A stretch of DNA of 52,585 nt from a candidate division WOR-1 bacterium RIFOXYB2_FULL_37_13 (lineage in GTDB: Bacteria > Margulisbacteria > WOR-1 > XYC2-FULL-46-14 > XYC2-FULL-37-10). The stretch's first letter is position 1. Each line of letters opens with the position of its first letter. Below, piece after piece: positions 1 through 52,585 of the stretch. Position numbers and translations under genes: made by a program. The notes below the pieces were generated by a model. That model did not search any database, was not told the origin of the DNA, and worked only from the letters and a program-made list of their open reading frames with translations. The stretch is taken from positions 1-52,585 of the forward strand of contig MEUB01000014.1 of assembly GCA_001771535.1 (NCBI GenBank). Direction: 5' to 3'.

Positions 1-179
1 GCACAAATGTCTACTCAAAAGAATTTATTACAAGAAATCAAATTGGAACTGCTTCTACTATTCAAAGGCTGATCACCTTGCTTTATAACAAACAAATAAT
101 CGAAAAAGAAGATGCCAGCATTATAATTGATGACATCTTTTTTGAACAATGGGTAAGAGAAAATATCTTAAAAAACTAA
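1..179 (+). CDS. AAA ATPase, C-terminal winged-helix tail (partial)
   Basis: Only the last 58 codons are in the window, read from base 3 to a TAA at 177-179. The peptide contains IGTASTIQRLITLLYNKQII followed by a short strand and FFEQWV. This resembles the C-terminal helix-turn-helix and FFxxWL ending of archaeal-type AAA ATPases (PF01637-like, COG1672). The match is by pattern only, since the ATPase domain lies outside the window. It converges on the cdsA remnant, and the hairpin at 181-203 separates the two. Other AAA genes of related type occur at 8929, 19857 and 23145. Confidence 0.5.
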   Translation, partial: TNVYSKEFITRNQIGTASTIQRLITLLYNKQIIEKEDASIIIDDIFFEQWVRENILKN

Positions 180-180
180 A

Positions 181-203
181 CGCCCGTCAAAGTCTGGCGG
201 GCG
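181..203 (-). terminator. Rho-independent terminator between convergent genes
   Basis: Arms CGCCCG (181-186) and CGGGCG (198-203) form a stem. Read leftward, it is followed by a T-rich stretch (TTTAGTTTTTT). It lies directly after the stop of the cdsA remnant. Read rightward, it follows the ATPase stop by one base, so it may serve both. Confidence 0.6.
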
Positions 204-592
204 CTATCTCAATATCACCCACACAACATAATAATACATAATCGGAGCTGTTAATATGAAGGAATCCATGCGATCTAGAACTCCGCCATGGCCTGGAACC
301 ATTTGGCTTGAATCTTTAACGTGTGCATCACGCTTTATAACAGACTCTACAAGATCAGATAATTGCGCAACTATCCCTATGATAACCCCAAGAATAAGCG
401 CGTGCGTACCATTTATCATCGCAATTCCTGAGAAAATTTCTGCGGCAATAAGACAGGCAATAAAACCGGCAATCGCCCCTTCCCAACTTTTGTTGGGAGA
501 AATATTAGGAACTATTTTATTAAAAATTCATGAAAGAATTTAGCCATAAAATTGAAAAAGACAAAAAAATAAAACCAGAAAAATCCTGCCAA
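204..592 (-). pseudogene. cdsA: Phosphatidate cytidylyltransferase (CdsA) remnant
   Basis: The leftward frame 527-204 encodes the C-terminal third of CDP-diglyceride synthase, the membrane enzyme that makes CDP-diacylglycerol from phosphatidate and CTP. It carries PNISPNKSWEG and the family signature in the form KRDAHVKDSSQ followed by GHGGVLDRMDS, then a last membrane segment. In-frame there is a TGA at 530-528 and no start codon. Just upstream, in another frame, FIFLSFSILWLN looks like the preceding membrane helix and the WxND motif. A small frame-changing deletion near 530 has therefore removed the usual Asp-Thr-x-x-Tyr stretch. The N-terminal half is absent and a hairpin repeat starts where it should continue. 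The annotation as cdsA is firm; non-function is inferred. Confidence 0.8.
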
Positions 593-593
593 T

Positions 594-660
594 CCCTCTC
601 CTCGCGGGAGAGGGCGATTAATCATAAAGGAAATTTAATGATTACAGCTTGGGTGAGGGC
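594..660. repeat. Intergenic hairpin repeat at the cdsA breakpoint
   Basis: A perfect 8-bp stem, CCCTCTCC (594-601) and GGAGAGGG (607-614), is followed by a second inverted pair, TAATCAT and ATGATTA, and then by GGGTGAGGG. This layout resembles a short intergenic repeat (CCCTCTCC...GGTGAGGG) seen in many bacterial genomes. It lies where the cdsA remnant loses similarity. I see no gene between it and the promoter at 716. Confidence 0.5.
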
Positions 661-715
661 TTTGCTGCCCCGCAATTTTTTATTTGGAAACACTGAATTG
701 TTACGAGAGCCTTAA

Positions 716-744
716 TTGACGAGGGAGAAAAAGAAATGTATAAT
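716..744 (+). promoter_or_regulatory. Promoter of the exported CBM-like gene
   Basis: TTGACG (716-721), 17 bases, then TATAAT (739-744). The start codon at 754 is nine bases past the -10 box, so the leader would be about three bases long. Confidence 0.75.
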
Positions 745-753
745 TAATGACTA

Positions 754-1404
754 ATGAAATATCTTGCTATTTCGTTGTTATTTATTGTTTTGCTTTCCTT
801 ATCTTCTTCTGGCTTTGGAGGTTCTCCTCCTTCTATTGCCTCGAATGCTGTTTCCCGTTCTATTGAAAACTTTGAAAAGGCCGATTTTTTTAACAATCAA
901 AACTGGTGGACGTTTGGGGCTGCAAAAATTGAGCTTGTTTCTAATGTCGCAAAGGAGCATTATGCTTTGTCAATAAAAGGGGAAGCTTCTAATTGGTTTG
1001 TTGGGGGGATTGGAGGATACATTGCTGATTTTGATAAAAAAAGCCAGGAAAGCTCTTCCCTGGAAATGGATATTTATAGCTACCAAAAGAAAAATGGCAT
1101 GTTAAAAATAGAATTATATGATGATGATAACGGCAATTGGCAGATAGAACAAGATCCGCAAAATTATCTTCCTCTTTTTGACGATAAATTTGTTTATGAA
1201 TTAAAAATCGACTGGGAAGGATGGAAACATATTTCCATTCCACTTTCATCTTTTATTGATGATAACCATGAAGTTGGGGACAATGTGTGGGATCCGAACT
1301 TTTTCTGTAATTCCGGCGGCTTGTTGCAGATGCAATTTATAGCTATAGCGCCTGGTAAAATCGGCTCTATTAATTTTGTAATGGATAATATTGGTTTTAA
1401 TTGA
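754..1404 (+). CDS. Exported CBM11/CIA30-like beta-sandwich protein
   Basis: 216 aa. Residues 1-22 form a signal peptide ending near GFG. The mature part starts IENFE, then has WFVGGIGGYIADF, a long strand-rich region with SLEMDIYSY and LKIELYDDD, and ends INFVMDNIGFN. This order (IxxFE, a Gly-rich turn, strands with Asp/Asn, a final xxxDNIxF) is typical of galactose-binding-like folds of the CBM11/CIA30 type. No catalytic domain is attached, so it may bind a glycan or act as a structural envelope part. The start at 754 is set by the promoter, which leaves almost no leader and no Shine-Dalgarno. The next gene starts 44 bases after its stop and may be co-transcribed. The fold is inferred from pattern and the ligand is unknown. 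Confidence 0.6.
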   Translation: MKYLAISLLFIVLLSLSSSGFGGSPPSIASNAVSRSIENFEKADFFNNQNWWTFGAAKIELVSNVAKEHYALSIKGEASNWFVGGIGGYIADFDKKSQESSSLEMDIYSYQKKNGMLKIELYDDDNGNWQIEQDPQNYLPLFDDKFVYELKIDWEGWKHISIPLSSFIDDNHEVGDNVWDPNFFCNSGGLLQMQFIAIAPGKIGSINFVMDNIGFN

Positions 1405-1447
1405 TAAAGGCAACTTGTATTCTTGCAGACAAAAGGGATGTGATGCT

Positions 1448-2290
1448 ATGAAAAGAATTCTTATGTTTATTTTTTGCTTTATTGTTTTTTTTCAATTGCA
1501 AGCTAATGCTGAATTTTGGGCGGATACATGGATAAATGCCGGTTATTATGAAACAAATGCGGAGAACCCTAACTTCCGTTCTGTAATAGAACGTTCAGAG
1601 CTAAGGTTTGGATATCAGCCGGGAGAGGATTTTACCGCGACACCTTATATTGTCCTTTACAATGTTTACGGTCAGGACGCCAATTATTGGAACAATAATT
1701 TGGCTTATGGCGTAGGGCTTAGATTGAAGCCGTTTACCTCCTTTGATTCAAAGTATATATTTTTGGATTGGATAACGGGGGTAAAGCTATATAGTGAAAT
1801 ATTGGCTCTTGCGTTTTTGAAGGATCAGGAGACTGCGACTGCGAATAAAGTTAAAACCAATGATTTTAGAATAGGGTTGGATGTTTGGCATGAATGGAAC
1901 CTGCAAAATGCCGATCCTGATCTTTTTTGGGCTGAAATGTGGTCTAATTTGAGTTATCGCAATACAAATTTTTATGACGAGATAAATTTTAATAAATTTC
2001 AAACATATGTGGGATATTTCCAATTAAAAGTAGGAAGGCATATTTTTAACGGGTTAAAACCCTATGCTGCCCTTTATGTAAACAAGTCCGGAGCGGATGC
2101 GGTTTGGCTTAATAATATCCTTTATGGAATCGGATTGAGAATAGAACCTTATACAGATAAAAAAGATTTTCCCCCGCTTCTCCAGAAATTTAAAATGTTT
2201 GTTGAGATTCTTAGCGTGTCATGGTTTGGCGAGACGGAACGGCCAAAATCGGACTTTCGTTTCGGCATAGAATTTACACAGGGACGCTGA
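1448..2290 (+). CDS. Exported protein with two internal repeats, probable outer-membrane/periplasmic
   Basis: 280 aa from ATG 1448, chosen because a signal peptide (KRILMFIFCFIVFFQLQANA) begins there; an in-frame extension upstream overlaps the previous gene. The mature protein holds two similar units: an Arg-rich strand, then APYIVLY-like text, YWNNNLAYGVGLRLKPF, and later AALYVNKSGAD with WLNNILYGIGLRIEPY. The alternating aromatic and polar pattern suggests beta strands. It recalls the C-terminal repeat region of NfrA/N4-adsorption and other capsule-type export partners, but I cannot name a family. It ends in a TGATG overlap with pth, so the two are translationally coupled. Confidence 0.55.
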   Translation: MKRILMFIFCFIVFFQLQANAEFWADTWINAGYYETNAENPNFRSVIERSELRFGYQPGEDFTATPYIVLYNVYGQDANYWNNNLAYGVGLRLKPFTSFDSKYIFLDWITGVKLYSEILALAFLKDQETATANKVKTNDFRIGLDVWHEWNLQNADPDLFWAEMWSNLSYRNTNFYDEINFNKFQTYVGYFQLKVGRHIFNGLKPYAALYVNKSGADAVWLNNILYGIGLRIEPYTDKKDFPPLLQKFKMFVEILSVSWFGETERPKSDFRFGIEFTQGR

Positions 2291-2856
2291 TGTTTTTAAT
2301 CGTAGGGCTTGGAAACCCCGGCGTTGAATATGAAAATACCCGACATAATGCGGGCTTTATGGCAATTGAAGAGCTTGCTAGGAATCTTTCTGTTTCTGAA
2401 CTAAAACAAAAGAAAAAATGCCACGCTTTGATTGCGGAAAATAAAATCGACGACCATAAAATTATTCTGGCGCAGCCTCAGACTTATATGAATCTTTCAG
2501 GACAGGCAGTTTCTTCTTTATTGCAATGGTATAAAATTTCCATTGAAAAACTGATTGTTGTTTATGATGATGTTGATCTGGAGCCGGGGCAATTGAGGGT
2601 TAAAAGAGGCGGAGGATCAGGAGGCCACCATGGAATTGAATCTGTTATAGGGCAGACAGAGGATTCTTCTTTTATCCGCGTGAGGATAGGGATAGGGAAA
2701 GGGCCAACGCCAGGGGATGTGACAAACTATGTTTTAGGAAAGATCCCTTCTGGCCAGAAAGAGATTTTAAATGAAACAATTTCTCGCGCTGCGGAGGCTG
2801 TCTCATTAATAATTTCCAAAGGATTGGATCTCGCGATGAATGAATTTAACAGGTAG
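2290..2856 (+). CDS. pth: Peptidyl-tRNA hydrolase
   Basis: 188 aa. Cleaves peptidyl-tRNA released from stalled ribosomes so the tRNA can be reused; cytosolic. The family landmarks are present at the E. coli numbering: N9/P10/G11, catalytic H19 in TRHNAGF, M67-N68 in YMNLSG, and D93 in VYDDVDL. The GGHNG loop reads GGHHG, so the usual N114 is H114. The start ATG at 2290 overlaps the stop of the upstream gene (TGATG), which fixes it; a longer reading from 2221 would run through that gene. mfd follows after 53 bases with its own promoter, the usual pth-mfd order. Confidence 0.95.
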   Translation: MFLIVGLGNPGVEYENTRHNAGFMAIEELARNLSVSELKQKKKCHALIAENKIDDHKIILAQPQTYMNLSGQAVSSLLQWYKISIEKLIVVYDDVDLEPGQLRVKRGGGSGGHHGIESVIGQTEDSSFIRVRIGIGKGPTPGDVTNYVLGKIPSGQKEILNETISRAAEAVSLIISKGLDLAMNEFNR

Positions 2857-2895
2857 GCAGTAAAAAATCGGCGCGCTATCAATTAGATCATTTGA

Positions 2896-2901
2896 TACAA
2901 T
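2896..2901 (+). promoter_or_regulatory. Extended -10 promoter of mfd
   Basis: TGaTACAAT: an extended -10 box (TG at 2893-2894, TACAAT at 2896-2901). The mfd ATG is at 2910, eight bases past the box. No clear -35 and no Shine-Dalgarno, so a leaderless mRNA is expected. Confidence 0.5.
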
Positions 2902-2909
2902 TAAAGTAA

Positions 2910-5900
2910 ATGCCTCAAGAAATTTTTAAAAAAATAAAAACATCGGATATTTTTAAGAAAAATTTATCTAAAAAAGCTTTTTTGGGACTTATAGGATCAT
3001 CAAAATCTTTTGTTGCCGCGGTACTTTCTTCTGAAGTTGAGAAAATAGTACTAATAACTACATCTTCTTCCGAAGCACAATGGATCCAAAATGAGGTTTC
3101 TGTTTTTTCCCCGGAATTACAAGCTTCTTTTTTGCCTACACCCGATGCCATTTTCCATGGAGAAAGAATTTCAGCCGAAATAGTTGGGAAAAGGCTCAAA
3201 GTTTTATCAGAATTTTTGAATCAGGATAGAGGGTTGCTTATTATTCCTATTCGATCTGCGATGTACAAGACGTCTGGCGAAGGGTTTCAAGGTTTCAAAA
3301 TTTCAAGGGGGGGAGGGGAGCTGGGGTTGGATAAACTTGTCGATAAACTGGTTAAATATGGATATGAGCGGCTTTCTGTTGTGGGAGAGCATGGAGAGTT
3401 TTCGGTTAAGGGTGGAATTGTTGATGTTTTTCCTGCCAACTCTGATTATCCTGTCAGAGTTGAATTTTTTGGGGAAGAAATAGAATCTATCCGCCGGTTT
3501 GATCCGGGGACGCAAAGGTCAAAAGGACAAATTGATGAAATTAATATATTCAGCAATAGCGAGAAAAGAGAAAAATCTTTGGTTGAAATCTTGCCAAAAG
3601 GTACGGGTGTGATTTTTGACGAAAAAGATCTTTTGAAAGGATTATCTGATCAATTTTTAAAAGATGTAAGCCTGTTCCCTGAAGTTTTGAAAGATATTGT
3701 TTCATTTAATAAATTGGAAGAAGAAGCAAAAAAGTTCAACCCTTTTTATTTCTCGAGTTTTTTACAGGCAGGGGAAGAGGTTTTGTTTTCTGCGGCGGAG
3801 AATTATATTGGAAAGCATGAACAAATAAAGAAATCTTTACTGATAACAGAACATTCTTCCCGTTTTGTTTCTTCTTTGAATATTGTAAAAGGAAGATTGC
3901 GGTCAGGATTTAAATTTTGCGACATTGAGATTTTGTCCGACAAAGAGCTTTTTGGAATAAAAAGTACAATGACTAAAACCGGGGCAAAACTGGTTGAAGG
4001 GGTGGGAGAAGATATCCGTGCCGATTTTAATATTGGCGATTATGTTGTGCATGAAGATTATGGAATAGCCATTTACCGCGGACTTAAAAAAATTGAAGAG
4101 GGAGAATTTATTTTTCTTGAGTTTGGAGGAGGCGATAAACTGTTTGTTCCGCCTCACGCGATGGGAAGGGTTGAAAAATATTCTTCAGAAGAAGGATATA
4201 AACCTAAACTTTCGAAAATGGGAGGGGTTTCATGGAAAAACTTAAAATCAAAAATCAAAAAATCTGTCCAGGATATGACGAAAGAGCTTTTAACCCTTTA
4301 CGCGCAGAGGAACATGGAGGAGAAAATCCCTTATTCTCAGGATGACGCATGGCAGAAGGAGCTTTCCGATTCTTTCCCCTACGAAGAGACGCAGGATCAA
4401 TTAAAAGCGATTGAGGACGTGAAGCGTGATTTGGAATCAATAAAGCCGATGGAGAGGCTTTTGTGCGGAGATGTCGGGTATGGTAAAACGGAGGTAGCTC
4501 TTCGAGCCATTGTAAAGGTTGCTTCGGAAAACAAGCAGGTTGCGGTTCTTGTGCCTACAACCATTCTTGCTGACCAGCATTATCATTATTTCAAAGAAAG
4601 GCTGATGGCTTTTCCTTTGAAAGTAGAGATGTTGTCAAGGTTTAAAAGCAAAAGCGAACAGAAAAAAATTGTTGAACAACTAAAAACAGGAGAGGTAAAC
4701 ATTATTATAGGCACACACAGAATTTTGCAAAAAGATGTAGGATTTAAAGACCTTGGGCTGATTGTTATTGATGAGGAGCACAGATTTGGGGTAGTACATA
4801 AGGAAAAATTTAAAAAATTAAAGAGAAACATAGATCTCCTTTCAATGACTGCGACTCCAATTCCGCGGACACTTTATTTCTCGCTCGCGGGAACTCGAAA
4901 TTTAACATTGATCCAAACTCCACCTGCTGACCGCTCTCCTGTAAGGACATATATAACCCCCTTTAACGAAATGATTATTAAAGAAGCGATTTTGCGTGAG
5001 GTTGACAGGGGTGGTCAGGTGTTTTTTGTGCACAACAAAATAGAAAGCATTCCTAGAATAGCTGCCGTATTAAAAAGATTACTCCCTGACCTTTCTGTTT
5101 CGATTGCGCATGGGAGGATGAGAGAGACAGAGCTTGAGAAAGTCATGGAAAAATTCTTGACGAGAAAGAGCGAAGTTCTTTTATGTACCTCGATAATTGA
5201 ATCAGGGCTTGATATTTCAAATGCCAACACAATTTTAATTGACAATGCGGACAAGTTGGGGCTTGCTCAGCTTTATCAGTTAAGGGGAAGGGTTGGCCGA
5301 TCTTCTGCTAGGGCTTATGCTTATCTTTTTTACGATCCGGAGAATTTAAGAACAGAAGAGGCAATGTCTCGTCTTAAAGCGATACAGGAATTCACCTCCC
5401 TTGGTTCCGGTTATAAGCTGGCATTGCGCGATCTTGAGATAAGGGGAGCGGGGAATCTTTTGGGTGCTCAGCAGCATGGCCATCTGCTTTCTGTGGGGTT
5501 TGATCTTTACTGTGAACTTTTAGACGAAGTAGTTAAAGAGGCAAAAGGGATAAAGGCGCCGACGGCAAGACAAGTAATTATAGATATTGGAAAAGAAGGG
5601 CTTATACCTGAGTCTTATATTCAAGATGAACAGCAAAGGATATCTATTTATCGAAGGCTAAATCTTTTATCAAGCCTGGAAGAATTAAAAGATTTTAAGG
5701 AAGAATTAAAAGATCGTTTTGGGGAAATTCCAAAAGAGATATTAAAGCTTTTTGATTTTGTCGAATTAAAAATAAAGGCTCAAAAAGCTGGAATTATTTC
5801 TATTTGCGGAGACAAAAAGCTTATAATTATTGAATTAGTTGACGGGCGACAGAAGCGGTTTATGGTAGAAGGGAAAGATCGATTAAGGGAAATTATTGTT

Positions 5901-5933
5901 AGATTGGGCAGTATATTTGTCAGCAAGAAATAA
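2910..5933 (+). CDS. mfd: Transcription-repair coupling factor Mfd
   Basis: 1007 aa, somewhat shorter than E. coli Mfd (1148). It displaces RNA polymerase stalled at lesions using ATP and recruits UvrA. Order: UvrB-like N-terminal modules, the RNA-polymerase-interacting domain around residues 370-430 (FNIGDYVVHEDYGIAIYRGL), a RecG-like superfamily 2 motor with Walker A GDVGYGKTE near residue 520 and DEEH near 620, TATPIPRTL as motif III, motif VI QLRGRVGRS near 795, and a C-terminal TRCF domain. All helicase motifs are intact. The size difference falls mainly in the N-terminal part, and a smaller UvrA-binding region is possible. The start at 2910 sits eight bases after the -10 box with no Shine-Dalgarno. 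Confidence 0.96.
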   Translation: MPQEIFKKIKTSDIFKKNLSKKAFLGLIGSSKSFVAAVLSSEVEKIVLITTSSSEAQWIQNEVSVFSPELQASFLPTPDAIFHGERISAEIVGKRLKVLSEFLNQDRGLLIIPIRSAMYKTSGEGFQGFKISRGGGELGLDKLVDKLVKYGYERLSVVGEHGEFSVKGGIVDVFPANSDYPVRVEFFGEEIESIRRFDPGTQRSKGQIDEINIFSNSEKREKSLVEILPKGTGVIFDEKDLLKGLSDQFLKDVSLFPEVLKDIVSFNKLEEEAKKFNPFYFSSFLQAGEEVLFSAAENYIGKHEQIKKSLLITEHSSRFVSSLNIVKGRLRSGFKFCDIEILSDKELFGIKSTMTKTGAKLVEGVGEDIRADFNIGDYVVHEDYGIAIYRGLKKIEEGEFIFLEFGGGDKLFVPPHAMGRVEKYSSEEGYKPKLSKMGGVSWKNLKSKIKKSVQDMTKELLTLYAQRNMEEKIPYSQDDAWQKELSDSFPYEETQDQLKAIEDVKRDLESIKPMERLLCGDVGYGKTEVALRAIVKVASENKQVAVLVPTTILADQHYHYFKERLMAFPLKVEMLSRFKSKSEQKKIVEQLKTGEVNIIIGTHRILQKDVGFKDLGLIVIDEEHRFGVVHKEKFKKLKRNIDLLSMTATPIPRTLYFSLAGTRNLTLIQTPPADRSPVRTYITPFNEMIIKEAILREVDRGGQVFFVHNKIESIPRIAAVLKRLLPDLSVSIAHGRMRETELEKVMEKFLTRKSEVLLCTSIIESGLDISNANTILIDNADKLGLAQLYQLRGRVGRSSARAYAYLFYDPENLRTEEAMSRLKAIQEFTSLGSGYKLALRDLEIRGAGNLLGAQQHGHLLSVGFDLYCELLDEVVKEAKGIKAPTARQVIIDIGKEGLIPESYIQDEQQRISIYRRLNLLSSLEELKDFKEELKDRFGEIPKEILKLFDFVELKIKAQKAGIISICGDKKLIIIELVDGRQKRFMVEGKDRLREIIVRLGSIFVSKK

Positions 5934-5954
5934 AAAAGGCTAAAGATGGGATAG

Positions 5955-6101
5955 TTAATTCAAGAAAACCCTGATTAGGAGATCGTTAGGATTTTTAGTG
6001 CTATGTACTACTACTTTGCCGGTGGTGCTTATTTCCACTTGAGAATAATTTTTGCTTTGTTTATAGTTGAAGGAATTGTTTTTTATGGTATTATATATTA
6101 A
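5955..6101 (-). pseudogene. Possible gene-tail remnant (low confidence)
   Basis: Reading leftward to TAA at 5957-5955 there is an open frame of about 48 codons with protein-like composition, including QVEISTTGKVVVHS and PNDLLIRVFLN. It has no ATG, and is closed upstream by a TAG inside the 6102 gene. It could be the C-terminus of a gene displaced by the accessory operon that starts at 6102. I do not recognise the family and chance is possible. Confidence 0.2.
6067..6094 (+). promoter_or_regulatory. Promoter of the TIGR04255 operon
   Basis: TTGAAG (6067-6072), 16 bases, TGgTATTAT (-10 at 6089-6094). The ATG at 6102 is seven bases beyond the box, so the mRNA should start at or next to the start codon. 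Confidence 0.5.
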
Positions 6102-6872
6102 ATGTCGCTAGATATTCCTATAAGTAAGCATGAAACATTTAATAACCATACAATAGATACTTGTATCTTGCGTTTAGACTTTTCAGATTTATTTGATATT
6201 TCTTCGTATGTAAAAAAATTAATTCCTCTTTTATCCAATAAATATCCAATTAGAAATAAGGAAGAAGAAATAAGTGTGTTTTTTTCTGATTTAATAAACA
6301 ATAAAGAGTCAAAGCATTCTCCTGTGCCTGTTGATAATTATATTTTTGCAAATATTGATACAACAAACCAAATAAAAATAAATAGTAGATTTATATCTCT
6401 GATTTTTACTAAGTATAAAGATTTTGAGGATATGATAGCTGACTTTAATATGGTTTTTGACGAATTCACAAAAACCTACACTAATATTGCTTATACTAGG
6501 CTTGGATTAAGGAAAATAAATATTTTAGAGCTTGAAGAAAACAAAGGAGTGCTTCAGACATTTAAAGATTATTTTAATGATTATCTTGTCCATCATTTAG
6601 TTTCTGGGCCTTTTGATTCAACGCTTAGTACTGATCAACACACAATGATTTCCCAAGATTCAAATAACATGAATTTAATATTAAAGCATGCAACTCAGAA
6701 TGGCGTCAGAAATGATAAAAGCTATAGAAGGTTTATTTTGGATATTGATTATTACATGAAAGAACTCACTAATAAATTTATTCCTGAACAATTATCAATA
6801 TTAAATCAACGTATATTCGATGTGTTTTATTGGTCGATATCAGATAAATTGAAAGGAGATTTAAGAAAATGA
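6102..6872 (+). CDS. TIGR04255-like family protein
   Basis: 256 aa, soluble, no signal peptide. The central segment YTRLGLRKINIL (about residues 131-142) followed by a helical stretch and a strand-rich second half is the hallmark of the sporadically distributed TIGR04255 family, whose biochemical role is unknown to me. The C-terminal part has DIDYYMKE and a helix ending RIFDVFYWSISDKLKGDL. The stop overlaps the next start in ATGA, and a third gene overlaps in turn, so the three are one translational unit. The sporadic distribution and the accessory surroundings suggest a defence or stress module, which is inference only. Confidence 0.6.
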   Translation: MSLDIPISKHETFNNHTIDTCILRLDFSDLFDISSYVKKLIPLLSNKYPIRNKEEEISVFFSDLINNKESKHSPVPVDNYIFANIDTTNQIKINSRFISLIFTKYKDFEDMIADFNMVFDEFTKTYTNIAYTRLGLRKINILELEENKGVLQTFKDYFNDYLVHHLVSGPFDSTLSTDQHTMISQDSNNMNLILKHATQNGVRNDKSYRRFILDIDYYMKELTNKFIPEQLSILNQRIFDVFYWSISDKLKGDLRK

Positions 6873-7084
6873 TTACTATTAATGAAAAAACAGGAACAAT
6901 CTCTGTAACAAAAGACTCTTTAGGCTTTCAGTATTTACAAAATTATGAATTGAGAGGAGCAATACTGTCATATCTTTTTAGTAATATCGCAAGAACATCG
7001 TCTTTCTCGATTTATTCAGAAGCATCTTCCTCTATTATAAACGCCAACATAAATGAAGGCGAACCGCTTGAAGTTGTTTTCTAA
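6869..7084 (+). CDS. Small protein of the TIGR04255 operon, unknown
   Basis: 71 aa. Starts in the ATGA overlap with the TIGR04255-like gene and ends in a TAATG overlap with the 241-aa gene. Composition is soluble: strand-like N-terminus (MITINEKTGTISVTKDSLGF), a short helix, then Ser-rich text ending EGEPLEVVF. No known motif. Its size and position between two larger partners would suit an adaptor or antitoxin-like component, without direct support. Confidence 0.6.
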   Translation: MITINEKTGTISVTKDSLGFQYLQNYELRGAILSYLFSNIARTSSFSIYSEASSSIINANINEGEPLEVVF

Positions 7085-7809
7085 TGAACCTAATGAGCTT
7101 GTCGGGATTTGAAGAATGGCAAACTTACGATAAGAAATACTCTGATATGGAACTTTCTGCATTTTTCCCATCACAAGGCGACTTAGTACAAACAACAAGA
7201 AAATCAGGTAGTTGCTTTTTAATTTGCATAACAAATTGCTGTGATATTGATAACGAGAAATATGAAAGGTTGTCATTTATTGAGGCTGTCACAATCTATA
7301 GATTTCTTAGAGATAGGTATATTAAAGATAAAATCAAGGATAGTAATGCTAAAATCAAATCTGGCGAAAATTTTTCAACTGAAACAATAGAGCAGATAAA
7401 AAATAGCGCAAATAAGAAGGCTATTGACGAATATTATTCTGCAAACAACAAAAGGGCGGAGCTTAAATCAATATTTGAAAACCGGCCTGAGGAATTTCGA
7501 TATATATTTATTCCACATTACAAAGAATATTTTAATAAGGATTTAATTGTTGATTTGCAAAGAATGACTTCGTTTGTTTTGATTAATAAAGACAATCCTG
7601 CTTCGATAAACGAACGAATTATTGAAAAGAAGGATAAAATAAAAGTTATTCATGCAAAATTAAATTATCTTTTTAGGGATTACATTTTGCAAAGATTGGG
7701 AGCTTATATTTCTAGAGTGTCTTTGCCAAGCTTTAAGAAACTGGACAAGAATTATGACCAAGGTTTTTGGTTCCAAGTATTTGATCGCGCAATAAATGAT
7801 GTTGCATAG
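7084..7809 (+). CDS. Third protein of the TIGR04255 operon, unknown
   Basis: 241 aa, cytosolic, not recognised. The N-terminal third has QGDLVQTT followed by a strand and CITNCCDIDNEKY, then YRFLRDRY. A Lys/Asn-rich helical insert spans about residues 78-125. After it come YIFIPHYKEYFNKDLIVDLQ and a basic helix-rich C-terminus. The arrangement GDxV...TxxCDI...FIP...xVDLQRM recalls small unknown families in which a Cys-Asp pair and a late Asp are conserved, but I cannot name one. Translation is coupled to the upstream small gene through TAATG. It is the last gene of the unit and converges on the 7882 gene. Confidence 0.6.
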   Translation: MNLMSLSGFEEWQTYDKKYSDMELSAFFPSQGDLVQTTRKSGSCFLICITNCCDIDNEKYERLSFIEAVTIYRFLRDRYIKDKIKDSNAKIKSGENFSTETIEQIKNSANKKAIDEYYSANNKRAELKSIFENRPEEFRYIFIPHYKEYFNKDLIVDLQRMTSFVLINKDNPASINERIIEKKDKIKVIHAKLNYLFRDYILQRLGAYISRVSLPSFKKLDKNYDQGFWFQVFDRAINDVA

Positions 7810-7854
7810 AGCTCTTTATTCCTTATTTTGCATGTAGCAGCGCGCATCTTATTG

Positions 7855-7877
7855 TTTATTCTCTAAGAGTGAATAAA
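7855..7877. terminator. Weak hairpin between convergent genes
   Basis: TTATTC-TCT and AGA-GTGAATAA form an imperfect inverted repeat midway between the stops at 7809 and 7882. It is AT-rich and short, so the terminator call is tentative. Confidence 0.3.
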
Positions 7878-7881
7878 ATAA

Positions 7882-8199
7882 TTACTCAAATTTTCTCTTT
7901 AATGCGCGAACGGCTCTTTGGTTTCTGATTATCGCGACCGGTTTTTTTGTTTCCTTATCTTTTAAAACAATGGCTTCTTCCATTATTTCAATATTTCCTT
8001 CCTCCACATCTTCAATGGTTGTCTTTGAAAGATAAACAGAGGCCAAAACTTCGGCAATCTGAGAGTTTAATTCATCTCCTATAAAAATCCGAGGCTCGAT
8101 TTCTATTTCCGTATGTGCCCCCTTAATCGGCCCCTGCTTGTTGTAAGTTCTCCAGACTCTTTTTAATTCATCCTCTAATCTTTCCAATTGGCTTTTCAT
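7882..8199 (-). CDS. Unknown 105-aa protein
   Basis: 105 aa from ATG 8199, chosen because AAAGGAG lies nine bases upstream; an ATG nine bases earlier abuts that same sequence and is less suitable. Helical N-terminus (MKSQLERLEDELKRVWRTYN), then IEIEPRIFIGDELNSQIAEVL, an acidic stretch (EDVEEGNIEIMEEAIVL) and a basic end (RNQRAVRALKRKFE). Cytosolic, no known motif. It starts one base past the stop of the 223-aa gene upstream, and the two very likely form an operon. Confidence 0.5.
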   Translation of the reverse strand: MKSQLERLEDELKRVWRTYNKQGPIKGAHTEIEIEPRIFIGDELNSQIAEVLASVYLSKTTIEDVEEGNIEIMEEAIVLKDKETKKPVAIIRNQRAVRALKRKFE

Positions 8200-8200
8200 G

Positions 8201-8872
8201 CTAACCATCTCCTTTCAAAATTGATTTTTCGTGAAAAGCAGCAGAAACAAGCGTTGGGGCTATCCCGCATCGTTCTCCGCAAATTTCTATAAAACGTTTG
8301 GGATCAAATATTTTCAAAGAGGTTGGTATCCTTTTTACCTGTTCTGTCGGAATAATCCCAGGATTGTGCCTAAGTCCGGGGGCTTCCGGAGGTAAAGATT
8401 TTGATAAAGGTTCAGTCAGGCAAGCCCAACTTTTATTTTTGGCGACTTTATCGCAAAGGATTGCTATATCGGCTGTAAGTGTCGGATCTTTTGCCATTGA
8501 CAAAAAAAGTTCTTTATCAACATGGATGGCATTGTCCTGCCCGGGGGTAAATTTGCCTGCTAAAGTTTTTCTAAGAAGGTTATATATTCCGCCCACTATT
8601 TCATGCGGGTTTAATCCAAAACTTGCCAGAAGCTGAGGAAGTTGCCCAGCTTTTACAGAGATCGATTTCCCATTTAATAATTCTACGGCTAAAACCATTT
8701 CTCCAAGCAGGGTCAAGCCTTGAGCACCAAGCCGCTGATAAAAAGAATCAGGCGCTTTTGGAACTAAACCTTTATCCGGAGAATTATCACGCAAAATGGC
8801 GACATCTCTGCTTATATCTCTTCTTATATCTCTTGGAGAAGTATGTTTAATTACAGAATTATCAATTGCCAT
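8201..8872 (-). CDS. Unknown 223-aa protein
   Basis: 223 aa from ATG 8872, preceded by AAGGA with good spacing; an 18-codon longer reading runs into the 28-bp repeat and lacks a Shine-Dalgarno. Basic N-terminus (SPRDIRRDISRDVAILRDN), then a mostly helical body with LGAQGLTLLGEMVLAVELL, and a C-terminal segment KIFDPKRFIEICGERCGIAP. No signal peptide or recognised domain. It probably once had its upstream region next to 10354, before the ATPase cassette came between. Confidence 0.5.
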   Translation of the reverse strand: MAIDNSVIKHTSPRDIRRDISRDVAILRDNSPDKGLVPKAPDSFYQRLGAQGLTLLGEMVLAVELLNGKSISVKAGQLPQLLASFGLNPHEIVGGIYNLLRKTLAGKFTPGQDNAIHVDKELFLSMAKDPTLTADIAILCDKVAKNKSWACLTEPLSKSLPPEAPGLRHNPGIIPTEQVKRIPTSLKIFDPKRFIEICGERCGIAPTLVSAAFHEKSILKGDG

Positions 8873-8899
8873 GATTTTTTCCTTCTTACATGCATTATG

Positions 8900-8927
8900 T
8901 CGTATCATGAAGCAAAAAACTTGCATT
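8900..8927. repeat. 28-bp direct repeat, copy 1
   Basis: Identical over 28 bases to 10326-10353 and in the same orientation. Begins TCGTATCATGAAG and ends ACTTGCATT. It ends one base before the stop codon of the AAA ATPase gene (8929) and lies 28 bases upstream of the 8872 start. Confidence 0.9.
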
Positions 8928-8928
8928 C

Positions 8929-10242
8929 CTATGCGATTCTTGTGATTTGTTCAATCATATAAAGAGGGAGAGAGAGCAGTTTGTCATGAAATGAGGGCTT
9001 TTCTTGCGAAACTTTTATTCCAAATTTTGATTTTTTATTTTCCAGAAACATTTTGAGAGATTTAAGTCTCCCTCCTTTTGCAGATTTTACTTCGAGAGGG
9101 AAAATATCGCTTCCAATGTTTATAATAAAATCAATTTCTGCTGAACTTCCTCTTTCTTCTCTTGTCCAGAAAAAGAGATCTGAATTTTTGTTCGCAGGGG
9201 AATAAGCTTTTAATTCCTGACCTACAAATTGTTCGGCGACGGCGCCGGAGTTTATTTGTATAAAATCGTTTGTAGTGCCAAGCTCTGCTTGTAGTCCGCA
9301 AGCATTTTGCATAAGCCCTGTATCTAGAAAATTTAATTTAAATTTTCTTTCATTTATTGTTGCGGGAAGAGGAAGCCCTGAAGCACTTGACGCGTATATA
9401 GGCGTTATAACACCTGCCAATATTAAAAGCTCCAGAGCATTTTTCAAATCTCTTGACTTATCATTGGAATCTATATTCGAATATTTTATCCTTTGACCTA
9501 TTAATCTTGGGGCGGAATCAAAAACTTTTTGGAGAAATTTATGTTGTGAAAGTTTGGCATATTTGCCAAAATCGCTTCTATAGGTTTGAAGGAGAGCTGT
9601 TTGTATGTTTTGGCAATTTAAAAGATTTTTTGATGAAAAATATTCTTTTAAAACAGCAGGCATTCCTCCCAACACAAGATATAATCTTAATAATTCTATT
9701 AGTTTATTGTGAATTGCATTGTCAAAAGATTCAAAAGGAGGTTTTATTTCGGAAAGAAAATCCCTTAAGTTTTGAGTGCCTGAAGCTGTTAAAAATTCTG
9801 AAAATGATAGAGGGTATAAGTAAAGAACTTGTACTCTTCCGACAGGCATTTTAAATGCAGTCTCTTGTAACGCAAATTCAAGCAGTGAACCTGCTCCAAT
9901 TACAGGGATATGCGGCGCTTTCTCTTTAAAATATCGAAGTGAAGAAATAGCTTGAGGGCATTCCTGTATTTCATCCAAGAACAGAAGAGTGTTTTCGTCT
10001 ACTTGTGCTCCAAGAATTAAATTGATTTTATTTATTATATCGGATGGTTCAAGAGAAGAAAAACATTCCTTTAAATTCGGTTGAAGCTCAAAATTTATGA
10101 CAATTTTATTTTTGAAATTTTTCTCGGCAAAATTTTCTATAGAAAAACTCTTTCCAACTTGTCTTGCTCCCCTTATTAAAAGAGGATACCTGTTGTCAGA
10201 TATTTTCCATTCTATAAGCTTTTTTTCTATATCTCTTTTTAT
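8929..10242 (-). CDS. AAA ATPase of the DUF4143 type (ATG to ATA start?)
   Basis: 437 aa when read from codon 10242-10240. Walker A GARQVGKS is at residues 25-32 and Walker B LLFLDEIQE has D90/E91. A sensor region with GAGSLLEFAL, a middle winged-helix part and a C-terminal nuclease-like DUF4143 segment (SSAEIDFIINIGSDIFPLEVKS) follow. This family is abundant in accessory genomes and its role is mostly unknown. No ATG, GTG or TTG opens the frame before Walker A. The codon at 10242 is ATA, eight bases after a GGAG, and reads (I)KRDIEKKL, exactly where related proteins begin. Either ATA is used as start or a G-to-A change has silenced the gene. The coding frame is otherwise intact. The gene lies wholly between two 28-bp direct repeats. 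Confidence 0.75.
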   Translation of the reverse strand: MKRDIEKKLIEWKISDNRYPLLIRGARQVGKSFSIENFAEKNFKNKIVINFELQPNLKECFSSLEPSDIINKINLILGAQVDENTLLFLDEIQECPQAISSLRYFKEKAPHIPVIGAGSLLEFALQETAFKMPVGRVQVLYLYPLSFSEFLTASGTQNLRDFLSEIKPPFESFDNAIHNKLIELLRLYLVLGGMPAVLKEYFSSKNLLNCQNIQTALLQTYRSDFGKYAKLSQHKFLQKVFDSAPRLIGQRIKYSNIDSNDKSRDLKNALELLILAGVITPIYASSASGLPLPATINERKFKLNFLDTGLMQNACGLQAELGTTNDFIQINSGAVAEQFVGQELKAYSPANKNSDLFFWTREERGSSAEIDFIINIGSDIFPLEVKSAKGGRLKSLKMFLENKKSKFGIKVSQEKPSFHDKLLSLPLYMIEQITRIA

Positions 10243-10325
10243 GTTGTTTTCTCCAAAATTTGGCTATAATCATAGGTTATTATATACATATATTGGCTAA
10301 AAATCAATCATATTTTTCAATTTAA

Positions 10326-10353
10326 TCGTATCATGAAGCAAAAAACTTGCATT
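10326..10353. repeat. 28-bp direct repeat, copy 2
   Basis: Same 28 bases as 8900-8927. It lies 83 bases upstream of the ATPase start (10242) and 145 bases before mazG. Flanking bases differ from those of copy 1 on both sides. Confidence 0.9.
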
Positions 10354-10411
10354 GAAATATTTGTTTAGATAGTTCCAAAAAACTGGCACATAAAAGTAGC
10401 GTTAGCTTGAG

Positions 10412-10425
10412 AAGCTGATCAGCTT
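10412..10425. promoter_or_regulatory. Perfect 14-bp palindrome upstream of mazG
   Basis: AAGCTGATCAGCTT reads the same on both strands. AGCTTgag just before it adds a third half-site. It is about 60 bases upstream of the mazG -10 box. A regulator site or an RNA hairpin are both possible. Confidence 0.4.
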
Positions 10426-10479
10426 GAAAAACCTTTCTTTGTTTGTTTTTATAAGCAATTTCATGGAAAGCCTATTAAA

Positions 10480-10488
10480 TGCTATAAT
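10480..10488 (+). promoter_or_regulatory. Extended -10 promoter of mazG
   Basis: TGcTATAAT with the -10 at 10483-10488. The mazG ATG at 10499 is ten bases further on. A -35 match is poor (TTCATG at 10460-10465). Confidence 0.6.
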
Positions 10489-10498
10489 ATTAAAATAA

Positions 10499-10957
10499 AT
10501 GAAAGAATTTGATGATTTAATAAAAGTGGTTGAAATTCTTCGCAAAAAGTGTCCCTGGGACAAGAAACAGACACACGAAACATTAAAGCCCTATATGCTT
10601 GAAGAAACAAATGAAGCAATTGAGGCAATAGATGGCGGTGATCCCAAAAAACTTTGCGAAGAATTAGGCGACCAGCTTTTGCATATTGTAATGCACGCGG
10701 AAATGGCAAGAGAAAAAGGAACCTTTGGCATAAAAGATGTTGTAGAAGTTATCCGCACAAAGATGATCCGCCGCCATCCGCATGTTTTTGGAAAACTTAA
10801 AACCAAAAAAATATTGGAGATATGGAAAAGATGGGATAAAATTAAAAAGATAGAAAGATACGCCAATAAAAAAGGGATACATTTGACTAAGTTGGATGAT
10901 AAAAAAATGAAGGAACTTTCAAAGGAGATTAAAGAAAATGAAAGATCAAAAAAATAA
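10499..10957 (+). CDS. mazG: MazG-type nucleoside triphosphate pyrophosphohydrolase
   Basis: 152 aa, a single MazG domain, shorter than the two-domain E. coli protein (263). It hydrolyses (d)NTPs to monophosphates and pyrophosphate and is thought to clean the nucleotide pool. Opening motif LRKKCPWDKKQTHETLKPYMLEE (about residues 14-36), metal-binding acidic helices EETNEAIEAI and LCEELGDQLLHIV (ExxE and ExxD), then RRHPHVFG. The basic C-terminus overlaps the ftsH start by 20 bases, so mazG-ftsH-ftcD look like an operon. The start follows the -10 box by ten bases without Shine-Dalgarno. Confidence 0.9.
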   Translation: MKEFDDLIKVVEILRKKCPWDKKQTHETLKPYMLEETNEAIEAIDGGDPKKLCEELGDQLLHIVMHAEMAREKGTFGIKDVVEVIRTKMIRRHPHVFGKLKTKKILEIWKRWDKIKKIERYANKKGIHLTKLDDKKMKELSKEIKENERSKK

Positions 10958-12752
10958 TTGGAACTGGTGGAACTTCTTGCTTTGGGTATTGATAGGCACT
11001 TTTATATTAATGGTTATCTCTCCTCTTTTGCCTTCTCCACAAAAAACAGAAGAAATTTCATTTTCTCAGTTTTTAAACAGCCTTGATAAAGGAGATATAA
11101 AATCCGTCAGAATCTCGGGTGAAGATATTTTCGGAAAACTCAGCAATAAGAAAGAATTTAAAACCCGAGCTATTAACTATCCTAATTTGGTAACTAATCT
11201 TAGGGAAAAAAATGTCGATATAAAAGTTGAGCCTCCGATGGAAAATAATTGGGTAGTCGGCTTATTTGCCCAGATTCTTCTTCCTCTTTTATTCTTTGCG
11301 TTTTTATGGTGGCTTCTTTTGCGGCAGGCTCAATCCGCAAACAATCAAGCCATGTCGTTTGGCAGATCCCCAGCGAGAGCGCTTGAAGGCAAGTCTAATG
11401 TGACTTTTGCGGATGTCGCCGGTGTTGATGAAGCAAAAGAAGAATTAAAAGAAATTGTCGATTTTCTTAAAAATCCCGATAAATATCAGAAGCTTGGAGC
11501 TAAGATGCCAAAAGGACTGTTGCTTGTTGGTGCTCCGGGAACAGGAAAAACCCTTCTGGCGCGTGCAATCGCAGGGGAAGCAGGTGTTCCCTTCCTTACC
11601 ATTTCAGGATCCGATTTTGTTGAAATGTTTGTTGGTGTCGGAGCTTCCCGTGTTAGAGGAGTTTTTAAACAGGCAAAAAAACAAACCCCATCTATAATAT
11701 TTATGGATGAAATTGATGCTGTCGGAAGGCATAGAGGCGCCGGGCTTGGCGGAGGACATGATGAAAGGGAGCAAACCTTAAACCAGCTTTTGGTTGAAAT
11801 GGACGGGTTTGATCCGAAAACAAATATCATCATAATTGCAGCGACAAACCGTCCGGATATTTTAGACCCCGCGTTGTTGCGCCCGGGGCGTTTTGACCGC
11901 CAGGTTATGCTGGATAAACCGGATCTCAAAGGACGGGAAGCCATATTGATTATACATGCCAAAGGAAAGCCTTTTGCGAAAAATGTCGATTTGAATATTG
12001 TTGCGCGCAGGACTCCCGGATTTACGGGTGCGGATCTTGAAAATGTCTTAAATGAATCAGCTATTCTTGCGGCAAGATCAGGCAAAACAGAAATTACAAT
12101 GACAGAAGTTGAAGAGGCTATCGATCGTGTCATGGCCGGACCGGAAAAAAAGAGCCGTGCGATTTCCGATAAGGAAAAAAATATAATAGCTTACCATGAA
12201 GTGGGGCATGCCATGTTGTCAAAAGTTTTGCCAAATGCCGATCCTGTCCATAAGATATCTATTTTACCAAGGGGAATGGCGCTTGGATATACTCTTGCAC
12301 TTCCTTTGGAGGATAAATATTTAATTTCAAAAGATCAGGTGCTTGAGCAGATTATGGTTTTGTTGGGAGGTCGTGTTGCGGAAGAACTTGTGTTTAATAT
12401 GGCAACCTCGGGAGCTCATAACGACTTAGAAAGAGCTACCGAGCTTACCAAGAAGATGATTTGTGAGTTTGGGATGAGCAAGTTAGGCCCCAGGACATTT
12501 GGAAGAAAGGATCGCCAAATATTTTTAGGGCGCGATATTGCAGAAATGAAGGATTACGGCGAAAAAACAGCGGATGAAATTGACCATGAAGTTGAATTTA
12601 TAATAAACGATTGTTATGAAAAAGCGAAGGAAATTTTGTCTCATAATCGATCAAACATCGATATTATTGCCAAAGCATTAATAGAAAAAGAGACACTTGA
12701 AGGGATCGACTTGGAAAACGTCTTAAAAGCTGTTTCATTGCCGGAGAAATAA
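10938..12752 (+). CDS. ftsH: ATP-dependent zinc metalloprotease FtsH
   Basis: 604 aa, normal for the family. Membrane-anchored AAA protease that removes misfolded membrane proteins and regulatory proteins. Order: membrane helix at about 8-28, periplasmic FtsH-extracellular domain, second helix at about 108-128, AAA module with Walker A GAPGTGKT (about 199-206), Walker [11 protein letters not shown], second-region-of-homology RPGRFDRQ, then M41 peptidase with HEVGH zinc motif near residue 420. Start ATG at 10938 has AAAGGAG upstream, inside the end of mazG. ftcD follows by one base. Confidence 0.97.
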
Positions 12753-12753
12753 A

Positions 12754-13614
12754 ATGCTGCTTGAATGTGTCCCAAATATTTCGGAAGGGCGGGATGATGA
12801 GCTTGTAAAGCAGATTATTTCTGTCATGAAAAATGTTGATATCAGAAACCTTCACATTGACCCAGACCACAATCGTTCTGTGATAACTTTTTTTGGTGAA
12901 CCCCAAGCTGTTGAGCAGGCTGCATATGATATGACAGAACGAGCAATGCAACTTTTGGATATTCATGAACATGACGGAGTTCACCCTTACATAGGCGTTG
13001 TGGATGTTATCCCTTTTGTTCCTTATAAAGATACAACAATGGAGACAGCTGTTAAAGTTTCCCATTCTTTGGGAAAAAGATTGTGGAAAGGATTAAAACT
13101 ACCCGTTTACTATTATGGGTTTGCGGCTAAACAAAAAGAGCGCCACGACCTCCCATATGTTAGAAAAGGGGGTTATGAGGTATTGAAAAGAGAGATTAGT
13201 CAAAAGGAACGGACTCCTGATGAGGGAATCGGTCTCCATATTGACGCGGGAGCCGTGGCTATAGGAGCACGTAATTTTTTGATTGCTTTTAATGTTAATT
13301 TAAATACGAAAGATTTGTCTATTGCGCAATCAATTGCGAAAAATATTAGGGAAAAACACGGAGGGCTTAAGGGGGTACGGGCTTTGGGTTTAGAACTTAA
13401 AAGCCAGGGCATTGTACAGGTGTCAATTAATTTGGTGGATCACGCAGAGACATCTTTAAAGAGAGTTTTTGAATGGGTTGAAAAATGGGCTTATGAGTAT
13501 AATGTTGACATATTGGAATCGGAAATCGTCGGAATGATTCCAAAAGACGTATATTTTTTAAATATGGAGAAAAATTTAAGGATCAAAAATTTTTCTTCCG
13601 CCTTATTAATCTGA
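12754..13614 (+). CDS. ftcD: Glutamate formimidoyltransferase
   Basis: 286 aa, the transferase part only, without the cyclodeaminase domain found in the vertebrate bifunctional enzyme. Transfers the formimino group between glutamate and tetrahydrofolate. Typical text: LLECVPNISEGRDDELV, HDxDxNRSV-like HIDPDHNRSV, HPYIGVVDVIPFVP, YYYGFAAKQKERHDLPYVRKGGYE, and GARNFLIAFNVNL. It starts one base after the ftsH stop and is probably in the same transcript. No histidine-degradation partners are visible here, so a one-carbon role outside histidine catabolism is possible (inference). Confidence 0.9.
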   Translation: MLLECVPNISEGRDDELVKQIISVMKNVDIRNLHIDPDHNRSVITFFGEPQAVEQAAYDMTERAMQLLDIHEHDGVHPYIGVVDVIPFVPYKDTTMETAVKVSHSLGKRLWKGLKLPVYYYGFAAKQKERHDLPYVRKGGYEVLKREISQKERTPDEGIGLHIDAGAVAIGARNFLIAFNVNLNTKDLSIAQSIAKNIREKHGGLKGVRALGLELKSQGIVQVSINLVDHAETSLKRVFEWVEKWAYEYNVDILESEIVGMIPKDVYFLNMEKNLRIKNFSSALLI

Positions 13615-13661
13615 TGCCAAAAAGGCACAAATGTTTATGCATTGTTTCTGTTGCTTGTTTC

Positions 13662-13677
13662 GCACAGATAGCTGTGC
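13662..13677 (+). terminator. Hairpin after ftcD
   Basis: GCACAG and CTGTGC with a four-base loop lie 48 bases past the ftcD stop. A smaller hairpin (TGCC AAAAA GGCA, 13615-13627) is directly after the stop. Neither is followed by a solid T run, so terminator function is uncertain. Confidence 0.35.
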
Positions 13678-13746
13678 TAAAATAACCTCGCTTTATTAAA
13701 TAAGCAGTTTTTCTATTGGCAGGAAAATTGCTATCATTATTAATGA

Positions 13747-13784
13747 TAAGCCATTAAGCATATTATTTAAAGGATAATGGCTTA
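13747..13784. promoter_or_regulatory. 10-bp inverted repeat in the leader of the regulator operon
   Basis: TAAGCCATTA (13747-13756) and TAATGGCTTA (13775-13784) are perfect arms around an 18-base AT-rich centre containing TATTAT. It lies 27 bases before the ATG at 13811. An operator over the -10 region or a leader hairpin would both fit. Confidence 0.45.
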
Positions 13785-13810
13785 ATTTTGAAAAATGGAG
13801 GTGGGTTACT

Positions 13811-14134
13811 ATGGAAATGGATTTACAGGAGCATAGATGGAGTTCCAAGAGAGAGATTTTGCCGTTTTTGTCAAAAGAGAAAGAACTTGAAGAAAAAGAG
13901 ATAAAAAAAATAGAGCTTTTTGAGGCCGGGCTCAAAAATGAGATTAAAAAAGCAGATACAGTTGATGACGCCGTTACAAAAATAGTGCGCATGGCTTTGG
14001 CTGCGGAATTTACACCTTCTTTTGTTAAAGCAAAAGGTGTTGATGCTATGATAAAAACTATTGTAAGCGGCATCATGTCTGATAATACTTTAAGAAAGCA
14101 GGCATTGCTTATTATTGATCGGTTCGCGAAATAA
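13811..14134 (+). CDS. Unknown small helical protein upstream of a response regulator
   Basis: 107 aa, soluble, almost wholly helical: EKELEEKEIKKIELFEAGL, a KKADTVDDAVTKIVRMAL helix, then MIKTIVSGIMSDNTLRKQAL. No known motif. Strong Shine-Dalgarno (GGAGGTG) upstream of ATG 13811. The regulator gene starts three bases after its stop, so a functional link with it is likely. It might be a partner or a sensor substitute, since no histidine kinase is nearby; that is inference. Confidence 0.65.
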   Translation: MEMDLQEHRWSSKREILPFLSKEKELEEKEIKKIELFEAGLKNEIKKADTVDDAVTKIVRMALAAEFTPSFVKAKGVDAMIKTIVSGIMSDNTLRKQALLIIDRFAK

Positions 14135-14137
14135 CAA

Positions 14138-15352
14138 ATGAATAACACTACCTCAACAGTTCTGGTTGTTGATGATGAGACTTCTATAAGAGAGTCCTTT
14201 AAGCTTATCTTTACGGGCAGATATAACCTTGTTCAGGCAGCTTCTGGAGAAGGAGCTGTAAAGCAGATAGTAGATCACTCAGTTGATGTTGCTTACCTTG
14301 ATATCCGCATGCCGGGAATGGACGGCATAGAAACACTCAAACGTTTAAAAGAAATATCTCCGCAGACTCAAGTTGTTATGGTAACTGCTGTAAATGATGT
14401 TCAGCGGGCTTCTGAAGCCGTAAAGCTGGGCGCCTTCAATTATGTAGTTAAACCTTTTGATGTTAATTTTTTATTGGATTTGACTGAAAAACTTATTATT
14501 CGTAAAGGCATGTTGTCTGTTTTTGGCGGGATAAGAAGTGAGTGCCCTTCCCCCTTTATAAGAGGTATGGGTAAAGTAGAAAAAATCGCAGCTTCAAACG
14601 ATTGGGTTTTGATAACTGGAGAACCTGGTGTTGAAAAAGAATGGCTGGCACGATTTATTCATCAGCAATCAAAAGAGGTAAAGCCTTTTATGGTTTTTAA
14701 TGTCAACGGAAAATCTGCCGGTTTTATTGAAAGCAAATTGTTTGGCCAGGTTGGAGGAGAGACGGTAGCTGATATTAGAAGAGAGCCAGGGCTCGTAGAA
14801 GAGGCTGGGACAATATTTATTGATAATATCGACCTTTTGCCGAAAAGATTGCAGAATAAACTTGTTGAAGTTACTGCCAGACTGATAGGGGGTACTTCTG
14901 AAAAAGAGATTACCTTTGAAAATGGATTAAAAAGCAAACTATTGCAGATGATTAATATCCCTTCATTAAGGGAAAGAGCTGCCGGGATTTCGGAAATTAT
15001 TGATTATTTTTTTAATAAATCCAAAGCTTTGCATGGAGGAATTGTTAAAGAGATATCAAAAGAGGCAAAAGATCTTTTTATGTCTTATTCTTGGCCCGGA
15101 AATGTGGAGGAATTAAGCGTTACTATCGACAAGCTTGTGCTTGTTGGAGAAAATCCCGTTATTAATATTGATGATCTTCCTCTTCACCTTTTGATTTCTT
15201 CTGCTGATGTAATTGCATTGCCCTTTGAAGAAGTTTTTACCGATTTTGAAAAAAGGTTTATAAAACAGCTAATAGAAAAAAATGATGGGGATCTATTAAA
15301 AACTGCGCAAATGCTTGGAATCCAGCCATATATATTGGAAACAAAGATTTAA
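14138..15352 (+). CDS. NtrC-like response regulator with a degenerate AAA domain
   Basis: 404 aa. The receiver domain is complete: acidic pair D12-D13, phospho-acceptor D55 in YLDIRMPGMDG, T83 and K105 in VVKPF. The next domain aligns with sigma-54 activators but has lost key parts. The Walker A site reads GEPGVEKE (161-168) instead of GxxGTGKE, the GAFTGA loop is absent (KLFGQVGGETVAD), and Walker B is FIDNID rather than FLDEI. It still shows the LPKRLQNKLVEV and PSLRER landmarks. The Fis-like end is short (LLKTAQMLGIQPYILETKI). It is therefore unlikely to hydrolyse ATP or activate sigma-54 promoters, and may signal through protein contacts. Its stop is 20 bases from the 3' end of tRNA-Leu on the other strand. 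Confidence 0.8.
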   Translation: MNNTTSTVLVVDDETSIRESFKLIFTGRYNLVQAASGEGAVKQIVDHSVDVAYLDIRMPGMDGIETLKRLKEISPQTQVVMVTAVNDVQRASEAVKLGAFNYVVKPFDVNFLLDLTEKLIIRKGMLSVFGGIRSECPSPFIRGMGKVEKIAASNDWVLITGEPGVEKEWLARFIHQQSKEVKPFMVFNVNGKSAGFIESKLFGQVGGETVADIRREPGLVEEAGTIFIDNIDLLPKRLQNKLVEVTARLIGGTSEKEITFENGLKSKLLQMINIPSLRERAAGISEIIDYFFNKSKALHGGIVKEISKEAKDLFMSYSWPGNVEELSVTIDKLVLVGENPVINIDDLPLHLLISSADVIALPFEEVFTDFEKRFIKQLIEKNDGDLLKTAQMLGIQPYILETKI

Positions 15353-15371
15353 TTTTACGGGTTATCAAGTT

Positions 15372-15458
15372 TGCCGCGAGCCGGAATCGAACCGGCATGG
15401 CTCTATTCAAACCAAGGGATTTTAAGTCCCTCGTGTCTACCAATTCCACCATCGCGGC
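15372..15458 (-). tRNA. tRNA-Leu (anticodon TAA)
   Basis: Read leftward from 15458 it folds with acceptor GCCGCGA/TCGCGGC, the anticodon stem AGGGA/TCCCT around CTTAAAA (anticodon TAA), a long variable arm as expected for class II Leu tRNAs, T arm GCCGG-TTCGATT-CCGGC and discriminator A. 87 nt. CCA is not encoded. Confidence 0.95.
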
Positions 15459-15476
15459 ATAATGAAAGGCAAAAGC

Positions 15477-15881
15477 CTATCTGAATTTTTTTACAGTCCC
15501 TTGCTTATTTTCTATATTACGTTTTACATCTAAAAGGCGTTCTTCGCTATCTTTGAGGAATTTTGTTATTTTGTCTTCGAATGATCCTGGAGGAGGTTTT
15601 TCTTTCCTGTCTTTGTCACTTTTAAAATATTTTCTGGCATGAACCTCTTTTCCTACCATTTTTATGGAAAGGTCATATTTTCCTTCTTTAACAAGTCCCA
15701 TTACCTTTACTTTTACAACATCTCCTATTTTGATGTGTTCATTTATATTGGAAACATAGGTGTCCGAAATTTGGCTTATATGTACCAACCCGACACACCC
15801 AGGCCCTAATTCAACAAACGCTCCATATTTTGTTATCCCTGTAACTTTTCCTTCAACTTCACTTCCTATTTCTATTGGCAT
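15477..15881 (-). CDS. S1 RNA-binding domain protein (YabR/GSP13-like)
   Basis: 134 aa. Residues 1-75 form one S1 domain: IGSEVEGKVTGITKYGAFVELGPGCVGLVHISQISDTYV, then IGDVVKVKVMGL and DLSIK. A basic linker (KYFKSDKDRKEKPPPGSF) and a helical tail rich in Lys/Glu follow. Single-S1 proteins of this size beside divIC are typical of the YabR/GSP13 group, which associate with ribosomes. The start ATG overlaps the end of the divIC-like gene by ten bases. tRNA-Leu lies 18 bases after its stop in the same direction and may share the transcript. Confidence 0.85.
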   Translation of the reverse strand: MPIEIGSEVEGKVTGITKYGAFVELGPGCVGLVHISQISDTYVSNINEHIKIGDVVKVKVMGLVKEGKYDLSIKMVGKEVHARKYFKSDKDRKEKPPPGSFEDKITKFLKDSEERLLDVKRNIENKQGTVKKFR

Positions 15882-16135
15882 ATTTTAAAAGCAATCTCTC
15901 CTTTTTTTGTAAAATTTAATCTTTCCCTGGCCAGTTTTTCTATAGTTTTAGCTGTTTTAATTTTATTTAGGCTGTTATTCAGCTCTGTATTTTTCCATGA
16001 TAAATTATCTATCTTGGATTCTGCCCACTGCTTATTATTTTTAAGCATTTTGTTTTGTATCAAATCTTCTCTCACAAGGAGAAGGAGATAGGACAAAAGT
16101 AAAACCAGCAACACTATCCATAAATTGACCTTCAT
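15872..16135 (-). CDS. FtsB/DivIC-like septum formation initiator
   Basis: 87 aa. One N-terminal membrane helix (LWIVLLVLLLSYLLLLV), a short coiled coil with heptad-like leucines and asparagines (IQNKMLKNNKQWAESKIDNL), and the closing IEKLARERLNFTKKGEIAFK, which is the conserved end of the FtsB/DivIC family. These small bitopic proteins join the FtsL-containing divisome complex. Followed by the S1-domain gene, as in Firmicutes where yabR follows divIC. Family assignment is good; which subfamily is uncertain. Confidence 0.85.
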   Translation of the reverse strand: MKVNLWIVLLVLLLSYLLLLVREDLIQNKMLKNNKQWAESKIDNLSWKNTELNNSLNKIKTAKTIEKLARERLNFTKKGEIAFKICQ

Positions 16136-16163
16136 TTTTTGCTACTACTTGATTTTATCAATT

Positions 16164-16934
16164 TCACAAAAAGTTAGCAACATAAAAATTGATTATATAT
16201 GAACCGTAAAACAAAGTGATAAGCGTCCCCAGTGTTAAGGCAGGAGCAAAAGGAATATAATCTTTCAATTTTTTTGTTTTTGTTAGTATTAATATAATTG
16301 AAACTGCCCCTCCAATGATGTATCCAAGCATAAGCGCCGGAAGCAGCCCTTGCCAGCCTAGAAAGGAGCCAAAAGCAGCTGCCAGTTTTATATCTCCGTC
16401 TCCCAGGACATCTTTTTTGTAAAAGAATTTTCCTAAAAAGCTTATAGTATGTAGAAGGCAAAAACCCAAAATGGCGCCTATAAAAGAAGAGAACATATCT
16501 CCTTTTATAAAACCATAAAAAAGTCCGAGGAAAATAATTATGTACACCGGAGAATCAGGAATAAGTTCAGTTTCAATATCTGAAAAAAAATTGATTATCA
16601 AAAAAGAGATAAAAATCGCGGAAAAGTAAAACCTCAGATCCCAGAGCCAAAAGCCTGAAATAGCGGGAATCAAAACAAACAGTAATCCTGTCAGCAATTC
16701 TACCCCAGGATATCTGACGGAAATTTTTTCAGCGCAATTGCTACATTTTCCCTTGAGAAAAAAATAGCTGAAAACAGGAATATTTTCGTAAAGTTTTATT
16801 TTTATATCGCAGTTAGGGCAATGAGATGGCGGCCAAACAATGTTTTTCCCTCTTGGCAAGCGGTATATGCAAACATTTAAAAAACTGCCTACAATAAGTC
16901 CTGAAATAAAAATTATAATTATATTGACAAGCAC
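16164..16934 (-). CDS. pilD: Type IV prepilin peptidase/leader peptidase
   Basis: 256 aa, GTG start at 16934. Membrane aspartic protease that removes prepilin leader peptides and methylates the new N-terminus. Conserved GSFLNVCIYRLPRG at the first helix, a cytoplasmic zinc-type loop with CPNC and CSNC, then the two catalytic Asp contexts: NFFSDIETELIPD and GDGDIKLAAAFGSFLG. About eight membrane helices. Expected substrates encoded here are the GspG-like pseudopilin at 50465 and whatever pilin the PilT at 16959 retracts. The GTG is eight bases after the TATAAT of its promoter, which favours a leaderless message over any downstream start. Confidence 0.93.
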   Translation of the reverse strand: MLVNIIIIFISGLIVGSFLNVCIYRLPRGKNIVWPPSHCPNCDIKIKLYENIPVFSYFFLKGKCSNCAEKISVRYPGVELLTGLLFVLIPAISGFWLWDLRFYFSAIFISFLIINFFSDIETELIPDSPVYIIIFLGLFYGFIKGDMFSSFIGAILGFCLLHTISFLGKFFYKKDVLGDGDIKLAAAFGSFLGWQGLLPALMLGYIIGGAVSIILILTKTKKLKDYIPFAPALTLGTLITLFYGSYIINFYVANFL

Positions 16935-16952
16935 TACTTGAAATTATATATT
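16924..16952 (+). promoter_or_regulatory. pilT promoter, near consensus
   Basis: TTGACA (16924-16929), 17 bases, TATATT (16947-16952). Predicted +1 coincides with the A of the pilT ATG at 16959. Confidence 0.8.
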
Positions 16953-16971
16953 ACCTGTATGGCAGAGTCAA
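16943..16971 (-). promoter_or_regulatory. pilD promoter, near consensus, overlapping that of pilT
   Basis: Read leftward: TTGACT (16971-16966), 17 bases, TATAAT (16948-16943), then GTG at 16934. Its -10 box shares two base pairs with the pilT -10 on the other strand. Confidence 0.8.
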
Positions 16972-18029
16972 ACTTGGAAATTAAAGAACTATTGTGTTTG
17001 ATGGCAAAAAAAGACTCTTCGGATCTTTTGTTAGCTGTTGATAGCCCTCCGATTTTGCGGGTTCATATGAGTTTAGTTCGTACTGACAAGCCTGTTTTAA
17101 CTTTTCAAAGCATAAAGGATATAACATATCCCATGCTTAACAAAGAGCAGCAGGCTAGGTTTGAAGAAGATATGGAATTGGATTTTGCCTATCAAACAGG
17201 CGAGGCTCGTTTTCGTGTAAACATGCATTATGAGAGGGGAAACATAGCCTGTTCCGTACGTCGAATTTCCATGAAAATCCCTTCACTTTCCGAGCTGGGA
17301 GTTCCTGCGGCTGTTTCCGAATTTTGCAAATTTCCAAGAGGGTTGATACTAATTACCGGCCCTACCGGTTCGGGAAAAAGTACTACTCAGGCAAGTATGA
17401 TAGATATAATCAACAATAATAGAGCTTGCCATATTATAACGGTTGAAGATCCGATAGAATATATTCACACAAACAAAAAAGCACTTATTGAACAGCGTGA
17501 AGTTGGAATAGATACAAAATCTTTTGCTAACGCATTACGGGTAGTTTTGCGACAGGATCCCGATGTAATATTGATTGGTGAAATGAGAGATTTGGAAACA
17601 ATCCAGGCGGCGCTTACTGCTGCTGAAACAGGGCATTTGGTTATATCTACCTTGCATACTCCTGATGCAGCACAAACTATTGACCGAATCATAGATGTTT
17701 TTCCTCCTCATCAACAGTCTCAAGTCAGATTGCAGCTTTCTTTGGTTTTGCAGGGGGTTGTGGCTCAGCAGCTTTTGCCTAAAAAAGATAATTCGGGGGT
17801 TGTTCCTTCAATTGAAATATTGATCGCGACATCGGCAGTGAGAAACATTATAAGAAAAGCTACTACACAGGACATTTATTCTGTTATTGAAACGAGCGCA
17901 AAAACGGGAATGATTGGAATGGATACCGCATTAAAAAATCTTTATTCTTCTGGAGCTATAACTTTGGAAGAGGCAATGAATCATGCTCGCAATATTGAAG
18001 AACTCGAGAAAAGGATTAAGGCTGTATAA
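16959..18029 (+). CDS. pilT: Twitching motility ATPase PilT
   Basis: 356 aa. Hexameric cytoplasmic ATPase that powers pilus retraction. N-terminal PAS-like domain (MAKKDSSDLLLAVDSPPILR), Walker A GPTGSGKST, Asp box VEDPIEYIH, Walker B DPDVILIGEMRD, His box TGHLVISTLHT, and the PilT-type C-terminal AIRNLIRE element as SAVRNIIRK. Start at ATG 16959 rather than a TTG seven codons earlier, because the promoter puts +1 at this ATG. lipA starts 29 bases downstream. Confidence 0.95.
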   Translation: MAESNLEIKELLCLMAKKDSSDLLLAVDSPPILRVHMSLVRTDKPVLTFQSIKDITYPMLNKEQQARFEEDMELDFAYQTGEARFRVNMHYERGNIACSVRRISMKIPSLSELGVPAAVSEFCKFPRGLILITGPTGSGKSTTQASMIDIINNNRACHIITVEDPIEYIHTNKKALIEQREVGIDTKSFANALRVVLRQDPDVILIGEMRDLETIQAALTAAETGHLVISTLHTPDAAQTIDRIIDVFPPHQQSQVRLQLSLVLQGVVAQQLLPKKDNSGVVPSIEILIATSAVRNIIRKATTQDIYSVIETSAKTGMIGMDTALKNLYSSGAITLEEAMNHARNIEELEKRIKAV

Positions 18030-18057
18030 TTATTTGTATTAAGCAGGTTATTTAAAC

Positions 18058-18894
18058 TTGTCAAAACTTCCCTCTTTTTTAATTAAAAGGATTCCCAAGA
18101 GGATTAATCAGTCAAAAATAAGAGAGTGCTTATCTGACGGCTCAATCCATACTGTTTGTGAATCCGCTAAATGCCCAAACTTAGGCGAGTGTTTTTCGCG
18201 CAACACATTAACCTTTATGATACTGGGAGATGTTTGCACCAGAAATTGCGTTTTTTGCGGAGTTAAGAAAGGGGCTATTTTGTCTCCCGATCCTTTTGAA
18301 CCTCAAAAAATAGTAGAGGCTGTGAAAAAATTAGGGCTAAAATATGTAGTTGTAACATCTGTAACTCGAGATGATCTAAGGGATTATGGGGCAGAACAAT
18401 TTGCAAAAGTTATTGAAATTTTAAAGCCACTTCCTGTTGAAGTTTTGATTCCTGATTTATGCGGAAATTGGAATCAATTACAAAAAATTATAGATTCAAA
18501 CCCTGTAGTTATTAATCACAATGTTGAAACGATTCAAAGACTATACAAAACAATCAGGCCTCAAGCTATTTATGAAAGATCGCTGGAGCTTTTAAAAACG
18601 GTAAAGAAGCTGAATTCTAAAATATATGCTAAGTCAGGATTTATGGTTGGGCTGGGGGAAAGCGATGAAGAAATTATTGAATTATTGAAAGATTTAAAGT
18701 CCGCTAATTGCGACATTATAACAATTGGTCAATATCTTGCACCATCAAAAAGACATCCACAACCTCACAGATATGTTGATCCTCTCGTTTTTGAGCAATA
18801 TAAAATAGAAGGAGAAAAATTAGGGCTGAAAGTTTTTGCAGGCCCATTTGTTAGGAGTTCGTATAGGGCGGGGGAGATTCTTGACACAAAATAA
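18058..18894 (+). CDS. lipA: Lipoyl synthase
   Basis: 278 aa, TTG start. Radical-SAM enzyme that inserts two sulfurs into protein-bound octanoyl groups. It has both cluster motifs: auxiliary C34-C39-C45 (CESAKCPNLGEC) and radical-SAM C60-C64-C67 (CTRNCVFC). Later landmarks are VVVTSVTRDDLRDYGAEQF, NHNVET and GLGESDEEIIELL, with the family ending FVRSSYRAGE. The final serine ligand of the auxiliary cluster sits in RSSYR. A weak AGCAGG lies upstream of the TTG. No octanoyltransferase gene is close by. Confidence 0.95.
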   Translation: MSKLPSFLIKRIPKRINQSKIRECLSDGSIHTVCESAKCPNLGECFSRNTLTFMILGDVCTRNCVFCGVKKGAILSPDPFEPQKIVEAVKKLGLKYVVVTSVTRDDLRDYGAEQFAKVIEILKPLPVEVLIPDLCGNWNQLQKIIDSNPVVINHNVETIQRLYKTIRPQAIYERSLELLKTVKKLNSKIYAKSGFMVGLGESDEEIIELLKDLKSANCDIITIGQYLAPSKRHPQPHRYVDPLVFEQYKIEGEKLGLKVFAGPFVRSSYRAGEILDTK

Positions 18895-18904
18895 AGCACA
18901 TGAT

Positions 18905-18926
18905 AATATGACCTATACAATATGAC
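18905..18926. promoter_or_regulatory. Direct repeat upstream of the Phd/VapC operon
   Basis: AATATGAC occurs at 18905-18912 and 18919-18926, fourteen bases apart. The spacing and position, 21-42 bases before the antitoxin ATG, suit autoregulator half-sites. A TACAAT (18916-18921) could be the -10. Confidence 0.35.
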
Positions 18927-18946
18927 TATGAGTTGAGGTGCTAAAA

Positions 18947-19180
18947 ATGTATATGAAAGCTTCTGATTTTAAGGCAAAATGTTTGGAATTGATGGATAAG
19001 GTTCATGATTATCATGAAGAGATAATAATTACAAAGCACGGTAAGCCAGTGGCTAGGTTGGTGTCGGCACAAGCTGAACCCAAAAAGTCTATTTTTGGAT
19101 TTATGAAAGATTTGGCAAAAATAAAAGGGGATATAATAGCTCCAATAGACACAAAATGGGATGCTGAAAAAGATGAATGA
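18947..19180 (+). CDS. Phd/YefM-type antitoxin
   Basis: 77 aa. MKASDFKAKCLELMDKVHDYHEEIIITKHGKPVARL is the classical Phd/YefM DNA-binding N-terminus (AxxFKxxC, then ITKHGKPVA). The C-terminus (PKKSIFGFMKDLAKIKGDIIAPIDTKWDAE) would wrap the toxin. Start ATG 18947 with GAGGTG seven bases upstream. The toxin gene begins inside the last codons (ATGAATGA), the standard coupling. It should neutralise the PIN toxin and repress this operon. Confidence 0.9.
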   Translation: MYMKASDFKAKCLELMDKVHDYHEEIIITKHGKPVARLVSAQAEPKKSIFGFMKDLAKIKGDIIAPIDTKWDAEKDE

Positions 19181-19598
19181 AAATATTGTAGTATTAGATA
19201 CTCATATATGGATTTGGCTCTTAATTGGCGATGAAAAGATAAAAGAGTGTGGGTTTTTGCCTTATATAAATAAAGCTGTAAAAGAATATAATGTAAAAAT
19301 TCCGGCAATTTCTCTTTGGGAAGTTTCGATGCTTGTAGCAAAAAATCGTATAGTATTATCGAAAAACACTTTAGAGTGGCTTACTGATGCTGTTTCGGCT
19401 CCGGGTTTAACTGTTTATCCAATTACCCCTGAAGTTGCCTATGAAAGCGCTTGTCTGCCAGAAAATTTTCACGGAGATCCTGCCGATCGATTGATTGTCG
19501 CAACTGCAAGAGCATTAAATGGAACCTTATTGACTTTTGATAAAAAGATTTTGGAGTATGGCGCAAAAGGTCATATTAAGACAATTATACCAAGTTAA
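19173..19598 (+). CDS. PIN-domain toxin (VapC type)
   Basis: 141 aa. The PIN acidic site is complete: D9 in VVLDTHIWIW, E50 in ISLWEVSML, D102 and D105 in GDPADRLIVATA, plus D123 near TFDKKIL. Such proteins cut RNA, often tRNA or rRNA, in a metal-dependent way. Start at ATG 19173 overlaps the antitoxin stop at 19180. Being paired with a Phd rather than VapB antitoxin is common for this PIN subgroup. The pair opens the accessory island after lipA. Confidence 0.9.
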   Translation: MNENIVVLDTHIWIWLLIGDEKIKECGFLPYINKAVKEYNVKIPAISLWEVSMLVAKNRIVLSKNTLEWLTDAVSAPGLTVYPITPEVAYESACLPENFHGDPADRLIVATARALNGTLLTFDKKILEYGAKGHIKTIIPS

Positions 19599-19632
19599 TC
19601 ATCTCGCCCTCCAATGGTATCCCTTTCGGTAT

Positions 19633-19710
19633 TTATCTTTTCTTCTTTTTTTGAAATGTTATCACAGCCTGACTACCGCTTCCTATTGAACCTACACCTG
19701 ATATTGACAT
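19633..19710 (-). CDS. Predicted 25-aa peptide with strong Shine-Dalgarno
   Basis: A short leftward frame, MSISGVGSIGSGSQAVITFQ followed by five basic residues, starts at ATG 19710 with AGGAGGAAT just upstream. A Gly/Ser-rich front and a Lys/Arg tail. It occupies the position that unknown leftward genes hold in the two neighbouring poly-C cassettes. It could be a real small peptide or the surviving first codons of a lost gene. Its 5' flank carries a fragment of a dispersed repeat (AATTTCCAATGTC, also near 50890). Confidence 0.4.
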   Translation of the reverse strand: MSISGVGSIGSGSQAVITFQKKKKR

Positions 19711-19782
19711 AATTATTCCTCCTATTTTTTTTATTTCATCCCATTCCCAATTTGACATTGGAAATTAGACATTACTCTTAGT

Positions 19783-19815
19783 TATCGCCCCCCCCAAGAA
19801 AATTTCAGGTGATTT
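19783..19815. repeat. Poly-C cassette element, copy 1 (C8)
   Basis: TATCG then eight C (19788-19795), AA, then GAAAATTTCAGGTGATTTT. It lies between the 25-aa reading frame (leftward) and the broken AAA gene (rightward), a few bases upstream of the rightward -35. Confidence 0.85.
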
Positions 19816-19821
19816 TGATTC

Positions 19822-19850
19822 TTGGCTAATTTGCAGTAGTACTATAAAAT
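19822..19850 (+). promoter_or_regulatory. Promoter of the AAA pseudogene
   Basis: TTGGCT (19822-19827), 17 bases, TAAAAT (19845-19850). The ATG is at 19857, six bases on. Confidence 0.45.
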
Positions 19851-19856
19851 AGTCAT

Positions 19857-20231
19857 ATGTATAGAAGGCGTGTGGCAGAAGAGATTGTGTTAAAACTTTC
19901 AAAAAATTTTCCTATCATATTATTAACAGAACCAAGACAGGTCGGAAAAACTACTCTATTTGAACACCTTAGTGAAAAACAAAGCCATGCATATGTCTCT
20001 CTTGATGAATTCGAGTTTCGCTCTCTGGCCAAAAGCGATCCGTCTTTGTTTTTGGAAAAATACCCTCCACCTATTATCATTGATAAAATACAATATGCTC
20101 CGCAACTTTTGCCTTATATAAAAACATATATAGACAGAGATCCAAGAGATCTTGTTAGGGTTGGGTCTTTGTCAAGTTTTGAAAAATTCCTTATACTGTC
20201 GCAAGTCTGTTTTAATTATCTTGATATTTAG
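19857..20231 (+). pseudogene. Broken AAA ATPase (DUF4143 family) gene
   Basis: 124 codons open to a TAG. It starts like an intact family member, but the Walker A reads EPRQVGKTT with E25 where Gly is required. The Walker B reads IIIDKIQYAP with K77 in place of the catalytic Glu; the codon is AAA where GAA is expected. After YIDRDPRDLV the text jumps to SLSSFEKFLIL, which in intact relatives lies far downstream, so an internal deletion of many codons is inferred. The frame then ends where the next cassette begins, its stop overlapping the stop of the convergent gene. The product cannot be an active ATPase. It keeps a promoter and poly-C element like those of the two cassettes to its right. Confidence 0.75.
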
Positions 20232-21028
20232 TCATCTATATTTCCAGTTAAGCTGACAGGAACCCCCTCCTTAGATTGTCCCTTTTGAATTGCCAAATGC
20301 CAACGAGGGGTAAGAACCGAGATACGATCAGCCTCATGCGGAGCCTCAATACTAAAGGTTAATGTATAATCTATTTTTTTTAAAAAAACCTCAAGCGTTA
20401 AGGTGGAAAGTCCCTCTTTATCAAAATTTTCAACAAAGCTTTTAGACAGTGCAAGAAATGAATTTATGTTATCCAAAAGCACTTCCCCATATTGCAACGA
20501 AATAGGCATTAAATTTATTATATTATCTCTAGCATTCCTTAATGCGTCTGATGATGGGTATGAGTCAATATCGTTCTGCTTATAAACTCCATTTTGCCTT
20601 GCAAACAAATGAAGAAGATGAGGATCGGTTTTTCTTACTCCATAAGGTGTTTCATATATTCTCTGTTCAACTCCAGCATAGTCTTCATCTTCACCTCTGC
20701 GTAAAGGTTCAAGTCCAATTTTCCCAAGATCCTGAACAACACTTGATGTCTTTGTCTTTCCATACCCCATCTCCGAATCAAAAGAATAACGGTCAGGATA
20801 AAAAACTCTGGAAATGAAAATCCTTTTGCCAGTCCCTTCAACAAACTTAAGCCCTAAAGCGTTAAGGGATAAATGACCCTTTTCTTGCCTACGAAAATCG
20901 TCTGCTAAAAAAGAGCTCCTTAATGTTTCAGCTGCGTAATAACCCGCGCATCCTTTAAACTTTAAAACTTTAACTTTTGAAAACTCCTTAACAATCTTTG
21001 TCCCTCCACCGATTCTATCAATAACCAT
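20228..21028 (-). CDS. Unknown leftward gene of poly-C cassette B
   Basis: 266 aa from ATG 21028, chosen over a GTG three codons earlier because AGAGGTG lies eight bases upstream. Basic N-terminus (IDRIGGGTKIVKEFSKVKVLKFKG), then mixed text with FVEGTGKRIFISRVFYPDRYSF, a YGVRKTDPHLLHLFARQNGVY segment and a strand-rich end (TLTLEVFLKKIDYTLTFSIEAP). No recognised domain, signal or membrane helix. It diverges from the AbiE pair across the poly-C element and converges on the AAA pseudogene with overlapping stops. Confidence 0.55.
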   Translation of the reverse strand: MVIDRIGGGTKIVKEFSKVKVLKFKGCAGYYAAETLRSSFLADDFRRQEKGHLSLNALGLKFVEGTGKRIFISRVFYPDRYSFDSEMGYGKTKTSSVVQDLGKIGLEPLRRGEDEDYAGVEQRIYETPYGVRKTDPHLLHLFARQNGVYKQNDIDSYPSSDALRNARDNIINLMPISLQYGEVLLDNINSFLALSKSFVENFDKEGLSTLTLEVFLKKIDYTLTFSIEAPHEADRISVLTPRWHLAIQKGQSKEGVPVSLTGNIDD

Positions 21029-21049
21029 ATCAAACACCTCTTACTCTAT

Positions 21050-21085
21050 TATCGCCCCCCCCCACGAAAATTTCAGGTGATTTTT
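21050..21085. repeat. Poly-C cassette element, copy 2 (C9)
   Basis: TATCG, nine C (21055-21063), AC, then GAAAATTTCAGGTGATTTT, identical to copy 1 in this block. It lies 22 bases upstream of the 21028 start and 13 bases before the -35 of the AbiE promoter. Confidence 0.9.
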
Positions 21086-21097
21086 GAAATTTTGTGC

Positions 21098-21126
21098 TTG
21101 ACGAATATTTAACGACAATATACAAT
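21098..21126 (+). promoter_or_regulatory. Promoter of the AbiE-type pair
   Basis: TTGACG (21098-21103), 17 bases, TACAAT (21121-21126). Confidence 0.75.
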
Positions 21127-21152
21127 GGAAGTGTGAGAAAATAGAACTTCCA
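21125..21152. promoter_or_regulatory. Inverted repeat over the AbiE transcription start
   Basis: TGGAAGT (21125-21131) and ACTTCCA (21146-21152) are perfect 7-bp arms, 14 bases apart, covering the predicted +1. AbiEi antitoxins are known to bind inverted repeats in their own promoter, so this is the natural operator candidate. Confidence 0.55.
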
Positions 21153-21161
21153 TCAAACATT

Positions 21162-21734
21162 ATGGATAATTTGATTGCTAAGTTATATCAAACTCAAAAG
21201 ACAGTCTTAACAAGTAAGGATATTGCTTTAATTTGGGGAGAAATAAGCCAAACGAAACTTAAAGCCAAAATAGCTTATTATGTCAATCGAAAAGCTCTAA
21301 TTCGTTTGACTCGAGGTGTTTTTGCTAAAGACAAAAACTATGCGCCAAGAGAATTGGCAACTAGCCTTTATCTGCCGTCTTATATCAGCTTTGAAACCGC
21401 CCTTCGAGATTCCGGCATTATTTTTCAGCATTATGATACTATTTTTGTTGCCGGTAAATGGCCAAAAACCATGAAAATAGATGGGCATATTATTACATTT
21501 AGAAGGCTAAAGGATGAACTTTTATTTAACCCCGTTGGCATAATATTTAAAGATAATTATAATATTGCTGGACTTGAACGCGCTTTTTTGGATATGATTT
21601 ATTTGTTCCCAGAATATTATTTTGATAATCTTTCTTCTTTAAATTGGGAAAAATGTTTTGAGATGGTTCCAATGTATAAAAACAAACAAATGACGGAGCG
21701 ATTGGTTAAATATCATAAAAATTATGTTAAATAG
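21162..21734 (+). CDS. AbiEi-type antitoxin/transcriptional regulator
   Basis: 190 aa. N-terminal winged helix (TVLTSKDIALIWGEISQTKLKAKIAYYVNRKALIRLTRGVFAK), then the family segment ELATSLYLPSYISFETALRDSGII, and YNIAGLERAFLDMIYLFP. This is the layout of type IV AbiEi antitoxins, which repress the operon and oppose the toxin without binding it. Predicted +1 is around 21133, giving a leader of about 29 bases. The toxin gene starts 11 bases before this stop. Confidence 0.85.
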   Translation: MDNLIAKLYQTQKTVLTSKDIALIWGEISQTKLKAKIAYYVNRKALIRLTRGVFAKDKNYAPRELATSLYLPSYISFETALRDSGIIFQHYDTIFVAGKWPKTMKIDGHIITFRRLKDELLFNPVGIIFKDNYNIAGLERAFLDMIYLFPEYYFDNLSSLNWEKCFEMVPMYKNKQMTERLVKYHKNYVK

Positions 21735-22437
21735 AGAAAAACATCAATTGATAATGGGTCAAATTCTTCGAGATATTTATACTGATACCACAATATCTCC
21801 GCTCTTAGGATTTAAAGGCGGAACCTGTGCCTATTTTTTTTATGATTTGCCAAGATTTTCGGTTGGTCTTGATTTCGACCTGCTTTCAAATCTTTCCGCA
21901 GATGAGCAGGAAGCTGTTCTTGAAAAAATAATTGCCATACTTCGCAAATATGGGGAAATTAAGGACAGTAAGGTGAAACGATTTACCATATTTATTTTGC
22001 TTTCATACGGCGACGAAGATCATAATATTAAAATAGAAATTTCTACGCGAACATTCATTTCAGATATTAAGAACTATTACGAATTAAAAAAATATCTTGG
22101 AATTCCAATGCTTGCAGGCAAAAAAGAGTATCTCTTTTCAGGGAAACTATCGGCTTTAGCGCTTCGAACGGAGACTGCCATGAGAGATGTTTATGATATT
22201 TACTATTTTGCCAAGAATAATTGGGATATCGATAGGGAACTTGTCGAGCTCATGGTAAAAAATAAATTTTCAAAGCATTTAACGGCTTGCATAAATTTAG
22301 TCGAATCTATTAAAGATAATAGGATACTTCATGGGCTTGGAGAGCTTATCAGTGAAAAAGAAAAAACTTGGATTAGACAACATTTAAGGAAAGAAGTCAT
22401 TTTCTATTTAAAAAATTATCGTGCGATTGTAAAATAG
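21724..22437 (+). CDS. AbiEii/AbiGii-type nucleotidyltransferase toxin, with a changed catalytic site
   Basis: 237 aa. Family members transfer nucleotides onto tRNA and arrest growth during phage infection. The G-G-T of the nucleotidyltransferase fold is present (GFKGGT, 31-34), followed by LPRFSVGLDFDLL. Relatives have Asp where this protein has G48 (RFSxDLDF); codon GGT replaces GAT. D50 and D52 remain and could form a shifted D-x-D. C-terminal landmarks (LSALALRTETAMRDVYDIYYFAKN) are intact. It overlaps the antitoxin gene by 11 bases. The gene is otherwise full length, so either a weakened toxin or an unusual site is possible. Confidence 0.85.
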   Translation: MLNREKHQLIMGQILRDIYTDTTISPLLGFKGGTCAYFFYDLPRFSVGLDFDLLSNLSADEQEAVLEKIIAILRKYGEIKDSKVKRFTIFILLSYGDEDHNIKIEISTRTFISDIKNYYELKKYLGIPMLAGKKEYLFSGKLSALALRTETAMRDVYDIYYFAKNNWDIDRELVELMVKNKFSKHLTACINLVESIKDNRILHGLGELISEKEKTWIRQHLRKEVIFYLKNYRAIVK

Positions 22438-22449
22438 CTTATTCCAACC

Positions 22450-22480
22450 AATAAGCCCGCCAGAATCTGACGGTCTTATT
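22450..22480 (+). terminator. Terminator after the AbiE-type pair
   Basis: AATAAG-CCG-CAG and CTG-CGG-CTTATT arms with two mismatches, then a T-rich tail. The core AGCCCGCCAGAATC also occurs in the hairpin at 24731. Confidence 0.65.
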
Positions 22481-23003
22481 ATTCTTTATCTTGCTCAGGG
22501 ATCAGGGCTATGAGGCCTTCTGCAACAGCTCCCGACATGTGTCTCGAGAATCTCGAAAATGCCACGATTATGGCAACAGCTAACTCCTTGTTTGGGGGGA
22601 CATTCTTGCCAAGGAACTCCACAGCTTCTGCGAGGATGTTATCGTCGACTAGTGCTTCTTCCACAATTCCTAAACATAGTTTTACGCCATCTGCTTTTTC
22701 CATGCCTTCCAAAAGGCGAGTCAACATCCAGGGATGAAGATTGCGGATTAGCCCAATAATAGCGGTTTTTATTGAAGAATCTGTTTTCAATATTTGAAAG
22801 AAGCCTTTATCATCCGATCTTAGCAATTGTGCAAGTACAGAGAGTTTGAAATCTTTGTCAGTATGAAGCCTAACCGTATTAAGAAGAACACTCAATTTCA
22901 CAGCGGGGGTTAGATGGGCAAGATGATTCCCGTTAATAAATTCGTTATAACTCATCCTAAAAATTGATTGTCCTGCCCTTGCTGTTGCCGGTATTCTTTT
23001 CAC
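22479..23003 (-). CDS. Unknown leftward gene of poly-C cassette C, helical repeat-like
   Basis: 174 aa from GTG 23003, with AAGGAG ten bases upstream. A longer open frame to 23132 would translate the poly-C tract as glycines and is rejected. The protein is all-helical with regularly spaced helices (LAHLTPAVKLSVLLNTVRL, FKLSVLAQLLRSD, IKTAIIGLIRNL, VEEALVDDNILAEAVEFLG), like a HEAT-type or other alpha-solenoid. A decayed copy of its C-terminal end lies at 24787-24880. It is divergent from the AAA-nuclease gene. Function is unknown. Confidence 0.55.
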   Translation of the reverse strand: MKRIPATARAGQSIFRMSYNEFINGNHLAHLTPAVKLSVLLNTVRLHTDKDFKLSVLAQLLRSDDKGFFQILKTDSSIKTAIIGLIRNLHPWMLTRLLEGMEKADGVKLCLGIVEEALVDDNILAEAVEFLGKNVPPNKELAVAIIVAFSRFSRHMSGAVAEGLIALIPEQDKE

Positions 23004-23027
23004 ACAAATCACTCTCCTTAGGTATAT

Positions 23028-23066
23028 ATCGCCCCCCCCCCCTGCAGAAATTTCAGATGATTTTCT
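23028..23066. repeat. Poly-C cassette element, copy 3 (C11)
   Basis: TATCG, eleven C (23032-23042), TGCA, then GAAATTTCAGATGATTTT, with a few changes from copies 1 and 2. It ends two bases before the -35 of the AAA-nuclease promoter and lies 24 bases upstream of the leftward GTG. Confidence 0.85.
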
Positions 23067-23067
23067 C

Positions 23068-23096
23068 TTGACATGGTTTTTTGTATAGCGTACAAT
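23068..23096 (+). promoter_or_regulatory. Promoter of the AAA-nuclease gene
   Basis: TTGACA (23068-23073), 17 bases, TACAAT (23091-23096): the best -35 in the island. Confidence 0.8.
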
Positions 23097-23130
23097 GCTA
23101 TCAGTATTGATAGTTGTCAAAGTTGATAGC
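23097..23130. promoter_or_regulatory. Operator-like repeats over the AAA-nuclease start site
   Basis: CTATCA (23098-23103), GTAT, TGATAG (23108-23113) form a palindrome over the predicted +1. A third half-site, TGATAGC (23124-23130), also pairs with GCTATCA (23097-23103). The layout suits a repressor with two sites or a leader hairpin. Confidence 0.5.
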
Positions 23131-23144
23131 ATGGGAGGAGAATT

Positions 23145-24707
23145 ATGTTTTTTGAATCTTCAAAGCCTGTTACCGGGAAATATTTCTTTGACAGAGACAA
23201 AGAGCTTGAAGAACTTCTTTCCGCTATTCCAAGGATTGAAAAGGGAGCTACAACTTATATTGCCCTTTTAGGCCACAGGAAAGTCGGCAAAACAAGCCTT
23301 TTGCAAAAGTTCTTGGAAGAAGCCTCGGGCAGAGTCCTCACTGTTAAAATTGATTGCTGGGAAAAAGAAAATCTTTCATTGGAATTTTTTCAGTCTTATC
23401 TTGTCAAAGTAATTGATGCTGTTCTTATTAACCTAGAAATTCCGCTATCTATTGAAGCAGCTCTTTTAAACAAAGAAAAAACATTAAAAGCATTGGTTGA
23501 TATAAAGAATTTAAAAATCAAAGCTTTGGAACCTGGGATTGATGCTCTGATAAGTATTTCTGAAGGGAGATATAATTCAAGCGTTATATCAAGCATAATA
23601 GACTTGCCCGAGAAGCTTGCCATTGAATTGAAAACTTATTTTTTTGTAGTAATCGATGAATTCCAGGAGATTGAAAACTTAAATAAGTTTAAAGATGTAA
23701 AAAATAATATTGGGAATATGTATTCTTTTTTGCGCACAAAATGGCAGGCGCACAAAAGAGTTAATTATTTTGTTGCAGGCTCTAAAATTACCTTAATGAA
23801 AACGATCTTAACTCGTAAAAACTCTCCATTTTTTCAGCACTTTAAGATTATTGAAATAAGATGTTTTCCTGAAAATGAAGCAAAAAAAATGCTCAAAATC
23901 GTTTCATCAAAAATAAAGAAAGAGATTCCTAGTGATTTAATTTTGAAGATTATAGATATATTCGGAACAAACCCATTTTATCTTCAGATAGTAGGAGAAG
24001 AGCTTTGCAGGAATGATCTTATCGATGAAGATGCTCTAAAAATTACTGTGCAGGAAATTCTTTTTAATAGGTCTGGAAGGCTTTATCTTTATTTTGAAGA
24101 TATGCTTGGAAAATATATAGGAAATTCAGCTTCTTTAGAAAACAGCCTGATCGCTATTGCAAAACAAGAAGGAACATTGACTCAAAAAGCTAAAGAATTG
24201 GGAATAACAACAGGAGCTTTAAAAACATGGTTAAAGCGAGTTCCTGATCTAATAGAACAAACTTCTGATATTTATAAAATAAAAGATCAAGCGTTAGGTT
24301 TGTGGCTTAAAAACAGATCTGATTTAAGCCAAACAATTCCTACAACTGTATTGGGGAATGAAGCTGAAAAATTGGTTGCAAAAGTTCTTTCGGAAATAGG
24401 GTTTCAACTGATTTATCAGTCTCAAGCAAGTCGAGGAGCCTTTGATCTGCTTGGAATAATTACAACGCAAAAGATAGGGATTCAAGTTAAGAAAGGAAAA
24501 TTTCCTTTTTATATTAAAGCAAAGGAAATAAATGAAATGAAATTCTGGGCAAAAGAGTTATCATGGAAGCCTGTGCTAGCTGTTGTTTTTTACGATAAAT
24601 GCTTCTTTTATGATGCCGAGAAATTAAAGCAACATGGGGCGCATTTTAAAGTGGAAGAAAAAACGCCATACATAAAGAATATGCTGAAATTTGCGATTGA
24701 TAGATGA
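23145..24707 (+). CDS. AAA ATPase fused to a PD-(D/E)xK-like nuclease domain
   Basis: 520 aa. An archaeal-type AAA domain occupies about residues 10-300: FFDRDKELEELL, Walker A GHRKVGKTS (43-51), Walker B YFFVVIDEFQEIEN near 165-178, sensor-like FVAGSK. A helical and winged-helix middle follows (LTQKAKELGITTGALKTWLKRVP). The C-terminal 120 residues begin GNEAEKLVAKVLSEIGF and carry RGAFDLLGI and IGIQVKKGK. That E...D...QxK order matches restriction-endonuclease-like folds of the Mrr/Hjc kind. It has a strong promoter, an operator-like repeat and a GGGAGGAG Shine-Dalgarno. A nucleic-acid defence role is inferred; the fusion itself is plain in the sequence. Confidence 0.75.
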   Translation: MFFESSKPVTGKYFFDRDKELEELLSAIPRIEKGATTYIALLGHRKVGKTSLLQKFLEEASGRVLTVKIDCWEKENLSLEFFQSYLVKVIDAVLINLEIPLSIEAALLNKEKTLKALVDIKNLKIKALEPGIDALISISEGRYNSSVISSIIDLPEKLAIELKTYFFVVIDEFQEIENLNKFKDVKNNIGNMYSFLRTKWQAHKRVNYFVAGSKITLMKTILTRKNSPFFQHFKIIEIRCFPENEAKKMLKIVSSKIKKEIPSDLILKIIDIFGTNPFYLQIVGEELCRNDLIDEDALKITVQEILFNRSGRLYLYFEDMLGKYIGNSASLENSLIAIAKQEGTLTQKAKELGITTGALKTWLKRVPDLIEQTSDIYKIKDQALGLWLKNRSDLSQTIPTTVLGNEAEKLVAKVLSEIGFQLIYQSQASRGAFDLLGIITTQKIGIQVKKGKFPFYIKAKEINEMKFWAKELSWKPVLAVVFYDKCFFYDAEKLKQHGAHFKVEEKTPYIKNMLKFAIDR

Positions 24708-24730
24708 TTTATTTGTTCTAACCAAAAGTC

Positions 24731-24761
24731 AAAAAGCCCGCCAGAATCACAGCGGGCTTTT
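24731..24761 (+). terminator. Terminator after the AAA-nuclease gene
   Basis: AAAAGCCCGC and GCGGGCTTTT are near-perfect arms ending in a T run, 24 bases past the stop. Its left half matches the terminator at 22450. Confidence 0.85.
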
Positions 24762-24786
24762 GTGAAAGAGCCATTTTTTTCTTACT

Positions 24787-24890
24787 AAGGAATCAGGGCT
24801 ATGATGCTATTTGCCCAATCACGACAAAATACTCTGATTGCATCAATAGCTAACTCCCTGCTTGGTTTTGCCAAGGAACCCATCAGAAAG
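24787..24890 (-). pseudogene. Remnant of a second copy of the 22479-type gene
   Basis: Read leftward it gives SRELAIDAIRVFCRD and IIALIP before a TAG, matching KELAVAIIVAFSRF and LIALIPEQ at the end of the 22479 gene. At DNA level GGAATCAGGGCTATGA and AGCTAACTCC are shared. A frame change near FLGK shows it is not functional. The rest of the gene is missing; the next 60 bases lead into the 24954 gene. Confidence 0.65.
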
Positions 24891-24953
24891 ATTGAAATTT
24901 CTTTAAATTATTGTTGATACTAAAAAAACATTCCAGCAAGAAAGGGGAAAGTC

Positions 24954-26423
24954 ATGACACAATTACTGGTACAAAGCCATATCCCTCCTTCGCCCGTTTT
25001 ATCTAGTATAATTAGAATTGCCGAGGCTGTCAGTTATGGGAACAGAGTTAATCGCCTATCCGGAGGTTTACAAGGAGAAAAAGATATTGGAGTTTTTTGG
25101 GGAGCAGAAAAATTTACTTCCAAAACCGGAGAAGCAAAAACCCTTGAAATATATAACCTTATTAACCCCAGCAAAGAGATGGTCAAAAGATTAACCTCTC
25201 TTTGGAAATTGACATGGAAACTTGGAATCCCAGAAGAGGGAAAGGTTGATAGGCTTGTTATAGATCAATTAGAAAAAAGCCTTCTTGTTAACGATCAGCA
25301 GATGTCTTTGATGTTAAAAAACGCGAATGATACTATTTTAGTTGCTAGGGATTTGGAAACAGGAGAAATTGTTGCTGCCATTTGGGGAGTTCCTTATAAT
25401 GTCGGAGAAAATGGCTTTATTCCCCATACTTATGACGCCATGACCAATCAAAAGACCTTTTGCTATTCTATGTTTGACGGCAATTTAAAATCGTGTATTT
25501 CTGTTGTCGTCCATCCCGATTACAATGGATTAAAAGATTCCGTTGAAAATAGTGTAGGAGAATGGGTTAGAAATCAAGCTGCCATTGCTACTTTACGACA
25601 TCCCAGAGAATACAAGGTTATCGCGTATTCAAGGCCGAGCTCTTTAAAGTTTTTTACTGAGCTTGTTTTGTGGTTGAGGCAGGAACATGGCTATGTGGTT
25701 TGTTATAGTGAGGAAAAAGAAAAATGGGTTGCCAAAAAAGATGGAATAATGCATGAGATCAAGATAAGCCCAAAAGGGATAGAAATAGAAGGGCTGTTAT
25801 ATCGGCATAAGGATATTAACAGTTCAGTTGAAATTATCCCGACGTTAGATGGTTATACGGTTGGTCGAAATGGCAAACGAGTTATAACTGACTATATTGG
25901 CGTGCGTCTAGAGGGAGAAACGGACTATCTTGTGCCGATAAGGCCTTATTTAGAAAAGGCGAATTTTGACCAGATGATAAGGTTTCATGGTGGAGGGGAG
26001 CTTGGCGGGCGGGGAGGGGGTAAGCTTATAAATATTTTTTTAAACGGGAAAAGGGATCCAATCTCTTTGGATTACAACATTGTTTTTGAATTTCCTCTTT
26101 TGGAGTTAATGGATAAGAAGCTGTTTTCTGATGTTTATTTATTGTGTACGGAAGCACAACAAGATTTTTTAAGGAAAGCTGTGTTATATCCTGACAGCTT
26201 AAGACATGAATTAAGAAGAAAACCTCTTCATTCTAAAGTGTTATTGCATGGGGCTTTTAGCTTTGAAAAGATAAATATGTTCTGGCTCCCTTTTATAAGA
26301 AAGCATAGATCAATGTTGGATGATTTTTTTGGAGAAATATCAGTTTCAATAAAAACAGAGGCGCAGGCAACAGAGTTATATAAACAATTGATTGATTTGG
26401 CTGACATCAATCGAGAGTTGTAA
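24954..26423 (+). CDS. Unknown 489-aa protein with a possible GNAT-like central domain
   Basis: 489 aa, cytosolic. Start fixed by AAGGGGAAAG upstream of ATG 24954. Residues 60-230 show an acyltransferase-like pattern: NPSKEMVKRLTSLWKLTW, then a strand ILVARDLETGEIVAAIWGVP, and after it SCISVVVHPDYNGLKDSVENS followed by a helix. A motif VHPxYNGxG-like at this point is where GNAT enzymes bind acetyl-CoA, but the R/QxxGxG is not clear. The last 200 residues (including HGGGELGGRGGGKL) match nothing I know. It converges on the efflux operon with a six-base gap. The GNAT reading is tentative. Confidence 0.4.
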   Translation: MTQLLVQSHIPPSPVLSSIIRIAEAVSYGNRVNRLSGGLQGEKDIGVFWGAEKFTSKTGEAKTLEIYNLINPSKEMVKRLTSLWKLTWKLGIPEEGKVDRLVIDQLEKSLLVNDQQMSLMLKNANDTILVARDLETGEIVAAIWGVPYNVGENGFIPHTYDAMTNQKTFCYSMFDGNLKSCISVVVHPDYNGLKDSVENSVGEWVRNQAAIATLRHPREYKVIAYSRPSSLKFFTELVLWLRQEHGYVVCYSEEKEKWVAKKDGIMHEIKISPKGIEIEGLLYRHKDINSSVEIIPTLDGYTVGRNGKRVITDYIGVRLEGETDYLVPIRPYLEKANFDQMIRFHGGGELGGRGGGKLINIFLNGKRDPISLDYNIVFEFPLLELMDKKLFSDVYLLCTEAQQDFLRKAVLYPDSLRHELRRKPLHSKVLLHGAFSFEKINMFWLPFIRKHRSMLDDFFGEISVSIKTEAQATELYKQLIDLADINREL

Positions 26424-26429
26424 ATCTTT

Positions 26430-27635
26430 TCATTCGTATCTTAAGGCTTCTACAGGATTAAGATTTCCGGCTCTTATGGCGGGATAAACTCCCGAAAAAA
26501 TGCCGATTATTACGGAGACTGTGCAAGCAAGAAATACCGACCAGACCGAAACGGTAAGAGGAAGATTTAAAAAATACATTATTGTAAGAGAGGCTATTAT
26601 TCCAAGCACAATGCCTATTGTCCCGCCTATAAAACTTATAACCGTAGCTTCAACAACAAATTGCGTAAAAATATCATTCCTTTTTGCTCCTATTGCTTTC
26701 CTGATGCCTATTTCCCTTGTCCGTTCTGTTACAGACACAAGCATTATATTCATAATGCCGATACTTCCAACTAAAAGGGATATTGCCGCTATGCCTCCCA
26801 CAACACCTGTTAAAATGCCAAGTATCCCATTTAAAAGGTCTAGCGATTCTTCCTGGGTGTCAACTCTAAAATCCTTTTTACCGTGCCTTATGAGAAGAAT
26901 ATTTTCAACTTCCGCCTTTAATTTTTCTATATCATCTTCTTTTATTGCGGACATTCCCATTTCTATAACGCTATCAGTATTGTAAAGCTCTTCCGCCGCT
27001 GTTATGGGAATTGCGACAATGTCATCATAATCAAATCCGACCATCGTCCCTTTTTTTGTAAAGACGCCGATTACGGTAAAAAAGTAACCCTTTAGCTTGA
27101 TTCTTTCTCCAACGGGAGAAAGTCCCCCAAACAATTTTTGGGCAACGGTTGGACCTAAAACCATAACCTTTTTTTGTTCTGCTATATCGGCCTCGCTGAA
27201 AAATCTCCCATCTTTTACAGCATGGGTAAAAACGTAAACATAATCCGGTGAAACACCAAAAACAAAAGGAATTTTATGTGTTATCCTTCCATAACCTACT
27301 TCTCCTTTTCTTATGATACGGGGATCTATATATTTTAAATATTTGGATTTTTCTTTTATAGCTATAGCATCTTTATATGTGAGCTTTGAATCAAGCATGC
27401 TCAGTGTTCCAAAAGGGCCTTCCCCTTCCTGCCATGCTCTTACTTCCAGATAATTTGTTCCTTCCCCAAAGCTGGATATACTTGCGTGGATATAGGCTTT
27501 AGCCCCTTCTCCCATGCTGACAAGGACTATGACGGCAAAGACACCGATTATTACTCCAAGCATTGTAAGAAAAGTTCTCACTTTGTTTGATCCTAAAGCT
27601 TTTAGCGCCATTATTACGTTTTCTATTATTTTCAT
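26430..27635 (-). CDS. MacB-type ABC transporter permease
   Basis: 401 aa. N-terminal helix (NKVRTFLTMLGVIIGVFAVIVLVSM), a MacB-type periplasmic domain of about 220 residues, and three C-terminal helices with the FtsX-like ISLLVGSIGIMNIMLVSVTERTREIGIRKAIGA. These permeases use mechanotransmission to push substrates into a TolC channel. It is separate from its ATPase, which starts in an ATGA overlap upstream. Last gene of the operon tolC-like, macA-like, ATPase, permease. Substrate unknown (macrolides, peptides or lipids are the usual range). Confidence 0.92.
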   Translation of the reverse strand: MKIIENVIMALKALGSNKVRTFLTMLGVIIGVFAVIVLVSMGEGAKAYIHASISSFGEGTNYLEVRAWQEGEGPFGTLSMLDSKLTYKDAIAIKEKSKYLKYIDPRIIRKGEVGYGRITHKIPFVFGVSPDYVYVFTHAVKDGRFFSEADIAEQKKVMVLGPTVAQKLFGGLSPVGERIKLKGYFFTVIGVFTKKGTMVGFDYDDIVAIPITAAEELYNTDSVIEMGMSAIKEDDIEKLKAEVENILLIRHGKKDFRVDTQEESLDLLNGILGILTGVVGGIAAISLLVGSIGIMNIMLVSVTERTREIGIRKAIGAKRNDIFTQFVVEATVISFIGGTIGIVLGIIASLTIMYFLNLPLTVSVWSVFLACTVSVIIGIFSGVYPAIRAGNLNPVEALRYE

Positions 27636-28339
27636 TGTATTTTTACCTGTTCAAGGGTTTGGTCTTCTACCAGATTCCCGTCTTTTAGGATGATTTTCCT
27701 TTTTGTGTAAGAAGCAATATCCGGTTCATGCGTGACAAGTATTATTGTCATTCCGTTATTATTTAAATTTTGTAAAATCTTTAGGATTTCGACGCTGCTT
27801 TTGCTGTCAAGATTTCCTGTCGGCTCATCGGCCAAAAGCAGGGCAGGGTGATTTATAAGCGCTCTTGCGATTGCGACCCTTTGCATTTGTCCTCCCGACA
27901 TTTCTCTTGGATAATGGGTTGCCCTGTCCTTAAGATTGACAGCTTCCAGGATTTGACTGGAGGCTTTTTCTCTGTCGATTTTATTTTTACCGGCGTATAT
28001 CATTGGAAGTTCAATATTTTCAAGAGCAGTAAGACGGGGCAAGAGATTGAACATTTGGAAAACAAACCCGATTTTCCGGTTCCTGACTATGGCAAGTTCA
28101 TTATCATTTAAATTTTCCGTATCTATTTTGTCCAGGATGATTTTGCCGGAAGAAGGCTTGTCTAAACAGCCTATCATGTTCATTAGCGTGGATTTGCCGC
28201 AGCCTGAAGGACCCATAATGGAGACAAATTCACCCTTAAAAACTTCAAAAGAGATTTCTCTTAGGGCAGGGACATCAACAGCGCCAAGCTTATAAGTCTT
28301 CTTGAGGCTTTCTAATCTTATGGTTGAGTTCTCATTCAT
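27632..28339 (-). CDS. MacB/LolD-type ABC transporter ATP-binding protein
   Basis: 235 aa. Walker A GPSGCGKST, Q loop FVFQMFNLLPRLTALENIELPMIYAG, signature MSGGQMQRVAIARALINHP, Walker B LLLADEPTGNLDSKSS, H loop VTHEPDIA. The DEPTGNLD text is typical of the MacB/LolD/FtsE subgroup. It overlaps the adaptor gene upstream by eight bases and the permease gene downstream by four. Supplies ATP hydrolysis for the permease at 26430. Confidence 0.95.
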   Translation of the reverse strand: MNENSTIRLESLKKTYKLGAVDVPALREISFEVFKGEFVSIMGPSGCGKSTLMNMIGCLDKPSSGKIILDKIDTENLNDNELAIVRNRKIGFVFQMFNLLPRLTALENIELPMIYAGKNKIDREKASSQILEAVNLKDRATHYPREMSGGQMQRVAIARALINHPALLLADEPTGNLDSKSSVEILKILQNLNNNGMTIILVTHEPDIASYTKRKIILKDGNLVEDQTLEQVKIQ

Positions 28340-29327
28340 TATTATTGATATTATTTTGGATCTTTACTTTTACTCCATTTTCTAGCTCAAGGACATTTGA
28401 TGCTGCCACTTCGTCTCCTTCGTTTAATCCTTTTAATATCTCAACGTTGGCTGGATCTTTCATTCCCACATCAATCAAAGCCTCAAATGCTTTATTGCCT
28501 TTTATCACATATGCGACTGTTTCTCTTCTTTTATTTTGGGCAATCGCGGAACGCGGAATTATTAAGGCATTTTCTTTTTCTTTGATTAGCATGTCTACGT
28601 TTACGGTCATTCCGGGTTTAAATTTATCCATAGCTTCTTTTGGCAGAGAAACCTTGGCTCTAAATATTTTATTTTCTTCATCAGGCTTTATTATTCCGCC
28701 GGTTTTTTTCAGCTCAGCTTTATAATTTATCCATGTTATTTTACCTACGAAAGTTTGGTTAAGATAAGCATCCGAATAAAGGTTTACATCTTGTCCGAGG
28801 TTTGCGCTTGCTATATCTGCTTCGTCAATTTGAATTTCCACCCACAATTCATCCATATTTATTACGGTTATAACAGGGATGCCCGGCGGGACAATTTCTC
28901 CTACATTTACTTTTACCTGGGTAATAACCCCGTCAATTGGAGCTACAATCCTTTTGTTTTCCATAATAGTTCGGGCGTTTTGAAGCTGTTGCTCAGAAGC
29001 AAACCCCTGTTCAAAAAGTTCCTGAGTGCTTTCATAGTCGAGCTTGGCTTGCTCATAGGAATCTAATGTTGCCAGAATTTTTCCTGATGCAACTTTGTCT
29101 CCTTCTTTAACGTTTAATTTTATAACCCTTCCTCCAATGCTTGAACCTAGCTCTGCCATTTTGGCAGTCAATGTTCCGGGAGTTGAAATGTAAGAAGCTA
29201 TTTTGCCTACGCGGGCAAAATCTGTTGCAACAGAAACTGTTTTACCGCGCGAAACAAAAAACAAATAGGCAATGCACAGCAAAACTAAAATACCCACTAG
29301 AATAAACAGCTTTTTTCCTTTAAACAT
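28332..29327 (-). CDS. MacA-like periplasmic adaptor (HlyD/MFP family)
   Basis: 331 aa. An N-terminal membrane anchor (KLFILVGILVLLCIAYLFFVS), then a lipoyl-like half-motif (IGGRVIKLNVKEGDKVASGKILATLD), a short helical hairpin (YESTQELFEQGFASEQQLQNARTIM), the second lipoyl half (IVAPIDGVITQVKVNVGEIVPPG), and a beta-barrel domain. It joins the inner-membrane permease to the TolC-like channel. The hairpin is shorter than in E. coli MacA. AGGAGG precedes ATG 29327, and the gene follows the TolC-like gene by 12 bases. Confidence 0.92.
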   Translation of the reverse strand: MFKGKKLFILVGILVLLCIAYLFFVSRGKTVSVATDFARVGKIASYISTPGTLTAKMAELGSSIGGRVIKLNVKEGDKVASGKILATLDSYEQAKLDYESTQELFEQGFASEQQLQNARTIMENKRIVAPIDGVITQVKVNVGEIVPPGIPVITVINMDELWVEIQIDEADIASANLGQDVNLYSDAYLNQTFVGKITWINYKAELKKTGGIIKPDEENKIFRAKVSLPKEAMDKFKPGMTVNVDMLIKEKENALIIPRSAIAQNKRRETVAYVIKGNKAFEALIDVGMKDPANVEILKGLNEGDEVAASNVLELENGVKVKIQNNINNNE

Positions 29328-29339
29328 ATTTTTTCCTCC

Positions 29340-30656
29340 TTAGATAATTTCTTTGCCGACTAATTTATTTAATTTTGCCTTGGCGATTTTCAAACTAAAT
29401 TGGGTGTTTAAATCATCTAATCTGGCCTGTGTTAAGGCGACTTCTGCGTCAATTACCTCAAGGTTCATTCCAACCCCCGCAGAATATCGTATGCTTGCCA
29501 CTTTATAATTTTCTTCTGCCAGGCTAAGGGCTTTTGTCGCGCTTGCGATTGTTTCCTGCGCGGATTTTAAGTCTGAATAGGCATTTCTTATTTCAAGCGC
29601 GATATTGTTTTTTATAGCTGTTTCGTTTGCCTCTTGTACCGATAAATTTGCTGATGCTTCATTTATTTTGCCGTAGAGCTTAACATCTAAAATATTCCAT
29701 GATGCGGTTGCAAGCGCGGACCATGAATTTATGTCTGTCGCGTATGTGGGATATTGCGTATAGGCGGTATTGTATGTTCCAACAAGCATTACGGATGGAA
29801 ATAAATCTGATTTTTTGACTTTCAGGTTTTCTTCCGCTGATTCTTTTGTCAGTTTGAATTTTTTCCAGTCCGAACGGTTTTCGTAAGCTGTTTTTAGTAT
29901 GCCTTCATAAGGGGGAAGCAATTCTACAGTACAGGAAAAATCTGAATATTCAACTTTCAGCTTGTCGTCGAAAGAATATCCCAACGCGTTGTTTAGGGTA
30001 TTGCGGGCAATTATCAGGTCGTTCTTGGATTTTGTAATATTTATTTCTGCGTTTATTAATTGGACTTCCGCGCGCAATACATCTGCCTTGGTTGATGTCC
30101 CTGATGAAAACATGGTATTTGTTTTTTCTAAAAGATTTTGGGCTCTTGCGTAGGATTGGCTGGATAGTTCGACAAGTTTTTCGGCTTTTATCACGGCATA
30201 ATATGCTTTTGTAGTATCAAATTTTACGGACAATATTGTCTCTTTTAAAGTTTCAAGAGCCATGTCGTAATTTTTCTTTGCAATACTCAAGCTGGAGGAT
30301 AGTTTGCCCCCTGTAAATACCGGCTGAACCAGTTTAAAGTCCAGATTTCTAGTTGGCAGATTGGGGTCGACTCCGGTAGTAAACCTCTGTGTTGACGAAA
30401 CCGTGCCAACTGTGGTTGTAAATTCTACCTGGTAAGGTTTTGAATAAATAGTTCCGGCTGAAGCGTCGATTTGCACAGTAGGGAAATAGGCGCCTGTGGC
30501 TTGGAATACTTGAGAGTTAGCTCCGTCAAGGCTTTTTTTTGCCGCAATTACAGAAGGATTGTTTTCTGTCGCGACTTTAATGCTTTCGTTCAGATTAAGA
30601 GCTATTGTGGAGATTGGTAGCGATAAGACAAAAATCAGGACAAGGATTTTTTTCAT
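29340..30656 (-). CDS. TolC-like outer-membrane efflux protein
   Basis: 438 aa from ATG 30656, preceded by GGGAGGAAC; a 22-codon longer frame overlaps the promoter and is rejected. Signal peptide KKILVLIFVLSLPISTIA. Two repeated halves of the OEP family: LNLNESIKVATENNPSVIAAKKSL at the front and, later, a similar long helix pair with SYARAQNLLEKTNTMFSSGT and NYKVASIRYSAGVGMNLEVIDAEVAL. The protein forms the trimeric exit channel. It leads the four-gene efflux operon. Confidence 0.92.
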   Translation of the reverse strand: MKKILVLIFVLSLPISTIALNLNESIKVATENNPSVIAAKKSLDGANSQVFQATGAYFPTVQIDASAGTIYSKPYQVEFTTTVGTVSSTQRFTTGVDPNLPTRNLDFKLVQPVFTGGKLSSSLSIAKKNYDMALETLKETILSVKFDTTKAYYAVIKAEKLVELSSQSYARAQNLLEKTNTMFSSGTSTKADVLRAEVQLINAEINITKSKNDLIIARNTLNNALGYSFDDKLKVEYSDFSCTVELLPPYEGILKTAYENRSDWKKFKLTKESAEENLKVKKSDLFPSVMLVGTYNTAYTQYPTYATDINSWSALATASWNILDVKLYGKINEASANLSVQEANETAIKNNIALEIRNAYSDLKSAQETIASATKALSLAEENYKVASIRYSAGVGMNLEVIDAEVALTQARLDDLNTQFSLKIAKAKLNKLVGKEII

Positions 30657-30666
30657 TCTTGTTCCT

Positions 30667-30713
30667 CCCGGAAATTTAATACGGGTTATTATAGCATTCG
30701 AACCCGGAAATTT
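30667..30713. promoter_or_regulatory. Efflux operon promoter flanked by an 11-bp direct repeat
   Basis: CCCGGAAATTT occurs at 30667-30677 and 30703-30713. Between them, read leftward, is TGcTATAAT with -10 at 30693-30688. The pair brackets the core promoter, so binding there could repress or activate the efflux genes. Confidence 0.5.
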
Positions 30714-30731
30714 CGAGTCCAAAATCTCCGC

Positions 30732-30834
30732 TTGATTTTTTATCCTTATATGGTATAAATAACCTTTGTTGTTTAAAAGATATTAAAAAGCCCGCAGAGG
30801 CCTGAGAATGTTTTTTTGCTTTTGCGGGTTTTTT
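30732..30834 (+). ncRNA. Possible short RNA or attenuator leader upstream of the kinase gene
   Basis: TTGATT (30732-30737), 16 bases, extended -10 TGgTATAAA (30754-30759). About 20 bases after the predicted start, a hairpin opens: CCCGCA (30791-30796) pairs with TGCGGG (30823-30828), followed by TTTTTT. No reading frame lies between. The unit would give an RNA of roughly 65-70 nt, or act as an attenuator for the kinase gene at 30892. Confidence 0.35.
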
Positions 30835-30891
30835 GTTTGCAATTTTTATTTTGTTTTTTCGATATATTATATGAGAAAGGCGGAAATAAAC

Positions 30892-32118
30892 ATGGGAGTA
30901 TCGTCAATATCGGCAGATAGATTCGGCTCCCAGCCATCAATGGCAAAAACTTTTGGGAAAACAACTAGGTCGCAAGGGAGAGTTTTTCTCATGGAAAGCC
31001 ATAAAAAAACAGTTCCTTCTCCAAAGGTTTTGACAATTAATCTGTCGTTGTTTTTCACTTCTTGCATATCTTTATTTGATAAAGCCATAGATTTTATTAT
31101 TTTGATCGCAAGAACCCGCATAATTTTCGGAGAAACGGCGCAAACAAAAGAGCCTCTTGACATGATTAATGATTCTGTTATTACTAAGATTGCGGCTGTA
31201 ATGGGACAAACTGTAGCACCAGACAGGAGTTTCTCACCTCTTTCTTTGGTTGAAATTAAGTCTGGAAGCCGTGGGAAAATTGCAAAGAAGAGCGCGACGG
31301 TTTCTGCTTTTGACAGTTGGAAGAATTTTGTCGATTTTTTTCAAGATAAACATGACATGAGTTATCAAGCTGCTAAAGAAAATATAAAATCGATTGTGAC
31401 GCGAGCTGTTTCTTCTAATCAGGCGGAAAGCAAGATCTTGTGGAAGTTGAAAGGCTGCAAGGGGGTTGTTCAGATAAAATCAGCAACGGGCAATTGTTTT
31501 GTAGAAGAATATGAAGAAGGAGTCACTCTTGAGAGTTTGATTGCGAAAGGGAATTTAACTGTGGTGGAAGCGGTTTCTCTTTTTAACAAGGTGTTGGAGG
31601 CTGTATCCGCGATCCATGCCAGAAATATTGTTCATGGAGATTTAAAGCCGGCGAATATAATTGTCGGGAAAAAAGGAGAGGTGACAATTATAGATTTTGG
31701 AAGCGCAAAAAAAGAAAAAGAACCCTATCAAGATATAAGAGAGACAACAACCCTCAAATACGTAGCCCCTGAAATTTTAAATGATAAAATTAAAGTTGCC
31801 GAGAAAGCAGTAGATGTTTATTCTTTAGGGCGAATACTTCTTGATATGCTAAAAGGTGAAAACTATGGCATTGAAGAAGATCTGGTAGATACGAAGGTCT
31901 ATGCAATAAAGAGGGCATTGGGGAAGGTTGATTTGCCAAAGGAAGATTTTGAAAATGTGCCGGTGACAGTTTATTTATATTTAAAAAACATGTTAGGAAA
32001 AGATTATACAAAAAGAGCCAGTGCTGATAGCTTATTTAACGCAATGAATGCTTTCTATTACAGGCATTCTTGGGATCAACAGCAGGCAGATCCAACAAGA
32101 CAGAGAGCCGCTGCTTAA
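30892..32118 (+). CDS. Serine/threonine protein kinase-like protein
   Basis: 408 aa from ATG 30892; GGCGG lies ahead and a TATTAT box at 30865-30870 fits. The C-lobe is clear: catalytic loop VHGDLKPANIIV with D250 and N255, DFG at 268-270, an APE-like VAPEIL, and VDVYSLGRILLDML. HGD replaces HRD. The N-lobe is hard to see: no glycine loop is evident, a helix SNQAESKILWKL may supply the Glu, and residues 1-120 are unlike a kinase, with a hydrophobic stretch LTINLSLFFTSCISLFDKAI. No extracellular domain. Its stop overlaps the stop of metH on the other strand. Target unknown. Confidence 0.8.
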   Translation: MGVSSISADRFGSQPSMAKTFGKTTRSQGRVFLMESHKKTVPSPKVLTINLSLFFTSCISLFDKAIDFIILIARTRIIFGETAQTKEPLDMINDSVITKIAAVMGQTVAPDRSFSPLSLVEIKSGSRGKIAKKSATVSAFDSWKNFVDFFQDKHDMSYQAAKENIKSIVTRAVSSNQAESKILWKLKGCKGVVQIKSATGNCFVEEYEEGVTLESLIAKGNLTVVEAVSLFNKVLEAVSAIHARNIVHGDLKPANIIVGKKGEVTIIDFGSAKKEKEPYQDIRETTTLKYVAPEILNDKIKVAEKAVDVYSLGRILLDMLKGENYGIEEDLVDTKVYAIKRALGKVDLPKEDFENVPVTVYLYLKNMLGKDYTKRASADSLFNAMNAFYYRHSWDQQQADPTRQRAAA

Positions 32119-34568
32119 TCTTTTTTTGCCTTCTTGATAATTTCTTTTGCGAGCCTTACAGCCTGTGCGGCGTCTGAGCCGTATGATGCGTTTATCCTTT
32201 CCGCGTAATCGTCTGTCACAACTGCTCCGCCTATGATGACGCCGGCGTTTAATCCTTCTGTTTTAAGCGTTTCTGTTACCTGCCTCATTTCAAGCATTGT
32301 TGTTGTAAGGAGGGCTGAGAGAGCTATTGCGTTTGGTTTTTCTTTTCTTACCGCTTCAATTATTTTAGCTGTCGGAACATCTTTGCCTAAATCTATAACC
32401 TCAAACCCATGGTTTTCCAGCATCATCTTGACTATATTTTTGCCTATATCGTGAATGTCTCCATGCACGGTCGCGATTAAAATTTTACCGGCGGATTTTT
32501 TGTCTTTTGCAGGTATTTTTTCTTTGCAGAGGTTAAAACCTATCGTCATTGCCTCGGCGGAAGAAAGGACTTGCGGCAAAAAATATATCTTTCGGCTAAA
32601 ACGATCACCGACCTCTTCCATTCCTTTTGTTAAAGCTTTGTCTATTATTGCCTGCGGATTTATATTCTTTTCAAGTGCTAGTCCTACAAGTATTTTTACA
32701 AGGTTGGCATCACCGTCGATAACGGCGTTTTCAATATCGCTTAGCTTATTGAATTTTATTGTTTTTTCTTTTTTTGATATCTTTTCCGGTTTCCCCGATT
32801 TTTTTGAGTTTTCAATCTCTTTTTGTATCAGTTTGATCAAGCTTGCTTTTTTCTTTTCTTTATTTCCTATAAATCTTGTTCCCCATTTTAGCGCTTTTGC
32901 AATTTCTGGGTCTGTAATATCAATAATTGCCGCGTCCAAGCCGTAAAGCATGGCAAGCTGAAGAAACAGGGCGTTTATCTTGTTTCTATTTGGCAGTCCA
33001 TGGGATATATTGCTGATCCCCAACGAAGTTTTAACTCCATATTTTTTTTTAACCATTGGGATCGCTTTCAACGCTTCAAGGGATTTTTCCATGCCGATAG
33101 CCGCTGTCATAACCAGGTTGTCAATAAAAATTTCCTCTTTCTTTAAGCCAAGCTTTAATGCTTCCCGTACAATTTGTCCTGCAATTTCAACCCTTTCTTC
33201 CGCGGTAGAAGGGATTCCAGTGTCGTTCAATGTTAAGCCTATTAAGGCCGAACCGTATTTTTTTGCAAGAGGAAGAACCTCCTCAAGGCTTGTTTTTTTT
33301 GCGTTGACAGAGTTTAAAAGGGCTTTGCCGCAAAATTCTTTTAAGCCTGTTTCTATCGCTCTTAGATTGGCAGAATCAATTGACAGGGGAATATCTACCG
33401 CTTTCTGGACTATATCAACTGCCCGTTTCATGTTTTCTGTATCATTGCCTTCAGGGACACTGATGTTTACATCCAAAATATGAGCCTCTCCTTTTGCCTG
33501 TTTCACTGCTTCTTCCCTTATTAAGTTAAAATTTCCTGACTTAATCTCTTCTCTTAAAATCTTTCTGCCTGTAGGATTTATTCTTTCCCCGATTGTTAAA
33601 AGTTTTTTTCCGTTAAATTCGAGTACTTTTCCTCTGCTTGAAAAGCTTACTTTTCCTGCTTTCCCTAGTTTATATTGAGCGGCCTGTTTTCTAACGGGAG
33701 TAGCGCGCGGAATTATTTTCCTAACTGCTGCTATATGAGCCGGAGTTGTTCCACAGCAGCCGCCGATAACAGCTACTCCTATTTTGGCAAAATTTTGAGC
33801 AAAAGAGGCAAACTCGCGAGGGGTCATTTTGTACACAGCTTTATCATTTTCAATTATTGGCATGCCGGCATTTGGCATAACCATAACAGGTTTTTGGCTG
33901 CAGCCTAATAGTTTTTTCGCTACTTTCAAGATGCCTTCCGGCCCTGTTGAGCAATTTGCAGAGATAATATCAACGCCCAGAGATTCAAGAACAACTACAG
34001 CTGATTCGGGAGGGGTTCCAAATATTGTAATGCCGTTTTCATCGTAGGTTAGGCTTGAAATTATTGGAAGGGTTGTCGCGGCTTTAACTCCTATAACAGC
34101 GGCTCTCATTTCCTGGAGATCAGAAATTGTTTCGATGCTTACGCAGTCGGCGCCGGATTCTTCCATAGCTTTTGCCTGTTCGCCAAAAACTTCTGCCGCG
34201 AGATCAAAAGAAACATCTCCAAGAGGGCTCAACAACCTTCCTAAAGGGCCGATTGACCCGCATACAAAAGCTTCATTTCCGCAAGCTTTTTTTGCCAAAG
34301 ATACTCCGGCTTTGTTTATTTCCGCAACTTTATTTGCCAACCCATAATCTTCCAGTTTTAACCTGTTGGCTCCAAATGTATTTGTTTCAATTATGTCCGC
34401 GCCCGCGGCAATATATTTTTGATGGATTGATTTGACAAGTTCGGGGTTTTTTATGTTTTGGAAATCAAACCCGTCTTCAGGCTTAACTCCCCCTTCCATA
34501 AGCAGGGTTCCCATTGCTCCGTCAATTATCAGTATATATTTGCCGATTACTTCCGTAAAACTGCTCAT
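32115..34568 (-). CDS. metH: Cobalamin-dependent methionine synthase, lacking the activation domain
   Basis: 817 aa. Makes methionine from homocysteine and methyltetrahydrofolate. Domains in order: homocysteine-binding with zinc ligands in SANCSTGPEG and GGCCGTTPAH (to about 290), pterin-binding with TIGERINPTGR (about 315-590), B12 cap helices, and cobalamin-binding with TVHGDIHDIGKNIV, where His of DxHxxG ligates cobalt. It ends after the Rossmann domain. The AdoMet reactivation domain (about 330 residues in E. coli) is absent, as in Thermotoga-type enzymes, so an external partner is expected. Start ATG overlaps the rimI stop in ATGA; order trxA, rimI, metH. Confidence 0.93.
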   Translation of the reverse strand: MSSFTEVIGKYILIIDGAMGTLLMEGGVKPEDGFDFQNIKNPELVKSIHQKYIAAGADIIETNTFGANRLKLEDYGLANKVAEINKAGVSLAKKACGNEAFVCGSIGPLGRLLSPLGDVSFDLAAEVFGEQAKAMEESGADCVSIETISDLQEMRAAVIGVKAATTLPIISSLTYDENGITIFGTPPESAVVVLESLGVDIISANCSTGPEGILKVAKKLLGCSQKPVMVMPNAGMPIIENDKAVYKMTPREFASFAQNFAKIGVAVIGGCCGTTPAHIAAVRKIIPRATPVRKQAAQYKLGKAGKVSFSSRGKVLEFNGKKLLTIGERINPTGRKILREEIKSGNFNLIREEAVKQAKGEAHILDVNISVPEGNDTENMKRAVDIVQKAVDIPLSIDSANLRAIETGLKEFCGKALLNSVNAKKTSLEEVLPLAKKYGSALIGLTLNDTGIPSTAEERVEIAGQIVREALKLGLKKEEIFIDNLVMTAAIGMEKSLEALKAIPMVKKKYGVKTSLGISNISHGLPNRNKINALFLQLAMLYGLDAAIIDITDPEIAKALKWGTRFIGNKEKKKASLIKLIQKEIENSKKSGKPEKISKKEKTIKFNKLSDIENAVIDGDANLVKILVGLALEKNINPQAIIDKALTKGMEEVGDRFSRKIYFLPQVLSSAEAMTIGFNLCKEKIPAKDKKSAGKILIATVHGDIHDIGKNIVKMMLENHGFEVIDLGKDVPTAKIIEAVRKEKPNAIALSALLTTTMLEMRQVTETLKTEGLNAGVIIGGAVVTDDYAERINASYGSDAAQAVRLAKEIIKKAKKD

Positions 34569-34978
34569 TTTTCCAGTCCCATTACCAAAGCGTCTTCATT
34601 ATTATCTTTATAGTAGTTTTTTCGCCTTGAGATGACCTTAAAACCAAAACCTTTGTAAAGTTTTTGGGCGGGAAAATTGCTTTCTCTTACTTCTAGGAAA
34701 AACTTTTTACCGGAAAATTCGAATGCTTTTTCCATTAATTTTTTACCGATCCCTTTTCTTTGAAATTTTGGATCAACGGCCATATGCAACACATGAACTT
34801 CATCTAATATTGTTTCTATAATTATGAATCCTTTTATTACATTGGCTTCTTTTGCCGCATAAGCGTTGTCAATAGAAGCAGTTATCTGAACTTCTGTCCA
34901 AGGGGAAAAGAAGGCTCTGTTTTCTATGTTTATAATGAAAGGGATGTCTTCTTTTATCGCTTTTTGTATCGTTATCAC
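34565..34978 (-). CDS. rimI: RimI-type N-acetyltransferase
   Basis: 137 aa, one GNAT domain. Strand VHVLHMAVDPKFQRKGIGKKLM holds the acetyl-CoA loop (RKGIGK), followed by FFLEVRESNFPAQKLYKGFGFK, with the RimI-like LEVRxSNxxAxxLYxxxGF text. Enzymes of this type acetylate protein N-termini such as ribosomal protein S18. Its neighbours here are thioredoxin and metH. The substrate is not certain from sequence. Confidence 0.85.
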   Translation of the reverse strand: MITIQKAIKEDIPFIINIENRAFFSPWTEVQITASIDNAYAAKEANVIKGFIIIETILDEVHVLHMAVDPKFQRKGIGKKLMEKAFEFSGKKFFLEVRESNFPAQKLYKGFGFKVISRRKNYYKDNNEDALVMGLEK

Positions 34979-35004
34979 AATACAAATATTATAACATTAA
35001 TTTA

Positions 35005-35331
35005 TTAAATATTTTTCTTAACCCATGCCTCTAGTGTAGCCTGAGGCGCAAACCCAACCATGTCGGATACTTGCTTGCCGCCTTTAAATAAAAATAAGGC
35101 TGGAATTCCGCTGACTCCCAATTGGGATGCCATTGTCTGGTTTTCATCCGTATTTATTTTTACGACTTTAATTTTATCTTTAAGGGTGTCGGCTACTTTT
35201 TCAAGGACAGGCCCCAACATTTGACATGGACCGCACCATGGCGCCCAAAAATCTACAACGACTGGAAGCTCTGATTCAGTTACCTCTTTTTTAAATTCGT
35301 TATCAGTTATATGTTTTACGTTGTCGCTCAT
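35005..35331 (-). CDS. trxA: Thioredoxin
   Basis: 108 aa from ATG 35331 (AAGGAG upstream; a TTG directly before is less likely). Active site WAPWCGPC at about residues 28-35, cis-Pro loop VSGIPALFLFKGG, and buried Asp in VVVDFWAP. General cytosolic disulfide reductase. No thioredoxin reductase gene is in the window. It heads the trxA-rimI-metH run, with 26 bases before rimI. Confidence 0.95.
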   Translation of the reverse strand: MSDNVKHITDNEFKKEVTESELPVVVDFWAPWCGPCQMLGPVLEKVADTLKDKIKVVKINTDENQTMASQLGVSGIPALFLFKGGKQVSDMVGFAPQATLEAWVKKNI

Positions 35332-35394
35332 CAAAGTTTTCTCCTTTTCTGTTTTTTATCGCAAACTCTTTTATATTTTATCATGTGATTGATT

Positions 35395-37284
35395 TTATTG
35401 GAATGTCAAAAGTTCGGAATATGTTATCGCGTCAAGCACTTTCCATTTATTTGTAATTGAATTGTAATAATCAATTGATATAAATCCGCTGCCAATATTT
35501 TTTAAAGCAATAAATTGTTCATTGCCAAGCGCGTATACGGCAAAATAGCCGGGTAATTTTATTTTTGCCTCCCTCTTTACGGTTATTCCCGTTTTTTGTT
35601 TTATTATCTGTTTTATTTTGATAAAGCTTAGTTTAATTGGCCTTCTTTTTATTGTTACTCTCTTGATTGGCTCTTTTTTGGGCTTTATCTTTGGCTTTAT
35701 CTTCGGCTTTTCTTTGGTTTTAGGTTTTACCTCCGGTTTTTTTATAACAGGCGCTTTAACAACTATCGGCTTTGGAGGTGCGATTTTTATTGTCGGTTTT
35801 GGTTGTCCTTCACGGTAAATGGTAAAGCTGGTTTGTACCGGTTGATCTTCAAAATAGACTGTAGTATCTATAGGATTTTTTCCGGTGGTTATGCTTATAG
35901 TGGCATCAAAATTAAGACCTGACAACGTTACGGGAATCCCGTTAATAGTCATGGCAGTAGCTCCGGGTTTTAATTTCCCGATTATCGGGGCTTCTGTTTG
36001 TCCGTATTCAAAAGTCGGATTGTCGTATATGTTTATGTTTTCAAACGGATTGTCCGGCGGTGTTGTTAAGTTGATGCTTATTATTTTTGTAATATCATTT
36101 CCTTTGTACGAACTTTCCACGACGACTATGTTATCCGCTGGCGCAAGGCTTATTTCATGTTCAAAAACATTGTCTTCATCTATTTCAACGGGTGCTCCGT
36201 TTATTGTCAATGTTGCGTCGGGCTTGACTTCGCCGGATATTATTTGCGCGATTTTATACGTTGATGTGCCGTCGTTGGGGTATAATCTTACTATTGGGTC
36301 AGAAATAAAGCCCCACTCTTTGGGATAATATAACAGGTTTAAAAACAGCATTCCTGATTTTTTTATGGGATCTTTACTATACGAAACATTTCCTCCCCAT
36401 CCTTCAAACTTTGCGCCTCCTCCCAAACTCAGATTCATTTCCCCGTTATTTAAGGTGGATATGCCGGCTCTAGCAAAAAGATTATTGTTAAATGTAAATT
36501 CTCCGCCAAAATGATAAAGCAGATTGCCGGTTGATATTTTTTCAAGGTCAAATGCCAGTATTAATTCTTTATCTTCCATATATATTGGAGATCTTAAATC
36601 TCCGATTATTTTGGCGGATGTTCCTGCTTTAAATATGGCAGGAATTGATTCTTCTCCTTCGACCCCTTGCCATTTTATAACTCCGCCTCCAAGGGTTTTA
36701 TAAGGAAGTAAATTGTGCCCTGATACTCCAAAAGAGAGCCAGGGCAAATGCCTGTAGTAGATTCCCGCATCCAAATCATAGCCTGACCCCATTTGGTCGG
36801 TTAAGCCAGTTTGCGAGATGCTTCCGTTTAAAAGCATTTTAAACGATATTCCCGCGTCAACGGACTTGGCAATAGGATAGCTTGAAATGATAGGGACATT
36901 TTTTAAATTGCTCGCGAAACTTACTGTTATTATGTTTCTTGTTATATCGGCGGATCCTCCGCTTGCAATTGGGATGTTGGTTGTTTTTAAGGTAGAAAAA
37001 GCCAGTCCTAGATTCGTATCATCTCCTATTGAGAAAGATTGGGCGGCTGATATATTTCCAAAATCTCTTAAATTTAAAGATATTCCATTCGACCATGCTA
37101 GGCAGCCGGGGTTGTAATACGCGGAATCTACGTCTGGAATGGCGGAAACCGCTTCTCCCATGCCTAACGGCCTTGCGGCGGCAAGGTATTGAAAAGGGAT
37201 TATTCCTAAATCCGTAAAAAAAGCCATTGATGGCGAAACTGTCAATCCCATCATTATTAGCGAGATTAGAAGAATTTTTATCAT
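35395..37284 (-). CDS. Exported PorV/UPF0164-like barrel protein with Pro/Lys-rich linker
   Basis: 629 aa from ATG 37284; an upstream TTG would put 19 residues ahead of the signal peptide (IKILLISLIMMGLTVSPSMA). Residues 25-320 are a PorV-type barrel, opening FQYLAAARPLGMGEAVSAIPDVDSAYYNPGCLAW. Two Ig-like units follow (VKPDATLTINGAPVEIDEDNVFEHEI and LKPGATAMTINGIPVTLSGLNFDATI). A basic, proline-rich linker (KPEVKPKTKEKPKIKPKIKP) leads to a small folded end of about 90 residues. The family is linked to outer-membrane transport or type IX-like secretion, not proven here. The linker could reach across peptidoglycan (inference). Confidence 0.7.
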   Translation of the reverse strand: MIKILLISLIMMGLTVSPSMAFFTDLGIIPFQYLAAARPLGMGEAVSAIPDVDSAYYNPGCLAWSNGISLNLRDFGNISAAQSFSIGDDTNLGLAFSTLKTTNIPIASGGSADITRNIITVSFASNLKNVPIISSYPIAKSVDAGISFKMLLNGSISQTGLTDQMGSGYDLDAGIYYRHLPWLSFGVSGHNLLPYKTLGGGVIKWQGVEGEESIPAIFKAGTSAKIIGDLRSPIYMEDKELILAFDLEKISTGNLLYHFGGEFTFNNNLFARAGISTLNNGEMNLSLGGGAKFEGWGGNVSYSKDPIKKSGMLFLNLLYYPKEWGFISDPIVRLYPNDGTSTYKIAQIISGEVKPDATLTINGAPVEIDEDNVFEHEISLAPADNIVVVESSYKGNDITKIISINLTTPPDNPFENINIYDNPTFEYGQTEAPIIGKLKPGATAMTINGIPVTLSGLNFDATISITTGKNPIDTTVYFEDQPVQTSFTIYREGQPKPTIKIAPPKPIVVKAPVIKKPEVKPKTKEKPKIKPKIKPKKEPIKRVTIKRRPIKLSFIKIKQIIKQKTGITVKREAKIKLPGYFAVYALGNEQFIALKNIGSGFISIDYYNSITNKWKVLDAITYSELLTFQ

Positions 37285-37464
37285 TGATACTAGAATAAAG
37301 TATAGATAATTATTTATAAAAGTAAAGGAGATTTTGCGCAAATTACAGATATTGCCTTATTAGCCTTGACCTGTTTCTCAAGATGCACAAGTTTTTGACC
37401 TCTCATTCCGATTAACTCGATGTGGACGAGGTAGTAGAAACTGCCCGGGAAGGGAGAGGTTTAT

Positions 37465-38439
37465 ATGCTTGATAAACTTGGAAGTTTATTTTCTTCGAAA
37501 ATAGATTCCGCACCCGCTTCAAAATCTGTTTCAACTGAGGAACAAGGACAATTTTCTTTTTTGAAGGCTTTTGGAAATGTTGCCAAAGCAAAATTAAGTT
37601 CCACGCTAACTTCCGTACAAGCTGTTTCTTCAGAAAAATACTCTCCTTATAGCGCTGATTTAAATGAGCTTCAACTTGATGTCCCTAATTTAATTCAGGG
37701 AAAAAATGAGTGCGGGCCTACCTCTCTTGCCATGGTTCTGGGCTATTATGGCAAAAACGTTTCAAAGTACCACGATATGTTTATTTCAGATACAGTAGGC
37801 CATGGTCCGATAGCCTTAAGAAACAGGGCATTGGAACGCGGAATGGTTGTAAAGGAGCAAAACAACGGAAGTATTTCCGATCTTGTTGCCATGGTTGACA
37901 AAGGGATTCCTCCGATGGTTTTGGGGCTTTACGGCGGAAAACAGGGGGATGGCCCTTCTCTTGAAAATTATATTGAAAATACAAAACATGCCCATTGGAT
38001 GGTAGTTACAGGCTACAAAAAAGATGAAAACGGGAATGTAACAGATATCTGTTTTAATAATCCCAACAAGGCCGATCCGCAATGCTGGGATGTCAACAAA
38101 TTTAAAGAAGAATTCTGGAATGACACAATTATTCCTGGATGCCACCGGTATTATATGGCAATGGCGCCGAAAGACAGCTTTCAGGCCAAGACTCTTCATG
38201 CCGCTTTTCCTACCGGCAACAAATATTCGGAAGCATTTGAGCGTCTTTTGAATGCGGTAAATAAACTCGAAAAAACTTTTTATACAGTAGAAGCGGGCTA
38301 TAATAAGCTTGATGAGGATAAGAAGGAAAAGATAAAAGAGACGGCCCAAAAAGTTGCCGATAAAGCAAAAGAGGTCAAAGCAAAAGCTCAGGAAAAGGTT
38401 GCAAGTACAAAAAGCAAAATAAAAAGCTTGTTTTCCTGA
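37465..38439 (+). CDS. C39-like cysteine peptidase domain protein, no transporter
   Basis: 324 aa. Ser-rich N-terminus, then a papain-like C39 fold: C83 in GKNECGPTSLAMVLGYYG and H177 in HAHWMVVTGY, with Asn in FNNPN as the likely third residue. C-terminal 70 residues are a Lys/Ala/Glu helix (KIKETAQKVADKAKEVKAKA), like apolipoprotein- or LEA-type repeats. No signal peptide or membrane segment, and no ABC domain as found in bacteriocin exporters. It has a strong GGGAGAGG Shine-Dalgarno. It could be a cytosolic protease or a peptide-maturation factor; the substrate is unknown. Confidence 0.6.
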   Translation: MLDKLGSLFSSKIDSAPASKSVSTEEQGQFSFLKAFGNVAKAKLSSTLTSVQAVSSEKYSPYSADLNELQLDVPNLIQGKNECGPTSLAMVLGYYGKNVSKYHDMFISDTVGHGPIALRNRALERGMVVKEQNNGSISDLVAMVDKGIPPMVLGLYGGKQGDGPSLENYIENTKHAHWMVVTGYKKDENGNVTDICFNNPNKADPQCWDVNKFKEEFWNDTIIPGCHRYYMAMAPKDSFQAKTLHAAFPTGNKYSEAFERLLNAVNKLEKTFYTVEAGYNKLDEDKKEKIKETAQKVADKAKEVKAKAQEKVASTKSKIKSLFS

Positions 38440-38443
38440 TCTC

Positions 38444-39793
38444 TCACAAAGAAATAGTTGCTTCAATGCCGATCAGATCTGAAAAAATTGGAACCGAAAT
38501 GGCAATATTGGCATCCGGACTGCTTAATCCTGAAGGGGCAGAATATATCCTGTAAAAACTTCTCAAAGCAAGGATATTAGATGAAAAATATTTCAACCCT
38601 AATTCAGATGTCCACGTTGTCCCCGCATAATTAACTCCATATTGGAAATTGTCCGTCATTACCATGTCGGTCTTAAAATCCAATGAAGTATTATTGTTTA
38701 ACATCTTAAATAATTCCAACGCAATATCGCAAGTCCCATCGACAATTAATTTATTAAAACTGTTTAATCCTACAAATTCGTATTGATCCATAGCCTGGCG
38801 GTAATCCTCTCCGACTTTGTTGGCCGTAAATTTTATTTTAGTTCTGTCCGTTTTGTATTCTCCGTCAACTTTAATATATATTTTTGAAGGATCATTTTCT
38901 TTTGCGCCAAACAAAAACTGGCACGAACCGTTGGTAGTAGGGGCGCAAGATAAGACAAATTCGGTTAAAGCGCTTTTTGTCGAATTGTTATACAAGTATC
39001 TTGGTTGTACAGAAATTGTTGTTTTTCCAAGTAGAGGGAGTTTTTTGTAAGTATAGACAATTTGCCCGTTTATTTCAGATGGAGCTCCTTCTCCCGTTAA
39101 TGATGTCTGATGGCTGATATATTCTAAAGAGAGGCCAAGGTTTTGGATGAATGTGCTGGAGCTAAAAGAGGTCCTAGGGCGTTGAAAAATTTTATAGTCA
39201 TCGGATGGATTTATTCCGCTTGTGTCCCTGTAAATTATTTTGTCGGGGCCGGTTGTCGCCTTATAATTTATTTTACCAAGCAACAAATTTGTTTCTATGT
39301 CAAAAAGATTGGTGGCTATATTGCGGGTTGTTCCTCCGTATCCCGCATCTGTTGTATCAGCGTTTATTGTGAAATTGCCGCTTTGCCCTATGGTTTTATG
39401 CAAAGAACCTTTAAACCTGTAACCAACTGTCGGGCCTTTATTTATTATCTGTTGGGAATAGCTGCCTGAAAAAATAAGGTTGTCGGGATTTTCAATTTGA
39501 TATTTTTTTGCGTAAAATTCGGTTTTCAGCTCCGCAAGGAGCCTTTCTATTTTTTTTGTCTCTTTTCCTTTTTCAGCCAGTTTCGCAAAAAACACTGCCG
39601 CTTCGTATCGGCTTATGCTCTTTTCTCCACGAAAAGTCCCGTCAGGATATCCAGATGTTATCCCTTTTTTTATTAAGTCATATACGGCGGAATTTGCCCA
39701 GTGATCTTTTGCGAGGTCATTAAAGTACGATGGAGTTGCGAATGAAAAGTTATAAGTAGCCAATAATATTAGAAGCAATATCAAATACCGCAT
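38444..39793 (-). CDS. SLH-domain outer-membrane beta-barrel protein (OmpM-like)
   Basis: 449 aa. Signal peptide RYLILLLILLATYNFSFA. One SLH domain at about residues 22-75 (FNDLAKDHWANSAVYDLIKKGITSGYPDGTFRGEKSISRYEAAVFFAKL), then a short coiled coil and about 340 residues of alternating strands. The SLH part should bind secondary cell-wall polymer on peptidoglycan and the barrel sits in the outer membrane, as in Negativicutes, Cyanobacteria and relatives. An AGGAGGAAC lies about 13 bases upstream of ATG 39793. The first 44 bases overlap the end of the glycosyltransferase gene. Confidence 0.85.
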   Translation of the reverse strand: MRYLILLLILLATYNFSFATPSYFNDLAKDHWANSAVYDLIKKGITSGYPDGTFRGEKSISRYEAAVFFAKLAEKGKETKKIERLLAELKTEFYAKKYQIENPDNLIFSGSYSQQIINKGPTVGYRFKGSLHKTIGQSGNFTINADTTDAGYGGTTRNIATNLFDIETNLLLGKINYKATTGPDKIIYRDTSGINPSDDYKIFQRPRTSFSSSTFIQNLGLSLEYISHQTSLTGEGAPSEINGQIVYTYKKLPLLGKTTISVQPRYLYNNSTKSALTEFVLSCAPTTNGSCQFLFGAKENDPSKIYIKVDGEYKTDRTKIKFTANKVGEDYRQAMDQYEFVGLNSFNKLIVDGTCDIALELFKMLNNNTSLDFKTDMVMTDNFQYGVNYAGTTWTSELGLKYFSSNILALRSFYRIYSAPSGLSSPDANIAISVPIFSDLIGIEATISL

Positions 39794-40874
39794 TTGGTTT
39801 TTTGTTCCTCCTGATGTTAAGCTGTATTTTCTTATAAATTTTGGGATCCTGCAACTCTTTTATCTGGTGGACAACTTTTTGCGGTTCCTTTGTTATATAA
39901 CCAAGTTTGTTTTTCTGTACAAATTCTACATTTCCTTCTTCCTGCCCCGGCAGCCATGAGGTGATAATCATAGGCAAATTCATGGCAAGTGATTCTGCGA
40001 CTGCTCCGGGACCTCCTTTTGTTATAATCAAATCAGATTCAGCCATAATTCTTGGAACTTCGTTTGTAAAACCGTATATTTTAACCGGCATTCGAAAAGC
40101 CACTTTTTCAAGCTTGCTTTTGAGTTTTTTGTTCCTTCCCGTTATTACTATAAGTTGGAGGTTTAACGCGGATCGATTAATTGCGTCTATAATTGTGTCA
40201 ATACCTCCCGCTCCTTCTCCTCCACCCATTAAAAGAATTGTAAACAATTTTAAATCCAGCCCGTCCTGTTTTCTCAAAATTGTTTTTCCAGGTTGTTTTT
40301 TTGAAAACTTGGGGTTGATCGGAAGGCCTATGACTTTGGCTTTTTTAGGAGGAAGCCCGTATTCTATTGCCAATCGTTTTGCTTCCTCGGTTGCAAGTAT
40401 AAACATATCAGGGTCGGGCGTTATCCATGCCCTGTGGAAAGTTACAGGATCCATTACAACCACGATAAAAGGAATTTTTTTCCCTGTTTCTTTTATTGCT
40501 TGAGCCGTTATCTGATTGATGAGGGGATGTACGGATACAATTATATCGGGATTTTTATTTTTTATAAGTTTTATAAGTTCTTTTTGTATAAAAGGTTTTG
40601 ATATTTTTTCTAAAGTTTTGAGCCTGCTCGGATTGTCCAGGAGCCGATAAAGAGTTCCCCAGAATTTAGGGATGTTGTTTATAAGCGGAGCATAAAGTTT
40701 GGCAAAAACATTTAAAAAACCGCTGCATTTTGCAAATACATCAATCATTTCTTGATTGTATTTTTGGGGTTTTAACTCTTCAACGGCTTCCATCAAGGAT
40801 TTTGCCCCTGCTCTATGGCCTCCGCCCGTATCGGAGAAAAGATATAGGATATTCTTCTTTTTTATTTTTTTCAT
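39750..40874 (-). CDS. MGDG synthase/UgtP-type glycosyltransferase
   Basis: 374 aa. N-terminal signature ILYLFSDTGGGHRAGAKSLMEAVE and the MGDG-synthase region PDIIVSVHPLINQITAQAIKETG. The C-terminal half has the sugar-nucleotide loop: LLMGGGEGAGG, ITKGGPGAVAESLAMNLPMIITSWLPGQEEGN. GT28-type enzymes of this family glycosylate diacylglycerol at the cytosolic membrane face. It follows the epimerase gene by 40 bases, consistent with sugar supply. Membrane-lipid glycosylation is inferred from the family. Confidence 0.85.
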   Translation of the reverse strand: MKKIKKKNILYLFSDTGGGHRAGAKSLMEAVEELKPQKYNQEMIDVFAKCSGFLNVFAKLYAPLINNIPKFWGTLYRLLDNPSRLKTLEKISKPFIQKELIKLIKNKNPDIIVSVHPLINQITAQAIKETGKKIPFIVVVMDPVTFHRAWITPDPDMFILATEEAKRLAIEYGLPPKKAKVIGLPINPKFSKKQPGKTILRKQDGLDLKLFTILLMGGGEGAGGIDTIIDAINRSALNLQLIVITGRNKKLKSKLEKVAFRMPVKIYGFTNEVPRIMAESDLIITKGGPGAVAESLAMNLPMIITSWLPGQEEGNVEFVQKNKLGYITKEPQKVVHQIKELQDPKIYKKIQLNIRRNKKPNAVFDIASNIIGYL

Positions 40875-40914
40875 TGTTATTGTGCCGTAAAAAATGCCCG
40901 ATGATTTTAAGTTA

Positions 40915-41829
40915 TTACTTATACCATTTTCGAGTTAATTTGAGCCCTTGCCTAATATCTATCTTTGCTTCCCAGTTGAGCTCTCTTTTGATTTTTTGGC
41001 AATTCAAAATGCTTCTTAGCAGTTCCCCTTTTCTTGCGGGAGCATATCTTGCCTTCCTGTCAATTTCGAACAGAGCCTTTAAATGTTCAAATAATTCATT
41101 AACAGAAACACCCACCCCTGTTCCTATATTATATACTTTGTTTTTTCCTTGAGTTAAGGCGATAAGATTGGCTCTTGCAACATCTCCCACATAAATATAG
41201 TCTCTCAGCTGATTCCCGTCACCATAAATGGTCGGTATTTCGTTTTTTAATATTTTCCCGAAAAATATGGCAATAACACCTGCTTCACCCAGTGGATCCT
41301 GCCTTGGGCCGTAGACATTGCCGTATCTTAACACGGTATAATTTAATTCGAAATTTGCATGATATGAGTGAAGATACATTTCTGCCGACCTTTTTGTAAT
41401 CGCGTAGGGAGAAATAGGTTCCTGAGGGTGGTTTTCGTCTGCCCCTTCTTTCTCTTTTACCTCTCCGTAGATGGCTCCTCCGGTAGATGAAAATATGATT
41501 TTTTTGGTTTTATTCTTTACAGCGGCCTCTAAAATATTTAAAGTTCCAAGTTCATTGACTTCGGCGTTATAAACCGGTTCAGCGACAGATTTTCTTACAT
41601 CTATTTGCGCCGCAATATGGTTAATTGCATCAGGGTTGAAGTTAGCGATAATATCAAAAAGTTTTTTATCCCTTATATCGGCTTTTATAAATTTTGCGGA
41701 AGGGTTTATATTCTCTTTTTTGCCGGTTGAGAGGTTGTCTACAATTACAACTTCATGACCGAATTCTATATAAGTATCGACAACATTTGACCCGATAAAT
41801 CCGGCGCCCCCTGTAACGAGAATTTTCAT
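40915..41829 (-). CDS. NAD-dependent sugar epimerase (GalE-like)
   Basis: 304 aa. Rossmann opening ILVTGGAGFIGSNVVD, IKADIRD, catalytic SSTGGAIYGE with S, and YAITKRSAE (YxxxK). Later GNVYGPRQDP and IYGDGNQLRDYIYVGDVA are typical of UDP-glucose 4-epimerase-like short-chain dehydrogenases. The exact substrate is not decided by sequence. Followed by the glycosyltransferase gene, so UDP-galactose supply for glycolipids is a fair guess. Confidence 0.88.
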   Translation of the reverse strand: MKILVTGGAGFIGSNVVDTYIEFGHEVVIVDNLSTGKKENINPSAKFIKADIRDKKLFDIIANFNPDAINHIAAQIDVRKSVAEPVYNAEVNELGTLNILEAAVKNKTKKIIFSSTGGAIYGEVKEKEGADENHPQEPISPYAITKRSAEMYLHSYHANFELNYTVLRYGNVYGPRQDPLGEAGVIAIFFGKILKNEIPTIYGDGNQLRDYIYVGDVARANLIALTQGKNKVYNIGTGVGVSVNELFEHLKALFEIDRKARYAPARKGELLRSILNCQKIKRELNWEAKIDIRQGLKLTRKWYK

Positions 41830-41861
41830 TATAAAAGATATTCTAGCATATTATATTCTGC

Positions 41862-42626
41862 TTATATAGAAAATTTCATACCATCATTTGCGGCAATAAC
41901 TTTGATTTTAAGCTTTTTAGTCATCTCTTTTGCGATTTTTTGAGGATTAGCGGTAAGCATTGTTTTTCCAAAATGGGTTAATATAGCTGTTTTGGGTTTT
42001 ATCTTTGCTATTATTTCAGAGGCTCCATCAATATTTAAGTGATCTATGTTTGGCCTTGGGGTTGAAAACATAACATTTAAAATCAGAATGTCAGAATTTT
42101 GGTATGCGCCTATAATTTTCGGAAAAAATTTTGTGTCTGAAATGTAGCCTATTGAGTTCTTTTTCCCTTTTATTATAAAACCGTATGTTTCCATCCCGTG
42201 ATGCTTGTGCGGGACAGGGGATGAAATCAAAAGATTTTTTATTTTATATTTTTTTTTGGGTTTTATATTTTCGATCTTTTCAGGAAAACTTCTTATATAT
42301 TTTAATATGACAGGATCATAATCGAGCGCTTCTGTTGGAGCGATGACAATTCCTTTTTTATGGTAAGTAGCGTTTGTCATGGCTTCTATCATTATATTGA
42401 TATCTCCGGAATGGTCCAAATGTTTATGTGAGAGGAGTATTCCGTCCAAGATTACAGGATCAAGAGGTGGGGTGCTTTTGAAACAATTGACAAGGGCGCC
42501 GGGGCCGGGATCCAGGTAGATATTTGTATCGTCCAAAGATATCCATATCCCGCCCGATGCGCGCAGCTGCTTTGCTGTCGCGACACGGGCTCCCGCGGTT
42601 CCTAGGAATTTTATGAAGTTAGGCAT
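41862..42626 (-). CDS. MBL-fold metal-dependent hydrolase
   Basis: 254 aa. Metal motif ILLSHKHLDHSGD (HxHxDH type), GYISDTKFF with the bridging Asp, and TAILTHFGKTM with the last His. The opening FIKFLGTAGARVATAKQLRASGGIWI and the HHGMETYGFII section resemble the RNase Z/PhnP side of the superfamily, but the RNase Z exosite is absent. Its start overlaps the end of the TPR-MBL gene by eight bases, so the two are translated together. Substrate unknown. Confidence 0.75.
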   Translation of the reverse strand: MPNFIKFLGTAGARVATAKQLRASGGIWISLDDTNIYLDPGPGALVNCFKSTPPLDPVILDGILLSHKHLDHSGDINIMIEAMTNATYHKKGIVIAPTEALDYDPVILKYIRSFPEKIENIKPKKKYKIKNLLISSPVPHKHHGMETYGFIIKGKKNSIGYISDTKFFPKIIGAYQNSDILILNVMFSTPRPNIDHLNIDGASEIIAKIKPKTAILTHFGKTMLTANPQKIAKEMTKKLKIKVIAANDGMKFSI

Positions 42627-44142
42627 TGAACCTGTACTTTAGCAGCTCAGGGTTCTTTTCATCAACAAAAATAGATTGATATGGGAAAAAAATATTTGTA
42701 TCTGAATCCCTGATTGTCATATCCTGTAATTTTACCTCTAAATTGATGTCGGCCGGAATTACCTTGAAATAGTTGTTTGATTCTTTTGATGCCATGGGAT
42801 GAGCCCACTTTTCGATAATATGGCTTATAACTTCTCGTTTTCCCGAAAACTCTTCTCCGAATTCTGTCAAAATTGCCAGAAGAGGCCTTCCCAGCCTTGC
42901 TTCTTTTAGGAAATTTATGCTTCCTAACAGCCCTAAATGCTGGGAAAGAAACTTCCCCTCTTCTTTTTCAATAGAGCCAATATTTAAAAGAATAACTTGG
43001 CAATCTTTATAATTAAGACCCAGCCCTTCTTCATATCTTGTATCTCCGGTAATCCCTATGTTTAACAGTTCCCCATCCTTTGTTTTTAATGATGTATGGA
43101 GCACAAGCCCGACGGAAGATTCCTGGTTGGTCCAAAGTTCGGTATGATATGCAGGCTTTGTGCTTATTGTAAATCCATATTTTTCAATCAAAGAGATCCC
43201 GTTTATTTCTGTTATCCGGCTGCCGGGGACAAGCAGTTTAAAGTTGATTTCCTTATTTCCAAAAAGGTCTGTCGCGGAAAGAAGCCCGTGAAATTTCAAA
43301 AGAACGCCAGCAGAACCAAAAACGTCGAGTACTTTTGATTTTTTCTCGTGGTTGTGGTCGTTGTATTTTGCAAGAAGTGACAAGATTGCTTCAACGCTTT
43401 CTGTATGGTCATCATGGTCATGGGTAATAATTATTGTATCTATATCAACAATTGAAAGCCCGATGCTCCGGAAAATATCAAAAAAATCATATCCAGGGTC
43501 TATGGCAATTCCTTTGATCTCACCGTTTTTATTTCTTAAAGATAAAAAATATCCTCCGCCTTGAGATATCCCCCTTGAGAATAGAGGCGAAGATGAATTC
43601 CACTTGTGTATCGTCCTTAATGCGTTCGCGCCAAGCTTATATTCTATTTGCCTGTGAATATTCAAGTCTTTGACCAGTTTTTCCTGATTTTGACGGATTA
43701 TTTCACGGGTTGGAAAGATTGTTTTTTCCATATAGTATAAAGCCTTTAGCGCCGGAGAATCTTGGGTTTTTATTCGTAGGTCGAATTGATGCGAAACTTT
43801 AAAATCGTCATAGGCCTCTTTAAATCTTCCCTGCAAAAACCGGCTGATCCCTCTATAATATGCCGCTATGCCGTAATTGCTGCTATGGGAAGATTTTTTC
43901 AGCAGCAGGCTGTAAATTGCTTCAGCTTCGCAATATAAGTTTTCATTTATACAGGTATGGCCGATTAAATTCCATGGAGCAAAAGAGAGCTCTTTATCTG
44001 TATTTATTTTGTCAAGAGTTTTTAAGATTTCACTTAAATGTTTTTGTATCCATTCTTTGCGCGTATGGGAAGGGAGCTTATTTAAATTCCCCCAGCTTTC
44101 CCAGTTTTCTTCATCTAAGTGAATTTTTAGCAATTGAAACAT
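42619..44142 (-). CDS. TPR plus metallo-beta-lactamase-fold protein
   Basis: 507 aa. The N-terminal 150 residues are helix pairs with a TPR look (LIGHTCINENLYCEAEAIYSLLLKKS and AAYYRGISRFLQGRFKEAYDDFKVS). The remainder is an MBL domain: metal motif TIIITHDHDDHTES, NIGITGDTRYEEG for the bridging Asp, and a late His region around SQHLGLLGSI and AILTEFGEEF. Two MBL-fold proteins in one translational unit is unusual. The start at 44142 is nine bases past TGcTATAAT. The role is unknown; the TPR part suggests a protein partner. Confidence 0.7.
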   Translation of the reverse strand: MFQLLKIHLDEENWESWGNLNKLPSHTRKEWIQKHLSEILKTLDKINTDKELSFAPWNLIGHTCINENLYCEAEAIYSLLLKKSSHSSNYGIAAYYRGISRFLQGRFKEAYDDFKVSHQFDLRIKTQDSPALKALYYMEKTIFPTREIIRQNQEKLVKDLNIHRQIEYKLGANALRTIHKWNSSSPLFSRGISQGGGYFLSLRNKNGEIKGIAIDPGYDFFDIFRSIGLSIVDIDTIIITHDHDDHTESVEAILSLLAKYNDHNHEKKSKVLDVFGSAGVLLKFHGLLSATDLFGNKEINFKLLVPGSRITEINGISLIEKYGFTISTKPAYHTELWTNQESSVGLVLHTSLKTKDGELLNIGITGDTRYEEGLGLNYKDCQVILLNIGSIEKEEGKFLSQHLGLLGSINFLKEARLGRPLLAILTEFGEEFSGKREVISHIIEKWAHPMASKESNNYFKVIPADINLEVKLQDMTIRDSDTNIFFPYQSIFVDEKNPELLKYRFNA

Positions 44143-44151
44143 TTGCTTCTA

Positions 44152-44160
44152 ATTATAGCA
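44152..44160 (-). promoter_or_regulatory. Extended -10 promoter of the TPR-MBL operon
   Basis: Read leftward: TGcTATAAT, -10 at 44157-44152, with the ATG at 44142 nine bases away. Confidence 0.55.
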
Positions 44161-44247
44161 ATTATACCAAAAAAATGTAGGTCAAAATCATAGTACGAGG
44201 CCAGTTTTGGCAAACGTTTAAAACTTTTATTTCGAAAAACTGACAAG

Positions 44248-44275
44248 TTACAAATCATACATTTTAACTTATAAT
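44248..44275 (+). promoter_or_regulatory. rlmN promoter
   Basis: TTACAA (44248-44253), 16 bases, TATAAT (44270-44275). ATG at 44283 is seven bases on. Confidence 0.65.
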
Positions 44276-44282
44276 ATAAAAT

Positions 44283-45290
44283 ATGGCGGAAAACGACTTA
44301 AAAGGCTTGAACCTTTACGAGCTTGAGGATTGTTTGAAATTGCCCAAATTCAGGGCAAAACAAATTTATCACTGGATCCACCAAAAACATGTTGTCTCTT
44401 TTGATGAAATGGCAAATCTTCCTCTTGATGTCCGCAAAGAGCTAAAAGAGAATTTCTATATTTCCAGCCCGAAAGTATTAAAGAAGCAAAGATCAAAAGA
44501 CGGTACGATTAAATATCTATTGGAACTTGAAGATGGCGAATTAATCGAATCTGTTTATCTAAAAGGGGGAGAAGACCGTTTTACAGTTTGTGTTTCAAGC
44601 CAGTCCGGCTGCAGCCTGGGATGTAAGTTTTGCGCGACTTCAAAAATGGGATTTAAGCGCAATCTTTTGCCGGGAGAAATCCTTTCTCAGGTTTATATGA
44701 TGCCGAAAGTTAACAATGTTGTTTTTATGGGGATGGGGGAGCCTTTTTTGAACTATGAAAATGTTTTAAAAGCCGTTTACATCTTAAATTCAAAAGAAGG
44801 AATAAACCTTGGGGCAAGAAAAATTACAATATCCACCTCCGGAATTGTTGAAGGAATAAAAAAGTTGGCGGACGAAAAAATACAAGTCAGGCTGGCTGTT
44901 TCTTTGAATTCTGCTGTAGAAGAACTAAGATCAACCCTTATGCCTGTAAATCAAAAATATCCGTTAAGTGAGTTATGGGAAGCAATCCTCAGTTATCAGC
45001 GAAAGACTAATCGTCGTATTACCCTAGAATATATTTTATTGGGAGGAATAAACGATTCAGATAAAGACTTGTCGGCATTGGTGATGTTTTGTAAGGGTTT
45101 GGATGTTAACATAAATCTTATCCCATATAATTTTTATGGCGGTGAATTTAAAGTTTCATCAAAAGAAAAAAGCAGCCACTTCATTGAAAAATTAAAATCA
45201 AAAGGAATTGAATCTGTTTTGCGTGTAAGCCGTGGAAATGATATTGCCGCGGCATGCGGACAATTGGTGGCATTTAACCCCCGTGGATGA
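44283..45290 (+). CDS. rlmN: 23S rRNA/tRNA adenine-C2 methyltransferase RlmN
   Basis: 335 aa. Radical-SAM enzyme that methylates C2 of A2503 in 23S rRNA and A37 in some tRNAs. Cluster motif C110-C114-C117 in CSLGCKFC, MGMGEPFLNYE, STSGIVEGI, NLIPYN, and the closing SRGNDIAAACGQL with the Cys that forms the protein-RNA link. Accessory N-terminal domain present. Start chosen by the promoter position. nadE starts 16 bases past the stop. Confidence 0.95.
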   Translation: MAENDLKGLNLYELEDCLKLPKFRAKQIYHWIHQKHVVSFDEMANLPLDVRKELKENFYISSPKVLKKQRSKDGTIKYLLELEDGELIESVYLKGGEDRFTVCVSSQSGCSLGCKFCATSKMGFKRNLLPGEILSQVYMMPKVNNVVFMGMGEPFLNYENVLKAVYILNSKEGINLGARKITISTSGIVEGIKKLADEKIQVRLAVSLNSAVEELRSTLMPVNQKYPLSELWEAILSYQRKTNRRITLEYILLGGINDSDKDLSALVMFCKGLDVNINLIPYNFYGGEFKVSSKEKSSHFIEKLKSKGIESVLRVSRGNDIAAACGQLVAFNPRG

Positions 45291-45306
45291 TAAAATTGTT
45301 TAAAAT

Positions 45307-46932
45307 ATGAAAATTGCTATTGCCCAGATTAACTCTACAGTCGGAGATTTGGATAAAAATACCGAAAAAATCATATTGTTTATCGCGAATGCTAAAAAAG
45401 CGGGCGCTGATATTGTGGTTTTTCCCGAACTTGCGATAACAGGGTATCCTCCCGAAGATTTGGTTCTGAAAACCCAATTTGTTACAGATAATCTTTCTTG
45501 TTTGGAAAAGATTGTAAAAAAATCTTGCGATATTGCCGTTTATATAGGATTTGTTGATCGGGTTAAGGATGATCTTTTCAATGCTGCCGCTTTTATTGTC
45601 GAAAAGAAGATAAAAAAAATATATCATAAAATAAATCTTCCGAATTACAGTGTTTTTGATGAAAAAAGATATTTTAAAGAGGGGGAAACGCCTTCTCTCG
45701 TAACTTATAAAGGGGTAAAAATCGGTTTAGGCATTTGCGAAGATGTTTGGGTAAATAAAAGTCCTTATTTAAAAGCAAGCAAGTCTGGAGCTAAGCTCAT
45801 GCTTAATATTAATGCTTCTCCTTATCATATTGGGAAGATAAAAGAGCGGGGAAAGATATTAAGTGCTTTAGCCAGAAAGACAAAATCATATATTGTCTAT
45901 GTAAACATGATAGGAGGTCAGGATGAATTGGTTTTTGACGGCGGGAGTATGGTTTTTGGCCCAAAAGGAAATCTTTTTGCTTCTGCCTCTCAATATAAAG
46001 AAGAAATGGTTGTAATTGACCTTGAGAAAAAAGAAAAAATCAATCCATGGCTTGATCACCCCTCAGAAATTTACGGAGCTTTGGTTCTTGGAACAAAAGA
46101 TTATGTTGAAAAAAACGGATTTTCAGATATCTTAATAGGATTGTCCGGAGGAATTGATTCCGCGTTAACACTTGTGATTGCTGTTGATGCTTTAGGCAAA
46201 GAGCATGTACATCCTGTCTTTATGCCGTCGCAATATACTACAGATCAGAGTTATACGGATTCAAAAATTCTTTGTGAAAACCTGGAAGTTGAGATGCTGG
46301 AAATCTCCATAAAGGATGTTTTTGATTCTTACTTAAAGAAATTAAATCCTCAATTCAAAGGCAAACCTCAAAATATTGCTGAAGAAAATCTTCAAGCCCG
46401 AATCAGAGGTAATTATTTAATGGCTTTGTCGAATAAATTTGGCTGGCTGGTTTTAACAACAGGCAATAAATCGGAGATGTCTACCGGTTATTGCACTCTT
46501 TACGGCGATATGTCAGGAGGTTTTGCAGTTATTAAAGATGTGCCAAAAACGATGGTTTACGAGTTAGCGCGATGGATAAATAGTGTACAGTTTGCAGTGT
46601 ACAGTTTACAGAAAAGAAAGAGGGTAATCCCACAGTCGATAATTAAGCGGGCTCCGACTGCGGAGCTTGCGCCCAATCAAAAAGATCAGGATACCCTTCC
46701 GCCTTATGATGTTTTGGATAAAATCATGAAAGCTTATGTTGAAGAGAATAAATGTAGAGGAGAGGTTTGCGACCTTTCTGGTATAGATGAGAAAACTGTA
46801 AAGCATGTTATTGGCATGATAGATTATTCTGAATATAAACGTCGGCAATCCCCTCCCGGGCCTCGTATTACCCCGCGAGCATTCGGCAAAGATTGGCGGC
46901 TGCCAATTACAAACGGGTATCGTCAAAGGTAA
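45307..46932 (+). CDS. nadE: Glutamine-dependent NAD+ synthetase, with a repeat insertion
   Basis: 541 aa. N-terminal nitrilase-type glutaminase with triad E41, K108 and C144 (FPELAITGYPPED, YHKINLPNY, LGICEDVW) and C-terminal synthetase with the P-loop GLSGGIDSALTL. Converts deamido-NAD to NAD. Most NadE proteins have a short turn between LARxIN and IPxSII; here it reads INSVQFAVYSLQKRKRVIPQSII, about nine to ten residues longer. The extra bases contain a tandem 14-bp repeat (46583-46610) and stay in frame. The remaining motifs, STGYCTLYGDMSGG and LPPYDVLD, are normal. Confidence 0.93.
   Translation: MKIAIAQINSTVGDLDKNTEKIILFIANAKKAGADIVVFPELAITGYPPEDLVLKTQFVTDNLSCLEKIVKKSCDIAVYIGFVDRVKDDLFNAAAFIVEKKIKKIYHKINLPNYSVFDEKRYFKEGETPSLVTYKGVKIGLGICEDVWVNKSPYLKASKSGAKLMLNINASPYHIGKIKERGKILSALARKTKSYIVYVNMIGGQDELVFDGGSMVFGPKGNLFASASQYKEEMVVIDLEKKEKINPWLDHPSEIYGALVLGTKDYVEKNGFSDILIGLSGGIDSALTLVIAVDALGKEHVHPVFMPSQYTTDQSYTDSKILCENLEVEMLEISIKDVFDSYLKKLNPQFKGKPQNIAEENLQARIRGNYLMALSNKFGWLVLTTGNKSEMSTGYCTLYGDMSGGFAVIKDVPKTMVYELARWINSVQFAVYSLQKRKRVIPQSIIKRAPTAELAPNQKDQDTLPPYDVLDKIMKAYVEENKCRGEVCDLSGIDEKTVKHVIGMIDYSEYKRRQSPPGPRITPRAFGKDWRLPITNGYRQR
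46583..46610. repeat. Tandem 14-bp repeat inside nadE
   Basis: GTGTACAGTTTGCA and GTGTACAGTTTACA follow one another with one difference. GTGTACAG/GTTTACAG-type repeats are known as dispersed intergenic elements; here one is translated. Confidence 0.75.
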
Positions 46933-46942
46933 GTTTCTTTTA

Positions 46943-47016
46943 TCGGGGTGATAGGATTCGAACCTACGACCTCCTGGTCCCAAACCAGGCGCTCTACCAA
47001 GCTAAGCTACACCCCG
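46943..47016 (-). tRNA. tRNA-Pro (anticodon TGG)
   Basis: Read leftward from 47016: acceptor CGGGGTG/CACCCCG, D arm GCTT...GAGC, anticodon stem CCTGG/CCAGG around TTTGGGA (anticodon TGG), T arm GTAGG-TTCGAAT-CCTAT, discriminator A. 74 nt. CCA is not encoded. Confidence 0.95.
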
Positions 47017-47103
47017 ATCGCGATGAAAACAATGTGGCAATCTCATTATATCTTAGTTTGTTGAAATTAGGAAGATCGAGACATTCCAGCTTAAAATTTT
47101 TAG

Positions 47104-47112
47104 TGCTATAAT
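47104..47112 (+). promoter_or_regulatory. Extended -10 promoter of metG
   Basis: TGcTATAAT with -10 at 47107-47112; the metG ATG at 47122 lies nine bases past it. Confidence 0.6.
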
Positions 47113-47121
47113 GTTTTTAGT

Positions 47122-48654
47122 ATGCCACAAAAATTTTATATCACGACCCCTTTATATTATGTTAACGATGTTCCTCATATCGGGCATGCTTATACCACAA
47201 TCGGAGCCGATGTTTTTGCCCGCTACAAAAGATCAAAAGGATTTGATGTCTTCTTCTTGACCGGAACCGATGAGCATGGCCAAAAGGTTGCCCAGTCCGC
47301 CGAAAAAGAAGGGAAAGAACCAAAAGATTTTGTGGATTTTATCGTTGGCAGATATAAAGAAGCTTGGAAAACACTTCAAATAACAAATGACGATTTTCTC
47401 CGCACAACGGATGAACGGCATATAAAAACCGTTCAAAACATATTTGAAACACTTTTAAAAAAAGGTCTTATATATAAAGGAGACTATGAAGGATGGTATT
47501 GCGTAACCTGCGAAACCTTTTGGGCGGAGTCTCAATTGGAAAAAAATCAAAAAGATGAAAAGATCTGCCCAGATTGCGGTAAAGTCGTAAATAAATTAAA
47601 AGAAGAGACCTATTTCTTTAAACTCTCCGCCTTTGAAAACAAACTCCTGCAACTTTATAAAGATAAACCTGATTTTGTTAAACCAAAATCCCTCCTAAAT
47701 GAAGTTGTCAATTTTGTAAAACAAGGACTAAAAGACCTCTCTATCACAAGAACGACTTTTAAATGGGGCGTCCCTGTTCCTTCTGAACCACAGCATGTCG
47801 TTTATGTATGGTTTGATGCTTTGATCAATTATATTTCTGCAATGGGTTATCCAGATGACGAAAGGTTTAAAAAGTTTTGGCCTGCAGATGTCCAGCTAAT
47901 GGGAAAAGAGATTGTCCGTTTCCATGCGGTAATTTGGACTGCAATGCTTATGGCGCTTGATATTCCCACCCCTCAAAAAGTTTTTGGCCATGGCTGGTGG
48001 ACTGTTGAAGGGAAAAAGATGAGTAAAAGCTTTGGCAATGTCGTCGATCCGATTGAAATGTCGGAAAAATTTGGAGTTGACGCATTCCGTTACTTTATTC
48101 TGCGCGAGGTTGCTTTTGGTAATGACGGTGATTTTTCAATGCAGTTATTTATCAACAGATATAATGCTGACCTGGCTAATGATTTGGGGAATTTGCTTTC
48201 AAGGACATTGACGATGATAGATAAGTATTTTGAAGGGAATATTCCTGATGTGAGAGATCACGGGATTGATGATTTATCCAAAGACATTGTGAATTTACTT
48301 AATCAAACTCCTGTTGAATTCGATCGCTGTGTTGATAAGATGGCATTTTCTGAAGCATTGGAAAATGTCTGGAAACTTATCAGCTTTGCAAATGCTTATA
48401 TTGAACAAGAAGCTCCTTGGGTGCTTGCAAAAAAAGGTGAAACTGAAAAATTATCCTGCGTGTTGTTTAATTTATACGAAACATTACGAATTGTCGCAAT
48501 TTTCGTCAGCCCATTTATGCCAAATTCGTCGCTTAAGATTTGGCAACAACTAAACTTATCTCAGGAACCGGAAAAGTTTGCTCCTGTTCCTTTTGGCATG
48601 AAAATTGCTGGTATCAAAGTTAAGAAAGGCGAACCGCTCTTTCCCAGGAGATAA
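47122..48654 (+). CDS. metG: Methionyl-tRNA synthetase
   Basis: 510 aa, the short form without the C-terminal tRNA-binding domain. Class I motifs HIGH (TTPLYYVNDVPHIGHAY) and KMSKS (EGKKMSKSFGN). The zinc-type insert has four Cys (CVTC...CPDC). The anticodon-binding helical domain covers the last 150 residues (INRYNADLANDLGNLLSRTL). tRNA binding might be helped by a separate Trbp111-like protein, not seen here. tatD follows two bases after the stop, the common metG-tatD order. Confidence 0.96.
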   Translation: MPQKFYITTPLYYVNDVPHIGHAYTTIGADVFARYKRSKGFDVFFLTGTDEHGQKVAQSAEKEGKEPKDFVDFIVGRYKEAWKTLQITNDDFLRTTDERHIKTVQNIFETLLKKGLIYKGDYEGWYCVTCETFWAESQLEKNQKDEKICPDCGKVVNKLKEETYFFKLSAFENKLLQLYKDKPDFVKPKSLLNEVVNFVKQGLKDLSITRTTFKWGVPVPSEPQHVVYVWFDALINYISAMGYPDDERFKKFWPADVQLMGKEIVRFHAVIWTAMLMALDIPTPQKVFGHGWWTVEGKKMSKSFGNVVDPIEMSEKFGVDAFRYFILREVAFGNDGDFSMQLFINRYNADLANDLGNLLSRTLTMIDKYFEGNIPDVRDHGIDDLSKDIVNLLNQTPVEFDRCVDKMAFSEALENVWKLISFANAYIEQEAPWVLAKKGETEKLSCVLFNLYETLRIVAIFVSPFMPNSSLKIWQQLNLSQEPEKFAPVPFGMKIAGIKVKKGEPLFPRR

Positions 48655-48656
48655 AA

Positions 48657-49427
48657 ATGTTTATTGACACTCATGCTCACCTGACAAACGATGAATATCC
48701 TGATTTGCAAAATGTTTTGGATCGTGCTAAAAAAGCTCAAGTTTCCGCGATAATAAATCCTTCTTTTGATTACGAATCATCGCTTTCTGCTTCTTGTTTA
48801 TCGGAAGATGTTGACTTTGTGTATGGGGCACTTGGGATTCATCCTCATGATGCCGATAAGTTAACCGATGAGATTATTGCAAAATTTAAAAAAATAGCAA
48901 TCGAAAATAAAAAGATAGTAGCAATAGGTGAAACAGGGCTTGATTACTTTAAGTGTAAAACCTTGCCCGATATCCAGCAAAAATCCTTTCAAAAACACAT
49001 GGAGCTGGCCTTGGAGCTTGATCTTCCTGTTATAGTGCATTGCCGCGAGGCTCATCAGGATGTCATAAACATTATGAGTGATAAAAAATATGAGGGAATA
49101 AGATGTGTTTTTCATTGTTTTGCGGGTGCGGAGGCTCTTTTAACTTTTGCGATTGAAATGGGATTTTATATTTCATATACGGGAAATATTACATTTAAAA
49201 AAGCAGAGCTTTTAAGAGAAAGCGTAAAAAAAACACCGCTTGATAAACTGATGATTGAAACAGATTGCCCGTACCTTGCGCCTGTTCCTTTTCGTGGTGA
49301 AAGAAATGAGCCCGCGTTTGTGCATTATGTTGCAAAGGCAGTCTCGGAGTTAAAAGGCCTTTCCGTTGAAGAGACAGCAAAAATCACAACCCAAAACGCG
49401 GAAAACTTCTTTCGTATAAATATATGA
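48657..49427 (+). CDS. tatD: TatD-family metal-dependent DNase
   Basis: 256 aa. TIM-barrel metallohydrolase with DTHAHL at the start, IGETGLDYF, VIVHCREA, CVFHCFAG and ETDCPYLAP with its Glu and Asp ligands. TatD proteins act as 3'-5' exonucleases or AP endonuclease-like enzymes. Full length. Its stop overlaps the gspF-like start (ATGA). Confidence 0.93.
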   Translation: MFIDTHAHLTNDEYPDLQNVLDRAKKAQVSAIINPSFDYESSLSASCLSEDVDFVYGALGIHPHDADKLTDEIIAKFKKIAIENKKIVAIGETGLDYFKCKTLPDIQQKSFQKHMELALELDLPVIVHCREAHQDVINIMSDKKYEGIRCVFHCFAGAEALLTFAIEMGFYISYTGNITFKKAELLRESVKKTPLDKLMIETDCPYLAPVPFRGERNEPAFVHYVAKAVSELKGLSVEETAKITTQNAENFFRINI

Positions 49428-50434
49428 AGATGAGAAGATCGTTATCTTTATTAGAGTCTGTTTTATTCTGTAAACAATTAGCTTCACTTTTAAAAGCCGG
49501 CATTCAATTAAATTCCGCTTTAAAATTTTTGTCGTCCCAGAGTAAAGGAAGACTTAAAGAAGACTTGAAAGTTGTTTCTTCGCAACTTGAGCAGGGGATC
49601 TCTTTTGCCGATGCAATATACAGCAGAGGATTATTTTCCAAAGAGATTGTAAATATGTTTAAAATTGCCGAAAAGAACGCTTTTTTGGATGAAACGCTTA
49701 TTAGAATTTCCGACCTTTTTGAAAGAAAATATAAACTTTATCAAACATTAAAAAAATCATTAGTTTACCCGTGCGTGGTTCTGATAGCCAGCCTTTTTAG
49801 TTTTTTTGGGATGATTTTCTTTGTATTGCCTACGTACTCTGATTTATTTTCGGATTTTAATTTTCATCTGCCGATAATTACACGCTTTGCGATGCTTATC
49901 CCTTCATACAGCTGGCTGTTTTTATGTTTATTGTTTACTCTTTTTCTTGTTGCGTATAAATCATTTCGCAATGCGGATTTTTGCATGAAAATTCCTATAA
50001 TTGGAAAGATAAAGGCCAATTCTTTGATGAGCGATTTTTGCTATACTTTGAGTTATCAATTAAAAAACGGAGTTTCTTTTGTTATTGCGGTTAATAGTTT
50101 AATTGACGGCTTAGATAGCGGCCAGTTTAAGATGAGATTGGTTGTAATTATTGAAAAAATAAAGAAAGGGAGCTCTTTATCCTCCGCTTTTTCTTCAGAC
50201 AAGTTGTTTGACGGCCTTTTTACTCAGCTTGTTGCGGTTGGTGAAGAGAGCGGCAAGTTGGGAGAAATGTTGTGGGAGGCAGGGGAAAGCTTCGCGCAGG
50301 AGGCGGAATACGGCTTGAAAAATTTTACTTCTTATATAGAGCCTGTGGCGACGCTTTTTGTCGGAGGGATGGTTGCTTTTGTTGCTTTGTCCATGATTTT
50401 GCCATTGTTTTCTATGGTTAATTCGCTGTTGTAG
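49424..50434 (+). CDS. Type II secretion/type IV pilus inner-membrane protein (GspF/PilC)
   Basis: 336 aa. Two GspF domains, each ending with membrane helices: KQLASLLKAGIQLNSALKFL with a helix around LVYPCVVLIASLFSFFGMIFFVLP, and a repeated module (SDFCYTLSYQLKNGVSFVIAVNSL), then VGEESGKLGEMLWEAGE and a final helix FVGGMVAFVALSMILP. Forms the platform of the pseudopilus or pilus assembly machine. A little short for the family (about 400). It overlaps tatD by four bases; the pseudopilin gene follows. Confidence 0.9.
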   Translation: MKMRRSLSLLESVLFCKQLASLLKAGIQLNSALKFLSSQSKGRLKEDLKVVSSQLEQGISFADAIYSRGLFSKEIVNMFKIAEKNAFLDETLIRISDLFERKYKLYQTLKKSLVYPCVVLIASLFSFFGMIFFVLPTYSDLFSDFNFHLPIITRFAMLIPSYSWLFLCLLFTLFLVAYKSFRNADFCMKIPIIGKIKANSLMSDFCYTLSYQLKNGVSFVIAVNSLIDGLDSGQFKMRLVVIIEKIKKGSSLSSAFSSDKLFDGLFTQLVAVGEESGKLGEMLWEAGESFAQEAEYGLKNFTSYIEPVATLFVGGMVAFVALSMILPLFSMVNSLL

Positions 50435-50464
50435 AGGAGATAATTGATAAAAGGAGGAATTTGT

Positions 50465-50875
50465 ATGAACAATAAAGGGTTTACATTGCTTGAAATTTTG
50501 GTGGTTATAGGAATAATTGGTCTTCTTGCCATGTTTTTAGTGCCAAATCTTATGGGTTCGCAGGATCGGGCAAAGGAAGTTTCTGTAAAATCTATAATGC
50601 ATTCGATCCAATTGGCAGTTGAGTCGTATAACATGGAAAATATGGTTTATCCCGTGGCAAAAAATATACCGGTTAAAAGCCTGTGTGAGAATTATCTTAT
50701 AGGTGGCGGATATATCGGTTCAGTACCAAAAAATCCGTTTACAGGGAAAGAATATCAGGATTCTGATTCGGCAGGGAAAATAATATATGATTACAGTGAA
50801 GTTGATGACACATATGTGTTGACAGGATATAAAAGAAATGGAACTACAAAAATTCTTGAGCTTTCTAATATGTGA
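50465..50875 (+). CDS. GspG-like type II secretion pseudopilin
   Basis: 136 aa from ATG 50465 (AAAGGAGG ahead). Class III prepilin leader MNNKG with FTLLEILVVIGIIGLLAMFLVP, where E at +5 of the mature protein is present. C-terminal half has the calcium/beta region pattern of GspG (YPVAKNIPVKSLCENYLIGGGYIGSVPKNPFTGKEYQ). Cleaved by PilD (16164). Its stop codon is shared with a GTG that may start the next gene. Confidence 0.88.
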   Translation: MNNKGFTLLEILVVIGIIGLLAMFLVPNLMGSQDRAKEVSVKSIMHSIQLAVESYNMENMVYPVAKNIPVKSLCENYLIGGGYIGSVPKNPFTGKEYQDSDSAGKIIYDYSEVDDTYVLTGYKRNGTTKILELSNM

Positions 50876-52500
50876 AGAAAAAGTCCAATTTCCAATGTCC
50901 AATGACAAATGAAGGTGCTATTATATTTATAAACAGATTTATCTTGGTTTTGATGGCTTTGGTTGTTTTTTCAAGCATAGGCTTTGCTGATTATGATCCT
51001 AACGGAAAATTGGTATTTTCTCTTGGTGGAGAAGTTTCTGTCCTCAACCCGATTCTTTCAACAGATTCTTCCTCTTCTGCAGTTGAAGGGGTTATCTTCT
51101 CCGGCCTCACTAAAATAAACGAAAGCCTAGAAGTTGTTCCAGATATGGCAAAGTCGTGGACAGTTTCTTCTGACGGGAAAATCTGGACTTTTTATCTTAG
51201 AAGAGATATCAAATGGCATGATGGTGTCCATTTTACCGCAGAAGATGTCAAATTCACATTTGATTCGATACTCAACCCTAAGGTTAATTCTATTAGAAGA
51301 TCAAGTTATATTATTGACGGCAAGCCGATCAAGTTTAATGTTATTAATAAATATACGATACAGGCAATTTTACCAAAACCTTTTGCTCCATTTCTTGTAA
51401 GCACGGGTATTGGGATTATTCCAAAGCACCTTTATGAAAAAGGGGATATCAACACATCTTCTTATAATAGAAAGCCAATAGGGACGGGACCTTTTAGGTT
51501 TTCTAAGTGGAAAACAGGCGATTATATAGAGGTTGTAAGAAATAAAGATTATTATGGAGGAAGCCCTCTTCTTTCCTCTATAATTTACAGGATTATCCCT
51601 GATGAAAACGCGACCCTTATTGCTTTGGAATCGGGACAAATTGATACAGCAGGCATTCCTCCAAAAGATTTTGCCAGGATGAAAAAGGTCAAAGGGATAA
51701 ATCTCTTTGAATATGACACTCTTCTGTACACATATCTTGGGCTAAACAATGACAATCCTCTTTTTTCTGACAAAAGGGTTAGGCAGGCGCTTGCTTATGC
51801 CGTTGACAAAGATCAGATTATTTCACTGGTGTTAAAAAAGTTGGGGTCAAAGGCTTATTCTCCATCGCATCCTGTTTCATGGGCATATTCTGATGATGTT
51901 TCAAAGTTTAGTTATGATACAAAAAAGGCTAATGATATTTTAAAGAAAGCGGGCTGGTATTTTTCAAAGGATGGCTTGCGATATAAAGATAGAAAAAGAT
52001 TTGAATTTACATGTTTAGTTAACCAAGGCAATAAGGAAAGAGAAAAAGCGGCTATAATTCTGCAACAGCAATTTAAGAAAGTCGGCGTCAAAATGAATAT
52101 TCGTGTCATGGAGTGGGCGGCCTTGCTTAAAATCTTAAACAGTCCGACAGCCCCTAAAAAGTTTGATGCAATAATTATGGGATGGTCGCTGGGGCTTGAC
52201 CCTGACGGATATTCGATCTGGCATTCAAGTATGTATCCACAAGGGTTTAATTTTATAAAATATAATAATCCTGAAGTTGATAGGTTACTTGAGCAGGGAA
52301 GAACTACTATTGATAAAACATCTCGCAAGAAAATTTATGCAAAATTATATAAAATCATATCAGCCGATCAGCCTTATATTTTCCTATGGTATCCTCATTC
52401 GATAATTGGGGTAAGTGACAGGGTGGGAGGGTTATCAAAACCCGGGCCTGCGGGATTGTTTTTGAATATTGAGAAGGTTTTTATGAGGGACAATAAATAA
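50872..52500 (+). CDS. Extracellular solute-binding protein, family 5 (peptide/oligopeptide)
   Basis: 542 aa if read from GTG 50872. A signal helix (FINRFILVLMALVVFSSIGFA) precedes the mature domain: FSLGGEVSVLNPILSTDSSSSAVEGVIFSGLTK, LRRDIKWHDGVHFTAEDVKFTFD and, later, PIGTGPFRFSKWKTGDYIEVVRNKDYYGG, with DKRVRQALAYAVDKDQI. These are family 5 SBP signatures for peptide or other substrates, working with a permease not in this window. The start is uncertain. The first ten codons fall in a repeat-like stretch (near AATTTCCAATGTC), and ATG 50902 is an alternative. No lipobox Cys is seen. Confidence 0.85.
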   Translation: MKKKSNFQCPMTNEGAIIFINRFILVLMALVVFSSIGFADYDPNGKLVFSLGGEVSVLNPILSTDSSSSAVEGVIFSGLTKINESLEVVPDMAKSWTVSSDGKIWTFYLRRDIKWHDGVHFTAEDVKFTFDSILNPKVNSIRRSSYIIDGKPIKFNVINKYTIQAILPKPFAPFLVSTGIGIIPKHLYEKGDINTSSYNRKPIGTGPFRFSKWKTGDYIEVVRNKDYYGGSPLLSSIIYRIIPDENATLIALESGQIDTAGIPPKDFARMKKVKGINLFEYDTLLYTYLGLNNDNPLFSDKRVRQALAYAVDKDQIISLVLKKLGSKAYSPSHPVSWAYSDDVSKFSYDTKKANDILKKAGWYFSKDGLRYKDRKRFEFTCLVNQGNKEREKAAIILQQQFKKVGVKMNIRVMEWAALLKILNSPTAPKKFDAIIMGWSLGLDPDGYSIWHSSMYPQGFNFIKYNNPEVDRLLEQGRTTIDKTSRKKIYAKLYKIISADQPYIFLWYPHSIIGVSDRVGGLSKPGPAGLFLNIEKVFMRDNK

Positions 52501-52502
52501 AA

Positions 52503-52546
52503 AAACACCCCTTTGTTTAATATGCAAAAGGGTGTTTAAAAAAAGT
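52503..52546 (+). terminator. Terminator after the SBP5 gene
   Basis: AAACACCCCTTTG and CAAAAGGGTGTTT arms are separated by about nine bases, starting a few bases past the stop. A downstream T-rich stretch follows. Confidence 0.8.
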
Positions 52547-52585
52547 TTTTTATTTATTGGTTAAAACTTTTTATTAACTTTTCAG

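Follow-up and report, generated by a model that had tools for sequence, protein, structure and literature searches.

Three copies of a poly-C block lie between genes in a 52,585-nt stretch of DNA (the window, which is the whole stretch analysed here) from a candidate division WOR-1 bacterium. The locus raises the question of which of the flanking genes the block serves, and of whether its homopolymer runs act as switches.

Poly-C blocks of the window and their leftward genes

The block consists of TATCG and a run of C, and is found at 19783 (C8), 21050 (C9) and 23027 (C11). The three intergenic copies are present as originally predicted, except that the third had been placed one base off, at 23028. 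Each run is followed by (G)AAAATTTCAGGTGATTTT, without mismatch in the first two copies and with 3 mismatches in copy 3, for which a few changes had been described. When up to 3 mismatches are allowed, the 19-mer would occur by chance 0.17 times per window, and 0 shuffles reached 3.

Judged from their sequence, these blocks are probably leftward promoters of the form TGAAATTT-spacer-CGATAA that resemble the sigma-28 consensus. In copy 1 (19782..19807, minus strand), the putative -35 box TGAAATTT at 19807-19800 and the -10 box CGATAA at 19787-19782 are separated by a 12-nt spacer with a G8 tract, which is the C8 of the plus strand at 19788-19795. Copy 2 (21049..21075, minus strand) has TGAAATTT, a 13-nt spacer with G9 and CGATAA, and copy 3 (23026..23055, minus strand) has TGAAATTT, a 16-nt spacer with G11 and CGATAT. 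A palindromic operator had also been considered for the block and was abandoned when the -35/-10 spacing rule emerged. Two probable members of the family that contain no homopolymer are located on the plus strand of the window. The first, TGAAATTT-N14-TGATAC at 24893..24920, has 2 mismatches in the -10 and lies 33 nt upstream of a 489-aa orphan gene at 24954, and the second, TGCAATTT-N14-CGATAT at 30838..30865, lies 5 nt upstream of an orphan ORF of 415 aa from that start.

The genes that would be driven by the element are orphans, mostly without a Pfam match; most have a ribosome binding site (RBS), and they start approximately 15-85 nt from the -10. The leftward genes predicted beside copies 2 and 3 are confirmed as ORFs starting at 21028 and 23003, with the RBS beginning near TATCG. 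At copy 1, a good RBS (AGGAGG) and a 25-codon ORF (MSISGVGSIGSGSQAVITFQKKKKR) at 19640..19740 (minus strand, approximate limits) appear to be the remnant of a truncated or decayed orphan gene. The copy 2 gene (20228..21028, minus strand; ATG at 21028, RBS AGAGGTG) encodes 266 aa that matched no Pfam or NCBIfam model and had no homologue when 73 further genomes from the phylum were searched, and its AlphaFold model was unusable (pLDDT 31). The copy 3 gene (22479..23003, minus strand) encodes 174 aa, for which a low-confidence all-helical repeat model (pLDDT 68) gave no match in the PDB at E<=0.001. No similarity among the leftward proteins was evident by eye. Their N-termini were mildly enriched in S/T/N/G/P and in R (p 0.004 and 0.0004, uncorrected, for 21 entries of which one was mis-framed). 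This composition is a weak hint of secretion, and the orphan proteins are possibly secreted effectors.

A probable promoter family and its 14-nt spacing

When the search was extended to the rest of the genome and to relatives, the block was not confined to three places, and a larger family was found. A fourth poly-C copy is present in the same genome (G000:C17:43953), and in many further copies an A/T run replaces the C/G run or there is no run at all. Poly-A is the commonest run type among the copies outside the window, poly-C being one flavour of homopolymer spacer. The expectation of a genome-wide set is therefore borne out by copies at many loci outside the window, and that of a shared regulator holds in the form of a conserved promoter motif common to the copies. 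The pattern TGAAATTT-N{9,18}-CGAWAA gave 12-70 matches per genome in this genome and 8 relatives, and the reversed pattern gave 0-5. In the order-level relative G004, all 32 matches have exactly N14 and the reversed-pattern control gave 0; N14 also prevails in G001, G003 and G008. Collections of genome contigs and viral contigs gave 0 matches to exact patterns of the poly-C block, as did a search for TGAAATTTCA9-N{0,7}-CGATAA in the genome-contig collection, from which near-identical genomes may be absent.

Spacer lengths in the organism's own genome were counted for an exact -35 and a -10 starting with CG in 575 kb (32% of 1.79 Mb), in stretches selected partly for containing matches. There, the spacer is 14 nt in 14 of the 19 copies without a homopolymer, while the 13 homopolymer spacers (G, A or T) measure 11 nt (1 copy), 12 nt (5), 13 nt (3), 14 nt (2), 15 nt (1) and 16 nt (1), a difference in the share at 14 nt with a Fisher p of 0.003. 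Two homopolymer copies thus already have the 14-nt distance, and some of the ordinary-spacer matches away from 14 nt may be chance. These counts suggest that the functional spacer is most likely 14 nt.

Three sigma-70-family proteins only were found in the genome, RpoD and two alternative sigma factors. The best NCBIfam model of both alternative sigmas is FliA_WhiG TIGR02479 (E 9e-42 and 2e-24), with scores of 143 and 87 bits that lie under the curated cut-off of 189.6; the gene of the first is located between flgI and flgC, and the second has 196 aa. The published sigma-28 consensus is TAAAGTTT-n11-GCCGATAA (PMC2859248). Its spacing is 13 nt by the measure used here, and the 14 nt of the element is equivalent to n12. 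The -35 matches the consensus at 6 of 8 bases (2 differ) and CGATAA matches fully. From this resemblance, the likeliest user of the element is a sigma-28 (FliA/WhiG) class factor, for which the genome has two candidates. FliA/WhiG regulons (PMC2859248) share with the present set the CGATAA -10, a related -35, near-identical spacing and the two FliA/WhiG-like sigmas of the genome. However, the -35 here is TGAAATTT, the spacing is 1 nt longer and some spacers are homopolymers. In addition, none of the downstream genes inspected, a part of all targets, is a flagellar, motility or chemotaxis gene, and no flagellin gene was located.

Homopolymer spacers and the roles proposed for them

The original prediction that the tracts are slippage-prone is supported. 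In the same 575 kb, all 8 A/T runs of at least 10 nt are inside the spacer of the element, compared with 51-62 such runs expected in 575 kb under an order-4 Markov model, and 4 of the 8 G/C runs of at least 8 nt are inside the element. The tracts of the homopolymer spacers are G8-11, A7-15 and, in one case, T8, as read from the assembled draft genome. Their lengths are unequal at two orthologous promoters: A13 in this genome (C30:581) is A11 in the sister genus (G002 C9:16953), and A11 (C11:41194) is A8 (G002 C28). Another family of the order also has a copy with a poly-G run (G006 C36:22405, G7, 11-nt spacer). As in promoters of the porA type, the homopolymer is placed between the -35 and -10 boxes, and the distance varies, being 11-16 nt against 14 nt among copies and changing with A13/A11 and A11/A8 between orthologues.

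We consider, at a probability of roughly 70%, that the elements are a set of sigma-28-like promoters at multiple loci, which are tuned by slippage and drive orphan genes. In part of the set, the spacer would have been replaced by a single-base run, which slipped-strand mispairing would make longer or shorter. The boxes would thereby enter or leave the working distance of 14 nt, and transcription of the downstream orphan gene would rise or fall. Because the slippery run is placed where spacing matters, the orphan genes are probably switched up and down, reversibly, by run-length changes. With spacers of 12, 13 and 16 nt, the window copies are predicted to be inactive or only weakly active as they stand in the assembled consensus.

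The homopolymers might instead serve static tuning with no reversible switching, as bendable A-tracts, UP-element-like DNA for a divergent sigma-70 promoter or fixed sub-optimal spacers. At several loci a T-run touches a rightward TTGAAA -35, which is followed by N17 and a -10 resembling TATAAT; a role of the tract in that rightward promoter is therefore conceivable. Nevertheless, we regard this as rather unlikely, since the run may be G or A, bases unlike in their effect on DNA shape, and its length differs between two genera at orthologous sites. In addition, homopolymer spacers vary by several nt whereas ordinary ones keep to 14, and long A/T runs are strongly depleted in the rest of the genome.

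It is also unlikely that the element is kept mainly as a joint for cassette exchange, at which divergent orphan or toxin-antitoxin units recombine, although several observations point in this direction. Homology between C30 and G002 C9 ends at the CGATAA end and the downstream gene is replaced, and homology between C11 and G002 C28 ends in or just before the -10 and the downstream gene differs. Units are stacked in one orientation (C14, C17 and G002 C9), and remnants are found among the neighbours. A likeness to an integron-type cassette array was considered from this tandem orientation. On the other hand, isolated copies share only approximately 40 nt, no inverted ends were identified, many copies are solitary, and promoter function explains why the boxes are conserved and the spacing keeps to 14 nt, with no need for recombination. 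Exchange at the element and slippage-tuned promoters are compatible with each other.

The original prediction had taken the rightward genes as the targets, with a shared regulator acting through the block on possibly phase-variable defence cassettes. An AAA or AbiE gene does lie rightward of all three window copies. Copy 1 is divergent from a truncated AAA_14 ATPase (19857..20231, plus strand; PADLOC candidate PDC-S01, first ~100 of ~420 positions). Copy 2 is divergent from a type IV toxin-antitoxin pair (21162..22437, plus strand), AbiEi at 21162-21734 and AbiEii at 21724-22437, and the PADLOC matches (E 3e-56 and 1e-64) assign AbiE membership to this neighbour, not to the element. Copy 3 is divergent from an AAA ATPase (ATPase_2/AAA_16; 23145..24707, plus strand) with a weak C-terminal Hjc-nuclease-like match. 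The four poly-C copies together face AAA_14, AbiE, AAA-nuclease and AbiE genes, and at other loci the rightward gene is a Polbeta nucleotidyltransferase, a HATPase or again AbiE. Regulation of these genes by the block is nonetheless very unlikely. It is the leftward strand, facing the orphans, that carries the conserved boxes and obeys the spacing rule, and copies 2 and 3 have separate sigma-70-like rightward promoters outside the block (TTGACG-N17-TACAAT at 21098..21126 and TTGACA-N17-TACAAT at 23068..23096, both plus strand). Moreover, the divergent neighbours at other homopolymer copies are housekeeping genes (leuD-like, glycine dehydrogenase or epimerase). The sequence arrangement thus presents the AAA genes and the AbiEi/AbiEii pairs, which lie rightward of several copies with promoters of their own, as neighbours and not targets of the element. 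A dispersed repeat with no regulatory role, such as a mobile-element end, is extremely improbable: approximately 40 nt are common to the loci and several copies are clustered, but the motif occurs in all 8 relatives searched, mostly at 14-nt spacing and with unrelated spacer sequence, as would be expected of a promoter but not of a repeat.

Known parallels and meaning for the lineage

In the phase-variable porA, opc and fetA promoters of Neisseria, a homopolymer lies between the -35 and -10 boxes, and its length sets their distance, presumably with an effect on the binding of sigma (PMC2791445). The homopolymer spacers described here would set box distance in the same way. However, these promoters resemble sigma-28 promoters and follow a 14-nt rule, the run is A, G or T, and the design recurs at roughly a dozen loci within one third of the genome. 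The Neisseria genes encode known surface proteins whereas those here are orphans. The divergent fimbrial promoter shared by hifA and hifB in Haemophilus influenzae contains a TA repeat. The present elements likewise have a repeat within a divergent promoter region, but the repeat unit is another one and the tracts of the window do not include the -35/-10 boxes of the rightward genes. The principle of promoter-spacer slippage is therefore known, and its use across an orphan-gene regulon looks new within a limited literature search.

In pathogens, individual genes for surface proteins are known to have phase-variable promoter spacers. The same trick would here extend over a whole gene set with one alternative-sigma-type promoter, in an uncultured lineage. 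More tentatively, and with less than even odds, a flagellar-class sigma may run a regulon of orphan, possibly secreted, proteins, many promoters of which have, within one bacterial family, turned into homopolymer contingency loci at which genes are also swapped; if so, the subset of genes expressed would be random and would differ from cell to cell. The 14-nt spacing kept by ordinary members allows one to predict directly whether a given copy is on or off, and the element suggests that a large class of orphan genes across the order may be under a common promoter.

Poly-C blocks and the wider element

The three repeated poly-C blocks of the original prediction were all confirmed in the window as described. 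TATCG is followed by C8 at 19783 (copy 1), C9 at 21050 (copy 2) or C11 at 23027 (copy 3) and then by (G)AAAATTTCAGGTGATTTT, which differs at three positions in copy 3. The conserved 19-mer was found three times against 0.17 expected, far beyond chance. All 43 C runs of at least 7 nt in the own genome were listed and their surroundings read, which revealed a fourth poly-C copy (C8) on another contig (G000:C17:43953), with an unknown ORF leftward and an AbiEi/AbiEii pair rightward. Just downstream of it lie two more cassettes, in which an AbiEi/AbiEii-like pair faces a leftward unknown ORF and the run is C5 (degenerate block) or T12. A search with a run-less 18-mer gave extra copies with T9-T15, and some without any run. 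The block is not confined to the three sites of the window, and its run is not necessarily C. When the copies are aligned on the leftward strand, they share the form AAAATCAnCTGAAATTT, a spacer and CGATAA.

The AbiE-like cassettes of this contig form three consecutive pairs in a single orientation (L096:10493-18732), every one accompanied by an element (C8, C5, T12) and a divergent orphan ORF; the family-library scan covered the first pair only. In the window, a Phd-type antitoxin and PIN-domain toxin pair (18938-19598) lies directly upstream of copy 1. At copy 1 the AAA_14 gene (19857-20231) is truncated, with 124 aa left, and where it stops it overlaps the end of copy 2's leftward orphan gene, an arrangement resembling the insertion of one cassette into another. 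Immediately past the AAA-nuclease gene lies a decayed remnant of the 174-aa leftward orphan gene of copy 3 (24730-24879, two pieces, about 71% DNA identity), suggesting that a cassette was duplicated and decayed.

A sigma-28-like promoter with a 14-nt rule

The pattern TGAAATTT-N{9,18}-CGAWAA had 28 matches in the own genome against 5 for a control pattern, and 12-70 in each of eight relatives from its family and order (control 0-5). In one relative (G004) the spacer was exactly 14 nt in 32 of 32 matches with unrelated spacer sequences, and 14 nt also predominates in G001, G003 and G008. Such constancy is how a sigma-dependent promoter behaves. Possible start codons lie 4-9 nt past the -10 box in several genes of relatives behind the 14-nt promoter (L134, L135, L136, L138 and others), so leaderless or near-leaderless transcripts may be common there.

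The boxes resemble the published sigma-28 consensus, TAAAGTTT-n11-GCCGATAA, although its spacing is 13 nt by the measure that gives 14 for the element (PMC2859248). The own genome encodes only three sigma-70-family proteins (PF04542). One is RpoD; for the other two the best NCBIfam model is FliA_WhiG, and one of these lies between flgI and flgC. Since both score under the curated cut-off of that model, the promoter is termed sigma-28-like here rather than a FliA promoter. The responsible sigma would be FliA or the second FliA-like protein. The latter (G000:C44:13914, L182; 196 aa) adjoins large unknown ORFs and could be the sigma dedicated to the regulon; several relatives have sigma frames of about this size.

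Homopolymer spacers and lineage differences

Spacers were counted in 575 kb of own sequence (exact -35, -10 starting CG, at most one mismatch). Ordinary spacers were 14 nt in 14 of 19 cases. The 13 homopolymer-bearing spacers depart from this rule, at 11, 12 (five), 13 (three), 14 (two), 15 and 16 nt; those of copies 1, 2 and 3 are 12, 13 and 16 nt. The 575 kb contain eight A/T runs of at least 10 nt, all inside an element spacer, against 51-62 predicted by an order-4 Markov model (about seven-fold rarer than predicted). Four of the eight G/C runs of at least 8 nt also lie in such a spacer. These stretches were partly picked for holding matches, which may inflate the element count but not the lack of long A/T runs in the rest of their sequence.

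The sister genus (G002) showed four promoters with A runs. Two promoters there are orthologous to own ones, with A13 (own C30:581) against A11 (C9:16953), and A11 (own C11:41194) against A8 with a TGATAA box (C28), so tract length changes between lineages. In both pairs similarity spans the divergent gene and the promoter, stops at or just before the -10 end and gives way to a different downstream gene, which points to exchange of that gene at the promoter. The A8 promoter is followed by a gene for a 331-aa protein matching Sigma70_r2 (L184:1285-2280), where the own locus has an orphan. Adjoining an A11 promoter on contig C9 of G002 are 90-aa and 197-aa ORFs (L208:3079-3954) that, judged by eye only, resemble a STAS-like protein and an anti-sigma-type ATPase. 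In a different family of the order, a poly-G element (G7, 11-nt spacer) precedes a 272-aa orphan.

Driven genes and a possible switch

None of the 13 homopolymer-driven leftward proteins scanned (11 own, two from G002) had a Pfam match at E<=0.01; the leftward genes are orphans, whose products may be secreted. Behind ordinary spacers, one protein is glycosyltransferase-like, two are TPR proteins and the other seven scanned had no match. A 21-protein sample of downstream genes, mainly from relatives, was aligned only. Rightward neighbours at many loci are toxin-antitoxin or ATPase genes (AbiE four times, AAA_14, AAA with an Hjc-like end, Polbeta nucleotidyltransferase and HATPase_c_3; in G002, a DUF6036/AbiEii-like gene). 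The proposal that these defence genes are the co-regulated targets is not upheld, because the promoter drives the leftward orphans, the rightward genes at other loci are housekeeping genes, and those of copies 2 and 3 have, as read from the window, their own sigma-70-like promoters beyond the block.

The motif, 14-nt rule, spacer homopolymers, off-14 lengths and orthologue length differences are established at the level of sequence comparison. By established knowledge, homopolymer runs change length by slipped-strand mispairing, and promoter strength is governed by the -35/-10 distance, as at porA, fetA and opc of Neisseria, where the runs are considered to affect sigma binding (PMC2791445). 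Slippage of the run would therefore shift this distance and change promoter strength, and such switching would presumably be reversible and selected. A limited literature search of partial coverage turned up no published system of this kind. Promoter-spacer contingency is itself a known principle; here it seems to extend across a sigma-28-like regulon made up of orphan genes.
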